A DNA stretch of 64,000 nucleotides from an uncultured Colwellia sp. (lineage in GTDB: Bacteria > Pseudomonadota > Gammaproteobacteria > Enterobacterales > Alteromonadaceae): contig CAJXUN010000007.1 in NCBI GenBank assembly GCA_913061475.1, positions 62,001 through 126,000 on the forward strand, given 5' to 3'. Shown here piece after piece: positions 1 through 64,000 of this stretch. How positions within the stretch are numbered: the stretch's first letter is position 1; the number at the start of each line of letters is the position of its first letter. The notes under the pieces are model-generated. The model made no database searches, had not been told where the DNA came from, and saw only the letters and a list, made by a program, of their open reading frames with translations. The position numbers and the translations under genes were made by a program.

Positions 1-758
<758 letters not shown>

Positions 759-977
759 TCACTTTTGGTTGTCATGTTAAATAGTGTTTAAAGCAAGTTT
801 AGTTTGTTACTTGAAGCTGTACATCTAAAATATCTGCATTACGTGTAAAACTCAAGCCTTATTTTGACACCTGTCAGATTGGCTTTTTCATACTATCTAT
901 AAATACTCAGCAAAAGATGATGATTTACTTTCTCACCGATCACAGTATGCTGCGAATAAAAGATTGGGAGAAGTGTC

Positions 978-1478
978 ATTAACATCAACAAAAATATTAT
1001 CATTACTGAAATTGTTTCCCAGCTACAACAAGAGTTAGCGCAGGCATTAGTTGCGGCAGATAATGCCCATAAAGCGGCTACTGACGATCAGTCTGTGGCT
1101 GAAACACAGTACGATACTTTAGCAATTGAGCAGAGTTATTTAGCCGAGGGGCAATCACGGCGAGTAGACGACATAAACGCTGGGATTAAAAGCTTACAAA
1201 GTCTTAAATTTGATCCATTACTGAATAAAGCACGAGTGATGATGGGATCATTGGTACAAATGGAACAAGACATAGCTAAGCGGCACTGGTTTTTTATTAC
1301 CTCGGCTGCCGGTGGCTATCGTTGTCAGGTCTCGCATCAAGGGAAATTAATAAAGATTACCTTGATTACCCCGCAAGCACCTATGGGCAAAGCACTACTG
1401 CGCAAAGAACTCGATGATGATGTTAGCTTTTCAGTCGGTAAAAATAATATTGCTGACTTCATCACTGACATACAATAA
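978..1478 (+). CDS. GreA/GreB-family transcription elongation factor-like protein, apparent ATT start
   Basis: About 166 residues: an N-terminal helical coiled-coil region (roughly residues 5-75) followed by a small C-terminal domain with a Gre-like PQAPMGKALLRKELDDDV segment near residues 130-150. Gre factors bind the RNA polymerase secondary channel and stimulate cleavage of backtracked transcripts; whether this paralogue does so is unknown. The first ATG/GTG/TTG in frame is GTG at 1095, but family-like sequence (AHKAATDDQSVAETQYDTL) runs well upstream of it. In frame, only an ATT at 978 has a good ribosome-binding site: GGGAG at 966-970, 7 nt away. The frame closes upstream at TAA 957. I therefore infer an ATT initiation codon. 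A base-calling error is the alternative. A strong terminator follows. Confidence 0.8.
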   Translation: MNINKNIIITEIVSQLQQELAQALVAADNAHKAATDDQSVAETQYDTLAIEQSYLAEGQSRRVDDINAGIKSLQSLKFDPLLNKARVMMGSLVQMEQDIAKRHWFFITSAAGGYRCQVSHQGKLIKITLITPQAPMGKALLRKELDDDVSFSVGKNNIADFITDIQ

Positions 1479-1515
1479 CCGTTTACTTGAAGGTAAACGG
1501 TTATTAATTTTTTAG
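1474..1515 (+). terminator. Rho-independent terminator after the Gre-like gene
   Basis: A perfect 13-bp stem (1474-1486 with 1493-1505, loop TTGAAG) is followed by AATTTTTTAG. The left arm overlaps the gene's stop codon. Confidence 0.85.
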
Positions 1516-1555
1516 CTCTTAGTGGCATCGAAATTTTATTTAAACTTATTTGAAG

Positions 1556-2920
1556 CTAATTGTTTAATAGCACTTTAATGCGAGGTAAGTCGACAACTTT
1601 CTCATCGACTTTTAAGTAAGCAACGGCATCATCATGTATAATGATAGCTTCAATTACTCCCGGCATTTCACTCAGTTTTTGTGCCACTTCTCGCGCTTTT
1701 TCATCGCTGACAATATTGGTGGCAAAACTATAAGCCTTAGATTTTTTCAGTGGTTTCATCCCTAAGGTTAATAACAACCAAACTAAGCCAAAGAGCGCCA
1801 TCACTAGAAATATCGTTTGTTCGCCAAATTCTCCGGCAATAAAACCACCTAATATACCACCAGCAAAAGCACCTAAAAACTGACTACTCGAGTAAATTCC
1901 CATCACACTGCCTTTTACACCGGCAGGGGCAATGCGCGACAATATTGACGGCATGGTGGCTTCCAAATAATTAAAGGCAGTAAAAAACATCATCACCGAT
2001 ACCACCAAGGTGGTCATACTGCTTGGTAGGTACCACAACAGCATCAAAGCTAACGTTAACAAAGCAACAGCAACACTAAACATTTGTTTTTCTTTTTGTT
2101 TCTTTATAGCGATGATCATAAATGGCACCATGAGGAAAAAAGAGCCGAGTAAGGTCGGTAAATACAGTTGCCAATGTTGCTCAAGTGCTAAACCGTTCGC
2201 CACAAATTGTTTAGGTAAAGTAACAAAGCAGGCAGTTAAGGCCATATGGAGAATAAAAACGCCGCCATTTAAACGTGATAACTGGCCATCACGCACTAAA
2301 CTGCCAAGCTTCGAAGGCAGCGCAACATTGTCACCTTTCGGCGCAGTGTTAATTGAATTTGGCACAACAAATTGAATGGTCAACATAGCAAAAACAGTGA
2401 GTATGGCGATAAACCAAAACAAGCCACTTAAGCCAAACGCTTGCGCGACAATAGGTCCAATGATCATGGCAATGGTAAATGACACGCCAATAAACATACC
2501 TATGGTAGCCATCACTTTCGGTCGTTGTTCTTCACGGCTTAAATCCGCGGCCAATGCCAATATAGCACTCGCGATCGCTCCCATGCCTTGTAATGCACGG
2601 CCAAGAACAACGCCATAGATCGTGTCTGACATTGCAGCAACCACACTACCCAATAAAAATATCACTAAGCCCGCAAGAATTACCGGCTTTCGTCCAAATT
2701 TGTCTGACAAAATGCCCATTGGAATTTGTAAAAGTGCTTGTGTTAAACCATAGGCACCAATCGCTAAGCCAATCCATATTGGGCTGTAACCGATAAGTTG
2801 CTCACCATAGATGGCAAACACAGGCAAGATCATAAACAGGCCTAACATCCGTAGGCCGAACACTGAGGCTAACGAAAATGCGGCCTTTTTCTCAATACTA
2901 TTTAAACCGGATGCGCTCAT
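1556..2920 (-). CDS. yajR: YajR-like MFS transporter with C-terminal YAM domain
   Basis: A 454-residue major facilitator protein, the same length class as E. coli YajR (456). The sequence shows about 12 hydrophobic segments, the MFS signature DKFGRKPVILAG after TM2 and GRALQGMGAIASA in TM4, then a soluble C-terminal tail (about residues 390-454, ending EAIIIHDDAVAYLKVDEKVVDLPR) that matches the ferredoxin-like YAM domain typical of YajR. The transported substrate of YajR is not established. It is divergent from uvrA across 382 bp. A single-strand-binding protein gene is common beside this transporter in gammaproteobacteria; here a Gre-like gene occupies that place. Confidence in the family is high, in any specific substrate low. 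Confidence 0.88.
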   Translation of the reverse strand: MSASGLNSIEKKAAFSLASVFGLRMLGLFMILPVFAIYGEQLIGYSPIWIGLAIGAYGLTQALLQIPMGILSDKFGRKPVILAGLVIFLLGSVVAAMSDTIYGVVLGRALQGMGAIASAILALAADLSREEQRPKVMATIGMFIGVSFTIAMIIGPIVAQAFGLSGLFWFIAILTVFAMLTIQFVVPNSINTAPKGDNVALPSKLGSLVRDGQLSRLNGGVFILHMALTACFVTLPKQFVANGLALEQHWQLYLPTLLGSFFLMVPFMIIAIKKQKEKQMFSVAVALLTLALMLLWYLPSSMTTLVVSVMMFFTAFNYLEATMPSILSRIAPAGVKGSVMGIYSSSQFLGAFAGGILGGFIAGEFGEQTIFLVMALFGLVWLLLTLGMKPLKKSKAYSFATNIVSDEKAREVAQKLSEMPGVIEAIIIHDDAVAYLKVDEKVVDLPRIKVLLNN

Positions 2921-3237
2921 GAAAATGTTAACTCTTAATTAAACTGGAAATCAGGCTAGAAAAACGGGCATATCTTAACACGGCCACCTAATGAACAAAA
3001 ACAGAGATTTAAGATGAATTTGGATTAAAAACTGTGCGATAATTCTCGGTTCTAACTTTATGTGTAGATGGTATAGCAAATGAAGCAATGCTGCGTTAAT
3101 TTCAACCGCGGATTAATTCAACTGCTAATCATATCACTTAGTGTATCTCGCTTTTAAAACGACCTTAACTGATAGGTATTGTAGTTCTAATGGTTATCGT
3201 AAGTGTTGATATAGCGTAAGGTAATTTACATTCAGTT
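2921..3237. other. Divergent intergenic region between yajR and uvrA (left part)
   Basis: An AT-rich region that must hold the promoters of yajR (minus) and uvrA (plus). No convincing LexA box is seen: the nearest match, CTGATAGGTATTGTAG at about 3169, lacks the second CAG half. No open frame of note. Confidence 0.5.
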
Positions 3238-3276
3238 GGGCAATTTGCATACAAAAATTTCGTATCGAAATTGCCC
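3238..3276 (+). promoter_or_regulatory. Inverted repeat in the uvrA leader
   Basis: GGGCAATTTgcATAC (3238-3252) is the inverted complement of GTATcgAAATTGCCC (3262-3276), with 9 nt between. CAGTTG and CAACTG flank the arms at slightly different distances. It ends 26 nt before the uvrA ATG and has no T-tract, so it is not a terminator. It could be an operator or an RNA hairpin. Its function is unknown. Confidence 0.6.
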
Positions 3277-3302
3277 GACGCTCAACTGGTCACAATATCA
3301 TT

Positions 3303-6137
3303 ATGAAGAAAATTGAAGTCAGGGGTGCTCGCACCCATAACTTAAAAAATATTAATGTCGATATTCCACGCGATAAGTTAATTGTTATTACCGGTCTTTC
3401 AGGTTCAGGTAAGTCTTCATTAGCCTTTGATACCTTGTACGCTGAAGGACAAAGACGTTACGTTGAATCTCTTTCCGCTTATGCTCGCCAGTTCTTATCT
3501 TTAATGGAAAAGCCCGATGTAGATCATATTGAGGGTCTGTCCCCTGCTATTTCAATTGAGCAAAAGTCAACGTCACACAATCCACGTTCAACGGTTGGCA
3601 CCATTACCGAAATATACGATTATTTACGCTTATTATACGCCCGTGTTGGCGAGCCGCGTTGTCCCGATCATCACCTGCCACTTGCCGCACAAACCATTTC
3701 TCAAATGGTCGATAGAGTATTAGCGCTCGAAGAGGGCACTAAGGTCATGGTACTTGCACCAATATTGCAAGACCGTAAAGGTGAACATGTTAAGTTACTC
3801 GATAACCTTGCCGCCCAAGGCTACATTCGAGCAAGAATTGATGGTGAAGTGTGTGATCTTTCTGATCCACCAACCCTAGAGTTACATAAAAAACACACCA
3901 TAGAAGTAGTTGTTGACCGTATTAAAGTGCGCCAAGATATTCAACTACGTCTCTCTGAGTCATTCGAAACCGCACTTTCATTAACATCTGGTACCGTGAA
4001 AGTGGCCTTTATGGATGAACCGACGAAAGAAGAGTTAGTTTTTTCGGCTAATTTTGCTTGCCCTAAATGTGGCTACAGTATGCAAGAGTTAGAGCCAAGA
4101 TTATTCTCTTTCAATAATCCTGCTGGTGCCTGTCAAACCTGTGATGGTTTAGGTAATCAACAGTATTTTGACTCAAGTCGCGTTATTGCTAATCCTGAAT
4201 TAAGCTTGGCGGGCGGTGCTATTCGTGGCTGGGATAAAAGAAATTTCTATTACTTTCAAATGTTACAGGCCTTAGCTGAGCATTATCAATTTGCCTTAGA
4301 TTTACCGTTTAATGAATTAGACGAAAAAGCCCAGCAACTAATTTTAAAAGGCAGCGGCAAACAAGAAATCGAATTTAAATACATGAATGATCGCGGCGAT
4401 ATTGTTATTCGCAAACATCCATTTGAAGGTATTTTAAATAACATGGACCGCCGCTACCGTGAAACAGAATCTAATGCGGTGCGCGAAGAACTAGCAAAAT
4501 ATCTTAACAGTCAACATTGTCCCGACTGTAACGGCAGCCGATTACGCTTAGAAGCGCGCAATGTTTTTATCGCCGATACTCCACTACCTGACATTGCCGA
4601 ATATGCCATCGCCGATGCCCTAGCATTTTTTCAAGGCTTGGAGTTGACTGGACAAAAAGCACAAATTGCCGAAAAAATTCTGAAAGAAGTCTGTGACCGT
4701 TTAGGTTTCTTGGTGAACGTTGGCTTAAATTATCTCAATCTCTCACGCGCCGCAGGCACACTATCAGGTGGTGAGGCACAACGTATTCGTTTAGCCAGTC
4801 AAATTGGTGCCGGCTTAGTCGGTGTAATGTACGTGCTTGATGAACCTTCTATCGGTTTACATCAGCGTGATAATGAACGCTTACTAGAAACCCTGATCCA
4901 TCTGCGTGATTTGGGCAATACCGTTATTGTGGTAGAACATGATGAAGACGCTATTCGCGCAGCTGATTATGTTATCGATATTGGCCCGGGTGCCGGTGTT
5001 CATGGCGGTAATATTATTGCACAAGGCGATGTCAATGATATTTTAGCTTGTGAAGACTCACTTACCGGACAATACCTTTCAGGCCGAGAACGCATTGAAA
5101 TTCCAAAAACTAGAACTCCTTTTGATAAAAAGAATGTGGTTAAACTTAACGGCGCAACAGGCAACAACCTAAAAAATGTCGATCTGGTGATTCCAAATGG
5201 CTTATTGACTTGTGTTACCGGTGTTTCTGGCTCAGGTAAATCAACCCTGATCAACGATACCTTATACAAACTTGCCCATATCGAATTAAACGGCGCAACA
5301 ACGCAAGAGCCTGCACCGCATAAAGAAATTATCGGTTTAGATTTGCTCGACAAAGTAATTGATATCGACCAAAGCCCAATCGGTAGAACGCCACGTTCGA
5401 ATCCAGCCACTTATACCGGAATTTTTACTGCCATTCGCGATATTTTTGCCGCCACACAGGAGTCGCGTTCGCGCGGTTATAAACCTGGGCGCTTTAGCTT
5501 TAATGTTAAAGGCGGACGTTGTGAAGCGTGTCAGGGTGATGGTTTAATTAAAGTTGAAATGCATTTTTTACCTGACGTTTATGTCCCTTGTGATGTGTGT
5601 AAAAGTAAGCGTTATAACCGTGAAACCTTAGAAGTAAAATATAAAGGTAAGAGTATTCACGAAGTATTGGATATGACCATTGAAGATGCACTCGAGTTTT
5701 TCGGACCTATTCCGGCGGTAAAGCGTAAGCTACAAACCTTAATGGATGTCGGTTTAAGTTATATCAAACTGGGCCAATCAGCGACAACGCTCTCGGGTGG
5801 TGAAGCGCAACGGGTTAAGTTATCGAAAGAGTTGTCGAAGCGAGATACCGGTAAAACGCTTTATATCCTTGATGAGCCCACCACCGGCTTACACTTTCAC
5901 GATATAAAGCAATTACTACAAGTGATCCATCGTTTACGTGACCACGGCAATACCATCGTAGTAATTGAGCATAACCTCGATGTGATAAAAACCGCTGATT
6001 GGGTGATTGACTTAGGTCCTGAAGGTGGTTCAGGTGGTGGTGAAATATTGGTGACCGGCACGCCTGAACAAGTGGCTGAACATAAAAGCTCGCATACCGC
6101 CCGTTTTTTAAAACCACTATTAGCTAACGCAAAATAG
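3303..6137 (+). CDS. uvrA: Excinuclease ABC subunit A (nucleotide excision repair)
   Basis: 944 residues, full length for the family (E. coli 940). UvrA dimers find DNA lesions and load UvrB. Visible elements: Walker [10 protein letters not shown] (about residue 31) and GVSGSGKST (about 640); ABC signatures LSGGEAQRI (about 488) and [11 protein letters not shown] (about 830); zinc-binding cysteines in CPKC...CQTC (about 250-278), CPDC (about 402) and CEAC...CDVC (about 738-765), the last being the C-terminal zinc finger of the DNA-binding region. The ATG at 3303 begins the standard [16 protein letters not shown] start. There is no obvious Shine-Dalgarno sequence, and an inverted repeat sits just upstream. 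SOS control is usual for uvrA, but no clear LexA site is visible. A strong terminator follows. Confidence 0.99.
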
Positions 6138-6163
6138 CGCTAAACATCAATTATGATGATTTT

Positions 6164-6196
6164 AAAAAAGGCTTGTTTTTGTAACAAGCCTTTTTT
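6164..6196 (+). terminator. Rho-independent terminator after uvrA
   Basis: Stem GGCTTGTT/AACAAGCC (6170-6177 with 6183-6190), preceded by six A and followed by six T. It could work in both directions. Confidence 0.9.
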
Positions 6197-6281
6197 ATAC
6201 CCTAGCATCCGCGTTAACTTCCGTTTAAGATAAATCAGCAGTAAACAAAAACTCTTCCTAATAACTAAAGTAGTATGCTAA

Positions 6282-6959
6282 ATGACTAATAAAAATAATA
6301 AAATTCAGCAGTGGCAAAACCCTTTAATCTACCTACTGGCCTTTAGTAGTGGCTTTTGCATTATGGGTATTGAGTTATTAGGTGGTAGAATTTTAGCGCC
6401 TTTTTTCGGTAGTAGTGTCCATATTTGGGGCAGTATCATTACGGTATTTATGCTGAGTCTATCCTTTGGTTATTTAGCTGGCGGCAAGCTTTCAACAAAA
6501 GCCGCTTCATTAAATCGCTACGGTTTAATCTTTATTTTTGCCAGCATTGCGATTTTACCGGTGGCATTTTATTCACAATCGATAATGGAAGCTATTTTCC
6601 TTGCCATTGAAGATACTCGCTATGGTTCACTACTCGCATCAATGGCGTTGTTTTTTGTACCGACAGTCATACTCGGTATGATTTCACCTTATTCTGTGCG
6701 CCTATTGGTAACCGATAAAGAAAAGAGTGGCCAAGTGGCGGGCTTCCTCTATTTTGTTTCAACGCTGGGTAGTGCCTTAGGTACCATTATTACCTCATTT
6801 TATTTAGTTTTATTATTTGAGGTGAACGATATTATTATGGTGTTTAGTGCCACACTCTTTGTACTTGGCCTTAGTGCTATGCTCTTTAACCGCCTAAATC
6901 AGCAAAAAAGTGTCAGCGAAAACAACAGCAGCAATCACCAAGGAGTAGCAGATGAATAA
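6282..6959 (+). CDS. Integral membrane protein resembling the membrane half of fused MFS/spermidine synthase proteins
   Basis: 225 residues with about six or seven hydrophobic segments; opens with LIYLLAFSSGFCIMGIELLGG, typical of the membrane domain that in many bacteria is fused to a spermidine-synthase-like methyltransferase fold. Here the two halves are separate genes: the stop overlaps the ATG of the next gene by 8 bp, which indicates translational coupling and suggests that the products act together at the inner membrane. The ILGRMISP-type motif is represented by ILGMISPYSVRLL near residue 128. The reaction of such membrane aminopropyltransferase-like proteins is generally not known. 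It lies 145 bp downstream of the uvrA stop, beyond the terminator. Confidence 0.8.
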   Translation: MTNKNNKIQQWQNPLIYLLAFSSGFCIMGIELLGGRILAPFFGSSVHIWGSIITVFMLSLSFGYLAGGKLSTKAASLNRYGLIFIFASIAILPVAFYSQSIMEAIFLAIEDTRYGSLLASMALFFVPTVILGMISPYSVRLLVTDKEKSGQVAGFLYFVSTLGSALGTIITSFYLVLLFEVNDIIMVFSATLFVLGLSAMLFNRLNQQKSVSENNSSNHQGVADE

Positions 6960-7872
6960 ATTAGCGCTTAGCCTTTTGATTGCCATGTTGGTTAACTTAG
7001 TTAGCAGCGTAGCATTAAATACCCAAGCCAACGCTAAAACCATTCACAGTGAACGTTCGCTTTATCGCAATATATTAGTAGAAGAAAATAATGGTTTACG
7101 GTGCTTAAAGTTTAATGTCAAAAGCGCTAAAACACAGCAAAGTTGTATGTTAGTAGACAATCCACGACAGTTAGTTTTCAACTATACAAAACTGTTATTT
7201 TCTGGCTTATTAATTAACCCCAACCCTGAGCGTATTTTAATCATTGGCCTAGGCGGCGGTAGCATGTCGAATGCCCTGCACGAAATTTTTCCTAACGCTA
7301 ACATTACCAATGTCGAAATAGACCCTGCGGTGATAAAAGTGGCACGCAGCTACTTTAGCTTTTTCGAGAATGAGCAAGTGACCTCGGTAGTACAAGACGG
7401 TCGCATTTTCGTTAAACGTGCAGCATTAAAAAAACAGCAATATGATTGGATAATTCTCGATGCTTTTAATGGTGACTACATACCAGAGCACCTGATGACA
7501 CAAGAATTTTTGCAAGAAACTAAAAACTTACTCAGTGCGAACGGTGTGTTAGCAGCAAATACATTCTCGGTAAGTGATTTATATAATTATGAGTCTGCGA
7601 CCTATAAATCAGTATTTGGCGACTTTTTCAATGTGCGCAATAACAACAACAGTAATCGCATCATTTTAGCCAGCAGCAAGCCTTTGCCAAAACCAGCAGT
7701 TATCGCCGAACGTGCTGAGTCTCTTAACAAAAAGTTACGCCCTTTTAATGTTGATATCAAGGTCATTAGTCGTCAAATGACCTCAACAGCAACAACGCAA
7801 GATTGGCCAAGCGACACTCGATTATTAACCGATCAATATTCACCGGCAAATTTATTGAATTTAAAACATTAA
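6952..7872 (+). CDS. Spermidine synthase-like (aminopropyltransferase fold) protein with N-terminal signal/anchor
   Basis: 306 residues. An N-terminal hydrophobic segment (about residues 4-25, ending near ANA) suggests export or membrane anchoring. Residues 80-240 form the Rossmann fold of the spermidine synthase superfamily: glycine-rich ILIIGLGGGSMSNAL, acidic VEIDPAVIKVA, and LDAFNGDYIPEHL at the position of the catalytic Asp loop. True SpeE enzymes transfer an aminopropyl group to putrescine in the cytoplasm; the predicted export and coupling to a membrane partner argue against a housekeeping SpeE. Its stop lies just before the convergent PaiB-like gene (2 bp), with no room for a separate terminator. 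Confidence 0.8.
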   Translation: MNKLALSLLIAMLVNLVSSVALNTQANAKTIHSERSLYRNILVEENNGLRCLKFNVKSAKTQQSCMLVDNPRQLVFNYTKLLFSGLLINPNPERILIIGLGGGSMSNALHEIFPNANITNVEIDPAVIKVARSYFSFFENEQVTSVVQDGRIFVKRAALKKQQYDWIILDAFNGDYIPEHLMTQEFLQETKNLLSANGVLAANTFSVSDLYNYESATYKSVFGDFFNVRNNNNSNRIILASSKPLPKPAVIAERAESLNKKLRPFNVDIKVISRQMTSTATTQDWPSDTRLLTDQYSPANLLNLKH

Positions 7873-7874
7873 AC

Positions 7875-8495
7875 TCACTCTGGCTCACCTAACCCCAAGT
7901 TTAATTGCTGCATAAATAACAGCAGCGCTTGATGGTCACTGGCAGCAGAATTGCCAAGTGCTAGGGTTACTCCTTGTTGATCAGCTGTTGAGCGATGCTG
8001 GCCAAGCTTGGCTTTTGCGTCAATAACATCGAGTGATATTTTAAAGCCAACAATACCTTTGCTTAATTTTTCTTGATAATCAGCACTGACAACATCACGC
8101 TTAACTAACAAAGCTGGTTCATACTTTTGCATCAGCGAGTCAAGTGCTTGCATTGTCTCCTCACCCGAGAGAATTTCAGCAATACCTTTGACATGTACCG
8201 CGGCATAATTCCATGTTGGTACTGCAGGTTTATTTGCATACCAAGTCGGTGAAATATAACCATGAGGTCCATTAAATATCACTAAATGTTGCTGAGTAGT
8301 ATTTTCTGCCAATTCACGCCAATGTGGATTATTACGGGCAAAATGACCGATTAAACAACGATTAACTCGGTCTAACATCAAAGGGAGATGGCTCGATTGT
8401 AATGACGGTGACACTAACGTGGCAAAAGCATAGTTATCAATAAAATCAAACACATCAGTTTCATCATTTAAACGCCATTTTTCCGGAACATGCAT
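7875..8495 (-). CDS. FMN-binding split-barrel protein, PaiB family
   Basis: 206 residues, the usual PaiB length. The N-terminal MHVPEKWRLND and the later GHFARNNPHW, YISPTWYANKPAVPTWNYAAVHVKG are hallmark PaiB segments. The family has a flavin-reductase-like split barrel and was named after a Bacillus negative regulator of sporulation and protease genes. In gammaproteobacteria the role is unproven, and flavin- or haem-linked functions are possible. It precedes no obvious partner; the next upstream gene on the same strand is rluF (32 bp away), so rluF and this gene may be cotranscribed. Confidence 0.9.
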   Translation of the reverse strand: MHVPEKWRLNDETDVFDFIDNYAFATLVSPSLQSSHLPLMLDRVNRCLIGHFARNNPHWRELAENTTQQHLVIFNGPHGYISPTWYANKPAVPTWNYAAVHVKGIAEILSGEETMQALDSLMQKYEPALLVKRDVVSADYQEKLSKGIVGFKISLDVIDAKAKLGQHRSTADQQGVTLALGNSAASDHQALLLFMQQLNLGLGEPE

Positions 8496-8527
8496 AGTGT
8501 TATCAACGACCTTTATCCATAATTAAA

Positions 8528-9478
8528 TTAGCTTTTCTTTTTCAGGCTTAAACGCTTTTTACCTGTTGAGCTAACCACAGGTTTTTTCACATCAATGCGG
8601 GTTAACTTACGTGTTGAATATTTATCGGCAGTCGACTCTATAGTTTTACTGTCGTGTTTAATATCAGCTGCTATATCAATTTTCTTCGCACTTTCAATAG
8701 TTTCAGATGCTACTTGCACTTCTTTTTCGACAAAGTCATCATCCATGGCCGTTTTACGTGAACCTGCCACCGCCGCGTTTATTTCAGCCATTTCACTAGC
8801 CGTTAAATCACGCCACTCTCCAGGGCGTAACTGGCCCAATTCAACATTCATAATGCGTGAGCGCTTAAGTTTCGTCACTTCATAACCTAAATATTCACAC
8901 ATACGGCGAATTTGTCGGTTTAAGCCCTGCGTTAAAATAATACGAAAAACAAACTTACTTTCTGGCGTAACAATGCAGGGTTTGGTGATCGTGCCTAAAA
9001 TAGGGACACCCTTTGTCATTCTCTCAACAAAACGCTCGCTGATCGGTTGATCGACCGTGACGATATATTCTTTATCATGGGCGTTTTCAGCACGTAAGAT
9101 TTTATTAACAATATCGCCATCGCTCGTCAGAAAAATCAAACCTTCTGATGGCTTATCTAATCGACCAATGGGGAAAATACGTTTAGAGTGGCCAATGGCG
9201 TCAATAATATTACCTTTGACTTGCAGTTCAGTAGTGCAAGTAATGCCAATGGGCTTGTTATAAGCAATGTAAATACGGTCAGTATGGTTGCTAGCACTGG
9301 CTTTAATTTCCATACCATCAACACAAACTTTATCACCGGGTATTACTTTAGTGCCCAACTCAGGTACTTTGCCATTGATAGTAACACGGCTTTTTTCAAT
9401 CAATTTATCCGCAAATCGACGCGAACAATAACCTGAGTCACTGATGTATTTATTAAGGCGCTTTTCGTTAATAGACAC
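8528..9478 (-). CDS. rluF: 23S rRNA pseudouridine(2604) synthase
   Basis: About 316 residues. RluF isomerises U2604 of 23S rRNA (and U35 of tRNA-Tyr in E. coli). An S4 RNA-binding domain comes first ([22 protein letters not shown] type, first 60 residues). The RsuA/RluB/E/F catalytic domain follows, with [18 protein letters not shown] holding the catalytic Asp, and then [14 protein letters not shown] basic, low-complexity tail (about residues 225-316) ends RLSLKKKS, as in E. coli RluF. I chose the GTG at 9478 because AGGA lies 6 nt upstream and the protein then opens [11 protein letters not shown]. An in-frame TTG at 9514 would add 12 residues with no support. Confidence 0.95.
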
Positions 9479-9819
9479 TAATTTTCCTAATGCAAGTGCA
9501 GTGTATAACTGCAAATATAATCATATTGTTGCTATTTTAGCTAACTTTCGCCGCCATGTAGAGCCGTGAAGCTGAGAATTGGCAATTATTAATTATCTAG
9601 GTGAGTAATAACGTTACATACTAAGTATTAAAGTACCGTATTGGGTATTAAAAATTGAGACTAAAGCTATCAATAAGACCGAAGTTACTATTATAATTTT
9701 GACTTGTGTGTTTTCATTAACGGCAGTTTTTTCGACTAATCGGTCGTTCAGGATAGAATATTTAAAGACTGTAATTGCCACAAAGCGGTCTAAATTATCA
9801 GAACAACACCCCCCATTTT
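9479..9819. other. Intergenic region upstream of rluF
   Basis: AT-rich, with no credible gene on either strand. It presumably contains the rluF promoter. Two distinct features follow at 9820-9892. Confidence 0.5.
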
Positions 9820-9851
9820 AATGTCAACTATCTTCAAGGGTAGCTGACATT
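9820..9851. repeat. Long inverted repeat beside the CRISPR-like unit
   Basis: AATGTCAACTATC (9820-9832) pairs with GGTAGCTGACATT (9839-9851) over 13 positions, two of them G-U, around a TTCAAG loop. There is no T-tract on either side, so it is not a standard terminator. Confidence 0.6.
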
Positions 9852-9860
9852 AGAGTAATT

Positions 9861-9892
9861 GTTCTCTCTCGCCCCCTTTGCGGGATTGAAAC
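9861..9892. repeat. Solitary CRISPR-repeat-like sequence (single unit)
   Basis: A 32-bp GC-rich block in AT-rich surroundings. It starts GTTCTCTCTCG, has a C-rich/G-rich centre (GCCCCCTTTGCGGG), and ends in GGGATTGAAAC, the conserved 3' end (ATTGAAAC tag) of many type I and III CRISPR repeats. No second copy occurs at spacer distance and no cas gene is in the window, so this is not an array. It may be a relic or a chance likeness. Confidence 0.4.
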
Positions 9893-9922
9893 TTATTGGA
9901 TAAAGAACTGAAGTCGCTGAGT

Positions 9923-10444
9923 TTATAACTGTTTAAGCATCCAAACATCACAACCATTATGAACAGTACCATCGAGTGGTTTATTCAAATGCTTAAAGCC
10001 AAGCTTTTCATATAATGCTATTGCTGATTTCATATTTGACAATGTGTCTAGATAACAGTTTGTGTACCCTTGCGATATCGAAAAATTTAAACATTGTTGA
10101 GTCAAAGCCTTCCCTATACCTAATCCTCTGCTTTGAGGCAGTAAGAATAATTTACGAAGTTCGCAAATTTCATTACTGTTATTAAAAGACGCTATACCAC
10201 AGCCCCCGACAACTTCTCCATTGATTTTTGCGATCAAATACAAACTTTTGGATAATTTAAAATAATGCTGACTCATATTCAAAACTTCACTATCAGAAGG
10301 TCCGAATCCATCTCCTATGGCACCATGTTCAGCGCCAATCCTTTTAATGATTTGACATATAACATCATCATATTCTGGACTGATATCTTCTATTGTATAA
10401 CTCATTACTGAACGACTCCTATCTGTACTATTAATAATCATCAA
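9923..10444 (-). CDS. GNAT-family N-acetyltransferase
   Basis: 173 residues (160 if it starts at ATG 10405). Acetyl-CoA-dependent acetyltransferase fold. The sequence shows GGCGIASF (beta-4), then the acetyl-CoA-binding LRKLFLLPQSRGLGIGKALTQ with the R/Q-x-x-G-x-G/A loop, and a C-terminal AIALYEKLGFKHLNKPL. The substrate cannot be inferred. ATG 10444 has GAGG 8 nt upstream; ATG 10405 has AGGAG 10 nt upstream and would begin directly with the domain (MSYTIEDI). It is transcribed toward the CRISPR-like repeat. The Crp/Fnr gene upstream is on the same strand, 88 bp away. Confidence 0.9.
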   Translation of the reverse strand: MMIINSTDRSRSVMSYTIEDISPEYDDVICQIIKRIGAEHGAIGDGFGPSDSEVLNMSQHYFKLSKSLYLIAKINGEVVGGCGIASFNNSNEICELRKLFLLPQSRGLGIGKALTQQCLNFSISQGYTNCYLDTLSNMKSAIALYEKLGFKHLNKPLDGTVHNGCDVWMLKQL

Positions 10445-10532
10445 AGCATCCTCATTTTACTATTTAACTTTTGGCTTTAATAAAATGTAAATGAAATTTA
10501 ATACGATTTGAGAAAATATGCCTTAACAAAGG

Positions 10533-11099
10533 TTAATTTTTTATACGTTTTTTTATTCGGCTTAAGCTAATAGGTGAAATGCCTAGGTATGATGCTATTT
10601 CAAAGTCAGCCAGAATAACTTCCAGATCAGAAAAGTTGTCACAAAAAAGTTTATATCTTTCTTCGGGGGTATTTAATAACAAAACTCTCTCTTTTATCTC
10701 TTTATTGTGTAGTTGAAGCTCTAACAAATTGATATAAATAGATACTTCTTCTGCACGCCATTTTTCAACAATATGCACAGGTAAAGCGCATAATAGACTA
10801 GGCTTTACTGTTTCAAGTGTATAGGGGGAAGCTCGTTGAGTAAGTAGTGATTCGAATCCGACAATAAAACTTTTTTTCCAAAAAAATTCCTTACTAAATT
10901 GCTTACCGTCGGCTGTTAAATACGTCGCATGACATAACCCGTTAAGTAAAAAGTAAAACTTATCGGCTTGAGTACCTTGTCTGATTAATACGGTTTTAGC
11001 GGGTGCTTGAATATATTCAGTCTGTTTACATAACTCAGAAATATTCTGTTGTGACAAACCATGCTGCTGTAAAAAATCAGTAAATACTGAGGGCGGCAT
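10533..11099 (-). CDS. Crp/Fnr-family transcriptional regulator
   Basis: 188 residues from ATG 11099 (MPPSVFTDFLQQHG). The N-terminal cyclic-nucleotide-binding jelly roll (about residues 15-125) includes VLIRQGTQADKFYFLLNG. The C-terminal helix-turn-helix is LADFEIASYLGISPISLSR followed by a basic end. No FNR-type cysteine cluster is visible. An in-frame GTG at 11192 would add 31 residues of unlikely sequence. Proteins of this type regulate single neighbouring operons; the nearest divergent genes are the pirin/FMN-reductase pair 700 bp away, but a link is only a guess. Confidence 0.88.
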   Translation of the reverse strand: MPPSVFTDFLQQHGLSQQNISELCKQTEYIQAPAKTVLIRQGTQADKFYFLLNGLCHATYLTADGKQFSKEFFWKKSFIVGFESLLTQRASPYTLETVKPSLLCALPVHIVEKWRAEEVSIYINLLELQLHNKEIKERVLLLNTPEERYKLFCDNFSDLEVILADFEIASYLGISPISLSRIKKRIKN

Positions 11100-11808
11100 T
11101 GCTACGCTAGCTGCCTTATTAATGAAGTATTTAATATTTAATACTACCTGAAGTTTCAAAGCTACTAGTATAGCAAATCCACTACTGCACACTAGTTAAA
11201 TAAGCTTACGTATTTTAATGAAATCTTTGTTTTTATTATGTTCTATACATCAGAGCATTAGGTAAATATTGCCTATTTATCAACAAGGACATCAATATAA
11301 CCAAATAGCCTATAATATGTACGATACAGCTTGATTAGAGTGGGAGTCTATGGCTCTCTGTGCCCTAAATCGCCATAAAATGATTGATTTACGTCCGCTG
11401 TATGATCGGAAAGTTGACGTTTGAGGTGTTGACGGGGCTTATTCTGCAAAGCGCACTCAGTGATCACCTCAGGAAACTTTGCTAAAGACAGCTGTATGCG
11501 CCAAGTGGCCTTTTGTTTTATGCTCGATTAACATAATTAAGTGAAACTTTTATTACTTAAATACTTGGTTTGGCTTGCTGAAAAATTAATACAAAGTGAG
11601 ATTTTATTAATTGCCATCTTTATTAACTAACGAGTAAATGAGCTATGTGGCGCTATTTTGTATCAAACTACATTACTTTTAGAAAAACAAATGAGCTCTT
11701 AAATAGTCATTATTGCATCTAGTGTAATAATAATTTACCTGAATCGCTATATATCACTCCATCAATTAAGCATAAACTGACGATAGTTAATAAAAGCAGC
11801 CAGATACC
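11100..11808. other. 700-bp intergenic region with a TATAAT box and a tiny frame
   Basis: Between the divergent Crp-like gene and the pirin gene. It contains a perfect TATAAT at 11311-11316, a very small frame at 11350-11424, and GCCAAGTGGC followed by CTTTTGTTTT (about 11504-11521), which could end a short transcript. No larger gene is seen. Confidence 0.45.
11350..11424 (+). CDS. Possible 24-residue peptide (unrecognised)
   Basis: ATG-started frame ending in TGA, with GGGAG (11342-11346) correctly spaced upstream and a TATAAT box about 35 bp before the start. The residues include MIDLRPLYDRK. No family is recognised. It may be a leader peptide, a gene relic or chance. The rather GC-rich codon use differs slightly from the surroundings. 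Confidence 0.22.
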   Translation: MALCALNRHKMIDLRPLYDRKVDV

Positions 11809-12519
11809 ATGACCACAAAAATGAAAACACTTACTTTCGAGCAGTTACCGCAAGATGGCTTTGCCGGTCTCATTGAACGACATTTTGTTATTAATCAACA
11901 ACTATTTGGTCGTTCAAAAACTATAGCTTTTCCGGGGCTAGGAAACTTTGTTTATCTCGCTGATGCTAACTTTTTACCGCATGGCGAAACTCATATGCAT
12001 AGCCACAAAGAAGTTGATGTTATTTCTGTTATGGTCGCTGGCGACATTATACACCAAGGTTCATTAGGCCACGGAGAACGACTAAGTGCCGGTTCGGTGC
12101 AAGTACAACGCGCTGGTGCTGAAGGCTTTCGTCATAATGAAGTCAATCCTAATAATGAACAAAACCATATGATCCAACTCTGGGTTTTACCTGATGAAAA
12201 AGGTCAACCCGCAGGTTATAAACACTACCACCCTAAACACGGTGAATATGCTAATGTTTATGGTGGCAATAAAGCACAAGACACAACATTTAGCAGCACT
12301 ATTGCCATTTCAGTAAGTAACACAGCAGCTCAGCAACGTATTGAGATTTCAGGCGAAGTCATGGTTTACCTCAGCATGGGAGAAGCGATGATCAATGGTG
12401 AAGTGATTAAAGCACGCAGTCTTATTCACGACCAACAAGGAGTTTCGTTTACGGCATTAACCGCAGGCCAAGCTATTTTTATCTACCAAACAGACCAACA
12501 CAATGAGGCATTATCATGA
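11809..12519 (+). CDS. Pirin-family cupin protein
   Basis: 236 residues, standard pirin length with two cupin domains. The first cupin shows GRSKTIAFPGLGNFVYLADANF and the metal-ligand cluster ETHMHSHKEVDVISVM (His residues near 62-66), then GFRHNEVNP and QLWVLPDEKGQPAGYKHYHP. Some pirins have quercetin-dioxygenase activity, others bind regulators; the role here is undefined. The stop overlaps the ATG of the FMN reductase by 4 bp, so the pair is translationally coupled and probably works together in redox or quinone chemistry (inference). Upstream lies a 700 bp intergenic region. Confidence 0.93.
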   Translation: MTTKMKTLTFEQLPQDGFAGLIERHFVINQQLFGRSKTIAFPGLGNFVYLADANFLPHGETHMHSHKEVDVISVMVAGDIIHQGSLGHGERLSAGSVQVQRAGAEGFRHNEVNPNNEQNHMIQLWVLPDEKGQPAGYKHYHPKHGEYANVYGGNKAQDTTFSSTIAISVSNTAAQQRIEISGEVMVYLSMGEAMINGEVIKARSLIHDQQGVSFTALTAGQAIFIYQTDQHNEALS

Positions 12520-13055
12520 AAGTAATCGCATTTGGCGCAAGTTCAAGCCGTAAATCAATTAACAAATTACTGGCTGCACATGCTGCCCATCTCGTCGCTC
12601 AAGCTAACGAAAGTACTGAGATCGAAGTACTGGATCTAAACGACTTTGAGATGCCACTATTTAGCCAAGATAAAGAACAAGAGCTTGGTCAACCTGAAGC
12701 AGCAAAAGCCTTTTTCAATAAATTGGGTGAAAGCGATGCCATTATTATTTCATTTGCTGAACATAATGGTAGCTATACTGCGGCGTATAAAAACTTATTT
12801 GATTGGGCTTCACGTATTAATCAAAAAGTATTTCAAAATAAACCTATGCTATTACTGTCAACGTCACCAGGGCCAGGAGGCGCAGGTAGTGTTTTAGCCG
12901 CGGCGTCGGGCTCAGCGCCGTATTTTGATGGCAAGGTAAAAGCGTCACTTTCAATACCCAGCTTTTATGATAATTTTGATATGGAAAATGACCAATTAAG
13001 TAATGAAGATTACCAGCAGCAGTTAGCAACTGCGGTAGCAAGTTTACTTATTTAA
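12516..13055 (+). CDS. NADPH-dependent FMN reductase (flavodoxin fold)
   Basis: 179 residues. It has the phosphate-binding loop FGASSSRKSINKLLA at the N-terminus, DLNDFEMPLFSQD, SFAEHNGSYTAAYKN in the flavin-binding region, and LLLSTSPGPGGAGSVL. The family reduces FMN, quinones or azo compounds with NAD(P)H. It overlaps the pirin gene by 4 bp. A hairpin with a weak T-tract follows. Confidence 0.92.
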   Translation: MKVIAFGASSSRKSINKLLAAHAAHLVAQANESTEIEVLDLNDFEMPLFSQDKEQELGQPEAAKAFFNKLGESDAIIISFAEHNGSYTAAYKNLFDWASRINQKVFQNKPMLLLSTSPGPGGAGSVLAAASGSAPYFDGKVKASLSIPSFYDNFDMENDQLSNEDYQQQLATAVASLLI

Positions 13056-13084
13056 CTTGATGGTTAAGTAAACTGATGAGCAAT

Positions 13085-13112
13085 CAGAGGGTAAAAAGTA
13101 CCCTCTGGTTTA
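13085..13112 (+). terminator. Probable terminator after the pirin/FMN-reductase pair
   Basis: A 9-bp stem CAGAGGGTA/TACCCTCTG (13085-13093 with 13099-13107, loop AAAAG), followed by GTTTATAT, a weak T-tract. Confidence 0.65.
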
Positions 13113-13130
13113 TATATCAACATAAATACA

Positions 13131-13361
13131 TTAGTTTTCGTAATGAGTGTTTAAGTGTTGAATTGCTAGGTGTTGAGTTGCCAAGTAATTAGTGCCTAGG
13201 TATTTCGCGCCACGCTTTTCATCACTATTGACAATAACCTTAGGTTGCTCTTTTTTAGTATTAATTTTAATCTCACCAACTCTAGTGCCAATCGATACCG
13301 AACTGCAGGCTGACAAAAACACCAAGCTTACCATCGCAAATAAAATCAATAGTTTTAACAT
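13131..13361 (-). CDS. Small lipoprotein with C-terminal five-residue repeats
   Basis: 76 residues. A lipoprotein signal peptide runs over residues 1-18 with lipobox LSAC (Cys19), so the mature protein should be lipid-anchored in the envelope. The middle is charged (INTKKEQPKVIVNSDEKRG). The C-terminus is four tandem pentapeptides: YLGTN, YLATQ, HLAIQ, HLNTH (residues 54-73), mirrored by 15-bp repeats in the DNA. No family is recognised. It lies downstream of DUF3291 on the same strand. An overlapping frame on the plus strand lacks any signal and is dismissed. Confidence 0.6.
   Translation of the reverse strand: MLKLLILFAMVSLVFLSACSSVSIGTRVGEIKINTKKEQPKVIVNSDEKRGAKYLGTNYLATQHLAIQHLNTHYEN
13143..13202 (-). 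repeat. Four imperfect 15-bp tandem repeats inside the lipoprotein gene
   Basis: Each unit encodes (Y/H)-L-x-x-x. The two central units are most alike in DNA (GTGTTGAATTGCTAG and GTGTTGAGTTGCCAA on the plus strand). A 15-bp unit can expand or contract without changing frame. Confidence 0.7.
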
Positions 13362-13409
13362 GTTAACTACCTAATAAAGCTAATTCAGCCCTACCTTATC
13401 GCTTTTACA

Positions 13410-13844
13410 CTAAATGCTAAAGGGCGCTTTAAATGAGAAAGCATAAGGTGAATCACCATAGCTGCGCAAATGCTCTAAACGCACTATGGCATCATCGATA
13501 CTTGGAATAGTACCATCTTCAATCCACCATAAAGCATAATTAGCTTCCTTAATATTATGAAACCAATCTTGTTTGCTTCGTAAAAAATCACGGTGGTGAG
13601 TTTTGAACATAAAATCTTTCAATGTCTCCATTGAAGACCACACTGACATATTAACAATAATATTTGGATCGCCAAAGGCTTGGATATCCGTGGCATTATT
13701 GTCTTCACCCACTAGCCGCCAAACAAAGCCGGCACTGGCATCGGCTATGGCGTTTATAGGCGCTAAATTATCGATGAATTCTTTCATTTCAGGTGCATCA
13801 AGCGAATATTTCGCCTGTGCAATATTAACTTGTGCTAATTGCAT
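13410..13844 (-). CDS. DUF3291 domain-containing protein
   Basis: 144 residues covering one DUF3291 domain, a ferredoxin-like alpha-beta barrel related to haem-degrading or ABM-type proteins. Visible are LAQVNIAQAKYSLDAPEM at the N-terminus, then GFVWRL, NMSVWSSMETLKDFMFKTHH, LWWIEDGTIPSIDDA and EHLRSYGDSPYAFSF, which are characteristic. The biochemical role is unknown. It follows the response regulator by 54 bp on the same strand and may belong to that transcript. Confidence 0.9.
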   Translation of the reverse strand: MQLAQVNIAQAKYSLDAPEMKEFIDNLAPINAIADASAGFVWRLVGEDNNATDIQAFGDPNIIVNMSVWSSMETLKDFMFKTHHRDFLRSKQDWFHNIKEANYALWWIEDGTIPSIDDAIVRLEHLRSYGDSPYAFSFKAPFSI

Positions 13845-13898
13845 TTGTTCATCCTTGTAAACGCAGTTTATTACTTTTATCGAATTAATGACGCTAAT

Positions 13899-14570
13899 TT
13901 ACACTAACTCTACTTTGTAGCCAACACTGTACACTGACTGCACTATTTCTTTATCACCTTTAATACCATTAATTTTTTTACGTAACTTTTTTATATGGCT
14001 ATCGATGGTACGTTCACTAACCACTCTATGGTCGTTATATACTTGATCGATTAACTGTGACCTAGAATAAATGCGGCCTGGGTCTTTCGATAATATTTTT
14101 AATAGATTAAATTCAATTGCCGTTAACTCTACCTGCTGGCCATAAACCGTCGCTCGATATTTAGCTTCATCTAAACAAATAAGATTTTGAAGTGATTGAG
14201 TATCGGCAATATCATAACGACGTAATATGGCTTTAACACGAGCAACCACCTCACGCGGCGAAAAAGGCTTGCAGATATAGTCATCTGCGCCCAAGTCCAA
14301 GCCAACTAAACGGTCAATTTCTTCAACACGCGCAGTGATCATAATAATCGGGATATTTGAAAACTCACGAATTTCTTTACACAAGGTTAAACCATCTTTT
14401 ACCGGTAACATTAAATCCAGCAATACCGTGTCGTATGAATGAGCTTTTAGCTCTTCAATGACCGACGCACCATCATGCAACATGGTAACGCTAAATTGCG
14501 CTTGCGCCATATAGTCATGTAATAGTTGCGCTATTTTAACTTCATCTTCTACCACTAAAATACGGGTCAT
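13899..14570 (-). CDS. OmpR/BaeR-like response regulator
   Basis: 223 residues. The receiver domain (1-120) has acidic residues VVEDE, phospho-acceptor Asp52 in VLLDLMLPVKDG, a conserved Thr/Ala region MITAR and Lys in CKPFSPREVVARVK. The C-terminal winged helix includes RTIDSHIKKLRKKI and SVYSVGYKVE. The central text (DGLTLCKEIREFSNIPIIM, EEIDRLVGLDLGADDYICKP) is closest to E. coli BaeR, which responds to envelope stress and drives efflux genes. Orthology is not proven because no efflux operon is adjacent. The cognate kinase gene lies 22 bp upstream. Confidence 0.93.
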   Translation of the reverse strand: MTRILVVEDEVKIAQLLHDYMAQAQFSVTMLHDGASVIEELKAHSYDTVLLDLMLPVKDGLTLCKEIREFSNIPIIMITARVEEIDRLVGLDLGADDYICKPFSPREVVARVKAILRRYDIADTQSLQNLICLDEAKYRATVYGQQVELTAIEFNLLKILSKDPGRIYSRSQLIDQVYNDHRVVSERTIDSHIKKLRKKINGIKGDKEIVQSVYSVGYKVELV

Positions 14571-14592
14571 ATTCGCTCCAACGAATCGAAAG

Positions 14593-16179
14593 TTAGCTAA
14601 GTAAGTTCTTCGGTAAAGAAATTTTGATCATCAAGCCACCCAGAGCAGATGCATGCGCAGATATCTCACCTTGATGAGCATAAACAATATTCTTACATAA
14701 TGCTAAACCTATACCACTGCCACCGGTTTTCCTATTTCGAGAGCTGTCTACCCGATATAAATGCTCAAATAGTTTTTCCAAATCGGCCTCCGAAACGCCA
14801 GGCTGACTATCTTCAAGGTAAATAAAGACATCATCTGGTTTTTCAACTAATCGACAAATTACCTGACCCGGAGCGTCGGTATACTTAGCGCTATTGGTAA
14901 ACAAATTATCCAACAGTTGATTCAGTCTCTTGGCATCAGCCCAACATGAAATTTTATTCTCGAGTATTTCCAAACTCAGTACTAAACCATGGCTTTTTAA
15001 TAGCGCCCGATGTCGTTCAGCATTTAACATCAGCAGTTCGCTGATATTCAAAGCCGATTTTTGATAACGCATAGCACCAATTTCCGCTTGGTTTAACTCA
15101 TTTAAATCATTAATTAAACTTTGCAGATGATTCACTTCTTCAGAAATAGAAGCAATATTTTTAATATTAATTGGTCGGACTCCATCTTCCATCGCTTCTA
15201 ATTCGCCTTTAACAATGGCTAAAGGCGTTCTTAATTCATGAGCAATATCAGCTAACCAACGTTTACGCGATGCTTCATTTTGTTCTAGCGTTGCCGCCAA
15301 GTCATTAAAGTTGAGCGCTAAGGTAGCGAGTTCATCATGACCAACAATAGGCAAGCGTGTTGATAGTTGCCCTTGGTTGACTTTAATAACGGCATTTTTT
15401 AGGCGCGTAATCGGGCCAACAAAATGTCGAGATAGCGGAATGGTGATAACAATAATAACCAGAAAAATTCCAGCTAATATCAATAGAATGTGTTGGTTGA
15501 TATCGGCAATAAATTGTAAGTCAAACTTATCGGTTATTTGCTCTGCAGGTGGCAATGCCACATAGCCAACAATTTCACTATCAAACAGTATCGGCTTTTT
15601 TACAAACCTTGCGGTGTATCGGCCAATCAATACCTGCTTGTTGGCATCAAGCAAGCTGAATCTTGGCCTTATTTTCGGGCTATTTCCCTCAAGATCGGTT
15701 CGCTGAAACCTAGCATCGTAGTGGTTAGTGAATTGCGAAATACCATCAGGATAACGTAATCCTTGCTCGGACAGTCTCAAGATCATATGCCAATACTCCA
15801 TCACGGAACTATTATCATTAGACATTACGGGTATTTTGCCATTAACTCGCTTTTCAGGTCGACGACGATTATCCTCTCTCAATCGTGGTCTTCTTGGTGC
15901 TTCATTTAACCCCACACGACGTTGAGGTTTAAGATTAGTGGGCTCTGCATTTGAGCTAACTATCGCCTGCCAACCATTATGTTCTTGATAAAGTGCAGAC
16001 AAATTTTCGGAAACTAACTGCAAACTCTGCATTTGTCGTTGATTAGCATAATTAAGCATGCCGCGATCAACGCTCCATTGCATGAGCCCATACAAGAGAA
16101 ACAATAGTGCAAAGCTGGTCAGCAAGAACACCAAAAGTAATTTAGGAAAAATTCGCATCTGATCTATATATTTATTCAC
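14593..16179 (-). CDS. Sensor histidine kinase (BaeS-like) with extended periplasmic domain
   Basis: 528 residues, longer than E. coli BaeS (467). TM1 covers residues 13-30 and TM2 about 232-250. The periplasmic domain between them carries an Arg/Pro-rich insert (RRVGLNEAPRRPRLREDN, about residues 87-105), which accounts for much of the extra length. Then come HAMP, dimerisation/phosphorylation helix DIAHELRTPLA with His314, N box LLDNLFTNSAKYT, and G boxes GGSGIGLALCKNIV. It should autophosphorylate on His314 and pass phosphate to the regulator encoded 22 bp downstream. The positively charged insert suggests sensing of an anionic ligand or the membrane surface (inference). Confidence 0.93.
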   Translation of the reverse strand: MNKYIDQMRIFPKLLLVFLLTSFALLFLLYGLMQWSVDRGMLNYANQRQMQSLQLVSENLSALYQEHNGWQAIVSSNAEPTNLKPQRRVGLNEAPRRPRLREDNRRRPEKRVNGKIPVMSNDNSSVMEYWHMILRLSEQGLRYPDGISQFTNHYDARFQRTDLEGNSPKIRPRFSLLDANKQVLIGRYTARFVKKPILFDSEIVGYVALPPAEQITDKFDLQFIADINQHILLILAGIFLVIIVITIPLSRHFVGPITRLKNAVIKVNQGQLSTRLPIVGHDELATLALNFNDLAATLEQNEASRKRWLADIAHELRTPLAIVKGELEAMEDGVRPINIKNIASISEEVNHLQSLINDLNELNQAEIGAMRYQKSALNISELLMLNAERHRALLKSHGLVLSLEILENKISCWADAKRLNQLLDNLFTNSAKYTDAPGQVICRLVEKPDDVFIYLEDSQPGVSEADLEKLFEHLYRVDSSRNRKTGGSGIGLALCKNIVYAHQGEISAHASALGGLMIKISLPKNLLS

Positions 16180-16329
16180 TTATTAAACAGTTATACCGCG
16201 AAATATAATAAATGTCTTATCTTGGGCAACATTTGCACAATTCTTCCTTATTGTTTGCATTTTTTTTACTTAATTATTCCTTATGCTAATCGCTACAACA
16301 CGATTGTTAGTCGTACGGAGTTTATGCTA

Positions 16330-17967
16330 ATGCACAACAGTGAACCAATGCCTCAAATGATAAAAATAAAATGTCAGCAAGCTATATTGCTACTGCTCAT
16401 CGTTTTACTCAGCGCTTGTGGCGGCTCAGCGCCAACGGGCACCGATACACAAGTAGCGGCCGAAACCCTAGCACCAGAACCTATTACACCGGACCCAATC
16501 ACAATAGTTACACCACCAGTAACAACGCCAATTGCACAACCAAGCGCAACAGATATCGAATTATCGACGCTGATCACTGCCAATAATTTAAACATTGAGC
16601 CATTACTTAATCGGGAAATTCCAGATATTACCTCACCGCTTGCTAACTTAGGTCGAAAGTTATTCTTCAGTAAAAGCTTAGGTGGCGGACAGGACACAGC
16701 TTGTGCCAGCTGCCATCATCCTATGTTGGCGGGTGCCGACCAACTCAGTTTACCGATTGGCGTTGAAGCCATTGACAGTAATGTTCTGGGTCAAGGACGC
16801 ATTAATGATAACGGCATTCCACGAGTGCCGAGAAATAGCCCGACAGTTTTCAATATCGCACTATGGGATAGCGGCTTATTTTGGGATTCACGTATTGAAA
16901 GCATAACGAAAGAGCCTAGTGCAAATGGTGCTTTATCTGCTATCACTACCCCAGATAGCGGTTTTGGTATTGTTGATGTTAACACTGGCGCAAATTTAGT
17001 GGCTGCTCAAGCAAAATTTCCGGTAACTTCAAGTGCTGAAATGAAAACCGTAGATTTCGAAAATAACAGTAATAATGCCGCCATTCGTCAGCATCTAGCC
17101 GCACGCATCGGTGATTACGATGAAGGCGCTAATGAGCTTTTTATAAATTTTTGGTTAGCGGAATTTCAGCTCGCTTTCAATTCAACGGCAAGTGCCAGAC
17201 AATTAATCACTTTTGAAAATATTGCTCATGCCATTGCCGAATACGAACGTTCCATGGTGTTTATACAATCGCCATGGCAAAACTATCTTGATGGCGACCT
17301 AACCGCACTCACAGAAAGCGAAAAACTAGGCGCGTTGTTGTTTTTTCAACTCCCTGCTGACGGCGGCGCTGGCTGTTCAGCTTGTCACAGTGGCACATTA
17401 TTCAGTGATGAAATGCATCACACGGTCGCTTTCCCTCAAATCGGTACGGGTATCGGAGCTGGAGAGAATATCGACGACGATATAGGCCGAGGCGCAATAA
17501 CGGGCTTAGAGCAACAAAACTACCAGTTCCGTACACCTAGCTTGCTTAACATTGCGCAAACCGCCCCTTATGGTCATGCCGGAACTTATCCGACATTAGA
17601 GAGAGTACTTGATCATTATAATAACCCGCAACGCAGCGCGAGTAATTATGCTAATAATCAAGATTGGTGTCAGCTTCGCCAATTTAGCAATATCGCCAAC
17701 TGCCAGCTGCTTTATCCCAATGCGGTTACAAATACGCAAGCCGCAATAAACCAATTAAACCAAGCACGCGCCGCTGGAACATCTAGGCTTGCGCCTAGCA
17801 ACCTTAATAACCAAGAAATGACGCAACTGGTGTCGTTTTTAGAAAGCTTAACCGATCCCTGCATTGAAGACCGAGTATGCATGTCACCTTGGATAGCCGA
17901 TGCCATAACCGACAACCCTGATGGCAACGTATTGGTTGCTATCGATATAAACGCAGAAGAACTTTAG
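16330..17967 (+). CDS. Di-haem cytochrome c peroxidase/MauG-family lipoprotein
   Basis: About 545 residues, larger than classical bacterial cytochrome c peroxidases (about 330-350). A lipoprotein signal ends at LSAC (Cys30), followed by a Thr/Pro-rich linker to about residue 85. There are two c-type haem sites: CASCH (residues 125-129) and CSACH (349-353). GHAGTYPTLERVLDHY near residue 420 is typical of the peroxidase fold. Known members reduce H2O2 in the periplasm or oxidise protein side chains. The start at ATG 16330 is preferred because GGAG lies 9 nt upstream; ATG 16324 is possible. It is divergent from the kinase gene. The linker and extra insertions suggest a lineage-specific variant. 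Confidence 0.9.
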   Translation: MHNSEPMPQMIKIKCQQAILLLLIVLLSACGGSAPTGTDTQVAAETLAPEPITPDPITIVTPPVTTPIAQPSATDIELSTLITANNLNIEPLLNREIPDITSPLANLGRKLFFSKSLGGGQDTACASCHHPMLAGADQLSLPIGVEAIDSNVLGQGRINDNGIPRVPRNSPTVFNIALWDSGLFWDSRIESITKEPSANGALSAITTPDSGFGIVDVNTGANLVAAQAKFPVTSSAEMKTVDFENNSNNAAIRQHLAARIGDYDEGANELFINFWLAEFQLAFNSTASARQLITFENIAHAIAEYERSMVFIQSPWQNYLDGDLTALTESEKLGALLFFQLPADGGAGCSACHSGTLFSDEMHHTVAFPQIGTGIGAGENIDDDIGRGAITGLEQQNYQFRTPSLLNIAQTAPYGHAGTYPTLERVLDHYNNPQRSASNYANNQDWCQLRQFSNIANCQLLYPNAVTNTQAAINQLNQARAAGTSRLAPSNLNNQEMTQLVSFLESLTDPCIEDRVCMSPWIADAITDNPDGNVLVAIDINAEEL

Positions 17968-18005
17968 TCTAGTGACATTAGAAAATAGCCACATAAATAA
18001 AGTAG

Positions 18006-18335
18006 CTAATAATGAACATCTGCCTGGAATGCGATACATCGAGTTTTTGCTGCTGACCACACGGCAAATGCTCGATGTTTTTCAGCGCCAATTATCAGTA
18101 AAACAATAGCCGAAAATACCATTAAGCCACCAAGTACCGTATTGATCAAAACGGCACGGATCTATGGCGCATGATAAATAAAGCTCACACCAAACTACAA
18201 TCGGCTTAATATTTCAAAAATATGAAAATATGTTTGCTGACTAAAGTGAAAAATGGCACGAGAGAATGCTGATGGACTTTTTATCATCAACAAACTTAGT
18301 ACCATCATCAAGGCGAAAATAACAATAAAAATCAT
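18006..18335 (-). pseudogene. Decayed small membrane protein gene with two in-frame TAG codons
   Basis: A single frame of 110 codons is open except for TAG at 18195-18197 (codon 47) and TAG at 18162-18164 (codon 58). On both sides the translation stays protein-like. The first part is a membrane segment (MIFIVIFALMMVLSLLMI), then FHFSQQTYFHIFEILSRL. After the stops come VLGGLMVFSAIVLLIIGAE and KHRAFAVWSA. This resembles small two-TM proteins of about 100 residues common in Alteromonadales. It lies 30 bp downstream of the ABM gene on the same strand, as if once the last gene of that cluster. The simplest reading is a recent pseudogene. Confidence 0.65.
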
Positions 18336-18365
18336 CAGTAAATTTATCGATATTTTATTTTAAGC

Positions 18366-18644
18366 TTAATGGTAATAATTGCCCTTTGGCGGTGCACCAA
18401 ATAAGCTCATCGCTGCTTGCATGGTTTCTTGCGGATAATTAGTAATGGCAAGTTGATGATCTTCAATGCTTTCCCAACGCTCAATAACCATAAACTGATC
18501 TGAATGCTCATGATGCTTTAATAGTTCACAAGCAAGGCAACCATTCGCACCGGCGATATAAGGCACTAAGGTTTGTAAAAAGCTAAAAAGTTCAGCTGAC
18601 TTGCCAGTGGCTGCGGTAAATTCATTAACACGTACTATGCTCAT
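18366..18644 (-). CDS. Antibiotic biosynthesis monooxygenase (ABM) domain protein
   Basis: 92 residues, a single ABM domain of ferredoxin-like fold that usually acts as a dimer. Features are VRVNEFTAATGKSAELFSFL, GCLACELLKH and FMVIERWESIEDHQLAI. Relatives such as YgiN handle quinols, but many have no known substrate. The gene sits in a minus-strand cluster with DUF1272 and an HxlR regulator. HxlR regulators often control small quinone- or electrophile-related genes, so a stress role is plausible (inference). Confidence 0.9.
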   Translation of the reverse strand: MSIVRVNEFTAATGKSAELFSFLQTLVPYIAGANGCLACELLKHHEHSDQFMVIERWESIEDHQLAITNYPQETMQAAMSLFGAPPKGNYYH

Positions 18645-18697
18645 ATTAACCTCTTTAAATTTTAATGCGGATCATTAATAACATCAGAACAAGGCTA

Positions 18698-18925
18698 TTA
18701 ATCTTGGTGAATACGTTCTGTTGATGCTGGGTATTTCTTGAGTGATTCACCCTTTCTTGTAGGTCGAGACGTAAAGTCACCCTGACAATTTGGGCAAACA
18801 CCTTGATAAACCTCGATAGCGCAATCTTGACAAAAAGTGCACTCAAACGAGCAGAACACGGCATTTTTTGCATCCGCTGGCAAATCTTTATCGCAACATT
18901 GGCAATTAGGATGAAGAATTAACAT
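18698..18925 (-). CDS. DUF1272 zinc-ribbon-like protein
   Basis: 75 residues with paired cysteines CQCCDKDLP, FCSFECTFCQDC and CPNCQGDF, enough for two zinc sites. This pattern is characteristic of DUF1272. The function is unknown. Its ATG overlaps the stop of the HxlR gene (TAATG), so the two are coupled. Confidence 0.9.
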   Translation of the reverse strand: MLILHPNCQCCDKDLPADAKNAVFCSFECTFCQDCAIEVYQGVCPNCQGDFTSRPTRKGESLKKYPASTERIHQD

Positions 18926-19278
18926 TATATACCTCTATTTTTATCGATATCCACATCTCGTTGCAGCGCTTCTAATGCGTCAACTATGGTTAAAAATTTT
19001 TGGCCAAACTCAGTCACGTGGTATTCAACTCGCGGCGGTAATTCATTAAAGCTGATCCGCTCTAAAATACCAAATTCAATGTTCTTTTTTAAACAAACAT
19101 TTAATACTTTGGTAGTTAGGCCTTCAACGTTGCGCACCATTTCTCCGGGCCGATTAATACCGACAGACAACAATTGATAAACCGTTAACGACCATTTACA
19201 GCCGTATATCGTCTCAACCATGCGGGCACTATTTAAAGGTGGTGTTTTTCTTAAAATTATTTTTTCATTAGTATTCAT
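18925..19278 (-). CDS. HxlR-family transcriptional regulator
   Basis: 117 residues, a single winged helix of the HxlR type. It shows GCKWSLTVYQLLSVGINRPGEM (recognition-region start), LTTKVLNVCLKKNIEFGILER and PRVEYHVTEFGQKFL. Family members often sense electrophiles or oxidants through a cysteine near the N-terminus; Cys27 in the sequence before KWSL is a candidate. It heads a minus-strand cluster (HxlR-DUF1272-ABM-pseudogene) and is divergent from an SDR gene, the classic layout for an HxlR regulator and its target. Confidence 0.92.
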   Translation of the reverse strand: MNTNEKIILRKTPPLNSARMVETIYGCKWSLTVYQLLSVGINRPGEMVRNVEGLTTKVLNVCLKKNIEFGILERISFNELPPRVEYHVTEFGQKFLTIVDALEALQRDVDIDKNRGI

Positions 19279-19294
19279 AAAGATGTACCAAAAA

Positions 19295-19321
19295 GTGCCT
19301 ACCCCACTAGTTTGTGCCTAC
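19295..19321. promoter_or_regulatory. Direct repeat in the HxlR/SDR divergent region (candidate operator)
   Basis: GTGCCTAC occurs at 19295-19302 and again at 19314-19321, 19 bp apart, close to two helical turns. It lies 16 bp before the HxlR start and about 75 bp before the SDR start. It may be an HxlR-binding site. No experimental motif is matched. Confidence 0.35.
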
Positions 19322-19393
19322 TTTTCAACAAGCTGATTTACTCGCTAAGCTGTCATCACTTTAGCAAGTGCAAACAACAATTTGGAGAAAAAT

Positions 19394-20161
19394 ATGCGTA
19401 TTTCAAAAAACAATTTAGCGATTATTATTGGTGGCTCAAGTGGCATGGGTTTAGCAACGGCCCAACAACTAGCTGCAAAGGGCACTGACCTTATTATCGT
19501 CGGTCGCGACATTGATAAGCTCAAAGCCGTTAAAGCTGAGCTTTCGTTACTAACCCAGGTAGAAACTTTTTCGGTAGATTTATACAGCCAATCGCAAGTC
19601 GATGAATTAAATCAGTATATTATAAGCCTTGAACGACACATTAATTACTTAGTTAACGCTGCTGGTTACTTTAAACCAACCAAATTTTTGCAGCATAACC
19701 ATGCTGTTTATGACCAATACATGGAGCTAAATCGAGCGACATTTTTTATCTCGCAAGCCGTAGCTAAAAATATGATCGAACACCGCGCTGGCGCCATCGT
19801 CAACATTGGCTCTATGTGGGCTAAACAAGCCATAAAAGCCACACCATCTTCGGCATATTCAATGGCAAAAGCCGGCTTACACTCACTCACCCAACATATG
19901 GCAATGGAACTCGCCGAATATAACATCCGGGTTAATGCGGTTGCGCCAGCAGTTGTAAAAACACCGATATATCAGTCATTTATTGAACCAGAAGATATTG
20001 ATAGTGCACTTGCGGGTTTCGATGCCTTTCACCCGATTGGCCGAATTGGCCATGCTGATGATATTGCTAATACAGTGAACTTTTTATTAAGTGAACAAGC
20101 CGATTGGGTCACGGGGGCAATTTGGGATCATGACGGCGGTGTAATGGCAGGCAGAAATTAA
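19394..20161 (+). CDS. Short-chain dehydrogenase/reductase (SDR)
   Basis: 255 residues, classical SDR. The cofactor motif is GGSSGMGLATA (TGxxxGxG type), NAAG appears as VNAAGYF, the catalytic Ser lies in NIGSMWA, YxxxK is present as YSMAK, and AVAPAVVKTP and DHDGG follow near the C-terminus. ATG 19394 has GGAG 6 nt upstream; the in-frame TTG at 19382 is rejected. The substrate is unknown. The divergent HxlR gene probably controls it. Confidence 0.93.
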   Translation: MRISKNNLAIIIGGSSGMGLATAQQLAAKGTDLIIVGRDIDKLKAVKAELSLLTQVETFSVDLYSQSQVDELNQYIISLERHINYLVNAAGYFKPTKFLQHNHAVYDQYMELNRATFFISQAVAKNMIEHRAGAIVNIGSMWAKQAIKATPSSAYSMAKAGLHSLTQHMAMELAEYNIRVNAVAPAVVKTPIYQSFIEPEDIDSALAGFDAFHPIGRIGHADDIANTVNFLLSEQADWVTGAIWDHDGGVMAGRN

Positions 20162-20233
20162 GTAGCTTGCATCAGCCATTAATACATTACACTTACGCTA
20201 TTTTGCTGGTATATCATGCCAGCAAAGCTAATG

Positions 20234-20644
20234 CTATTTCAAGCGACTAGGCTCAAAGGTTGAATAACGAGGTAACTCCGCATCCATATCTTCCCAATTC
20301 GCTTTTGAGTCAACAAAATTATGTGACAGTGGTCGCGCTGATATATCACTATCAAATATCCCTAGGCGTATTCTAATTCTGGCCTTATCTTCATCATTAC
20401 TACTGAACACAGGGCTGCCGCAATATTGACAAAAATAGCGTGTTCTACCCGGTTTAAACGAAAAACTGGTTAATGACTTTTCGCCTTGTTTTATTTCAAA
20501 ATCAGTACTATTCACAAAACCATTGGTGGCGTAAGCCGTACCTGAGTTTTTTCTACATAGCGAACAATGACAATGGATAATATCGCTAATTTCACCCTTA
20601 ACGGCAATCACGACTTCACCGCACAAACACTTTCCTGAATACAT
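20234..20644 (-). CDS. GFA-family (CENP-V/GFA) zinc protein
   Basis: About 136 residues from ATG 20644 (MYSGKCLCGEVV). It has the cysteine pattern CLCGEV, CHCSLCRK, YFCQYCGSPVF of the glutathione-dependent formaldehyde-activating enzyme family. Most family members have no proven reaction. An in-frame GTG at 20680 would add 12 residues and overlap the preceding GNAT gene; I prefer the ATG. The gene is convergent with the SDR gene. Confidence 0.9.
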   Translation of the reverse strand: MYSGKCLCGEVVIAVKGEISDIIHCHCSLCRKNSGTAYATNGFVNSTDFEIKQGEKSLTSFSFKPGRTRYFCQYCGSPVFSSNDEDKARIRIRLGIFDSDISARPLSHNFVDSKANWEDMDAELPRYSTFEPSRLK

Positions 20645-20666
20645 TTTTACACCGTTTTCTATAGCG

Positions 20667-21095
20667 CTACGACGAGCCACTAGATAATTGTTTTACCATA
20701 TAATATTTGCAACCAGTTTTAGGATAACCCTGCTGCGTCCATTGCACTTGATAACCATGTTTTTCATAGAATGGCATGGCTTGAAAATTCAACGTATCCA
20801 GTAACGCTTTGTTGCAACCTCTAGCCTGTGCGGCTAATTCCATTTTTGTTAATAATTTGCTGCCAACATCTTGTCCGCGCAAACTTTCAGCTACCCATAA
20901 GGTGTTAATCATCAACCAATCACCAAATGTTCGCCCAGCAGCACCTGCGATAATGTCACCGTTTTCATCGCTTAATTTTACCGCTAATGCTTTGCGTTCA
21001 CTCACTTCCCAGTGAGCCCAATTAAACTCAGCAATTTTTTCATCTAAAAATGACACCAACTGCGCATCGGGGTTTTCTAGCACTTCAATATTCAC
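20667..21095 (-). CDS. GNAT-family N-acetyltransferase
   Basis: 142 residues starting at GTG 21095 with AGGA 6 nt upstream. Motif A is LWVAESLRGQDVGSKLLTKME; before it comes GDIIAGAAGRTFGDWL, and after it ALLDTLNFQAMPFYEKHGY. The pattern matches small GNATs of unknown substrate. It lies just upstream of the GFA gene on the same strand and is probably cotranscribed with it. Confidence 0.9.
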   Translation of the reverse strand: MNIEVLENPDAQLVSFLDEKIAEFNWAHWEVSERKALAVKLSDENGDIIAGAAGRTFGDWLMINTLWVAESLRGQDVGSKLLTKMELAAQARGCNKALLDTLNFQAMPFYEKHGYQVQWTQQGYPKTGCKYYMVKQLSSGSS

Positions 21096-21334
21096 GATAA
21101 ATCCTATAACTTTTTTAGCTTACTACGCTGAGTATAGCGAGTTGCGAATCGCTTAATTTAGCTGAAAACAACGCTAAGTGATACCAGAAAATAACCTGTA
21201 ACCTGAGTTTTAATTGGCTAATTAAAAGAGACAAAACAACATTCTGCTAACGACATAATCACAGCATAAACCGAGTAATTAGCGCATCGGCCTGAAGGTA
21301 TAATGATATATTTTCAGTTATCTACTGCGGGCTT

Positions 21335-22201
21335 CTAGCCCTTTTCTGACTTTTCTATCAAACGCTTATAAACGCCTTCTATATTTAGAGGTAGCCACTC
21401 ATCATATTGCTTAAAATCATTATAAGTATCTAATTTAATACTTTGCTTTAACTCATCTAGGCTTTTTCCAAAATGAATACCATCGACAACAGCCCCGTAA
21501 AGATCTTCAATATAATTCAGGTACCGCTTAACATCGGCTTTATTACCGATATCAGCATGACCGCCAACAAAAACATCAAAATCAAGTTCAAGCAACTGCT
21601 GGGTAGACTTGATAATACCTTGAATATCATAACGCCAGAGTTTCCGCCAAGGCATTCGCCCTACCACGACCCAGTCAACAACAAACAATAACTTTTCCGG
21701 TTTAAACAGCATACTGATAGAGCCACGACCGTCATTGGCGCCATGATATCGAAGCTCAACGGTGTGACGACCAAGAGTTATGGTCATATTATCTTTAAAT
21801 GTGGTATCAGGGAGCACGGTATTCAACTTCATAAGCTGAATATCCTGTTTTGCTAATTCATGTGCGATAAATGTTGTTTCAGGGCTTTTAAACACCTCTG
21901 CGCCATAGATGTGATCACTATGGTTGTGGCTATAAACAACATACTTGATAGGCACGTCGAAACGTTTTTTGAGTGCTTTTTTTAGCCATTTTGCCGCACT
22001 CTCGTTTAGCGGATCGGTTAGCAATATCCCCTGTTCAGTCACCAAGAATACCGAACGATGTCTCCCATCTAAAAACCGGTAAACATCTCCTTTTACATGT
22101 TCAATGTTATAGTCATTAGCCAACGTAGCTAAACTAGATAAAGCAAAAATCACCATAAGTAGCATGGAAGCTAACGACTTATATCTCGAAACTATCTTCA
22201 T
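21335..22201 (-). CDS. Secreted metallo-beta-lactamase-fold hydrolase
   Basis: 288 residues. The signal peptide is about residues 1-29 (ASMLLMVIFALSSLATLAN). The metal motif HNHSDH (VVYSHNHSDHIYG) and a later GGHADIGN fit the MBL fold; VDWVVVGRMPWRKLW lies between. This is the type often annotated as MBL-fold hydrolase linked to quinoprotein or alkyl-sulfatase-like enzymes; the substrate is unknown. It sits at the distal edge of the cassette-like region, but no attC-like site follows it, so I treat it as ordinary chromosome. Confidence 0.85.
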   Translation of the reverse strand: MKIVSRYKSLASMLLMVIFALSSLATLANDYNIEHVKGDVYRFLDGRHRSVFLVTEQGILLTDPLNESAAKWLKKALKKRFDVPIKYVVYSHNHSDHIYGAEVFKSPETTFIAHELAKQDIQLMKLNTVLPDTTFKDNMTITLGRHTVELRYHGANDGRGSISMLFKPEKLLFVVDWVVVGRMPWRKLWRYDIQGIIKSTQQLLELDFDVFVGGHADIGNKADVKRYLNYIEDLYGAVVDGIHFGKSLDELKQSIKLDTYNDFKQYDEWLPLNIEGVYKRLIEKSEKG

Positions 22202-22238
22202 AAATCCGTCCGGTTTTAATCGCTATTTACTAAAAAGC

Positions 22239-22339
22239 ACCAATGCCCTAATCATAGGCGAAAATTGTCTGCTAAAATCAGCGAGGCATAGACAATAGCC
22301 AACTTATGTGGACTCCCTCTTGAACAGCTTGCTATGAAC
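22239..22339 (-). repeat. attC-like site D
   Basis: Read on the minus strand, it opens ATAGCAAGCTGTTCAAGAGG and closes GCCTATGATTAGGGCATTGG. AGTTGGCTATTGTC in the left half pairs imperfectly with GACAAT in the right. The TAG stop of the preceding gene is part of the site. Confidence 0.55.
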
Positions 22340-22685
22340 AATTATCGCAATGAATAAAAAATAAAATAATTAACTCTGCCGCACTTATAGCTGCTAATTG
22401 AATAATAATGGCAAGCATTAAACCAATACCCGCCTGTGCATCTGGTTCTACTCCAAATAGTAACCCTGGAACTACAAGAAAAACAATAATGGCGGGTATA
22501 ATTCGAATGACGGCTAATTTAACTGTGCTGTAGTTTTTATTGCTCGAAAAGTAATATAGAACTACATATGGAGATAATAAAAGCGCTAAACCAGTGGCCC
22601 CTGCATGCCAATATTCAATAGCGATAGCAAAAAATGAAAAAACAGCTAAAAGCTTGATCGCATCATTAATCTTGAGATGACTCAT
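22332..22685 (-). CDS. Small multi-spanning membrane protein (unrecognised), cassette gene
   Basis: 117 residues from ATG 22685, which has AAAGGA 6 nt upstream; a longer frame upstream runs through attC-like site C and is rejected. Three to four hydrophobic segments are visible (LLAVFSFFAIAIEYW, GLALLLSPYVVLYYF, IIPAIIVFLVVPGLLFG, GLMLAIIIQLAAISAAELIILFF), with a short polar end (HCDNCS). No family is recognised. It is flanked on both sides by attC-like sites, so it forms a complete one-gene cassette. Confidence 0.65.
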   Translation of the reverse strand: MSHLKINDAIKLLAVFSFFAIAIEYWHAGATGLALLLSPYVVLYYFSSNKNYSTVKLAVIRIIPAIIVFLVVPGLLFGVEPDAQAGIGLMLAIIIQLAAISAAELIILFFIHCDNCS

Positions 22686-22700
22686 TGGTATTCCTTTACA

Positions 22701-22790
22701 CATAATGTCCGAGTATGAGGCAAAAAATTGTTGGCTAGAATGTTGAGGGAAAAACACAAAACGGTAATTCTTCCATGCTTAACTGCTTTT
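22701..22790 (-). repeat. attC-like site C
   Basis: The minus-strand right end is TAGCCAACAAT, then GCCTCATACTCGGACATTAT. The left end AAAGCAGTTAAGCATGGAAG is poorly conserved. It shares TAGCCAACAATNTTTT with site B exactly. Confidence 0.5.
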
Positions 22791-22939
22791 TATTCTGCAA
22801 CTTCTATTGCTATATTATTATAAATTCCAGAGCTTTTAAATCTTGACCAAACATCCTGATACAAAGCTGATTGTGGATTAAAATAATCCTCAACTAATAA
22901 CGCTAATTCAGCTGTGAGACTAGTGAAAGAAATGCTCAA
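22790..22939 (-). CDS. Possible 49-residue protein or gene fragment (unrecognised)
   Basis: An open frame from TTG 22939 to TAA 22790-22792. Protein-like content includes LTAELALLVEDYFNPQS and YQDVWSRFKSSGIYNN. The Shine-Dalgarno spacing is poor. It ends exactly where attC-like site C begins, as expected for a cassette gene. It may be the 3' remnant of a longer gene. Confidence 0.3.
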   Translation of the reverse strand: MSISFTSLTAELALLVEDYFNPQSALYQDVWSRFKSSGIYNNIAIEVAE

Positions 22940-22988
22940 TTAACAGTGGCTATCCTATTGATTGCTTGAAATGATTAGCGATGATTTT

Positions 22989-23414
22989 TTACAATTTTTC
23001 CCAGTATCTTTGCATCTCAAAATATAAAAATGATGCAGTCCACGTAATAAGAACAAGGCCCGTTAACGATTCAATACCCGTTAAGTGCTTGAGGTGCCCT
23101 GTGGGCTCAATATCACCAAAACCTACAGTCGTGAATACGGTAAAAGAAAAATAAGCGCAATCCATTAAGCTACCATCGAAATTGCCAGTAAGCTCCCCCC
23201 AACCATCTGATATATTCATAAAATAATAGCCTAATGCAAAAACCCAGATCTCTATTACATGCGCGATAAGGGCGCCGAAAACTCCAAATACAACTTTATA
23301 TCGGTGCTTAATTTGCATTTTTGGCAAATACATCACTATACGAGATAAAAATTCATAATGTAGAATGACCACAATGGCCACCATTAAACTGTTAATTAAG
23401 AAGACATAGACCAT
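22989..23414 (-). CDS. Two-TM potassium channel-like protein, cassette gene
   Basis: 141 residues. N-terminal hydrophobic helix, a second segment (VFGALIAHVIEIWVFALGYYF), then a pore loop FTVFTTVGFGDIEPTG containing the K+-channel selectivity filter TVGFGD, followed by a last membrane helix (SLTGLVLITWTASFLYF). This is the Ion_trans_2 architecture without a regulatory domain. The minus-strand start ATG 23414 has AGG 9 nt upstream. It is part of the cassette-like run, though no attC-like site is recognised directly after it. Confidence 0.85.
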   Translation of the reverse strand: MVYVFLINSLMVAIVVILHYEFLSRIVMYLPKMQIKHRYKVVFGVFGALIAHVIEIWVFALGYYFMNISDGWGELTGNFDGSLMDCAYFSFTVFTTVGFGDIEPTGHLKHLTGIESLTGLVLITWTASFLYFEMQRYWEKL

Positions 23415-23521
23415 TTTGGTTAACCTATTCTCGCTATTTACCTATATTTTCAACAACAATCTCGAAAGATCAACAGACCCTAGTGTAAACACCACCTCAT
23501 TCCCTAACAAGCTTCGATGGC

Positions 23522-23887
23522 CTATTTCTGTTGATGCTGCTGGCTTAACCACCACTTCTCCATAATTCGGACATTTTTCTGATTCGATTTATAAAATAAA
23601 TCAGCTAAGTCACCAACAAAAGGAATAATCCCTAATAGAAAATCTATCGCAATATTTTTTACCATACTGACTCTAAGTGCTCGTGGTACCTGCATACTTT
23701 TAGCCATACCAACAATGGTAAAGGATGTACCTACCATGATCAGGTCGCCTACAACGGGAATGAGTCCAACCAAAAAATCTAAACCTAAGCGAATACCTAA
23801 CAGTGGAATGCGTATTTTGGAATCAGTTAGATTCGCCAATTTCTGTGCTTTTAAAAGCGCCTTAGGTGCTTGAGCCATATCGTTCAT
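23522..23887 (-). CDS. DUF4112 domain-containing protein
   Basis: 121 residues. Duplicated amphipathic-hydrophobic pattern: IRIPLLGIRLGLDFLVGLIPVVGDL and NIAIDFLLGIIPFVGDLADLFYKSN, each with a G-hydrophobic-P-x-x-GD motif typical of DUF4112. It is probably membrane associated, with unknown function. GGAG lies 7 nt before the ATG. Confidence 0.9.
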   Translation of the reverse strand: MNDMAQAPKALLKAQKLANLTDSKIRIPLLGIRLGLDFLVGLIPVVGDLIMVGTSFTIVGMAKSMQVPRALRVSMVKNIAIDFLLGIIPFVGDLADLFYKSNQKNVRIMEKWWLSQQHQQK

Positions 23888-24037
23888 TTTTCTACTCCAT
23901 TGTTTATACCCAAACTACTTTAAGATGCAGTTTCAGAGATCGTGCTAAAGGTCATAAATTTTACCTATAATGGTGAGCAACGGAATAGTCATCGCTTAAA
24001 ATATTATTGCTACCAAAGTATTTCTCCAATACTTTGC

Positions 24038-24209
24038 TTAAGTAACCACTAAAAAGTGTCTTGCACTGCCTGTTCGTAAACCTTGTTCAGCTCCTAATAA
24101 ATCAGCAATATTGACTGATGGTAATTCATCAGCACTTAATAAACCTACTCATTGAAAACGAAATAAAATGCTGAACATCGTCACTCGTTAATACACCGGA
24201 GAAGTACTT
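24038..24209 (-). pseudogene. Frameshifted remnant of an unrecognised gene
   Basis: Two protein-like pieces lie end to end in different frames. The first (from 24209) reads KYFSGVLTSDDVQHFISFSM. The second (24148-24038) contains GLLSADELPSVNIADLLGAE and ends in TAA. A one-base shift near 24148 would join them. No start codon or family is recognised. The 366-bp space between DoxX and DUF4112 holds nothing else. Confidence 0.35.
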
Positions 24210-24253
24210 CTATAAATAGTTACTTTTGTTGCAATTCAACGTTGATACTAAAA

Positions 24254-24619
24254 CTATTTATTGCGACGAAGTGTTACTAATAATTGTGTAACCTCTGCTC
24301 GACCAGACCAAGCACGCCAAAATGCAGCTAGCGCTATAGCAGAAGCAACAGCTAGCATTAACCACTCTTTGTGAACGAGGTGCGTTCCAATAGCACCGAG
24401 CATAAGAAACGCTAGGCATAGAGAAGCGAATGAAGATAGTCGAGGAATAAGTAATCCTATGGCGCCAACAAATTCGACTACACCAGTGAAATACATAAAT
24501 TCAATTGGGTATCCCCAACGTGCAAAGGCTTCAATTTCGAATGGCAACGACAATAATTTAGCACCGCCCGAAGCGAAGAAAATTAACGCGATAATATAGT
24601 TTAAAATACGAGTGCTCAT
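24254..24619 (-). CDS. DoxX-like membrane protein, cassette gene
   Basis: 121 residues with four hydrophobic helices. The N-terminal LNYIIALIFFASGGAKLL and the later YFTGVVEFVGAIGLLIPRL are characteristic of the DoxX_2 group. The function is unknown; relatives are linked to redox or membrane integrity. AGGG lies 6 nt before ATG 24619. attC-like site B precedes it. Confidence 0.88.
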   Translation of the reverse strand: MSTRILNYIIALIFFASGGAKLLSLPFEIEAFARWGYPIEFMYFTGVVEFVGAIGLLIPRLSSFASLCLAFLMLGAIGTHLVHKEWLMLAVASAIALAAFWRAWSGRAEVTQLLVTLRRNK

Positions 24620-24703
24620 TTATAACCCTAATAAGAGGCTAAAGTTACAGGCGCTGTGAATATAAATTTTATCCATCATTTTCCATTCTGGAGAAATTAT
24701 ACA

Positions 24704-24798
24704 GCCTCAACGCCACGTTAAGCGGAAAAGATTGTTGGCTAAAATTGTGAACGGAGTGAAACAGCCAACTGTTTTTTTTCCGTTTGAACGCCTTGTAC
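24704..24798 (-). repeat. attC-like site B (best conserved)
   Basis: On the minus strand it opens AGTACAAGGCGTTCAAACGG and closes CCGCTTAACGTGGCGTTGAG. ACAGTTGGCTG in the left half pairs with TAGCCAACAAT in the right; the outer CGGAAAA and TTTTCCG also pair. The extra unpaired bases on one arm fit attC structure. It begins 2 bp after the VOC gene. Confidence 0.65.
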
Positions 24799-24799
24799 T

Positions 24800-25213
24800 T
24801 TATCGTTGAACCAAACTGAACCAGTTACCAGAGTTGTCTAAGCCCATAGCTTCGACGCCATATAGCTGCTCTGTAGGAGGCTGGATAAACTTCACATCTT
24901 TAGCTACAAGCTCTTCGTACGTTTTTTGGCAATTTCCAGTCTCGAAAACACCGGCTCCAAATGCGCCTTCTTCGATTAAACTTCGTATTTTTTCGGCAGC
25001 GTCTTTGGTGAACATCGGTCCTTCTTTTGGCTCTGCCAACACTAGTTGAGTTTGTGGTTTAGATTTTGGGTATACCGTTAGCCACCGAAAATCTCCTTCA
25101 ATTTTCATATCATCACCGACTTCAAAACCCAGCTTGTTTTTATAAAAATCGAGCGCTTCTTCCTGATTAAGTACGTATATTGTTGTATGTGCTATGGATG
25201 TTATCATCGACAT
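24800..25213 (-). CDS. VOC-family (glyoxalase/bleomycin resistance fold) protein, cassette gene
   Basis: 137 residues. A paired beta-alpha-beta-beta-beta fold is suggested by IAHTTIYVLNQEEALDFYKNK at the start and by ENGN-like GLDNSGNWFSLVQ at the end. A potential metal site is His9 plus the Glu/Gln positions of the second half. The substrate is unknown. It follows the AraC-type regulator by 65 bp with no attC-like site between, so the two may share one cassette. Confidence 0.9.
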   Translation of the reverse strand: MSMITSIAHTTIYVLNQEEALDFYKNKLGFEVGDDMKIEGDFRWLTVYPKSKPQTQLVLAEPKEGPMFTKDAAEKIRSLIEEGAFGAGVFETGNCQKTYEELVAKDVKFIQPPTEQLYGVEAMGLDNSGNWFSLVQR

Positions 25214-25278
25214 ATTTCCTGTTGTTAATTAATCTTTATCATATAGAAATAATCAAAACGGTGTTTCTCCAATATTGC

Positions 25279-25698
25279 TCAATTAGCCAATTTCCCTAAA
25301 AAATTATATGCATAACATGCCGGTATAACTTGCGATGGAAAACGGTACGCTTCACCAGACAAAGCCCAAAGCTTACGACGATATACAGTAGGTGCAACAC
25401 CAACTTGCCTTAAAAACAATGAAGAAAAGCTACCAAGACTTGTGTAACCGACTTGCTCGCAAATTTCTGAGACACTAAAATCCCCCGTAATAAGCATTTT
25501 TTTAGCTTGTTCGACTCTAAGCCGAATCAAAAATTCGTTAGGTGTTTCTCCATAAGTATCCTTAAAAACACGTAAAAAGTGATAAGGAGACATGTAAGAG
25601 CACTTTGCTATACCTGATAAGCTGAGAGGTGCTTGATAATTATTAGCAATATAATCCCTACCAATATTTAATCTTTCAAATTTATAGCTCGTAGCCAT
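25279..25698 (-). CDS. AraC-family regulator, DNA-binding domain only, cassette gene
   Basis: 139 residues from ATG 25698, which has AAGGAAG 7 nt upstream; an upstream in-frame GTG (25719) is less likely. Two helix-turn-helix motifs are visible: LSLSGIAKCSYMSPYHFLRVFK and FSVSEICEQVGYTSLGSFSSLF. There is no sensor domain. About 35 residues follow the DNA-binding region. It probably regulates the VOC gene behind it. Such stand-alone AraC domains are frequent beside VOC genes. Confidence 0.9.
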   Translation of the reverse strand: MATSYKFERLNIGRDYIANNYQAPLSLSGIAKCSYMSPYHFLRVFKDTYGETPNEFLIRLRVEQAKKMLITGDFSVSEICEQVGYTSLGSFSSLFLRQVGVAPTVYRRKLWALSGEAYRFPSQVIPACYAYNFLGKLAN

Positions 25699-25727
25699 AA
25701 GATATCTTCCTTGAGCCACTTAAAATA

Positions 25728-25824
25728 TAATGCTTTGCTAAGCGGCTAAAAATTGTTGGCCAAAATTTGCGAAAAACGAGCGCAGCAAACTGTGATTTGT
25801 CCGACTTGAAAGCCCTTGTTATGC
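25728..25824 (-). repeat. attC-like site A
   Basis: On the minus strand it opens GCATAACAAGGGCTTTCAAG (the TAA is the DinB stop) and closes GCCGCTTAGCAAAGCATTAT. CAGTTTGCTG on the left faces GGCCAACAAT on the right. Confidence 0.6.
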
Positions 25825-26328
25825 ATTTTCATCAATTTCTCTCAAATACACTGGATAATCATTCGCAGGTGGTATTGCCGGGACTTGATACATTAAATCA
25901 CCAACAAAACCTCTGTGGTAGGTTGAGTGGTTTACAACATGAATAATCATGTCTGCACGTGACATAGCTCCCTCACCACCGCCTACGAATTGAAACTTGA
26001 CTACTTCAGATAGTCTTTCATCTGATACTTTATTGGCATAATCGACATACCACTTATCCATGACCCTTTGTAGCCTCCATAGATCTTCAAGTGGTGGATG
26101 GCTATCCGTGTTACGCTCAGTATAGTTATGGGTATTTCCGAGAATATGTGCTTTAAAAATATCGTCAATCACGTAAACATGATTAAGAGTGTGAACCATA
26201 TTGCCAAAGCGAGTTTGTCGCTTTTTCGTGGCCTCTCCCTCTGGAAGCTCGTGAACTCCTGAAAAGGTTAATTCATTTGCCCATGCTTTGTATTTTGTGA
26301 GGGTCTGAATCGTTTCAGATAGCTTCAT
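25819..26328 (-). CDS. DinB-family protein, first cassette gene
   Basis: 169 residues, a four-helix bundle of the DinB/YfiT type. Histidines in MVHTLNHVYVIDD and HVVNHSTYHRGFVGDLM fit the three-His metal site of the family. Most members are thiol-dependent transferases or of unknown function; the name reflects a Bacillus damage-inducible gene. Its TAA stop is inside attC-like site A and a GTTATGC half site lies 28 bp upstream of its ATG, as in an integron cassette. Confidence 0.92.
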   Translation of the reverse strand: MKLSETIQTLTKYKAWANELTFSGVHELPEGEATKKRQTRFGNMVHTLNHVYVIDDIFKAHILGNTHNYTERNTDSHPPLEDLWRLQRVMDKWYVDYANKVSDERLSEVVKFQFVGGGEGAMSRADMIIHVVNHSTYHRGFVGDLMYQVPAIPPANDYPVYLREIDENA

Positions 26329-26355
26329 AGTACTCTCGAGTTTGAATCATTATAT

Positions 26356-26362
26356 GCATAAC
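26356..26362 (-). repeat. attC/attI-like half site before the DinB cassette
   Basis: GTTATGC on the minus strand, preceded by GATTAAGTT, resembles the recombining end of an attC or attI site. Together with the GCATAAC at the end of the DinB gene it would bound one cassette. Upstream sequence does not form a clear palindrome. Confidence 0.35.
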
Positions 26363-26549
26363 AACTTAATCAGAGGACACTTTCCTTTTTCCTACCAAAA
26401 AGTTTCCACCTTATTTAATTTACCTATTAATAACAAATCCCTATAGCCTTTACCAGCGCTTATTTTTCTGGTTTTATGTTAAGACGATGAGATGGAAAAT
26501 GGGGAAAGTTGTCTCATTACATGACTTGGCAGAAATGTGTACTTTCAGA

Positions 26550-26576
26550 AATAAAAAACCCGGATAAATCCGGGCT
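26550..26576 (-). terminator. Rho-independent terminator of the amidohydrolase gene
   Basis: Stem CCCGGAT/ATCCGGG (26559-26565 with 26568-26574), followed on the minus strand by TTTTTTATT. It marks the border between the chromosomal gene and the cassette-like region. Confidence 0.9.
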
Positions 26577-26601
26577 TTTGCAAATAAAGCTTTAATAAAG
26601 T

Positions 26602-29600
26602 CTATTTTTCAAAATAGAATTTTTCACGCTTGTTATCATAGTTGCCCACTTCATTCATGGTGTCGGCGTTATATAAACGGCCATTCACCATGGTATAAAC
26701 CACTCTGTCAGATAAGCGAATATTTTCACTCACATCACCGTCAATAACTAATATATCAGCCAACTTTCCGACTTTCAGTGAACCTAACTGGCTGTCTAAA
26801 CCTAAGGTATGTGCCGAAGACATTGTTGCGGTGCGAATAGCTTCCAATGGCGACATGCCACCTTGTGCCATCATCCACATTTCCCAATGCATCGCTAAAC
26901 CTTCACGTTGCCCGTGACCACCAGCGTTAACCACAACACCTAAATCTTGTAGCTCTTTCGCGACTTTAGCGACATTAATGTGGTTGTAATGATGATGCGG
27001 CGCTTTCGTACGACGCATTGAGCGTGGATCTAAAAACTCACTAGGTACATATTTGCTCAACCGCGGATGTTGCCATACATCGGTCGTTTCATACCAAAAG
27101 TGCTCACCTGAAATACCACCGTAGGCTACGCCCATCGTCGGCGTGTAAGCCATTTCAGATTGTGACCATAGTTGTTTGATGTCGTCATAAATTTTAGCAG
27201 TCGATATTGAATGCTCTAATGTTGTATGACCATCAATAATCATCGATAAGTTATGTTGCAGCAGTGAGCCACCTTCTGGCACCACTAATATTTCGGCTTC
27301 ACGTGCGGCTTGTACCATTTGTTGGCGTTGATTGCGGCGCGGTTGGTTATAGCTTTTAACACTAAACACCCCGGCTTTTTTCAAGCGTTCAATATGAAAT
27401 TTAGCATCGTCTAAGCTATCAACGTGTGAGGTATAACCTGCCGCTGTCGCGCCGTACAAAATACTACCGGTTGAGAATAAACGCGGCGCGACAATATCAC
27501 CGGCTTTTTGCAATTCGCTAGCAGCAAAAAATTCGGTAGTGTCGTTTGATGGATCGTGAATAGTAGTAACACCTAGCGCTAAGCCAGCGTAGTTTTTCCA
27601 GTTTTGCTGTGGAATAATTTCATTGCTACCTTGCGGGCCATGAGCATGGGCATCAATTAGGCCGGGCATAATAGACTTACCCGTAATATCAATCACTTTA
27701 GCGTCTGACGGAATATCTACCTGCCCTTGTTGGCCAACGGCAATAATTTTATTGCCTTCAACCACCACTACACCATTTTCAATGATTTGCTCAGCTTCCA
27801 TGGTGATAACTTTACCACCAACAAAGGCAACACGGCCTGACGGTTTATCGGCTTTTTCTTGATAGCCTAAGTAAGTTTTTAGAGGCTCTTTTTCTGAGCT
27901 TTCTGACGCTTGTTCATCTGTTTTGCTCGCCGTTTTTTCAGTGCTTATATCGAATAAACCTGCGACACTGGCTTGGTATAAATCAGGTCCTAAACTCCAG
28001 TACAGTTCATTCGATTGACCATTCCAGTTAATACTCTCACCAGCACGAACCGATAGTTTTTTCACCGGTAAGTTTTTCGCTGACGGACCAATATCAATCA
28101 CCTGACCACGTTCAACAAACGGCGTTACAAATACTTTAAAACGTTCGGCAAACGCTAAATATTTACCGTCAGGTGACACTTTATATTCGGTTGCAAACTT
28201 ACCTTGATAAAGCGCTTGTTCTTTCTCTGCTGATGAATTGTCTAAACTAATTTTCATCAATTGTGGCGTTTCGCCATTACGTAAAACGTAAATACGATCG
28301 TTTTTAGCACCAAAGTGCGGGAACTCGCCCGATTCAGTCACTAATTTTGGTGTGCCATTTTTAACGTTAACGGTATAAATACCAGGATTTAAACCCCAGG
28401 TTGGGTCGGTAATATAACCACCTGATGCTTTACGAAATACCACGCTTTTACCGTCAGGTGAAAAGCTGGGTTCAATATACTTTCCAGGCTCATTGGTTAA
28501 GACACGGCTCTTGCCACCACGGACAGATACCATGCGAATTTCACCCAGTTTGTTATCATCCCAAGTGCTATAAACCACGTACTTTCCGTCGCGAGAAAAG
28601 CTAGGGTTCAATTCAAAATGTGCTTTTTGCTTAGTCAAGCGTTTGGCTTTACCTTTAGCCTTACCGTCAGCAATGGTGCGAAGGTAAATATGGCCCATTG
28701 ATTCATAAACAACTTTTCGCCCGTCGGGTGATATTTCAACATCACGCAGCATTTTTACGTCAAAATTATCTTGGTCAATATCTTGTTGGAAGCGCAAAGC
28801 GGTTTGAATTTTTTTCTCGGTTTTCACATGAAAAGGAATAACCGTTGCTGTTTTGCTTTCAAGATCAAGTTTATTAATTTGACCACCTGACCAAAACACC
28901 ATACCTTCGCTGTTTGGCAACCAAGCCATGTTCGGGTAAACACCGTGAATAGCCCATGTTTCTTGCATATCGCGATCTAAGTTTTCAAAAACCAAGGTGT
29001 CTTTACCGCTTTTTAAGTCGTGTAAATATAAATTAGATTGGAAGTCGTCACGGCTAATATAAGCCAAGTACTGACCATCAGGTGACGGTACAGGGCGTAT
29101 TGCCCCACCTTTACCAGAAACCACGACTTTAATTTCGCCAGTTTCAAGCGCTAGGCGTTTTATTTTATAAATGCCTTTTTCCGAATCTTTGCTGTAATGA
29201 AAGGTTTTACCTGGCGTTGCATCTTGTGAGAAGTAAACATATTTACCGTCGTGGGAAAATGCCGGTTCGCCTAAATCTTTTTGCTCGTTAGGTCGTTTGG
29301 TTAGCATTACGCCATTACCACCGGTTTTGTGGTACATCCATACTTCGCCAGCACCCAGAGAGCGAGAACCGGTAAAGTGTTTACGACCAACAAGGTAATT
29401 ACCATCTGGTGACCAAGCAGGGCTGTTTAATAAACGAAAGGTTTCAGCACTCACTGCTTTACCTGCGCTACCATCGGCATTCATAATCCAGAGGTTATCA
29501 CCACCATCTTCATCTGAGGTAAATGCTATGTGCTTACCATCTGGGCTGAAACGTGGTTGCATTTGCCAAGCAATATCGGTCATTAACGCGGTTGCTTCGC

Positions 29601-29874
29601 CACCTTCAACGGGTAGCGTATAAATATCGCCTAATAAATCAAATACTAAAGTTTTACCGTCCGGACTAATGTCGACATTCATCCAAGTACCTTGGCGAAC
29701 ATCAATTTTTGCCGTGGTAAATTCGCCTTGAGGGCTATTTACCGACCACTTTTCAGCTTTAGCTTTGTCTGTTACTTTAGTGGCGCTATCTTCAGCAAAG
29801 GCTTGCTGACTGGTGCCCAACACTAAGGCAATGCTGAGTGCTAGCGAGGATATTCTGGAAGTAAATTTCGACAT
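26602..29874 (-). CDS. Secreted TolB/WD40-like propeller fused to an amidohydrolase domain
   Basis: 1,090 residues. Signal peptide over residues 1-28 (ALSIALVLGTSQQAFAE). Residues about 50-640 hold many PD40/TolB-type repeats with the SPDGK(Y/H) signature (for example DISPDGKTLVF, RFSPDGKHIAF, SWSPDG-like units). Residues about 690-1,070 form an amidohydrolase with the metal motif DAHAHGPQG (about residue 740), later LEHS and NAGGHGQREG. Known relatives are annotated as imidazolonepropionase-like or prolidase-like enzymes; the substrate is unknown. The propeller may bind peptide or polymer substrates (inference). It has its own terminator and stands alone. Confidence 0.92.
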   Translation of the reverse strand: MSKFTSRISSLALSIALVLGTSQQAFAEDSATKVTDKAKAEKWSVNSPQGEFTTAKIDVRQGTWMNVDISPDGKTLVFDLLGDIYTLPVEGGEATALMTDIAWQMQPRFSPDGKHIAFTSDEDGGDNLWIMNADGSAGKAVSAETFRLLNSPAWSPDGNYLVGRKHFTGSRSLGAGEVWMYHKTGGNGVMLTKRPNEQKDLGEPAFSHDGKYVYFSQDATPGKTFHYSKDSEKGIYKIKRLALETGEIKVVVSGKGGAIRPVPSPDGQYLAYISRDDFQSNLYLHDLKSGKDTLVFENLDRDMQETWAIHGVYPNMAWLPNSEGMVFWSGGQINKLDLESKTATVIPFHVKTEKKIQTALRFQQDIDQDNFDVKMLRDVEISPDGRKVVYESMGHIYLRTIADGKAKGKAKRLTKQKAHFELNPSFSRDGKYVVYSTWDDNKLGEIRMVSVRGGKSRVLTNEPGKYIEPSFSPDGKSVVFRKASGGYITDPTWGLNPGIYTVNVKNGTPKLVTESGEFPHFGAKNDRIYVLRNGETPQLMKISLDNSSAEKEQALYQGKFATEYKVSPDGKYLAFAERFKVFVTPFVERGQVIDIGPSAKNLPVKKLSVRAGESINWNGQSNELYWSLGPDLYQASVAGLFDISTEKTASKTDEQASESSEKEPLKTYLGYQEKADKPSGRVAFVGGKVITMEAEQIIENGVVVVEGNKIIAVGQQGQVDIPSDAKVIDITGKSIMPGLIDAHAHGPQGSNEIIPQQNWKNYAGLALGVTTIHDPSNDTTEFFAASELQKAGDIVAPRLFSTGSILYGATAAGYTSHVDSLDDAKFHIERLKKAGVFSVKSYNQPRRNQRQQMVQAAREAEILVVPEGGSLLQHNLSMIIDGHTTLEHSISTAKIYDDIKQLWSQSEMAYTPTMGVAYGGISGEHFWYETTDVWQHPRLSKYVPSEFLDPRSMRRTKAPHHHYNHINVAKVAKELQDLGVVVNAGGHGQREGLAMHWEMWMMAQGGMSPLEAIRTATMSSAHTLGLDSQLGSLKVGKLADILVIDGDVSENIRLSDRVVYTMVNGRLYNADTMNEVGNYDNKREKFYFEK

Positions 29875-30101
29875 TCTATTTAACCTAAATAGTTATTTTT
29901 ATTACCCCCTACTACAACACATCAGCATAGAAAATTTAAGCCTAATGCGATAAATGGGTAATATTTGCCGTTCAGCAGCCAATTGTTAGCTGCTGGTAAA
30001 TATAAATACCAATAATTGCAGAAGATGAGAAAAATTAGACAATTTTTTATTTTTCAGTATGGTAGATAGATATAACGATAATAAAAAAAGGATGACTATT
30101 T

Positions 30102-30395
30102 GTGGAAAGATTAAAAGAAGCACAAGCAAGTTTGATTGCCACTTACTCACTCTATAACGCCGCAAGTGAAAAAAAATTGCCGGCGATTGATGTTGATGAT
30201 AACGATACCCTGAAGGCGTTATTAGAGGTTATTCAAAACCGCGAAGCTATTGCTTACGTGCAAAAAGTTAAAAAAACTATTCCGACTGAAGTCACTGAAC
30301 TTAAGCGCTTACTTGCTGATGTAATGCTGTTGCTTGACGGTGTTGATATTAAGGCCATCAAAGCCAAAAATAAACTAGCGACTAATATTGATTAA
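30102..30395 (+). CDS. Hypothetical helical protein (97 residues)
   Basis: Starts at GTG 30102, with AAGGA 9 nt upstream. The sequence is soluble and mostly helical: LKEAQASLIATYSLYNAAS at the N-terminus, then TLKALLEVIQNREAIAYVQ and TELKRLLADVMLLLDGVDI. No family is recognised. It is divergent from the amidohydrolase gene. The 3' end contains one copy of a 15-bp direct repeat whose second copy lies in the following hairpin region. Confidence 0.65.
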   Translation: MERLKEAQASLIATYSLYNAASEKKLPAIDVDDNDTLKALLEVIQNREAIAYVQKVKKTIPTEVTELKRLLADVMLLLDGVDIKAIKAKNKLATNID

Positions 30396-30396
30396 A

Positions 30397-30451
30397 TTAG
30401 GGGCTGTTGATCTTGGTTTATATTATTAAACAAAAATAAACTAGCCCCTAA
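30397..30451. terminator. Hairpin downstream of the 97-residue gene (possible terminator)
   Basis: TTAGGGGCT (30397-30405) and AGCCCCTAA (30443-30451) form a perfect 9-bp stem enclosing a smaller GTTTAT/ATAAAC stem. There is no T-tract on the plus strand. The convergent ubiX gene ends 57 bp away. Confidence 0.45.
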
Positions 30452-30507
30452 CATGAAGCTCGATTAATAAACCTTAAAGTAATGCATTAATCGTGCTTCG
30501 CAACTAT

Positions 30508-31182
30508 TTAACTCATTTTATTTTTGTCACTAGGAAATGCTTGATAACCCCAGCGCGGCATAATGCTTTGGGCAATATTTAAATGGTCGAGCAAACGTCC
30601 TACCATAAAATCAATCAAATCGTTTATCGATTCTGGCTGATGATAAAAACCCGGTGCAGCTGGCATAATGGTGACGCCAATTTGTGACAGCGACAACATG
30701 TTTTGCAAGTGAATAGTTGAAAATGGTGTTTCACGTGGTACTAAAATCAATTGGCCACGCTCTTTTATCACCACATCAGCAGCACGTTCAATTAAATTGT
30801 CACTCATACCTTGGCTAATAGCCGCTAACGTACCGGTTGAGCATGGGCACACCACCATAGTTTTAGGTGCTGCCGAGCCAGATGCAACAGGCGAAAACCA
30901 TTGCTCTTTACCAAAAACGACAATTTGTTCAGGCTTAGCATTAAACTTTTCAGTAAAAAACTGGCTAGCGGCGTCTGGTGAACTGGGTAATTTCAAGCCC
31001 ACTTCAGTGTCAAATACTACCCGCGCAGCACTAGAGCATAATAGAAATACTTGATAATTAGCTGCCACCAAACACTCTAATAAGCGTAACGCGTAGGCTG
31101 AGCCGGAAGCGCCAGTAATCGCTAAAGTTATTTTCTGCTCAAACTCACGACTATTATTAATTGTTCCTGCTTGATTATTCAC
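30508..31182 (-). CDS. ubiX: Flavin prenyltransferase UbiX
   Basis: 224 residues. UbiX attaches a dimethylallyl group to FMN, making the prenyl-FMN cofactor used by UbiD decarboxylase in ubiquinone synthesis. Visible are [21 protein letters not shown] at the N-terminus, [30 protein letters not shown] and [14 protein letters not shown], the standard motifs. About 15 extra residues precede the fold. It lies 86 bp downstream of mpl on the same strand, a pairing common in gammaproteobacteria. UbiD is not in the window. Confidence 0.97.
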
Positions 31183-31268
31183 ACACTCACCTTAAAGAAT
31201 TAAGCAACATTTGCTATACAACATGATTATACTGACTGACCGAATAAATTGATCATTTAACGATAAAA

Positions 31269-32636
31269 TTATAGCTCAGTGAGCGCTGATAATAGCTTGT
31301 CATGAATACCACCAAAACCACCGTTGCTCATAACCACCAAGGTATCGCCCGCTTGTGACTTTTCGACAATATCAGCCACCAGTTGAGCAATATCTTGGCT
31401 AACAAAGCAGGGCTGAATACAATCGGCAATCAGGGCATCAACCGACCACTTAACTTGGTCACCTTGATAGACAAAAACCAGATCAGCGTCGGCTAGCGAT
31501 TTTGCTAAGGTATCTTTATGCACGCCTGATTTCATGGTGTTCGAACGTGGCTCTAATATGGCAATAACACGTTTACTACCGACATTAGCCCTTACACCCG
31601 CTAAGGTTTTCGCTATCGCGGTAGGGTGATGGGCAAAATCGTCAAATACTCGCACCTGATTGACTTCACCTTTGAGCTCAAATCGACGTTTGGTATTAAC
31701 AAACGTTGCTAAGGCTTCAATAGCAACCGCTGTCGGTACGCCCGCATGTCGAGCTGCCGCTATCGCCATTAAACCATTATCAATATTAAAATCACCAATT
31801 AAACCCCAGCTAACTTTGCCTTGAATCTTGCCAGCAAAACTAACAATAAACTCGCTACCGTCAGCAACACACTTGTCGGCATGCCAACCTAGCAATTTGT
31901 TATTTTCGCCAACACTGTATTCTGTTGGTGTCCAACAGCCCATTGCTAAGGTTTCAGTGATCGCTTGCTCATTTTTAGGAGACAGTACTAAGCCGTTGCT
32001 AGGTACCATACGAATAAGGTGATGAAATTGTCGTTGAATATCACCGATGTCATTGAAAATATCGGCATGATCAAATTCCATATTATTGATCACTAAGGTA
32101 TTGGGACGATAATGCACGAACTTAGAACGTTTATCGAAAAATGCCGTGTCGTATTCATCGGCTTCAATAACAAAAAACGGGGCGTTACCTAAACGCGCAG
32201 AGCAGTCAAAATTTTGCGGTACACCGCCAATTAAAAAACCGGGCTCCATACCGGCATACTGCAATATCCACGTCAGCATTGAGCTCGTGGTGGTTTTACC
32301 ATGCGTACCCGAAACCGCAAGTACCCATCGGTCCTTTAAAACATTATCTAATAACCATTGCGGGCCTGAGGTATAAGGAATTTTACGGTCTAGCACATGT
32401 TCAACCATGACATTACCACGAGCCATGGCATTACCGACAATGATTAAGTCTGGCTCATCAGCTAAATGCTCAACTAAATAACCTTGTTTTAATTCGATAC
32501 CTAATTGTTCTAACTGCGTGCTCATGGGCGGATAAACATTTGCGTCGCAACCGGATACACGAAAGCCCATTTGCTTGGCAATGGCGGCAATACCGCCCAT
32601 AAAGGTGCCACAAATACCTAATATATGAAGATGCAT
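31269..32636 (-). CDS. mpl: UDP-N-acetylmuramate:L-alanyl-gamma-D-glutamyl-meso-diaminopimelate ligase
   Basis: 455 residues, as in E. coli Mpl (457). The enzyme reattaches recovered murein tripeptide to UDP-MurNAc in peptidoglycan recycling. It has the Mur ligase layout: N-terminal Rossmann domain (HILGICGTFMGGIAAIAKQMG), central ATP site (VSGTHGKTTTSSM), VIEADEYDTAFFDKRSKF, NNMEFDHADIF, and a C-terminal domain (DDFAHHPTAIAKTL). The MHLHILGICGTFMGG start separates it from MurC. It is divergent from the ycbX-pxp operon and probably cotranscribed with ubiX. Confidence 0.98.
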   Translation of the reverse strand: MHLHILGICGTFMGGIAAIAKQMGFRVSGCDANVYPPMSTQLEQLGIELKQGYLVEHLADEPDLIIVGNAMARGNVMVEHVLDRKIPYTSGPQWLLDNVLKDRWVLAVSGTHGKTTTSSMLTWILQYAGMEPGFLIGGVPQNFDCSARLGNAPFFVIEADEYDTAFFDKRSKFVHYRPNTLVINNMEFDHADIFNDIGDIQRQFHHLIRMVPSNGLVLSPKNEQAITETLAMGCWTPTEYSVGENNKLLGWHADKCVADGSEFIVSFAGKIQGKVSWGLIGDFNIDNGLMAIAAARHAGVPTAVAIEALATFVNTKRRFELKGEVNQVRVFDDFAHHPTAIAKTLAGVRANVGSKRVIAILEPRSNTMKSGVHKDTLAKSLADADLVFVYQGDQVKWSVDALIADCIQPCFVSQDIAQLVADIVEKSQAGDTLVVMSNGGFGGIHDKLLSALTEL

Positions 32637-32870
32637 AACAGCCTATTTAGATAGCTCTTACACTGCAAATGCGAGCTTGAGCTAAGGTTTAAATCAGAAT
32701 GCGCTCAATATACCTTAATCTAGCAAAAATACATATTGCAAAATCGAGGCATTTTGCCCACTATCAGGGCAGTTATTCCAAGTCTAATAATATCAACCTT
32801 GTCAGCTAAGTAAGCAATTAACGACATTATCGCGAGTTGATAGCAACCTAATTAACATTTGAGGCAATTC

Positions 32871-34079
32871 ATGAGTCAGGCTACGCTGCAAAATATTACC
32901 GTTTATCCGATAAAGTCGAGTGCAGGCATTGAGTTATCCAATAGTTGGGTAGAAGAATTCGGCCTAGCGTTTGATCGTCGTTTTGTGGTCGCCAGCCCTG
33001 AAGGTGAATTTTTTACTGCCCGCACGCAACCGACGTTATGTTTAATTCAAGCCAGTTTAACCGCTGCGGGTATAATCATTAACGCACCGAAGATGCCAAC
33101 ATTAGTGATTGATTACAATCAGCTGAGCCCGAATTATGTTGATGTACAAGTTTGGAACGATACGATAAGTGCACAACAATGCGTAGACAGCATCAACCAA
33201 TGGTTTAGCCGTTTCCTTCAACAGCCCTGCCAATTACTATTTTTCGGTGCTGAGTCACAACGTTTTGTTAAAAACAAAAATAGCCAAGTTGGCTTTGCCG
33301 ATGGTTATCCTTTATTACTTATTTCACAAGCGTCGCTTGATGATTTAAACAGCCACTATCCGGCTAATGCTCGCAGCATTCCCATGTCACAATTTAGGCC
33401 CAATATTGTGGTGAATGATTGTGACGCCTTTACTGAAGATACTTGGCAAAAAATCCGCATTGGCACAGTAGAGTTTGAAGTAACTAAGCCTTGTACCCGT
33501 TGTATTTTTACCACCATTAACCCTCAAACTGCGGAACAAGACCATCAACAAGAACCGTTAAAAACATTAAAAAATTATCGTCAATTAGCTAATGGCGATA
33601 TTTTATTTGGCCAAAATTTAGTCGCGCTTAATCAAGGACAAATTAAACGCGGTGATAAACTCGAAGTATTAAGATACCAAGACGCTCCGGTATTTTCTTT
33701 GCCGAAAAAGTCAGTAACAACTCCCGAACATAGTGAGTTCAGTAACAAAGCAAAAGCAGCCCAATTACAACCGATTAAGAAAAAGAAGCCACTATTAACT
33801 TTTAGTCGCTTTAATAAAAGCGTTACGGGTAACAACACTGAAACCTTACTTGAGCAAGGCGAAGCTGCGGGTTTGGTATTACCTTATTCTTGCCGCGCCG
33901 GTATGTGTGGTAGTTGTAAAGTTATACTCGAACAAGGTCAAGTCACAAAAACTTGTCAAGACGGCTTATCCGATGAAGAACAACAACAAGGCTATATTTT
34001 AACTTGCTGCAGTACGCCATTAACTGATGTGGTGATTAGGCATCCTGAACGTAAACGTCGCAATAGCAGCATTGATTAA
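32871..34079 (+). CDS. ycbX: YcbX-like MOSC-domain protein with C-terminal 2Fe-2S ferredoxin domain
   Basis: 402 residues; E. coli YcbX (369) has the same plan. An N-terminal MOSC_N barrel (ITVYPIKSSAGIELSNSW) is followed by the MOSC domain with the molybdenum-cofactor-ligand cysteine in TKPCTRCIFTTI (about residue 210). After a linker comes a plant-type ferredoxin domain with CRAGMCGSC (about 339-347) and a last Cys near 378. YcbX takes part in detoxifying N-hydroxylated bases. ATG 32871 has GAGG 6 nt upstream; the in-frame TTG 12 nt earlier is rejected. pxpA begins 13 bp downstream, so it is likely the first gene of that operon. Confidence 0.93.
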   Translation: MSQATLQNITVYPIKSSAGIELSNSWVEEFGLAFDRRFVVASPEGEFFTARTQPTLCLIQASLTAAGIIINAPKMPTLVIDYNQLSPNYVDVQVWNDTISAQQCVDSINQWFSRFLQQPCQLLFFGAESQRFVKNKNSQVGFADGYPLLLISQASLDDLNSHYPANARSIPMSQFRPNIVVNDCDAFTEDTWQKIRIGTVEFEVTKPCTRCIFTTINPQTAEQDHQQEPLKTLKNYRQLANGDILFGQNLVALNQGQIKRGDKLEVLRYQDAPVFSLPKKSVTTPEHSEFSNKAKAAQLQPIKKKKPLLTFSRFNKSVTGNNTETLLEQGEAAGLVLPYSCRAGMCGSCKVILEQGQVTKTCQDGLSDEEQQQGYILTCCSTPLTDVVIRHPERKRRNSSID

Positions 34080-34092
34080 ATAAGGCAAAGTC

Positions 34093-34830
34093 ATGAAGTT
34101 GAACTGTGATTTAGGTGAGTTTAAAGATAATAATGACGCCGATATTATGCCCTTAATTGATATGGCTAATATTGCCTGTGGCTTTCATGGTTCAGATCCG
34201 CTGACCATCAAAAACACCGTTAAACTCGCCCATCAGCATCAAGTCATTATTGGCGCGCATCCTAGCTACCCTGATGTCGAAAATTTTGGCCGTCAGTCTA
34301 TGCAACTAACCTCAAGCGACTTGATGGCAAATGTGCAATATCAAATCGGGGCCTTACAAGCACTTTGCAGCGCAGAAAATACCCAAGTTCATTATGTTAA
34401 GCCGCATGGTGCACTTTACAACGATATGATGAAAGACCTAAATTTGTTTACTGGGATTTGTGCTGCCATTGCCCAGTTGAATCAACGCAGTCATCAGCCT
34501 TTATCGTTAATGATTCAGGCACTCACCAACAGTGGACCATTTGAGCAGATAGCGAAGCAGTACCAGATCCATCTCTACTTCGAAGCTTTTGCTGATCGCG
34601 CCTATTTAGATAACGGCTTGTTAGTTCCACGTAGTGAAACCGGTGCGGTATTAACCAACAACCACGATGTGGTTAATCGTTGCCAGGATATACTGCAACA
34701 AAAGCCTTTACTCAGCGCAAACCAAAAGCCTTTGCAGTTTCATATTGATGCCTTATGCGTGCATGGCGACACACCCAATGCGTTAGGCATGATTAAAGCC
34801 TTGCGAGCGACGATCAATGCAGATAAATAA
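34093..34830 (+). CDS. pxpA: 5-oxoprolinase subunit A (LamB/YcsF)
   Basis: 245 residues. With PxpB and PxpC it hydrolyses 5-oxoproline to glutamate with ATP, removing a by-product of glutamine and glutathione chemistry. Typical segments: MKLNCDLGE at the start, NIACGFHGSDPLTI, GAHPSYPDVENFGRQ, VKPHGALYNDM, EAFADRAY and LCVHGDTP. The gene is 13 bp after ycbX and 11 bp before pxpB, so the four genes form one transcription unit. Confidence 0.98.
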   Translation: MKLNCDLGEFKDNNDADIMPLIDMANIACGFHGSDPLTIKNTVKLAHQHQVIIGAHPSYPDVENFGRQSMQLTSSDLMANVQYQIGALQALCSAENTQVHYVKPHGALYNDMMKDLNLFTGICAAIAQLNQRSHQPLSLMIQALTNSGPFEQIAKQYQIHLYFEAFADRAYLDNGLLVPRSETGAVLTNNHDVVNRCQDILQQKPLLSANQKPLQFHIDALCVHGDTPNALGMIKALRATINADK

Positions 34831-34841
34831 GCTTTAACACC

Positions 34842-35576
34842 ATGGCAGACAAGTTAGCACACTTTCAAGCAAGTTTTTGCCTTGATATTGTCGCAGAGAA
34901 CGCCTTACTGCTCAGTTGGCGAAGCGAAATTTCAACTGCGCAACACAATGAAATCATTGCGCTACAAACCGTCATTGAACAACAACTCGGTGAGTTAATC
35001 ATAGAAACCATTGCCAGCTATCATTGCTTGATGGTCTATTTTAATCATCAAGTTATTACGAGTGCTGATATTATTGAGCAGATTAAGCAACTTGCTCAAT
35101 ATCATCAGCAAAACAACAAGCTAACGGATTACATCCCAGCTGCTGATTGTATTGAGATACCGGTTTACTACGATACTGAGCAAAAATGGGATCTGGCGGA
35201 AGTGGCACATCAGTGCAACATGTCAAACGACGAAGTGATCAAACAGCATAGCAGTACTATTTATCGTGGCTTTGCCTTGGGTTTTACGCCGGGATTTTGT
35301 TATTTAGCTAGCTTGCCCAACATTTTACATTTACCTCGAAAGTCCTCACCACGCACCCAAGTTCCCAAAGGTGCAGTGGCTATTGCCGAGCAACAAACAG
35401 CGGTTTATCCGAACCAAAGTCCCGGTGGCTGGCATATTATCGGCCAAACACCATTGCCTATGTATAGCACTAAAAATGGCCAGTTTAATGCCAAGATTAA
35501 TGTCGGACAAAATGTAAAATTTTATGCTATTTCAAAAGCTGAATTTATTGTTATGCAACAAGGCTTATCAGTATGA
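34842..35576 (+). CDS. pxpB: 5-oxoprolinase subunit B
   Basis: 244 residues. It carries the carboxyltransferase-domain (KipI-like) motifs IEIPVYYDTEQKWDLAEVA, YRGFALGFTPGFCYLASLP, PRTQVPKGAVAIAEQQTAVYP and SPGGWHIIGQTP, all characteristic of PxpB. It overlaps pxpC by 4 bp (ATGA). Confidence 0.97.
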   Translation: MADKLAHFQASFCLDIVAENALLLSWRSEISTAQHNEIIALQTVIEQQLGELIIETIASYHCLMVYFNHQVITSADIIEQIKQLAQYHQQNNKLTDYIPAADCIEIPVYYDTEQKWDLAEVAHQCNMSNDEVIKQHSSTIYRGFALGFTPGFCYLASLPNILHLPRKSSPRTQVPKGAVAIAEQQTAVYPNQSPGGWHIIGQTPLPMYSTKNGQFNAKINVGQNVKFYAISKAEFIVMQQGLSV

Positions 35577-36595
35577 GTCAGCATTATATTGAGATCATTA
35601 ACATCAATGGTCAGGCGAGTATTCAAGATCTGGGGCGATTAAATGCCCAACACTTAGGCTTTACTGCCAGTGGCGCTGCTGATGAGTTTGCGTTTTTGAC
35701 TGCTAATCAACTGATTGCAGATCATCACAATATTACTGATCCGGATAAGCGCCAACGTAACTGTGCGGCAATAGAAATCACCTTAGGACAAATAAGTTTT
35801 CGAGCCAATGCGGCTTGCATAATTGCCATAACCGGTGCTGACTGCGACGCTAAAATCAATAATATCACGATAAAAAACTGGCAATGCCACCAACTACAGA
35901 CCAATGACATTATTGCTTTTGCCATGCCAATAAATGGCTTACATAGCTATTTAGCTGTCATGGCGGGTGTTACTTGCCAAGTAGAACAAAAGCCATGGTT
36001 AGGCAGCTTTGCCCAAACTCGTAATGAAATGGCGTTAGGCTTTACCGGCGCACCGTTAATCGCCGGTAGTAAATTATATTTTTCGTCACCAGCAAGCGGC
36101 TTAAAAAACCCTGTAGTGCCAGTAAAAGCCAACAAGCCAATAAGTTCACCAAAACGCTTCTACGCTCAGCACAAACTGACATTACGGGTAATGCCCAGTG
36201 CATTATTTTTACAAATGCCTATTGAGCTGCAACAGCGCTTTTTAGCCCACGAGTATATTATTTCAGCCGATAGTAACCGTATGGGTTACCGTCTCCACCT
36301 CAAAGCTGAACAAACCCGCTTGTTTGATCAAAGAATACTGGCCGAATCATTACGCAGTCGCTGTTTATTATCGATGCCCGTGACTTACGGCATGATCCAG
36401 TTTCCTGCCAACGAACAACCGATTATCTTAATGAAAGAACGACAAACCATGGGGGGATATCCGGTATTGGGCACTGTAATGCAAACCGATTTATTTCGTT
36501 TAAGCCAAATGCGTCCCGGGGAAAAGGTTAATTTTACGTTAATTAACCATCAACAGGCACAGCAACAATTACGCGCATTTTATCAAAGATTTTAA
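35573..36595 (+). CDS. pxpC: 5-oxoprolinase subunit C
   Basis: 340 residues, KipA/AHS2 family. It begins YIEIININGQASIQDLGR and shows GFTASGAADEFAFLTAN (substrate region), ITGADCDAKIN, SDSNRMGYR-type SADSNRMGYRL and TMGGYPVLGTV near the C-terminus. It completes the pxpABC set. No terminator is evident in the 400 bp that follow. Confidence 0.97.
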   Translation: MSQHYIEIININGQASIQDLGRLNAQHLGFTASGAADEFAFLTANQLIADHHNITDPDKRQRNCAAIEITLGQISFRANAACIIAITGADCDAKINNITIKNWQCHQLQTNDIIAFAMPINGLHSYLAVMAGVTCQVEQKPWLGSFAQTRNEMALGFTGAPLIAGSKLYFSSPASGLKNPVVPVKANKPISSPKRFYAQHKLTLRVMPSALFLQMPIELQQRFLAHEYIISADSNRMGYRLHLKAEQTRLFDQRILAESLRSRCLLSMPVTYGMIQFPANEQPIILMKERQTMGGYPVLGTVMQTDLFRLSQMRPGEKVNFTLINHQQAQQQLRAFYQRF

Positions 36596-36999
36596 TCTGC
36601 TTTAGCTTCATTTTCTTTATCACTGCGAATAATTTTCCGTCCGTACTGCTAAAAAAGTAGTGCTTTATTGTTCCAGATCAGCTTAGCGACATTATTCAGC
36701 CAATTTTTACTTTTTGTGTTTCTCATTCGACTCCAGTAGTGCTAATTTTAGCGCATTAAAAAATTACTCGTTTTTTGAACAGTTTGACAATCTACTCATT
36801 TATCGTCATTTAAGCTTAGCTTTTATGAACAGCTAAGCACGTCAGACTTAACCACTTGTAATTAAAATGAAATATAGCTTGTTCTGACAAATAATAATTA
36901 ATAAAAAATGCCTTAAAACAATCCAATATTTCGACTAACGCTTACTATAGTTGATTAAAAATAAACGCTCTCAAAGTTTAAAACATTAAGGTTGATATT
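36596..36999. other. Porin upstream region
   Basis: 404 bp without a gene. TTGACA (36784-36789) could be a -35 element but no good -10 follows. Otherwise AT-rich with nothing recognisable. Confidence 0.4.
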
Positions 37000-38202
37000 A
37001 TGAAAACTAACATGAAATACACATCCCTCGCATTGCTCTCAGCATCACTTTTAAGTGCGCCATTCGCATTCGCAGAAGAAAGCTCTGTTGCATCAGGCGT
37101 TAAAAAAGCCCTATCTGAAAGCACAGTAAAACTTAGTTTCCGCGCGCGTTATGAAGGCGTAGATCAAGACGGTATTGATGACAATGCTAGCGCGTTAACA
37201 TTAAAAAGCCGTATCACTGTCAATACCGGTAGCTTCGAAGGATTATCAGCAGGCGTTGAAGTGGATAATGTGACTGACCTTATCGATAACTACAATAGCA
37301 CCCGCAATGGTGAAACCGATTACCCTGTAGTGGCTGATCCAACCGGTACTGATGTAAACCAATTTTTCTTAAAATACAGCGCTGATAGTTTTTCAGCTAC
37401 GGCTGGTCGTCAACGTATTCTGCACAACAATCAACGTTTTGTTGGTGGTGTAGGTTGGAGACAAAACGAGCAAACTTATGATGGTTACCGCTTTCAAGTA
37501 ACACCTGTGAACGGTTTCTCTGCAGATTATAGCTACGTATATAATATTAACCGTATTTTTGGTCCTGACGGCAGTAAAGCCGATTTACACGGACAATTTC
37601 ATTTATTAAATACCGCTTACAAAATCAATAAAGAGCACAAAATAAACGCTTATGCTTACTTACTTGATTTTGATACCGCGGCATCTTCTTCAACTGACAC
37701 TTACGGTTTAAGTTACAACGGTAATTTTGGTCCTGTTATGATTAACGCTGCATACGCAACACAAGGTGACGCTGGCGATAGTGCTAACGACTTTAGCGCT
37801 GATTACTACAATATTGAAGTCGGCACAAAAGTCAGCTCTGTGACATTACTAGCCGGTATCGAATCTTTAGGCAGTGACAACGGCGTTGGTTTCTCAACAC
37901 CATTAGCAACCTTACATAAATTTCAAGGTTTTGCCGATAAGTTTTTAGCCACGCCAGGTCAAGGCATTGAAGACATTTACGTTACCGCTAAAACAACAGT
38001 AAGTGACATCAAGCTTTCTGCTACTTATCATGACCTATCTTCTGATGTTGATAGTATTGATTATGGTTCAGAAATTGATCTTTCAGCAGCTTACGCCGTT
38101 AACAAAAACGTCAGCGTTTTAGTTAAGTTCTCTAGCTACAATGCTGATGATTACGCTACTGACACTGACAAGCTTTGGTTGCAAGTTGCCGCTAACTTTT
38201 AG
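37000..38202 (+). CDS. Outer-membrane beta-barrel protein (porin-like)
   Basis: 400 residues. Signal peptide about residues 1-25 (SLLSAPFAFA, cleaved before EES). The mature protein shows alternating hydrophobic strands typical of a barrel (VKLSFRARYEG, ASALTLKSRITV, GLSAGVEVD, SFSATAGRQRI) and ends in Phe (LWLQVAANF), the C-terminal signature for BAM-dependent insertion. It resembles the alginate-export/OprD-like barrels annotated as hypothetical porins in Alteromonadales. The substrate is unknown. A strong terminator follows, so it is a single-gene unit. Confidence 0.85.
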   Translation: MKTNMKYTSLALLSASLLSAPFAFAEESSVASGVKKALSESTVKLSFRARYEGVDQDGIDDNASALTLKSRITVNTGSFEGLSAGVEVDNVTDLIDNYNSTRNGETDYPVVADPTGTDVNQFFLKYSADSFSATAGRQRILHNNQRFVGGVGWRQNEQTYDGYRFQVTPVNGFSADYSYVYNINRIFGPDGSKADLHGQFHLLNTAYKINKEHKINAYAYLLDFDTAASSSTDTYGLSYNGNFGPVMINAAYATQGDAGDSANDFSADYYNIEVGTKVSSVTLLAGIESLGSDNGVGFSTPLATLHKFQGFADKFLATPGQGIEDIYVTAKTTVSDIKLSATYHDLSSDVDSIDYGSEIDLSAAYAVNKNVSVLVKFSSYNADDYATDTDKLWLQVAANF

Positions 38203-38258
38203 GCGCTAGCAATAACATAGAATACACAACCACTGATAGCTAAAGTGGGCAATAACTA

Positions 38259-38290
38259 GGGTTTAAGCGGCAACGTTTAAGCCCTTTTTT
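38259..38290 (+). terminator. Rho-independent terminator after the porin gene
   Basis: GGGTTTAA (38259-38266) pairs with TTAAGCCC (38277-38284, one G-U), followed by six T. Confidence 0.88.
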
Positions 38291-38404
38291 GTGGCGAAAT
38301 CAAACCCATCAAAATGAGCAATTCAAGCACTAAGGGTAGAATGGAGAACAATAAAAGCTTAGAATGGCGGCCGCTTTACGATTTGCCCCACCGCAGGTGT
38401 TTTT

Positions 38405-39013
38405 TTGTTATTAATGATCGACAATTACGATTCTTTTACCTTTAATTTAGTGCACTATTTTCAAGCGCTTGGTCAAGAAGTTAAGGTATGTAGAAACGAT
38501 GAAATCAGCTTAGCTGCTATTGCTGCATTAGCGCCGCATTATATTGTGATTTCCCCTGGCCCTTGCGATCCAGATGCTGCGGGTCTTTCGTTAGCTATTA
38601 TTGAAAAGTTTAAGGGTCTGATCCCGATATTAGGTGTTTGTCTTGGGCATCAATGTATTGCCCAGCATTTCGGCGCCAAGGTTATTAAAGCTAAGAAAGT
38701 CATGCACGGAAAAACCAGTGCCATTTCGCATAATGAAAAAGGCTTATTTCAAGCGTTGAAAAAACCGCTAACGGTGACCCGATATCATTCATTAATTGTC
38801 GACGAAAATACCTTACCCGATGAACTAGAAATTACCGCTTGGCTCACCACTAATGGTCAGCAAGAAATTATGGCACTGCAACATAAGTCTTTAGCCATCG
38901 CAAGTGTACAATTTCATCCTGAATCTGTACTTACCGAACAAGGCCAGCAATTATTGCAAAACTTTATTGACCAATATTCAGATCAAATAGATGGTAATAT
39001 TAGCTATGATTGA
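38405..39013 (+). CDS. pabA: Aminodeoxychorismate/anthranilate synthase glutamine amidotransferase subunit
   Basis: 202 residues. A class I glutamine amidotransferase that supplies ammonia to PabB (folate) and, in organisms with a single copy, to TrpE. The catalytic triad is visible: Cys79 in GVCLGHQ, His171 and Glu173 in FHPES. The start is TTG 38405: AGGTG lies 5 nt upstream and translation gives the family's [15 protein letters not shown] beginning, while the next ATG would lose the first three residues. It is not next to a pabB, trpE or argD partner in the usual tight layout; the ast aminotransferase lies 1.6 kb downstream. The choice of pabA over trpG is by likeness. Confidence 0.92.
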
Positions 39014-39138
39014 TCTGCTATATTGAAATTTAGTGCTGAAAAGTTCAACAATACTCATGAAATGCGCTAATAGGTCGATAACTTAGCTAGCCATAAAACA
39101 CTGTGAACGAATAACGAATACACAATAATGAAGTCCTG

Positions 39139-40284
39139 ATGCAAATATTTGAAGATAATAAATTAGTCTCGCCCATCTATAGTCGCGCACTTAGCCTAAC
39201 GATTAGTAAAGATTTTGCTGATCAAAAAAATGGCAAAATTTATGTTGCTAAACATCAAAACAGTGAACAACACAATCGTCGACGTGAGTTACTTGCAGTA
39301 GAAGAAGAAACAAACAAAAATAAGATTATTGAAGCACATGGACAAGAGCACTTTAAAACCCAAGTAATGAATAAGTTTTTTAGTCGCGTCACTGCACAAG
39401 TAAATAAAGAGTTCGATAATAAAGAAAATCTCTACACGAACGTCCTGAAAATAGAAGATGCCGCACCTTCTATTATGGAAATATTGGCAGTAAAAGCGGC
39501 CAGTATCAATCGCATCACACCATTAGCAAAAGCCTTACCTTGGCTTTGCACTGAATTAATCAACTTAGTCAATAAACCCCAATACCGTAAGCGCTCAGAC
39601 GTACAAGTAACAGAGCCAAATTTAGCGTTAAGCTATGTCGGATTAGATAATCTGAAATTGGTTATGCCCACTTTTATGCTCAAGCATTGGCTACCGACTA
39701 GTACCGCGCCTTATCCCTTAATGAAAAGAAAACTGTGGAACGATAGTTTATCGATAGCGTTAGCTTCTCAACTTTTAGCAAAAGAACAAGGGTTAGATGA
39801 GTTCACAGCGTTTACCGCCGGTATGTTAAGTAATTTAGGTTTATTGGCTGTTACCAGGGGCTTTTTAAACACTTATAGTGAGCTTTATAAAGAAGAGCTG
39901 CGTGCTGCCTATGAAAATAAAGATAAAAGACTGCATGACGTTTTAGTAGGGTTTGATGTATCACCAGAATTATTGCTCGAACAACTTATCCAGCGTAGCA
40001 GTAAAGTAGCCGCTGATATGGTTGAGTTAATGCGCTTTGATCGTTTACAAATAACCGAAGTACTATTTGACCTTGCCTATGCTGTTAACATTAAACACAT
40101 GTGTCCCATTGCTAAACTAGTCACTAAAGCCAAAGCTTACATCGCATTTAGAAGCTTAGCTAAAGAAGATCTTATCAGCACAGAAGAGGCTAAAATATTA
40201 CTCACCGCCGGCCAATTAACCACCAGTGACATTGCCTTATTGAAGAAAAGCGACATTGATCATATAAAATTAATTTTTAATTAA
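39139..40284 (+). CDS. HDOD domain-containing protein
   Basis: 381 residues. The first about 100 are polar and helical, with no known domain. The HDOD domain occupies about residues 110-330: PSIMEILAVKAASINRITPLA, then LALSYVGLDNLKLVMPTFMLK, LWNDSLSIALASQLLAKEQGLD and FTAGMLSNLGLLA, where the catalytic HD residues of true HD phosphohydrolases are replaced. HDOD proteins are thought to act in signalling rather than catalysis. It stands 125 bp after pabA and may be cotranscribed with it. Confidence 0.9.
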   Translation: MQIFEDNKLVSPIYSRALSLTISKDFADQKNGKIYVAKHQNSEQHNRRRELLAVEEETNKNKIIEAHGQEHFKTQVMNKFFSRVTAQVNKEFDNKENLYTNVLKIEDAAPSIMEILAVKAASINRITPLAKALPWLCTELINLVNKPQYRKRSDVQVTEPNLALSYVGLDNLKLVMPTFMLKHWLPTSTAPYPLMKRKLWNDSLSIALASQLLAKEQGLDEFTAFTAGMLSNLGLLAVTRGFLNTYSELYKEELRAAYENKDKRLHDVLVGFDVSPELLLEQLIQRSSKVAADMVELMRFDRLQITEVLFDLAYAVNIKHMCPIAKLVTKAKAYIAFRSLAKEDLISTEEAKILLTAGQLTTSDIALLKKSDIDHIKLIFN

Positions 40285-41833
<1,549 letters not shown>

Positions 41834-41900
41834 GCCATTTTATTATAGCGTTCAAATAGTTAGAGATTTAACTATTTGGACGTCTCACTGAGAGTTTTCT

Positions 41901-44448
<2,548 letters not shown>

Positions 44449-44472
44449 TTTTAATGAAACTTAATTGCCCAT

Positions 44473-44504
44473 TAAAAAAAGCTGGGATTCGTCCCAGCTT
44501 TTTC
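44473..44504 (+). terminator. Rho-independent terminator after astD
   Basis: Stem AGCTGGGA/TCCCAGCT (44480-44487 with 44492-44499) around a TTCG tetraloop, A-run before and TTTT after. Confidence 0.9.
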
Positions 44505-44666
44505 AAAAACATCGATCAAATATAGTCACTTATTCTGAGTGGTTATCTAACATGCTGTCCTGAATATTCTTTAATCTCCTATTGAAGAACGAATAAATAG
44601 CCATACATACCACTCAGTCGACTTGAGATATCAACACTATTTTATTTATGCATTTAGGAATTTAAC

Positions 44667-45464
44667 ATGACTCCGGTTAAAAATTTATTTAACAATATTT
44701 GGCAAAACTACCTAGAAGTTACCCCTTCAGCTGACAAAGTACATCAGCTTTTGGGTACAGGTAACGACTTGATCAACGACCACGTTGCTTACCGTACTTT
44801 TAATATTGCGAAAGTAAATATTGAAAAGATTTCAGCCCATCTGGTTAACTTAGGTTACAAAGAATGTGGTGAATATCACTTCGAAGCTAAGAAGCTATAT
44901 GCAAAGCACTTTGAGCACAGTGATACTAACTTACCAAAAGTTTTTATCAGTGAGTTATTAGTAGAAAAGTTTTCTCCTCGCACACAAGCGATTATTGAGA
45001 AAATGGTTGCCAACATTAACGAAAGTGATGTTAACGTAGAAAGCTTTTTATACTCAGGTACCCATTGGCAAGTGAGTCACCAAGAATACTTAGATTTACT
45101 TAGCGAAAGTGAATACGCAGCATGGGTTGCAGCATGGGGTTACCGAGCAAATCACTTCACGGTTAGCATTAACCACTTAGCAAACTATGACTCGATAGAG
45201 TCAGTGAATGACGCAGTTAAAGCCGGTGGTTTTACCTTAAATACCACAGGTGGTGAAATTAAAGGCGATGAAACAGTGAAACTAGAACAATCATCCACAA
45301 TGGCTGACCATGTACTAGTTGAGTTTTCTGATAAAACCGTTGCTATTCCTAGCTGTTTTTATGAATTTGCTAAACGCTACCCAATGGAAAACGGCGAGCT
45401 TTACACCGGTTTTGTTGCAGCATCTGCCGATAAAATTTTCGAAAGCACTAACGCTGCCGCGTAA
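44667..45464 (+). CDS. DUF1338 domain-containing protein (HglS-related)
   Basis: 265 residues, a short member of DUF1338. Longer relatives (HglS/YdcJ) are Fe(II)-dependent 2-oxoadipate dioxygenase/decarboxylases of lysine breakdown. Metal and substrate residues expected in the family can be placed at NDHVAYRTF (His about 39), RANHFTVSINH and FYEFAKRYP. The gene lies just beyond the astD terminator and has its own terminator; such a gene near ast genes occurs in related genera as I recall, suggesting an amino-acid-catabolic role (inference). Confidence 0.88.
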   Translation: MTPVKNLFNNIWQNYLEVTPSADKVHQLLGTGNDLINDHVAYRTFNIAKVNIEKISAHLVNLGYKECGEYHFEAKKLYAKHFEHSDTNLPKVFISELLVEKFSPRTQAIIEKMVANINESDVNVESFLYSGTHWQVSHQEYLDLLSESEYAAWVAAWGYRANHFTVSINHLANYDSIESVNDAVKAGGFTLNTTGGEIKGDETVKLEQSSTMADHVLVEFSDKTVAIPSCFYEFAKRYPMENGELYTGFVAASADKIFESTNAAA

Positions 45465-45472
45465 TACATACT

Positions 45473-45502
45473 GGCACCTATAGCAATAGGTGCCTATTTT
45501 TT
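45473..45502 (+). terminator. Rho-independent terminator after DUF1338 gene
   Basis: Perfect stem GGCACCTA/TAGGTGCC (45473-45480 with 45487-45494), followed by TATTTTTT. Confidence 0.92.
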
Positions 45503-45636
45503 CCACTGAATAATCGTTATATTCCTCATAAACTATAAATTCCCTGCCTTAATAGCCTATCAGCACGTTGCGACTTGATCATCACCTTAATTTACGAGTA
45601 AAGTAGGGGTACAATAAAAATGAGATAGATTAAAAA

Positions 45637-45990
45637 ATGGTTACCGATACAGAAGGTTATATTCATATCATTGAATATCTAACCGATCATTTAAGCCTAT
45701 TTGAAAACAGCGCGAACACTGACAGTACTCAGAGCTCAGTATTAGAAGTCATTGAGCAAGAAATGAGCGAGCAAATTATTAGCTTGTGCAATCAAAACGA
45801 GACGCTAACGTTTAATCAACGTAATACGATTATCCGAGAAATTGACGCTATTGTTTATGACTTACAAGAGATATTATCGGGTGTGATGAATAATTCAGTT
45901 ACTAATGAACAACTTGAATTTATTAAAGAGTTTGCGATTTTAATCAAAAATTTGTTTGATACCGAAATTCACAGCCAGTTTTTACTATAG
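45637..45990 (+). CDS. DUF3802-like small helical protein
   Basis: 117 residues, acidic and helical. The N-terminal TDTEGYIHIIEYLTDHLSLFE and C-terminal FIKEFAILIKNLFDTEI resemble DUF3802 proteins of Vibrio and Alteromonadales. No catalytic motif and no membrane segment. The start ATG 45637 follows TGAGATAG, a weak ribosome-binding site. Function unknown; I rely on recall of the family. Confidence 0.72.
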   Translation: MVTDTEGYIHIIEYLTDHLSLFENSANTDSTQSSVLEVIEQEMSEQIISLCNQNETLTFNQRNTIIREIDAIVYDLQEILSGVMNNSVTNEQLEFIKEFAILIKNLFDTEIHSQFLL

Positions 45991-46094
45991 TAATGTGGTT
46001 GATTAAATTAGCCATATTATTTTGGCAGATTAATACAGCAATAATCTGCCACTAAAAGACTTAGCCCTAACGCCATTTAACCACAAGCAGAACT

Positions 46095-46748
46095 ATGTTA
46101 TCTGAATTACCACAAAACCACTTATGCACCGTGACCTTACTAGGCAACTTAGTGAATAAACCTGATATTCGCTATCAAGCTAATCCGGTTGTAGCTTTTG
46201 CGGAATTAACCTTAGCAACGCATAGTCGCTGGTTTGATAAAGCCAGTAATCAATTTAAAGAGTGGACCAGTTATCATACCGTAAAAGTCATTGGTGAAAT
46301 TGTCGAGCGCGCACTTATCCACGCGGGTAAAGGTGACATTATATTACTGCAAGGTTATCTAATTAACAGTAAGAAAAATAATCGAGAAATTATTCACGCA
46401 AGTTACGCTCAAACTTTCCCTAAAGGTTATGCTCAGTCAATTAATAAAGTTCATTGTAGTGGTAATATAGTTTCTGACATTAAATTGATGACAACTGAAC
46501 ACAATAAAGAACTAACCGAAGTTATTCTTGAATCAAAACAACATGTATTTTCTGCCATTACTCATCAAAGCCATGTAGTAACGATACGACGCCCTGTACA
46601 TGTATGGGGCAAGCAAGCGATTTATCTCGCTGAGCATGGGAAAATAAATGATCAAATAATAGTTGACGGCAAATTAAGCTATCTTAATAATAAGAATAAA
46701 AATCAATTTATTGATGCTCATCAAGCAGTACTGCTAACCAAGCACTAA
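46095..46748 (+). CDS. Tandem OB-fold, SSB-like single-stranded DNA-binding protein without acidic tail
   Basis: 217 residues. The first OB fold (about residues 8-105) shows the SSB pattern VTLLGNLVNKPDIRYQ, FAELTLATHSRWFDK, WTSYHTVKVIGEIVERA and GDIILLQGYL. A second, more divergent fold (about 115-215) repeats the pattern with NKVHCSGNIVSDIKL, VHVWGKQAIYLAEHG and DQIIVDGKLSYL. Canonical SSB ends in an acidic partner-binding tip (DDDIPF-like); this protein ends in QAVLLTKH and has none. It is therefore a paralogue, possibly working as a dimer equivalent to four OB folds. The propeller-SHOCT gene starts 39 bp downstream. Confidence 0.78.
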   Translation: MLSELPQNHLCTVTLLGNLVNKPDIRYQANPVVAFAELTLATHSRWFDKASNQFKEWTSYHTVKVIGEIVERALIHAGKGDIILLQGYLINSKKNNREIIHASYAQTFPKGYAQSINKVHCSGNIVSDIKLMTTEHNKELTEVILESKQHVFSAITHQSHVVTIRRPVHVWGKQAIYLAEHGKINDQIIVDGKLSYLNNKNKNQFIDAHQAVLLTKH

Positions 46749-46787
46749 CGGTACTCGCTGTTACCCAGTAAAAGGAAGCGCGGCTAT

Positions 46788-48947
46788 ATGGAGAAGAACA
46801 GCGAACATAATACTTTTAAGCTGTATTTTATTTGTCTATTAGTCGTCCTTTTTAATCCTGCGCTTCACGCCGAAGACCATCCCAGCCATGAGCTTGAACT
46901 CTCAGAAATAGCTGACCTGACTCATGTTGCGCTGAAAAATGAGCACTGGCACGCGGTATTGCCAGTGCTAGGTAATAACAAACAATATTTTATCGCCACA
47001 GATGTCGGTAAGATTTATAACATTAACCATAGTAAAGCTTCTCAAAGTGCTTTTTTCGACCTAAAATCAGCACTCAACACGGCCGAGAACATTTCACTAA
47101 CAGCCATAGCTTTAGATCCAAGTTTCAACTCCCACAAAAGTGATGGCTATCACACGTTTTATACTGCACATACTGAACTCAGCAAAAATATCACCCCGAA
47201 ACTAACAGCAAAAGCAACTGAATTGAGTTTACCTTACGATACCGTGATCACACGTTGGCAGTTAACCTATGCCGTAGATCAGGAGCCGCAACTGAATCAA
47301 CATCATGAAGTTATGCGTATTGCCATTGAACAAAAGCAACAAGCGATTCAACAATTAAGCTTTAACCCTTATATTGAGCGTTGGCACGACGATTTTGGTT
47401 TACTTTTTATTACCTTGGCTAAAAGCGATAATCTAGCACAAGAAGCACTTTATGCTGGTGCAATATTACGCATAAAACCAAAGATACATGGCCGGCAAAA
47501 CTATACTATTCCAAGCCAAAACCCATTTTTTAAAAAACCTAAAATTTTAAACGAAATTGTCTTTATTGCAGGACAAAAAATAGCGCATTTTGATTGGATA
47601 AAAAAAGGGGCAGACGATTTATTACTGCATTTGAATCAACAAAATAGCCACCAACTTTTTTCAGCAAAGATAGGCGATGATTGGCGAACAAACAGTCCTA
47701 CTTCTCAGTTAAGCCAGTACCTAAAACCAACAAATCAACAACGTAAAGCCTTGCTTTATCATGGTCGAGAATTAAAAGATTTTTGGGGGAAAATGCTCCA
47801 TTTAGAGATAGATGCAGCAGAAAACATTTGGAAATTATATGTTTCTGCACTCGATCCCACGCTAAGCAATGAAGTAAGTGGCCATGACCAGGCGCACAAC
47901 TTAAACATAACAAATATGACGACACCTGCAATATTTAGTTTACATCAAAGACATAATGGTGAACTGCTGGTACTTGAACACAACGATCAACGCCTATATG
48001 CCATCAAAAAAACTCAAATTGCTCAAATAGCTCAGACTAAAGCTACTATCATTGACAGCCCAATTAGCCCACCAAGTAACTACAGCACTTTCGCTGTCAT
48101 TATTTTGCTGATTATTATGTTAACCGGCATTGCTTGGTATTTGAGAACAAGAACCGGTAAGTTACATAATTTATTACATCAGCAATGGGCAAATTTTGAT
48201 GTTGATCTCCCAACTCAGTCACTTTACCTTTATAAGCGCCATGCAAAAAGCACTGAAACGGTCATCAAAATATCGGCACTAATGCGCAGTGAATTATTAC
48301 TAAATGGTAAAGTTATCTCGACCATCAGCGCTGACCCAGCGCATGCTTTTTCCAACCAATTAGAAAATAGCGTACTGACGATTTTCGCCAAAGAAAGTCA
48401 ATTAAAGATGGTTGATGAAAAACAGAGAAAAATTCAATTGCGCTTAACCGATCATAAAAAAAATCGTTATCTATTTTGCCTTTACTTTCGTGTCGGCAAC
48501 ATGCGTCATACGAAATTAAAATACAGTCAAGTATTAACCAAAAGCATCGATTGGCATTGGTTATTTTCCCAATATATTAATCCGGTAGCGACCAGTAAAC
48601 GAAAAATAAAGTTTAAACAAGATAAGTCAGTAACGCAGCAGGAATTAGCAAGCACAGAAATTAACACTGAGCAGCTTACCACGCTTGACGAACCACTTGA
48701 AATTGAGCTTGAAAAAGGAGCGAAAAACAACCAAAAGCCAAACACAGACGACATAGATAATGACACATCTGCAGAAAGCGAATTAACAACGACAACTGAA
48801 GATTTACCCAATTCAGATACTCAATTAATCACGGCTTTAGACCAGCTTGTTATGATGAAAAAACAGGGTTATTTAGATGAAAATGAATTCAATATAGCTA
48901 AAACACGAATATTAAACGAGTTAGCCAATGCCCCCCATACTGACTAA
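46788..48947 (+). CDS. Propeller protein (sorbosone dehydrogenase-like) with TM and C-terminal SHOCT domain
   Basis: 719 residues. Signal peptide about 1-28. Residues 35-420 resemble the PQQ-dependent sugar dehydrogenase-type six-bladed propeller (TAIALDPSFNSHK, FYTAHTE, LLFITLAKSDN, YAGAILRIKP, QNPFF). A single TM helix follows at about 430-452 (FAVIILLIIMLTGIAWYL). Then a cytoplasmic segment, an acidic linker and a C-terminal SHOCT-like helix pair (TALDQLVMMKKQGYLDENEF, end of protein). This suggests an outer sensor/enzyme linked across the membrane to a cytoplasmic SHOCT tail. Catalytic residues of true PQQ enzymes were not confirmed. Confidence 0.7.
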   Translation: MEKNSEHNTFKLYFICLLVVLFNPALHAEDHPSHELELSEIADLTHVALKNEHWHAVLPVLGNNKQYFIATDVGKIYNINHSKASQSAFFDLKSALNTAENISLTAIALDPSFNSHKSDGYHTFYTAHTELSKNITPKLTAKATELSLPYDTVITRWQLTYAVDQEPQLNQHHEVMRIAIEQKQQAIQQLSFNPYIERWHDDFGLLFITLAKSDNLAQEALYAGAILRIKPKIHGRQNYTIPSQNPFFKKPKILNEIVFIAGQKIAHFDWIKKGADDLLLHLNQQNSHQLFSAKIGDDWRTNSPTSQLSQYLKPTNQQRKALLYHGRELKDFWGKMLHLEIDAAENIWKLYVSALDPTLSNEVSGHDQAHNLNITNMTTPAIFSLHQRHNGELLVLEHNDQRLYAIKKTQIAQIAQTKATIIDSPISPPSNYSTFAVIILLIIMLTGIAWYLRTRTGKLHNLLHQQWANFDVDLPTQSLYLYKRHAKSTETVIKISALMRSELLLNGKVISTISADPAHAFSNQLENSVLTIFAKESQLKMVDEKQRKIQLRLTDHKKNRYLFCLYFRVGNMRHTKLKYSQVLTKSIDWHWLFSQYINPVATSKRKIKFKQDKSVTQQELASTEINTEQLTTLDEPLEIELEKGAKNNQKPNTDDIDNDTSAESELTTTTEDLPNSDTQLITALDQLVMMKKQGYLDENEFNIAKTRILNELANAPHTD

Positions 48948-49051
48948 CATCGACCGAAAAGCGTCATAAATAATCACTACAAATTGCATGACTTGTATTT
49001 AACCGAAAAGCAGCGCAAAATGCTGCCAAATTTTCGTTTTGGGCTGATTCA

Positions 49052-49486
49052 ATGCCAATGCTGTCGAAGTTGCTGTACTTTTTTTTATTGTTAATATCAT
49101 CAAACCTTTATGCGAATGACTACGGAAACGTCATCGTTAGCCGAGTTACTAATGTTTACGACGGTGATACGTTTCGTGTCGACATTGACCAGTGGCCCGC
49201 ACTTATCGGTAAAAATGCTCCAATACGGATTAATAATATTGATACTCCAGAACTAAGAGCCAAGTGTGCAAATGAAAAACGATTAGCCTTACTGGCAAAA
49301 AAGTTTACCCAAGATAAATTACAACATGCCGATATTATTGAGCTAAAACGCCTTAATCGTGGTAAATATTTCCGCATTACCGCTGATGTATTTATTGATG
49401 GGGAAAGCTTAGCGGAAGGTTTATTAGCCGCTGGTTTTGCAAGAGTATATTCAGGAACGGTCAAAAAGCAAAGTTGGTGTCACTGA
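49052..49486 (+). CDS. Secreted thermonuclease (SNase-like) family protein
   Basis: 144 residues. Signal peptide about 1-22 (LLYFFLLLISSNLYA). SNase fold with VTNVYDGDTFRVDI (metal-binding Asp), IRINNIDTPELRAKCANEKRLA (catalytic Arg and Glu) and RLNRGKYFRITADVFIDGESLAEGLLAAGFARVY. It probably cleaves DNA or RNA outside the cytoplasm. It lies 105 bp after the propeller gene and 14 bp before the VTT gene. Confidence 0.92.
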   Translation: MPMLSKLLYFFLLLISSNLYANDYGNVIVSRVTNVYDGDTFRVDIDQWPALIGKNAPIRINNIDTPELRAKCANEKRLALLAKKFTQDKLQHADIIELKRLNRGKYFRITADVFIDGESLAEGLLAAGFARVYSGTVKKQSWCH

Positions 49487-49499
49487 CTGAGTCATTGGA

Positions 49500-50180
49500 A
49501 TGAAACGTAATCAAACATTGAAAAAAAACTCAGTATTGAAGCTAGTCACACTTGCCACGATATTATCGCTAATATTAGCCATCACATTAGCCACGGTATT
49601 ATTGGGCAGTTATGGGGTTAGCATTCAGCACTTTTTAGCAACGTTACTGCCTAATACCCTGCTGGGAGCTCTGACATTCATTCTGCTACTAACGCCAGCT
49701 ATGGCGATTGGCTTACCTCGACAAGTTGCAGCGTTAAGTGCAGGTTTCTTATTTGGTGCCAGTTATGGCATGTTGTTAGCTACCGTTTCTGCGATTTTAG
49801 GCTGCATTTTAACACTAGTATTTGCCCGAAAAATTTTTGCTAACTTGGTTCAACGTCACTACCCACAACCCTTAGCAAAAGTTAGCCATTTTTTTAGTCA
49901 CGATACATTTTTAAAAGCCCTCATTATTCGACTGTTACCTGCAGGGTCAAATTTTCTCACTAACGTACTTGCAGGCACAGCACGCTCGCCATTTAAGCCT
50001 TATATCTTAGGAACAGCTATCGGTTTTTTACCACAAATGACGATATTCTCATTGATGGGGGCGGGATTAAAAGTTGATGGACAGCAGCAATTAATTCTCA
50101 GCGCAATATTGTTTATCATCGCCTTGATATTAAGTCATTACCTCTATCGAAAAGCCCGAACTAAGCTCACTCTGCGTTAA
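49500..50180 (+). CDS. TVP38/TMEM64 (VTT-domain) membrane protein
   Basis: 226 residues with about five to six membrane segments. The central VTT signature lies in LPRQVAALSAGFLFGASYGM, followed by RLLPAGSNFLTNVLAGTARSPF and YILGTAIGFLPQMTIFSLMG. Bacterial relatives (DedA superfamily) are linked to lipid scrambling and membrane homeostasis. It starts 14 bp after the thermonuclease gene, so the two are probably cotranscribed. Confidence 0.92.
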   Translation: MKRNQTLKKNSVLKLVTLATILSLILAITLATVLLGSYGVSIQHFLATLLPNTLLGALTFILLLTPAMAIGLPRQVAALSAGFLFGASYGMLLATVSAILGCILTLVFARKIFANLVQRHYPQPLAKVSHFFSHDTFLKALIIRLLPAGSNFLTNVLAGTARSPFKPYILGTAIGFLPQMTIFSLMGAGLKVDGQQQLILSAILFIIALILSHYLYRKARTKLTLR

Positions 50181-50204
50181 TCATCATAATTTGGTCAATA
50201 AAAA

Positions 50205-50226
50205 AGAGGCCTAAGCCTCTTTTTTA
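50205..50226. terminator. Bidirectional terminator between the VTT gene and dsbA
   Basis: AGAGGC/GCCTCT (50205-50210 with 50215-50220) around CTAA, with A-run on the left and T-run on the right, so it can stop transcription from both sides. Confidence 0.9.
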
Positions 50227-50239
50227 TTCAACCATTAAC

Positions 50240-50872
50240 TTATTTTAACGTCAGTAAATGATTGACGAGGTTAATATAATCTTGTTCAAAATTATTTCTA
50301 TCTAACCCTTGGGCATCTACACGGTATTTGCCGTTAACAATCACAGCAGGAACACCTGTTAATGCACCTTTTTTAGCAAAATAATCTTGCTGTTTTTTCA
50401 TCACTTTAGCTTTACTAGCGACACCAAAGCTTTTCATTAACTTATCGAATTTATCACCGTCAGCACCATTAAGTACAAAAACATTACGGATATCTTTTTC
50501 TGAGGTGAAAACCGCTTTCTGCACATGGATATAATTAAACAGTGCTCCAATAACTTTTTTCTCGACACCCATTTGATGAGCGACAACGACCGCTTTACTC
50601 AACATTTGTTGAATTTTAGGTGATGCTGCACGTAAAAAATCGACATGGTTCATTTCGAACTTAGCATCACCAGGCAATGACGTTTTTAACTTCGCCATAA
50701 AAGGTTCAAACTGAAAACAATGTGGGCAATAAAATGAGAAAAACTCACGTACTTCAGGCTTGGTGGTGACTTCTTCACTCACTTTAGTGTAATGCTCGCC
50801 TTCAGTGTAAGTTGCTGCGAAAGCAAATACGGGTAATAACATTAAAGCGAATAAACTCACTAATTTTTTCAT
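50240..50872 (-). CDS. dsbA: Thiol:disulfide interchange protein DsbA
   Basis: 210 residues from ATG 50872; the frame is open further upstream, into srkA, but the ATG gives a clean signal peptide (KKLVSLFALMLLPVFAFAA). The periplasmic oxidase introduces disulfides into secreted proteins. Active site CPHC at residues 49-52 in FYCPHCFQF; cis-Pro loop TGVPAVIVNGKYRV. It follows srkA by 53 bp, the same order as in E. coli, where dsbA can be transcribed from both its own and the upstream promoter. Confidence 0.98.
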   Translation of the reverse strand: MKKLVSLFALMLLPVFAFAATYTEGEHYTKVSEEVTTKPEVREFFSFYCPHCFQFEPFMAKLKTSLPGDAKFEMNHVDFLRAASPKIQQMLSKAVVVAHQMGVEKKVIGALFNYIHVQKAVFTSEKDIRNVFVLNGADGDKFDKLMKSFGVASKAKVMKKQQDYFAKKGALTGVPAVIVNGKYRVDAQGLDRNNFEQDYINLVNHLLTLK

Positions 50873-50925
50873 AAAATTACAATTCCTAATCATTAATAAA
50901 TCAAAATCAATAGCGCCATGTGTGC

Positions 50926-51903
50926 TTAATAAGGCAGTAAACTCAGTGGTGGCTGTTGCAATGCTGACATTTGCTCTTTCAACATAAGAATTTGTTGTTC
51001 CCAATATTTTTCTGTATTAAACCACGGAAAATTATGAGGAAAAGCAGGATCTTCCCAACGTTTACATAACCATGCCATATAGTTAACTACCCGCATAGTA
51101 CGCAATGATTCAATTAAAGGCAATTGATTGACCTCAAAGCTGTGAAACTCATCGTAGCCCGTTAATATGGTATCAAGCTGTAATAACTGCTGTTGACGAT
51201 CGCCACTTAACATCATCCAAATGTCTTGCACTGCGGGTCCCATACGACAATCATCAAGATCAACAAAGTGCGGGCCAGCATCGGTCCATAAAATATTACC
51301 GGCATGACAATCGCCATGTAAGCGAATTTGCGACTTAGGCTGATACTGCTTACTCGCAACGGCAATCACTTGCTCTAAAATAGTAAAAAAAGGTAAAGTT
51401 AGGCTTGCTGGGACAAAGTCAGAATTTTCAATAATCTGTTGCGCTTGCTGTAGCATTTCTTCACTGTTAAATGTTGGACGTTCAGTAAACGTCTTTTTAG
51501 CCGCTACCGCGTGAATTCGCCCTAAGAATCTGCCCATCCATTCTAGTTGGTCTAAATTGTCGACCTCAAAAATGCGACCGCCTCGGCAGGGAAATATCGC
51601 AAACTGATAACCTTGGTATGAGAACAAAGACTCACCCGATATTTTCAATGGCGCCACCAAAGGCAATTCACTACGCTCTAATTCAAAAGAAAATGCATGT
51701 TCCTCCCTGATCTGCGCCTCAGTCCAGCGTTGTGGGCGATAAAACTTAGTCACATATTTAGTTTTATCGATATCATGAAATTGATAAACACGATTCTCAT
51801 AGCTGTTTAACGCCAGCAAACCACTATCAACGGTTAACCCTGTACTCTCTAAACCATCAAGAATTAAATCTGGCGAAAGCGAACTAAAATCAAATACCGA
51901 CAT
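50926..51903 (-). CDS. srkA: Stress response kinase A (YihE/RdoA)
   Basis: 325 residues (E. coli 328). An aminoglycoside-phosphotransferase-fold Ser/Thr kinase that counters stress-induced death. It has VYQFHDIDKTKYVTKFYRP, catalytic HGDCHAGNILW and metal-binding HFVDLDDCRMGP. It is followed by dsbA and overlaps the ccoG stop by one base, so ccoG-srkA-dsbA may form one transcription unit. Confidence 0.97.
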   Translation of the reverse strand: MSVFDFSSLSPDLILDGLESTGLTVDSGLLALNSYENRVYQFHDIDKTKYVTKFYRPQRWTEAQIREEHAFSFELERSELPLVAPLKISGESLFSYQGYQFAIFPCRGGRIFEVDNLDQLEWMGRFLGRIHAVAAKKTFTERPTFNSEEMLQQAQQIIENSDFVPASLTLPFFTILEQVIAVASKQYQPKSQIRLHGDCHAGNILWTDAGPHFVDLDDCRMGPAVQDIWMMLSGDRQQQLLQLDTILTGYDEFHSFEVNQLPLIESLRTMRVVNYMAWLCKRWEDPAFPHNFPWFNTEKYWEQQILMLKEQMSALQQPPLSLLPY

Positions 51904-53336
51904 TAGCGCTTATTAAAGAAGCGGCTTTCATGTTCAAGCTTGACCTCATCCGTATCTGAAACTAATTCAATAACAAAACTTATATCTGTCATATAACCTT
52001 CTAATTCGTAAGGGTCGACTGAAATACTGATGGGCAGAGTATACACCTTAGCAGCTTTGACAAGTACCTCTTGTTCGCCGTGCCATGTCGTATTATTAAT
52101 GCCCTTGACGGATAGGCGATAACGATTATCTTTTTGTGATTTATTAAGAATTTTAAGCGTATAGACATTTTCAATATCGCCATTAAAGTTCTCTTTTGCT
52201 AATTCATTTCTATCGCGGATAATATCCATTGAAACGGGTACACGGCTCGCCATTTCGAAAATCAATAAACTTGTCATGACGACTAATACAATGGCATAGC
52301 CTATTAACTTACCACGAACAAAGTGAACTTTTTTACCTTCCAACTCGTGCTCTGTGGTATACCGTATCAGACCTTTATCGTATTTATACCTTGCCATAAC
52401 ATCATCACAAGCATCGACACAGGCGCCACAGTTAATACATTCATATTGTAATCCGTTACGGATATCAATACCGGTTGGACAGACCTGCACACACAAATTA
52501 CAGTCAATACAATCCCCCAAACCGGCAGCCTTAGGATCTTGCTTTCTCGAACGAGGGCCTCGGCTTTCACCACGGTTTGCATCGTAAGAAACGGTTAACG
52601 TGTCTTTATCAAACATCGCTGATTGAAAGCGCGCATAAGGACACATGTGCAAACACATAATTTCGCGCATCCAACCCGCATTACCATAAGTGCAAAAAGC
52701 AAAAAACCAAACCGTTGCTGCTAAGGTAAATGAGGCATTAAAGGTAAAGAAATCTACGAAAACTTCACGCATTGGCGCAAAGTAGCCAGCAAAGGTTAAC
52801 GCCGTTAAAATAGAAAAGAAGCCCCAGCAAAAATGTTTTAACGCCTTACGCCAAAACTTATTCACATTCATTTTTTGGCTATCGAGGTTTTTACGTTGAT
52901 TAGCACTACCCTCTATTTTCTCTTCGAACCATATAAAAATAAAGGTCCACACGGTTTGTGGGCAAAGATAACCACACCAAACACGCCCCAAGAACGTGGT
53001 AACAAAGAACAGCAGAAAAGCGCTAAGAATAAAAAGCCAAGCTAATAAGGTTAAATCTTGTGGCCATAAAGTAACGCTCCACAAGGTAAAACGTTGTTCT
53101 GCAATATCAAATAAAATCGCTTGATGTCCGTCATATTGTAACCAAGGTAAAACAGCAAATAATGCTAAAAAGAAAAAATTCATTTTTTGGCGTAACTTTT
53201 GAAATATACCTTTTACTTTGCGCACATAGATTTGGTCACGAGGTTTATAAGCATCGTTTTTGGCAGGCTGATGAATTTCAACATTTTTGATCGGAATCTG
53301 GTGACTGACTTTAATGTTATTGTCTTTTGATTTCAA
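51903..53336 (-). CDS. ccoG: Cytochrome c oxidase accessory protein CcoG (FixG/RdxA)
   Basis: 477 residues. CcoG helps assemble cbb3-type oxidase, handling copper(II) reduction. It has five membrane segments (for example FFLALFAVLPWLQY, LAWLFILSAFLLFF), cysteines in VWCGYLCPQTVW, then an N-terminal-half 4Fe-4S pair CIDCNLCVQVCPTG and CINCGACVDACD, and an Ig-like periplasmic domain near residues 370-470. ccoNOPQ genes are not in the window, so the gene stands apart from its usual cluster and is followed by srkA. Confidence 0.97.
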   Translation of the reverse strand: MKSKDNNIKVSHQIPIKNVEIHQPAKNDAYKPRDQIYVRKVKGIFQKLRQKMNFFFLALFAVLPWLQYDGHQAILFDIAEQRFTLWSVTLWPQDLTLLAWLFILSAFLLFFVTTFLGRVWCGYLCPQTVWTFIFIWFEEKIEGSANQRKNLDSQKMNVNKFWRKALKHFCWGFFSILTALTFAGYFAPMREVFVDFFTFNASFTLAATVWFFAFCTYGNAGWMREIMCLHMCPYARFQSAMFDKDTLTVSYDANRGESRGPRSRKQDPKAAGLGDCIDCNLCVQVCPTGIDIRNGLQYECINCGACVDACDDVMARYKYDKGLIRYTTEHELEGKKVHFVRGKLIGYAIVLVVMTSLLIFEMASRVPVSMDIIRDRNELAKENFNGDIENVYTLKILNKSQKDNRYRLSVKGINNTTWHGEQEVLVKAAKVYTLPISISVDPYELEGYMTDISFVIELVSDTDEVKLEHESRFFNKR

Positions 53337-53559
53337 AGCGGATCCTTTATTTCAGTAATGCCAACTAATTATAACGGATTAGCATTCATTACCTATCAAA
53401 AAAATAGCAAAATATTGCTTTGTTGGTACAAAATTGATTACCCTAGAGCTATTCTCATTAAATTTCGTCCAATAAAGCAATATTGATATGTGTGGTCCAG
53501 TAAATAACAACATTTGCTGGTCTATTATTTATATGCACATTTTGATTATAAGGCAGAGT

Positions 53560-53916
53560 ATGAAAAAATTATTGATCTTAATCGTGGCTGGAGCGTTATA
53601 TTTTCATTTTTACCCGAATGAGAAACTAAACAACTGGTTACTCGAGCAAAAGTCAGTCGTGCTTAGCTACTTTTCTGATGCAACAGATACTCAAGTGCGC
53701 TTAAGTCCAACTAAAGTTTATAAGGATATTTCTCGTGACTTCGCGCAATTTAATAGTAAAGAGCAAGCGTACGTTGCTGAAATCACCGACAATAGAGAAA
53801 CACTAATGAGTTTTTATCAACGTCACTGTGTAAAGAAAAAACAAACGTCAAAGTTACACCGAGATAACTTAATTATAGTTTGTAAAACCATTAGTAATTA
53901 CAGCAAATATTTCTAA
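53560..53916 (+). CDS. Hypothetical membrane-anchored protein
   Basis: 118 residues from ATG 53560 (MKKLLILIVAGALYFHF), which has AAGG 8 nt upstream; a longer reading begins 24 codons earlier without support. An N-terminal hydrophobic segment (residues 3-18) anchors or exports it. The rest is soluble and charged (TKVYKDISRDFAQFNSKEQA), with Cys residues near the end (HCVKKK, VCKTISNY). No family is recognised. Confidence 0.6.
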   Translation: MKKLLILIVAGALYFHFYPNEKLNNWLLEQKSVVLSYFSDATDTQVRLSPTKVYKDISRDFAQFNSKEQAYVAEITDNRETLMSFYQRHCVKKKQTSKLHRDNLIIVCKTISNYSKYF

Positions 53917-53947
53917 TTACCGTTAATATCACACGCCAATGAATGAC

Positions 53948-53976
53948 TAGACGATTACTCAATGACTAATCGTCTA
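53948..53976. repeat. Inverted repeat between convergent genes
   Basis: TAGACGATTA (53948-53957) and TAATCGTCTA (53967-53976) form a perfect 10-bp stem with a 9-nt loop. There is no T-tract. It may act as a weak bidirectional terminator or a protein-binding site. Confidence 0.55.
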
Positions 53977-53991
53977 CATATCCCGAATCAA

Positions 53992-55356
53992 TTAAGCTGA
54001 GAGCTTAGTCAGTAGTTCAGCAAAGTTATTGGCACTGTCTTGCTCTAAAGCATGTTTTTGATCTCGGATCACCCAATAGCCATTAACCATCACATCTAAC
54101 ACCGGATTCTCTCGACTAGCGAAAATCACACTGTCAAGTAAGTGTTTATCGTCATGAGCGTACAAACGTAATTGGCTATCATCTAACACCAAAAAATCAG
54201 CTTGTTTACCGACAGCTAAAGCGCCGGTATTACTATTCGTACTTTGCGCGCCACCCACGGCAGCTTTTTGCCATAAATTTGCGCCAACAGATTTTTGCTC
54301 ACTGCTTGCTAGCAGTGCACGTTGCTGCTTACTTAAACGCTGCGCATACTCAAGCCAACGTAGCTCTTCGATTGGATTGACAGAAATATGACTATCAGAA
54401 CCAATGGCAAACGTACCACCTTCAGCTAAAAACTCATCGGTAGGGAAAATACCGTCGCCCAAATTTGCTTCTGTTGTTGGACAAATCCCAGCAATTGCCT
54501 GACTAGCAATAATCCCCTGGCGCTCTTGTTCATCAATATGTGTCGCGTGAATTAAACACCAATGTTTATCCAAATCAGCATGCTCTAATAACCACTGTAC
54601 GGGTCGTCGATCATAATGAGCTAGGCAATCTTGTACTTCTTTTTGTTGTTCAGCAATATGAATATGAATAGGTGCTTTATCATCAAGTGCCCTAACATGC
54701 TTGACCGCAGCCAACAATGAAGCTTCATCAACAGCACGTAATGAATGCGGCGCAATACCAACATTAGTGTTAGGCTGCAACGAAGCAAGTTCGAAACACT
54801 CACTCACTAAGTCATTAAATTGCGCGACCGAATTAATAAAGCGCTTCTGGCCAGTATTTGGTGCCTGCGTATCAAAACCGCTAAATCGATAAAGTACTGG
54901 CAACAATGTTAACCCTATGCCTGATTGCTTAGCGGCAGCAAAAATAGCTTGTGCCATCGCTGGTAAACTTTCATAATTTTCGCCATTAATATCATGATGA
55001 AGATAATGAAACTCAGCAACGCGGGTGTAACCCATTTTCAACATTTCAATATAGAGTTGGCTAGCAATCACTTGTGCGTCTTGTGAGGTTAATTGCCCCA
55101 AAAACTTATACATGATATTACGCCAGGTCCAAAAGCTATCTTGTCCTTCGCTGCCTTGCTCACTGAAACCAGCAAAAGCGCGCTGAAAAGCGTGAGAGTG
55201 ACAATTAACCATGCCTGGAATCACCACCCCTTTTGCGTGTTCAGCACCTTTTAAGCACCCATCACTAATGTCAGTAATTATTCCTTGCTCTATGGTCAAG
55301 GTTTTCTCACTAGCCCAACCATCCGCTAGCAGTATTTTTTTAGCAAAAAGCTTCAC
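53992..55356 (-). CDS. hutF: Formimidoylglutamate deiminase
   Basis: 454 residues. HutF converts N-formimidoyl-L-glutamate to N-formyl-L-glutamate in the five-step histidine pathway. Amidohydrolase fold with metal motif VNCHSHAFQRAF, then FHYLHHD, HIHIAEQ, LIHATHID and SDSHISVNPIEELRWLE. It lies downstream of hutG with 12 bp between, and hutG supplies the next step. The remaining hut genes and hutC are outside the window. Confidence 0.97.
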   Translation of the reverse strand: MKLFAKKILLADGWASEKTLTIEQGIITDISDGCLKGAEHAKGVVIPGMVNCHSHAFQRAFAGFSEQGSEGQDSFWTWRNIMYKFLGQLTSQDAQVIASQLYIEMLKMGYTRVAEFHYLHHDINGENYESLPAMAQAIFAAAKQSGIGLTLLPVLYRFSGFDTQAPNTGQKRFINSVAQFNDLVSECFELASLQPNTNVGIAPHSLRAVDEASLLAAVKHVRALDDKAPIHIHIAEQQKEVQDCLAHYDRRPVQWLLEHADLDKHWCLIHATHIDEQERQGIIASQAIAGICPTTEANLGDGIFPTDEFLAEGGTFAIGSDSHISVNPIEELRWLEYAQRLSKQQRALLASSEQKSVGANLWQKAAVGGAQSTNSNTGALAVGKQADFLVLDDSQLRLYAHDDKHLLDSVIFASRENPVLDVMVNGYWVIRDQKHALEQDSANNFAELLTKLSA

Positions 55357-55368
55357 AATGAGCCTCCA

Positions 55369-56163
55369 TTAATTACGTGTGTTTGTGGCAAAATTTATTA
55401 AGGTTTTTACCAATGCTTCAAGCTTTGGTTGCACTTGCACTGCTAAGCTTTCATTGTAGGTCATCGCTTGCTCATTCATGTAAGTTCGTTGCGACAACTC
55501 TAATTGCACGGCATGAAAATTATCATTAGGCTGACCAAAAGCACGCGTAATATAGCCGCCTTTAAATCGCCCATTACACACCATAGTATATGGTGCATAA
55601 TCTAAAGCCGTTAAAGCAGAAATAAGTTCTGTGGAGCAACTTTTACCGTCAGCGTTACCAAAATTAAAATCAGGCAATTGCCCTTGAAAAAAACGGGGAA
55701 CATGTGAGCGAATAGAATGCGCTTCAAGCAATACCGCCTGACCAAATTCAGCTTTAATTTCCTGCATAGTTGACGCGAGTGCTTGGTGATAAGGCTGCCA
55801 ATAATTTGTAACACGTGCGTTAATTTGTGCAGCACTGGGTGCCTTTCCTTCTTGGTATAACGGCGATAAATCAAATGCAGTGGTGGGACAAAGTTCAGTA
55901 TTGTTTGCCCCTGGATATAAATCAACACCGTCTGGATCACGATTTAGGTCAATCACATAACGATTGTATTTGGGGATTAATATAAATGCGCCTAGCTGCT
56001 GTGCAAAGGCATACAAGCGATCCATATACCAGTCAGTGTCTGCAACTTCGCGGCCTTTATCTGTCATAACTGCAGCAATATCGGCAGGTATTTCTTCACC
56101 ATTATGTGGCATGCTAATGAGCAAAGGCACCGAGCCTTTAATTAAGGTGTAACTGTTTGACAT
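55369..56163 (-). CDS. hutG: N-formylglutamate deformylase
   Basis: 264 residues. HutG hydrolyses N-formylglutamate to glutamate and formate, the last step. Characteristic segments: PLLISMPHNGEEIP at the N-terminus, DTDWYMDRLYAFAQQLGA, YVIDLNRDPDG, LLEAHSIRSHVPRFFQG and GYITRAFGQPNDNFHAVQLELSQ. A HutC-like operator lies 14 bp upstream. hutG and hutF together show histidine being routed via formylglutamate rather than formiminoglutamase. Confidence 0.97.
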   Translation of the reverse strand: MSNSYTLIKGSVPLLISMPHNGEEIPADIAAVMTDKGREVADTDWYMDRLYAFAQQLGAFILIPKYNRYVIDLNRDPDGVDLYPGANNTELCPTTAFDLSPLYQEGKAPSAAQINARVTNYWQPYHQALASTMQEIKAEFGQAVLLEAHSIRSHVPRFFQGQLPDFNFGNADGKSCSTELISALTALDYAPYTMVCNGRFKGGYITRAFGQPNDNFHAVQLELSQRTYMNEQAMTYNESLAVQVQPKLEALVKTLINFATNTRN

Positions 56164-56177
56164 TTAACCCTCTCAAA

Positions 56178-56189
56178 TTGTATATACAA
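56178..56189. promoter_or_regulatory. HutC-like operator upstream of hutG-hutF
   Basis: TTGTATATACAA is a perfect 12-bp palindrome, matching the HutC consensus TTGTATRTACAA as I recall it. It is 14 bp before the hutG start, suitable for repression by HutC in the absence of urocanate (known for the family; the regulator gene is not in the window). Confidence 0.75.
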
Positions 56190-56480
56190 CTTCAATAACG
56201 GTAATTTAGCACGCAAAATTCAGAACGTGAACTACTTTATCGATATCAGTAAAAATAGTCGTCATTATTAAATAAGTACGCGATTTTATACTATTACTTT
56301 GCGATGAAATAATCACTCGACATCGCCAGTCCTATAGCTAATAAACGGCTGATATTAATTACGCTACGCTGGCACTAACCTTAGTAACTTAGTCGCCATT
56401 ACCTTGAAAGTAATCATTAATACCCCATATATTTTTAAGCAATATTAATTCCAGAAGATTAAATAAGTTAAGGACGATTA
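56190..56480. other. Intergenic region between hutG and the GNAT pair
   Basis: About 290 bp, AT-rich, no gene or strong hairpin seen apart from the operator at its left edge. Confidence 0.4.
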
Positions 56481-56918
56481 ATGACAGTATCACTGCGTAA
56501 AGTAACAAAAGACAATTATGAAAAAGTGTGTGATCTTGAAGTAGCAAAAACACAAGAAGATTATGTTGCCTGTAATATGTGGTCTCTGGTTGAGGCTATT
56601 TACAACACCGAGTACAAAACAAGAGCAATTTATCTCGATAATGAACCGGTTGGATTTTTTATGTGGGTTAGCGAAACAACGGATAAAATTTCTATTTGGC
56701 GCTTTATGATTGATATAAACCATCAAAGAAACGGCATAGGTCGTAAAGCACTTGCCCTTGCGTTAGCAGAGATAAAGCAAGTGTTAACGCTAAAACAAAT
56801 CGAAATTTGCTATAACCCGACAAACCCAGTAGCTAAAAATTTTTACGCCAGCTTTGGCTTTAACGAGGTCGGCATGGACCAAGATAATGAAGATATGCTG
56901 GCAGTAATTACTCTCTAA
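56481..56918 (+). CDS. GNAT-family acetyltransferase (BltD-like), copy 1
   Basis: 145 residues. Opens VSLRKVTKDNYEKVCDLEVAK, has the beta-4/motif A region FMIDINHQRNGIGRKALALAL (acetyl-CoA loop R-x-G-I-G-R) and ends with FYASFGFNEVGMD. The arrangement resembles polyamine or small-amine acetyltransferases such as BltD/PaiA. It is followed by a related gene 54 bp downstream, with which it shares an overall pattern. Confidence 0.9.
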   Translation: MTVSLRKVTKDNYEKVCDLEVAKTQEDYVACNMWSLVEAIYNTEYKTRAIYLDNEPVGFFMWVSETTDKISIWRFMIDINHQRNGIGRKALALALAEIKQVLTLKQIEICYNPTNPVAKNFYASFGFNEVGMDQDNEDMLAVITL

Positions 56919-56972
56919 CACTACCAAATATCACTGCTAAATAGCACTGCTAAAATACTAAGGATGTACTGA

Positions 56973-57422
56973 GTGGATATTTGCTTAAAAGATATCACAA
57001 AAGACAATTGGCTCGACATGATCGAGCTAAAAACAACCAAAGAGCAAGAGAACTATGTCGCGTTAAACGCCGAGTCAATTGCCTGCTCTAAGTTCTATGA
57101 TGATTATGTAAATAAGGGTATTTACCTAGATAATACGGCTATTGGTTTCATGCAATATTTTCCAAATCATTACGAAGGTAAACCAAATGAAATTTACATC
57201 GATCAGTTAATGATTGATGTTAACCATCAAGGCCAAGGCTATGGTAAAAAAGCCGTTCAGCTTGTGCTGAGTGAAATAAAAAAAATGCTTCAATACCAAA
57301 CTATTTCAATTTGTTACGTACAAGGCCATACTGTCATGAAAAAATTCTTTGAAAATTTTGGCTTTGAAGTTATTCAACAAGATGAGTTTGATGAAACCAT
57401 CATGGTGCTAAAGGTGAATTAA
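56973..57422 (+). CDS. GNAT-family acetyltransferase (BltD-like), copy 2
   Basis: 149 residues from GTG 56973 with AAGGA 8 nt upstream. Parallels copy 1 along its length: MDICLKDITKDNWLDMIELK, GIYLDNTAIGFMQYFP, LMIDVNHQGQGYGKKAVQLVL, MKKFFENFGFEVIQQD. The two are related but clearly diverged, pointing to an old tandem duplication. The substrate may be a polyamine (inference from family). Confidence 0.9.
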   Translation: MDICLKDITKDNWLDMIELKTTKEQENYVALNAESIACSKFYDDYVNKGIYLDNTAIGFMQYFPNHYEGKPNEIYIDQLMIDVNHQGQGYGKKAVQLVLSEIKKMLQYQTISICYVQGHTVMKKFFENFGFEVIQQDEFDETIMVLKVN

Positions 57423-57569
57423 AGCCCTAAAATTAACATGAGAATAAGCAGTAAATCTATTTTTTAGATTGATAAATTCAATATTAATCGATTTACCTGT
57501 AGATGAAAAAGCGGATAATTACCTCATAGCAAACAAGCACACCATTTATGATTAAGTAACGGAGTCATT

Positions 57570-58298
57570 ATGTTAGAAAACAAAGAAAAGCAAAAAGTCC
57601 CTAATGTGACCTTTACCTTGAGAGCAAACGACGAATGGGCAACACGTAGTAGTGATGAAATTTTTAACAACAAAACGGTTGTGGTTTTTTCACTGCCGGG
57701 GGCTTTTACACCCACGTGTTCATCTTCACATTTACCACGTTATAACGAATTAGCACCAACATTATTCGAAAATGGCGTTGATGAAATTATTTGTATGTCA
57801 GTGAATGATACTTTTGTGATGAATGCATGGGCACAAGCTCAAGATGCTGACAACATCAGCTTTATTCCTGATGGCAATGGCGAGTTTACCGACGCTATGG
57901 GTATGTTAGTTGATAAAGCTGACATTGGTTTTGGTAAGCGCAGTTGGCGTTATGCGATGCTAGTAAAAAATGGCATCATCGAAAAAATGTTTATTGAGCC
58001 TGACGTAGCAGGTGACCCATTTGAAGTATCAGATGCTGATACTATGCTAAATCATATCAATCCTTCAGCGTGCCAAACCTCAGCAATCATGGTTTTTAGT
58101 AAGCCGACTTGCCCATATTGTAAAAAAGCAAAAGCGCTATTAACTGAAAAAGGTTTAACATTTGAAGAGTTAGAAGTAGGCAAAGACGTGAACTTGACGA
58201 TGTTTAAAGCTTTAACTAATGCCGATAGCGTGCCACAAGTATTTATCGATGGAAAACTTATCGGTGGTAGTGAAGCATTAACTGAACACCTGAGTTAA
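57570..58298 (+). CDS. Peroxiredoxin 5-glutaredoxin fusion (glutathione-dependent peroxidase)
   Basis: 242 residues, the usual size of hybrid Prx5-Grx proteins. The peroxiredoxin domain (1-165) holds the peroxidatic Cys50 in PGAFTPTCSSSHLP. The glutaredoxin domain (172-242) holds the CPYC pair at 181-184, and VPQVFIDGKLIGGSEAL for glutathione. The enzyme reduces peroxides with GSH. In many gammaproteobacteria it is divergent from oxyR, but no oxyR is here. A strong terminator follows. Confidence 0.97.
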   Translation: MLENKEKQKVPNVTFTLRANDEWATRSSDEIFNNKTVVVFSLPGAFTPTCSSSHLPRYNELAPTLFENGVDEIICMSVNDTFVMNAWAQAQDADNISFIPDGNGEFTDAMGMLVDKADIGFGKRSWRYAMLVKNGIIEKMFIEPDVAGDPFEVSDADTMLNHINPSACQTSAIMVFSKPTCPYCKKAKALLTEKGLTFEELEVGKDVNLTMFKALTNADSVPQVFIDGKLIGGSEALTEHLS

Positions 58299-58336
58299 TT
58301 TCCCTCAGGATTAATCTACTTTTTGATTAACCATAA

Positions 58337-58363
58337 AAAGCGACACTCATCCGTCGCTTTTTT
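58337..58363 (+). terminator. Rho-independent terminator after the Prx-Grx gene
   Basis: AAAGCGAC/GTCGCTTT (58337-58344 with 58353-58360), then T-run to 58363. Confidence 0.9.
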
Positions 58364-58417
58364 GTTAATTCTCTTCTCCATGATAGAATAAATCTCAAAA
58401 TCGCTTAGGCCACACAT

Positions 58418-58651
58418 ATGGATCACCAACCCTACAACCCATTGCACGGATTAACCTTAAAGACCATCGTCACTGAGCTTGTTGACCATTTTGGTTTTGC
58501 ATTTCTTGGTAAAGAAATAAAAATTCGTTGTTTTACTGATGATCCCAGTATCAATTCAAGCTTAAAATTTTTGCGAAAAACGCCATGGGCAAGAGAAAAG
58601 GTTGAGGCACTTTATATTCAACACAAAAGTAAATTAACTGATGGCCTCTAA
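58418..58651 (+). CDS. VF530-family (DUF2132) small DNA-binding-like protein
   Basis: 77 residues. The pattern NPLHGLTLKTIVTELVDHFG, IRCFTDDPSINSSLKFLRKTPWAREKVEALY is the VF530/DUF2132 signature; the structural prototype has a double-helix-bundle related to DNA-binding folds. Function unknown. Short single-gene unit. Confidence 0.92.
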   Translation: MDHQPYNPLHGLTLKTIVTELVDHFGFAFLGKEIKIRCFTDDPSINSSLKFLRKTPWAREKVEALYIQHKSKLTDGL

Positions 58652-58748
58652 GTGACCTGAAAGGCATTAGCATATAGCACAAAAGTATTTATCAATCGGG
58701 TAATAAAATGCCATGCTGCTGATATCTAACCACAACAATTGCTAGCAG

Positions 58749-59609
58749 ATGAAAAAGATTAATCACTACATCCTTACTTGGCAGTGCCCTGATACCTCAG
58801 GCGTTCTGGCTAAAGTTTCCCAAAGTTTATTTCAACATGGTGCGTTTATTACCGAAACCAGCCAATACAGTGACCCATATACCGAAACATTTTTTTCACG
58901 TGTTGCTTTTGATGATCGGGAACTTAAAGTTAGCTTTGAAGCGTTAAGCCAAGCGATTGATTCGCTGGCTAAATCGCTAAATATGCACTATAAAATCAGG
59001 GCAAAAGAAAATTTCCCCAACGTCGTTATTGCCGTTTCAAAAGATGATCATTGTTTAGTATCGCTACTGACAAAATTCAAAGCAGGTGCTTTACCGATTA
59101 ATATCGTTGCCATTACCTCAAATCATCAAGACTGTGAAGCCTTAGCGCAATGGCACAATATTCCATTTCATTACTTACCCGTAACTAAAGAAAATAAAGC
59201 GCAACAAGAGCAAGCATTGTTAACTATTTATCAGCAATATCAAGGTGATTTATTGGTGCTTGCCCGTTATATGCAAATATTATCAGATCAGTTATGCATT
59301 AGTTTACGTGGTCAAGCGATTAATATTCATCATTCCTTTTTGCCTAGTTTTAAAGGCGCAAAGCCTTATCATCAAGCGCACAAACGCGGAGTGAAAATCA
59401 TTGGTGCTACCGCACACTATGTTACGGCTGACCTTGATGAAGGACCTATCATTGTGCAAGAAGTCAAACCCATCAATCATACCTTCACCATTGAAAAAAT
59501 GGTTCATTTGGGGCACGACTTGGAAGCTACAGCGTTATGCCATGCGGTAAAAATGCATGCCGAACAACGTATTTGTTTGAATAAAGATAAAACGGTAATT
59601 TTAAGTTAA
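58749..59609 (+). CDS. purU: Formyltetrahydrofolate deformylase
   Basis: 286 residues (E. coli 280). PurU hydrolyses 10-formyl-THF to THF and formate, balancing one-carbon pools. An ACT domain (1-85, LTWQCPDTSGVLAKVSQSLFQHG) comes first. The formyltransferase domain follows with RYMQILSDQL, INIHHSFLPSFKGAKPYHQA and GATAHYVTADLDEGPIIVQ, where the Asn-His-Asp catalytic set is expected. Confidence 0.97.
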   Translation: MKKINHYILTWQCPDTSGVLAKVSQSLFQHGAFITETSQYSDPYTETFFSRVAFDDRELKVSFEALSQAIDSLAKSLNMHYKIRAKENFPNVVIAVSKDDHCLVSLLTKFKAGALPINIVAITSNHQDCEALAQWHNIPFHYLPVTKENKAQQEQALLTIYQQYQGDLLVLARYMQILSDQLCISLRGQAINIHHSFLPSFKGAKPYHQAHKRGVKIIGATAHYVTADLDEGPIIVQEVKPINHTFTIEKMVHLGHDLEATALCHAVKMHAEQRICLNKDKTVILS

Positions 59610-59699
59610 GCACTGATTAGCGTTTATTTTCCAGCTGTTTTATTACACCAACTCTGCTACATTGGAAGGCAAGTATTTTGCCAACATTTGTCTTCCAAC

Positions 59700-61493
59700 A
59701 TGATCCAATATCAAATTTCTCCTATCAATCCAAATAGTCATTTATTTGAGGTTTTACTGTCATTTAAAAGCACACCAGGCCAAAGCTATACCTTATCTTT
59801 ACCAGCTTGGTTACCCGGCAGTTATATGATCCGTGATTTTGCCAAGAACATAACCCAAATCAGTGCAATTGGTGGCAAAGAGCAAGCTATCGCATTAACT
59901 AAACTTGATAAGCAAACGTGGTCATTGCGAGCCTTTGATGGACAAGTGCAAGTACGCTATCAAGTTTTTGCTTTCGATTTATCCGTTCGTACCGCCTACC
60001 TTGACAGCCAACGTGGCTTTTTCAATGGAAGTTCGACGTTTTTACAAGTAGAAGAATTAAGCGAATTAAGCTGCGAGCTGATTATTCAGCCATCAACAGT
60101 AGCGGCCCATAATCAATGGCGAGTAGCAACGGGTTTAATGCGCGCAAAAGAAACAGAAAAATTTAAATTTGGCCGATATATCGCTGATAACTATCAACAC
60201 CTTATTGATTGTCCTGTAGCACTCGGCGCCTTTGATTGCACAGAATTTACCGTTGAAGGTGTCGTACACCACTTAGTGTTTACCAGTAAACATTACGGTG
60301 ATACTCAACGACTTGCTGATGATATGAGTAAATTGTGCCAACATCATATTAATTTATTTGGTGAAGCGCCTTTTAAAGAGTATTGGTTTATCACCCATTT
60401 GCAGGCTCAAGGCTTTGGCGGATTAGAACATAAGAATTCAACCATTTTACAGGCCAGTCGCTTTGACCTGCACAACCCTGAACAAACGACAGCCGACTTA
60501 ACTGACAACTATAAAACCTTTTTAAGTTTATGTTCTCACGAATATTTCCATGCTTGGAATGTTTGTCGAATTAAGCCCAAAGAGTTTGTGCCTTATAATT
60601 TAAAAAAAGAAAGTTACACCAAACAACTATGGGCATTTGAAGGTATTACCTCTTATTATGATGATTTTTCACTTTATCGCACGGGGTTAATTGATTTTGA
60701 AAACTACTTAACTATATTGGCGAAAGGTGCAACACGCGTACATCGTGGCACTGGCGAACTTAAGCAAAGTATTACGGCTTCAAGCTTTGACGCCTGGACT
60801 AAATTTTATCAACAAGGCCCTGATGCGGTTAATAATATTGTTAGCTACTACGCTAAAGGCGCCTTAATTGCACTATGGTTAGACTTAACGATTCGCAGTA
60901 AGTCTAATAATCAATACAGCCTAGATACATTGATGCGAGAATTATGGATCCACTTTGGTCGTACTAGCACAGGCACCACTGAAGAAGATTTTATTAACAT
61001 TGCAAACCTGCTTTGCGGTGAAGATATTTCATCAGCATTTACACATCATCTATACAGCAGTGAACGTATAGATTTAAGCCAGGAATTGGCAAATTATGGT
61101 GTTGAGTTACAAAAGCAAAAATTCAAAAAGTTGAACAGTTTAGAAACCACTTCAACAACGCATTATCACGCCTATTTAGGGGCCCAGTATAAAGCCCAAG
61201 CACTTGGTTTAACTATCACTCAAGTGCTAGAGAATTCACCTGCAGCACGTGCTGGGCTAGCAGTAAACGATATACTTATCGCTGTTGATAATATCAAAAC
61301 CACTGAGCAGTCAATACAAGCCATATTTGATCATCTTCCTGCAGATAGTGAACTTACTTGTCATTTCTTTCGCGACGATCAGCTACTTACATCGACTATA
61401 AAAACCACTGATTCACCCTTGGCAGGTATTGTTTTGAAAGTCGTTGATAATAATTTAGTAAAAAATTGGCAAGAAATCATAGCCTCTGCGTAG
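59700..61493 (+). CDS. M61-family metallopeptidase with C-terminal PDZ domain
   Basis: About 597 residues from ATG 59700; a TTG 12 nt upstream is possible and no clear ribosome-binding site is seen for either. N-terminal beta-rich domain (YTLSLPAWLPGSYMIRDFAKN) precedes the thermolysin-like catalytic domain with HEYFH (about residues 280-284, zinc and catalytic Glu) and EGITSYYDDF supplying the third ligand. PDZ domain at about 500-575 (LGLTITQVLENSPAARAGLAVNDILIAVD). Related enzymes are glycyl aminopeptidases. No signal peptide is visible, so a cytoplasmic role is suggested. Confidence 0.95.
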   Translation: MIQYQISPINPNSHLFEVLLSFKSTPGQSYTLSLPAWLPGSYMIRDFAKNITQISAIGGKEQAIALTKLDKQTWSLRAFDGQVQVRYQVFAFDLSVRTAYLDSQRGFFNGSSTFLQVEELSELSCELIIQPSTVAAHNQWRVATGLMRAKETEKFKFGRYIADNYQHLIDCPVALGAFDCTEFTVEGVVHHLVFTSKHYGDTQRLADDMSKLCQHHINLFGEAPFKEYWFITHLQAQGFGGLEHKNSTILQASRFDLHNPEQTTADLTDNYKTFLSLCSHEYFHAWNVCRIKPKEFVPYNLKKESYTKQLWAFEGITSYYDDFSLYRTGLIDFENYLTILAKGATRVHRGTGELKQSITASSFDAWTKFYQQGPDAVNNIVSYYAKGALIALWLDLTIRSKSNNQYSLDTLMRELWIHFGRTSTGTTEEDFINIANLLCGEDISSAFTHHLYSSERIDLSQELANYGVELQKQKFKKLNSLETTSTTHYHAYLGAQYKAQALGLTITQVLENSPAARAGLAVNDILIAVDNIKTTEQSIQAIFDHLPADSELTCHFFRDDQLLTSTIKTTDSPLAGIVLKVVDNNLVKNWQEIIASA

Positions 61494-61636
61494 CGAGGTT
61501 TTGTAAACTAAAGCGTACGTAATTGCTGACAACATTCAGTGATTAAACTGACGAGAAAATTAGGGTCTATTATCGAGCTATGGTAAAAAATAGCTCATTC
61601 GAGATCCGCTTAACTGATAACTTAAGTAATAACATT

Positions 61637-62170
61637 ATGATTAATTTAAAACGCTTCCACCATGTCGCTTACCGATGTAAAGATGCAAAAGAAACCGTTG
61701 ATTGGTATCAAAAACATCTAAACATGGAGCTCACCGTCGCTATCGCAGAAAACGAAGTACCGTCGACGAAAGCACCCGACCCTTACATGCATATATTTTT
61801 AGATGCTGGTATGGGCAATGTTTTAGCCTTTTTTGAAATACCTAACTCGCCTGACATGGGCCGTGACGAAAATACCCCACAGTGGGTACAACATATTGCT
61901 TTAGAAGTTGAAGATTTAGACGCTTTGGTATCAGCAAAAAAAGACTTACAAGCACATGGCTTAGATGTTTTAGGCCCGGTTAATCATGGCGTATTTAAAT
62001 CTATTTATTTCTTTGATCCTAACGGTCATCGCCTAGAGTTAGCAACAAATACTGGTACAGTTGAGCAATATGCTGAACTTAAGCGCGTAGCACCATTAAT
62101 GGTTGAAGAATGGTCGCAAACTAAAAAAGCCCCTACTCATGCCGCTTGGCTGCATCAACAAGACGACTAG
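61637..62170 (+). CDS. VOC-family dioxygenase-like protein
   Basis: 177 residues from ATG 61637 (MINLKRFHHVAYRCKDAKET), the usual domain start; an in-frame ATG at 61580 would add 19 residues. Metal ligands fit His8/His9 in FHHVAYRC, HIALEVEDLDALV and EL in NGHRLELATNTG. The layout YMHIFLDAGMGNVLAFFEIP is typical of glyoxalase/extradiol-type proteins with unknown substrate. Confidence 0.88.
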   Translation: MINLKRFHHVAYRCKDAKETVDWYQKHLNMELTVAIAENEVPSTKAPDPYMHIFLDAGMGNVLAFFEIPNSPDMGRDENTPQWVQHIALEVEDLDALVSAKKDLQAHGLDVLGPVNHGVFKSIYFFDPNGHRLELATNTGTVEQYAELKRVAPLMVEEWSQTKKAPTHAAWLHQQDD

Positions 62171-62183
62171 GTCTAATCACACT

Positions 62184-62215
62184 GCAGGTAGATCTTTAAC
62201 GACTACCTGCTTTTA
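62184..62215 (+). terminator. Rho-independent terminator after the VOC gene
   Basis: GCAGGTAG (62184-62191) pairs with CTACCTGC (62203-62210), followed by TTTTAT. Confidence 0.75.
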
Positions 62216-62629
62216 TCCTACTCACGGGGTAATTGTTCGCCCCCGTCCTCCATTCAACTTCTTCTCAATCCCACGCTAAGTAAATTATAATCGCGCTATA
62301 AATTCCTATAATGAATGCCGACTTATGGGTTTAACAACACAGATAATTAGTAGCTTTTATGCCAATGAAACGATGTAATATATTTGCAATAAACTCTGCA
62401 GCCCCCATTAACGAAGGTTTTCGTAAACAAAACCTGGCCGAAAAGACAGTACATTTGCCATATATTTTGTAAGACATTGACCATTACATAATCAAGACAA
62501 AAATTAAATTACATTTGTTAACAAAAATATTACAATTAAAAACAACAGCTTGTCGTTTATTTGTTTTTTGCACAATAAACAAACGAAAAAAATAGCTTGC
62601 TGCTTTACTAAACTAACGTAAAGTATGGG
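62216..62629. other. Promoter region of the CsrB-like RNA
   Basis: AT-rich, no credible gene. It includes TATAAT at 62307-62312, a UvrY/GacA-like word pair at 62468-62488, and a possible -35 TTGCTG (62597-62602) with a weak -10 near 62620. Confidence 0.5.
62468..62488. promoter_or_regulatory. Possible UvrY/GacA-type binding site
   Basis: TGTAAG and ATTACA, 9 nt apart, resemble the GacA/UvrY box (TGTAAG-N6-CTTACA) but with wider spacing and one mismatch. The position, about 150 bp before the sRNA, is right for a csrB upstream activating site. Confidence 0.3.
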
Positions 62630-62971
62630 GCAGCTACAAAGTAGCACTACACAAAACGGATGATTTTTTGCACGGAAAGCAATAAGCGTTATATAACGCA
62701 GAAAATAATTTTTAATACGGATTGTTTACTTATACTCAGGAAGAGTACTGAAATACTTTGTCCAGAAGGACATTAAGGATAACCCTAGAAAGCGTCAGGA
62801 TGACCGAAAAAAATAAATTAAACATGGAAGTAACTATAATAAGATTGGACACTGTCAAATTAACAGGGACTGTACCAAAAGGCTAGGACAGCCAATTAAG
62901 AATCGGAACTAACATTGTTGGCACACGCCACATTCTTCTCCAAAAGCGACGTTATTAACGTCGCTTTTTTT
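62630..62971 (+). ncRNA. csrB: CsrB/RsmB-family sRNA (CsrA-sequestering)
   Basis: About 342 nt with no coding frame. It contains 12 GGA triplets (62658, 62674, 62719, 62739, 62768, 62777, 62798, 62826, 62847, 62867, 62886, 62905), many in AGGA, ACGGA or TCAGGA context, as expected for CsrA-binding loops. A short stem-loop (GCTAC-AAA-GTAGC, 62633-62645) lies at the presumed 5' end and a perfect 12-bp terminator stem at the 3' end. CsrB RNAs titrate CsrA and thus control carbon storage and motility. The precise 5' end is a guess. The BarA/UvrY system normally drives transcription. Confidence 0.85.
62943..62971 (+). terminator. Terminator of the CsrB-like RNA
   Basis: A 25-nt perfect palindrome (62943-62967) with stem AAAGCGACGTTA and T-run to 62971. 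Confidence 0.93.
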
Positions 62972-63040
62972 CTTTCTATCGCTGTTTAGCGCGGAATGTC
63001 GTAAAATAATAACCATTGTTCATTATTTTAAGTTAATACT

Positions 63041-63619
63041 ATGTCTCGTAATAAAAAATCACGCAAACCGGGCACAGGCTCAATTGGCATCCTTAAAGAT
63101 GACAAAAAAAAATTAGTAGAACCAAAACCTCGTAGAGCCAAGAAAAAAAATGGCAACGAACCTGGAAATCGTCAAAAAGAAGCGACTGCTAAAGTGCTTA
63201 ACGGCCCAAACTCTGCAAAAAATAAAGATCCACGTATTGGCAATAAAACGCCTATCGATTTGGGCAAGCCTGTTGCAGCAGCGATTAAAAAACAATCAGT
63301 AAAACCAATTAAAAACATTAAAGATAACTCACCTATTGCAGCCATTCGAGTGGTTGAAAGTCATGAATCTTTAGCTGATAAATTAAGCCGCATTGAGCAA
63401 GATCCTAGATTACTTGAAATACTAGAAAAACAAGATGATGACATTGAATTAACGCCTGAAGATGTTAATTACTTCAATGAACTCATGGAAGAGCACGAGA
63501 AAATTAGTCAAGAACTAGGCCTTGATGATGAGGAAGAAGTCGTCGTAGCTAAAAAAGTAGCGTCTGAAGATGATCTTTGGGACAAATTTGATAGCAGTGA
63601 TTTATCAAAATTTGAATAG
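63041..63619 (+). CDS. yihI: Der GTPase-activating protein YihI
   Basis: 192 residues (E. coli 169). YihI stimulates the GTPase Der and modulates ribosome assembly. The first 90 residues are very basic (SRNKKSRKPGTGSIGIL, KPRRAKKKNG), the middle is VVESHESLADKLSRIEQDPRLLEILEKQD with a helical core, and the tail is acidic (ELGLDDEEEVVVA). It lies 69 bp after the sRNA terminator. The DUF2489 gene begins 9 bp downstream, as in other gammaproteobacteria. Confidence 0.96.
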   Translation: MSRNKKSRKPGTGSIGILKDDKKKLVEPKPRRAKKKNGNEPGNRQKEATAKVLNGPNSAKNKDPRIGNKTPIDLGKPVAAAIKKQSVKPIKNIKDNSPIAAIRVVESHESLADKLSRIEQDPRLLEILEKQDDDIELTPEDVNYFNELMEEHEKISQELGLDDEEEVVVAKKVASEDDLWDKFDSSDLSKFE

Positions 63620-63628
63620 GTAAACTTA

Positions 63629-64000
63629 ATGTTATCAAATCCATGGATATACTTGGCTTTATTCGGCATTGTGATTATTGGCGTACTCGCAGCAATAGCA
63701 ACTAAGCTGCTAGGCCAATTAAAGCAACAAACACTTGAGCAAGAAGAAAAAAAAGCAGCGCAGCAACAAGCGCTGCAGCAACATGATAAAAAAATTATCA
63801 CCAGTGTTATAATTATTGTCCGCGCAATGAAAGAACAACAATGTGACCTAGCAGAAGGCTGTTGGCGGTTAAGTGTGTTGCTTGATTCATTAAAGCTAAG
63901 CCAAGAGCTCAATAAGCAATTTCCGACGGTATTTAAGTTTTATGAAGCTATCAAGCACATGCCAATTCTTGCTGAGCGTAAAACGTTAGATAAAAAAACC
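63629..64000 (+). CDS. DUF2489 domain-containing protein, N-terminal part (runs off window)
   Basis: 124 residues are visible, starting at ATG 63629 with AGG 8 nt upstream. An N-terminal TM helix (residues 6-27, WIYLALFGIVIIGVLAAIAT) is followed by a Gln-rich coiled coil (LKQQTLEQEEKKAAQQQALQ) and CDLAEGCWRLSVLLD. This matches DUF2489 proteins found between yihI and hemN. Function unknown. The C-terminus is beyond the window. Confidence 0.9.
   Translation, partial: MLSNPWIYLALFGIVIIGVLAAIATKLLGQLKQQTLEQEEKKAAQQQALQQHDKKIITSVIIIVRAMKEQQCDLAEGCWRLSVLLDSLKLSQELNKQFPTVFKFYEAIKHMPILAERKTLDKKT

Follow-up and report, generated by a model that had tools for sequence, protein, structure and literature searches.

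The window, by which we mean the whole stretch of DNA analysed here (64 kb, G000:C7:62001-126000), carries a gene cassette array that is very probably a decapitated and decaying integron, having kept its attI site and its cassettes and lost its integrase gene intI. We read it as an integron minus intI because attI-homologous DNA heads the array and no intI is present at the locus. More than 40 kb of contig C7 (130,131 bp) flank the array on either side, in a genome of 4.28 Mb assembled in 88 contigs.

Small unrelated genes on one strand

Seven small genes, all on the minus strand and with unrelated Pfam domains, are found between an amidohydrolase gene with its terminator (26602-29874), which bounds the array on one side, and an MBL-fold gene; a GNAT gene lies beyond the other end. 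This gene content agrees with the original prediction of small, same-strand and functionally unrelated genes, with Pfam matches to DinB, HTH_18/HTH_AraC, Glyoxalase, DoxX_2, DUF4112 and Ion_trans_2, and none for the seventh. The first cassette carries a DinB-family gene (25819-26328; PF05163, E = 1.9e-21), which has matches in 5 of 195 other genomes of the family at 28-33% identity and is 61.5% identical to one Burkholderia plasmid record. It is followed by an AraC-type regulator (25279-25719; PF12833, E = 6.9e-22) and a VOC (glyoxalase-fold) protein (24800-25213; PF00903, E = 6.8e-15; phmmer match to 5umw_A, E = 4.8e-31), which probably form one cassette. Among the best eight plasmid records listed for the VOC protein (38-44% identity), two have an AraC/HTH gene under the same match, so that the pair may have travelled as a single two-gene cassette.

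Further along are a DoxX-like membrane protein (24254-24619; PF13564, E = 5.9e-20), a DUF4112 protein (23522-23887; PF13430, E = 4.3e-33), a two-helix K+ channel-type protein (22989-23414; PF07885, E = 2.1e-12) and a small membrane protein ORF (22332-22757), for which no match was found in Pfam, NCBIfam or the plasmid records. Since the annotated first codons of this ORF overlap an attC site (22700-22795), an internal ATG near 22685 appears, by reading, the likelier start. The MBL-fold gene (21335-22201, minus strand; PF00753, E = 8.6e-9), for which no attC of its own was found, was originally counted, like the amidohydrolase, as ordinary chromosomal flank. This part of the claim does not stand: the gene is absent from an 11-kb stretch at the locus in 15 of 15 genus genomes and present elsewhere in 6 of 59 other relatives searched, and it is part of the insert, at its distal end.

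Four attC sites in one orientation

We built an attC covariance model from 87 sites, identified by pattern and fold energy in arrays at the intI loci of relatives, of which 54 remained after removal of near-duplicates and 45, from nine genomes and none of them G000, were aligned. Note that the seed pattern required a GCGTT end, so that the conservation of this part of the model is by construction. RNAalifold predicted 32 pairs in the alignment, in 21 of which both partners vary.

A scan of both strands of the 64 kb, run with no filter, ranks four blocks of 95-100 nt first, all on the minus strand. They lie after the VOC gene (24707-24801; 65.0 bits, E = 1.3e-14), after the DinB gene (25725-25824; 51.6 bits, E = 5e-11), before the small membrane protein gene (22700-22795; 26.3 bits, E = 3e-4) and after it (22238-22337; 18.0 bits, E = 0.05). 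The best matches outside these blocks score 17.5 and 17.1 bits; the fourth site, barely above unrelated DNA, is therefore backed by its position and orientation more than by its score. The four palindromic blocks of the original prediction are thus recovered by a home-built model made from other genomes, three clearly and one marginally, and the stop codon does overlap the attC for two of them, the ones that follow the DinB and small membrane protein genes. The sequence block TAGCCAACAAT, said to be common to the sites, is exact in two and altered in the other two. There are four sites for seven genes: the model found none between the AraC and VOC genes, and none between the DoxX, DUF4112 and K+ channel genes, leaving the DUF4112 gene with an attC on neither side. 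A search of the whole window against Rfam at the gathering threshold gave no match.

With at least two attC sites in one orientation under this model and no integrase nearby, CALIN, as originally proposed, is supported as the right class for the array. At the locus there is no intI beside the attI, as there would be in a complete integron.

An attI sequence heads the array

A cassette begins with bases complementary to the R'' box in the attC of that same cassette, a relation seen in both genomes where it was measured. Over 73 neighbouring pairs in G001, 3.19 of 4 variable bases are complementary (shuffled mean 2.07, maximum 2.40 in 2000 shuffles), and over 54 pairs in G000, 3.06 of 4 (shuffled mean 1.86, maximum 2.20). 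The DinB cassette starts with GTTATGC. This is exactly complementary to the R'' box of the cassette, GCATAAC, and places the start of the first cassette at 26361 and the crossover base G at 26362. Array heads were located in the same way, by seeking the cassette-start 7-mer upstream of each first attC, and the common context before the crossover is near YCATAATAAGCTG^TT.

Upstream of the crossover, the heads fall into repeat families of ~50-350 bp which end at the crossover or within 11 bp of it in all pairs but one. Sequence comparison with intI loci shows these families to be attI regions: 17 of 18 heads, the window's included, match an intI-adjacent attI at E 1e-6, and in these matches both sequences end 0-5 bp from the crossover. 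Among the 17 is G001's own intI-adjacent attI, which matches itself. The single non-matching head (L255) keeps a scrap of intI. As a control, 960 random pieces of 200 bp were drawn from this set of loci, and 18 matched, all of them from head-bearing loci.

For the window, the orphan attI spans 26362-26463 on the minus strand. It is 81% identical over 102 bp (E ~1e-21) to the attI adjoining the intI on contig C17 of the sister species G002 (L244), an intI that carries one stop, and 75% identical over 95 bp to the attI adjoining the intact intI of G115 (L144). It also matches the heads of two other dispersed arrays of the same genome, on C12 and C24, at 81% and 84%, and belongs with them to one attI lineage. 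These matches stop at the crossover base. The original prediction, which gave the array as 22239-26362, omitted this attI directly upstream.

Probable decay of three of the four attC sites

In single-stranded DNA folding, the site after the VOC gene alone gives an attC hairpin, and its energy does not stand out (z = -1.22, with 26 of 200 shuffles folding as well); the other three (z = +0.54, +0.87 and +0.65) fold no better than their shuffles. The earlier description of all four blocks as imperfect palindromes fits the VOC site and is not confirmed for the others. The GTT core is likewise kept at the VOC site only, the other three reading ATT on the top strand, and with this core base lost they probably no longer recombine.

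Across the genome, 10 of 23 dispersed and tail sites deviate at the core base, versus 0 of 43 sites on the contigs of a large array (sites at E <= 0.01, with the window's fourth site left out and the contigs grouped by us), which is the highest deviation among the 36 conserved columns tested, the next being 8 of 23. We considered loss of the core base as a mechanism of lock-in; G001 keeps this base at 92 of 92 attC sites, so that the loss would at most characterise old arrays.

The locus in relatives

The closest genomes by amidohydrolase protein are G004 and G002, both at 95%. The interval between the amidohydrolase and GNAT genes is complete in all of the 16 genus relatives but G008, whose contig ends there, which leaves 15 for comparison. 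The seven genes and the MBL-fold gene were sought in this interval and found in 0 of the 15 genomes; a gene order and spacing conserved across the genus, named originally as what would speak against a cassette array, is thus not seen, and the insertion is lineage-specific. In most relatives the interval holds one ORF of 314-374 aa, presumably of the DUF523/DUF1722 type, and in the others it holds differing inserts or measures only 140-338 bp. The attC model at E 0.05 has no match inside these intervals, and the only matches nearby lie beyond GNAT, in G001. DNA in common with the G004 flank starts again at ~26515. None of the 15 genus genomes offers a clean, exact empty site for the window interval, and one was sought in three relatives for the C12 array with the same outcome, these relatives differing over at least 1.6 kb.

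Integron integrases are widespread in these bacteria, being present in 113 of 147 family genomes at E 1e-40, this genome included. Within the genus, 15 of 16 relatives have one at E 1e-20, and in 14 of these it passes the curated cut-off.

Integrase and other arrays of the genome

The original prediction noted no visible integrase, which holds at the locus, where no intI remnant was found in window positions 20001-31000, and does not hold genome-wide. One integron integrase scores over the cut-off, on contig C21 (453.8 bits), its 5' end cut by the contig end. It is 93-95% identical to proteins of G004 and G009 and 57% identical to the integrase on C17 of G002, whose adjoining attI matches the window; judged on these identities, the surviving IntI belongs to another lineage than the window attI.

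At least 65 attC matches at E <= 1, weak and opposite-strand ones included, are found in the genome among the best 150 of 2171 candidates scored. Many lie on small contigs or contig ends (the C1 ends, C82, C84, C46 and C34), which look like pieces of one large array. Among the matches listed, internal arrays with at least two sites at E 0.01 are found on C5, C6, C7 (the window), C9, C12 and C24; C36 has a single site, and the 8.6-kb contig C75 two. Besides those named above, attI heads were found on C9, C5, C36, C69 and C75. No attI match was found for the head of the C6 array, so not every dispersed array is proven to be a headless integron.

Dispersed attI-headed arrays in the genus

G001, a close relative whose genome is closed as a single contig of 4,741,350 bp with a single intI, shows how far such arrays can be spread over one chromosome. 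It has at least 92 attC sites in 17 places, 86 of them in 16 places away from intI. The 92 sites are 104 matches minus 12 overlapping ones on the opposite strand, and the number of places is a minimum, coming from the best 150 of 281 matches over five genomes. All 17 places have an attI-like head, giving at least 17 attI-headed arrays, at least 16 of them away from intI: 14 heads were recognised by their match to an intI-adjacent attI, L261 and L263 by attI similarity, and L255 by the scrap of intI that it keeps and by its resemblance to L257. In our grouping, the heads form about six attI lineages. In two headless G001 arrays, pieces of intI of 24 and 38 aa survive, which makes the process of intI loss visible elsewhere than in the window.

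Two of these arrays contain the same whole cassette, with no difference over its 431 bp; it stands behind an orphan attI in L249 and behind an attC in L262, and before it, the crossover G alone is common to both. Such a pattern reads as a trace left by IntI-mediated movement. As neither array has an intI, either an integrase would have acted in trans or the loss of intI would be very recent. Repeats of 1.3-1.7 kb, likely to be insertion sequences, also occur inside several G001 arrays. A REP-type transposase near the G001 arrays was considered as an agent of dispersal and is not needed; G000 has no match to it and G010 one fragment.

Among the matches listed for the other four closed relatives, attC clusters more than 20 kb from any intI number three in G004 (one with at least two sites), one in G006 (with at least two), seven in G009 (two with at least two) and four in G010 (all with at least two). 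In this genus, one surviving integrase may serve many attI sites of several lineages around the chromosome, as a distributed integron, a reading that we hold tentatively and rate at somewhat under an even chance. The genome would then have, with the same reserve, one cassette pool with many entry ports and expression contexts, of which the window would be an old and largely dead port.

Origin of the array

Several points weigh against reading the array as a decapitated integron. No scrap of intI is left at the locus, and the attI-homologous stretch measures only 102 bp, versus up to 290 bp in other arrays. No attC can be recognised between three of its genes, three of the four sites fold no better than shuffles, none of the window's cassette genes was found when sought in the other fetched arrays, and no exact empty site is available. 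The last resort of such doubts would be an ordinary cluster of genes whose palindromes are unrelated or due to chance, for which the poor folding and the several intergenic gaps without attC could be cited; two blocks with E < 1e-10 under a model from other genomes, and an attI exactly at the predicted crossover, leave this reading with practically no weight.

Two other explanations keep the integron origin of the cassettes and do without an integron at this place. A resident integrase could have put the cassettes at a secondary chromosomal site of the attG type, as in the off-target genome insertions described in the accessible parts of PMC12444791, PMC12901181 and PMC10127599, and the junction does have the GTT that such sites need. 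This was our first expectation, and the array heads went against it: before the crossover lie ~100 bp of attI and not random chromosome, whereas the first cassette of an attG insertion is flanked by neither attI nor attC. We consider such an insertion very unlikely. A similarly slim chance is left to a piece of the large array having been moved here by rearrangement, with never an integrase of its own at the locus. The DinB attC does have a GCTTTGCTAAGCGG stretch in common with sites on the large-array contigs, and several G001 arrays contain the probable insertion sequences; however, a copy of attI would have to move together with the cassettes, the attI here is of another lineage than the surviving intI, and erosion of the attC sites has gone further here than in the large array.

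For the decapitated integron that we prefer, the following order of events can be inferred. An integron of a lineage still present in sister species would have occupied the place between GNAT and the terminator of the amidohydrolase gene, and its IntI would have put cassettes in at attI, which the DinB cassette now adjoins. The intI, which would have lain between attI and the amidohydrolase, would have been deleted later; the array would have stayed in place and its attC sites would then have eroded. The remaining IntI of the genome presumably does little at this array.

Relation to known systems

That CALINs are degraded integrons has been proposed, usually on the ground that intI is missing; a surviving attI makes the origin directly readable, and gives a basis for assigning headless arrays to integron lineages. 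Should one integrase still serve orphan attI sites in trans, the picture of one integron as one platform fails in this genus. Among the papers listed from the open-access literature, we found none on integrons of the genus, nor on attI-headed CALINs. The window array is itself a modest addition to a known class; what may surprise is how many attI-headed arrays G001 has with a single integrase.

The term CALIN reportedly goes back to Cury et al. in 2016. The class is described in PMC9024848, and the window shares with it at least two attC sites in one orientation and no intI nearby; unlike it, the window keeps an orphan attI at its head, and most of its sites are without core base and hairpin. 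With the sedentary chromosomal integrons of Vibrio, Xanthomonas and Shewanella the window has in common an attI head, one cassette orientation and one attC family, whereas it lacks intI at the locus and its array is short and decayed.

Loot et al. are said to have found, in 2024, cassettes inserted at secondary sites (attG). Such insertions are also described in the parts of PMC12444791 and PMC12901181 available to us; like them, the window cassettes lie far from the intI of the genome, and unlike them, they follow attI-derived sequence. For Shewanella, the accessible part of PMC9229058 gives CALIN-bearing genomes with two to six attC and 115 single sites scattered over 41 genomes. The closest likeness in layout is to the Xanthomonas CALINs away from ilvD, also integrase-free arrays at several fixed chromosomal loci, which PMC12444791, in its accessible part, describes as mobilisable in trans and attributes to ancestral integron activity. 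As far as that part of the source goes, the Xanthomonas arrays occupy seven loci across the genus, whereas G001 carries at least 16 attI-headed arrays off intI, of about six putative lineages, on one chromosome.

Possible cassette-gene remnants and a further attI-like head

Within the window, the gaps at 23888-24253 (366 bp) and 22758-22988 (231 bp) both contain stretches that were found open on reading the sequence, and these look like remnants of cassette genes. The MBL-fold protein encoded at 21335-22201 matched many NCBIfam metallo-hydrolase models, none of which, among the matches listed, reached its curated cut-off, and nothing shows the gene to be a resistance gene.

Elsewhere in the same genome, a second attI-like head is present on contig C5 (L208:2561-2693), about 4 kb from the attI-headed array of that contig. 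We found no attC beside it, and it is perhaps an empty orphan attI. The assembly break at the end of contig C21 (G000:C21:69922) falls inside the 5' end of the sole intI, and the attI of this integrase gene and its first cassettes therefore lie on another contig.

Arrays and associated elements in related genomes

In the closed relative G001, an attI-headed array (L113:3271-7346, corresponding to G001:C1:4416771-4420846) lies on the far side of a GNAT gene matching that of the window, indicating that two species have each acquired an array in this region, though not at the same position.

Three elements recur inside the G001 arrays with 98-99.8% identity (range for all three): one of about 1.7 kb in L247, L249, L256, L261 and L263, one of about 1.35 kb in L249, L255 and L258, and one of about 1.6 kb in L257 and L260. 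Some copies touch attC sites, and all three elements are probably insertion sequences.

Loci L247-L263 of G001 also include a family of 324-339 aa proteins akin to REP-associated tyrosine transposases, with matches to PF01797 and NF047646 that both fall below the cut-offs of these models. The family lies ≤5 kb from an attC array at 10 of its 14 loci, frequently at the distal array end. Arrays plus 5 kb make up 5% of the total sequence of G001, which gives a binomial P of about 8e-11, although the loci are not independent. In the near relative G004, a member (G004:C1:2214383-2215369) occupies the amidohydrolase-GNAT interval, where the window carries its array.
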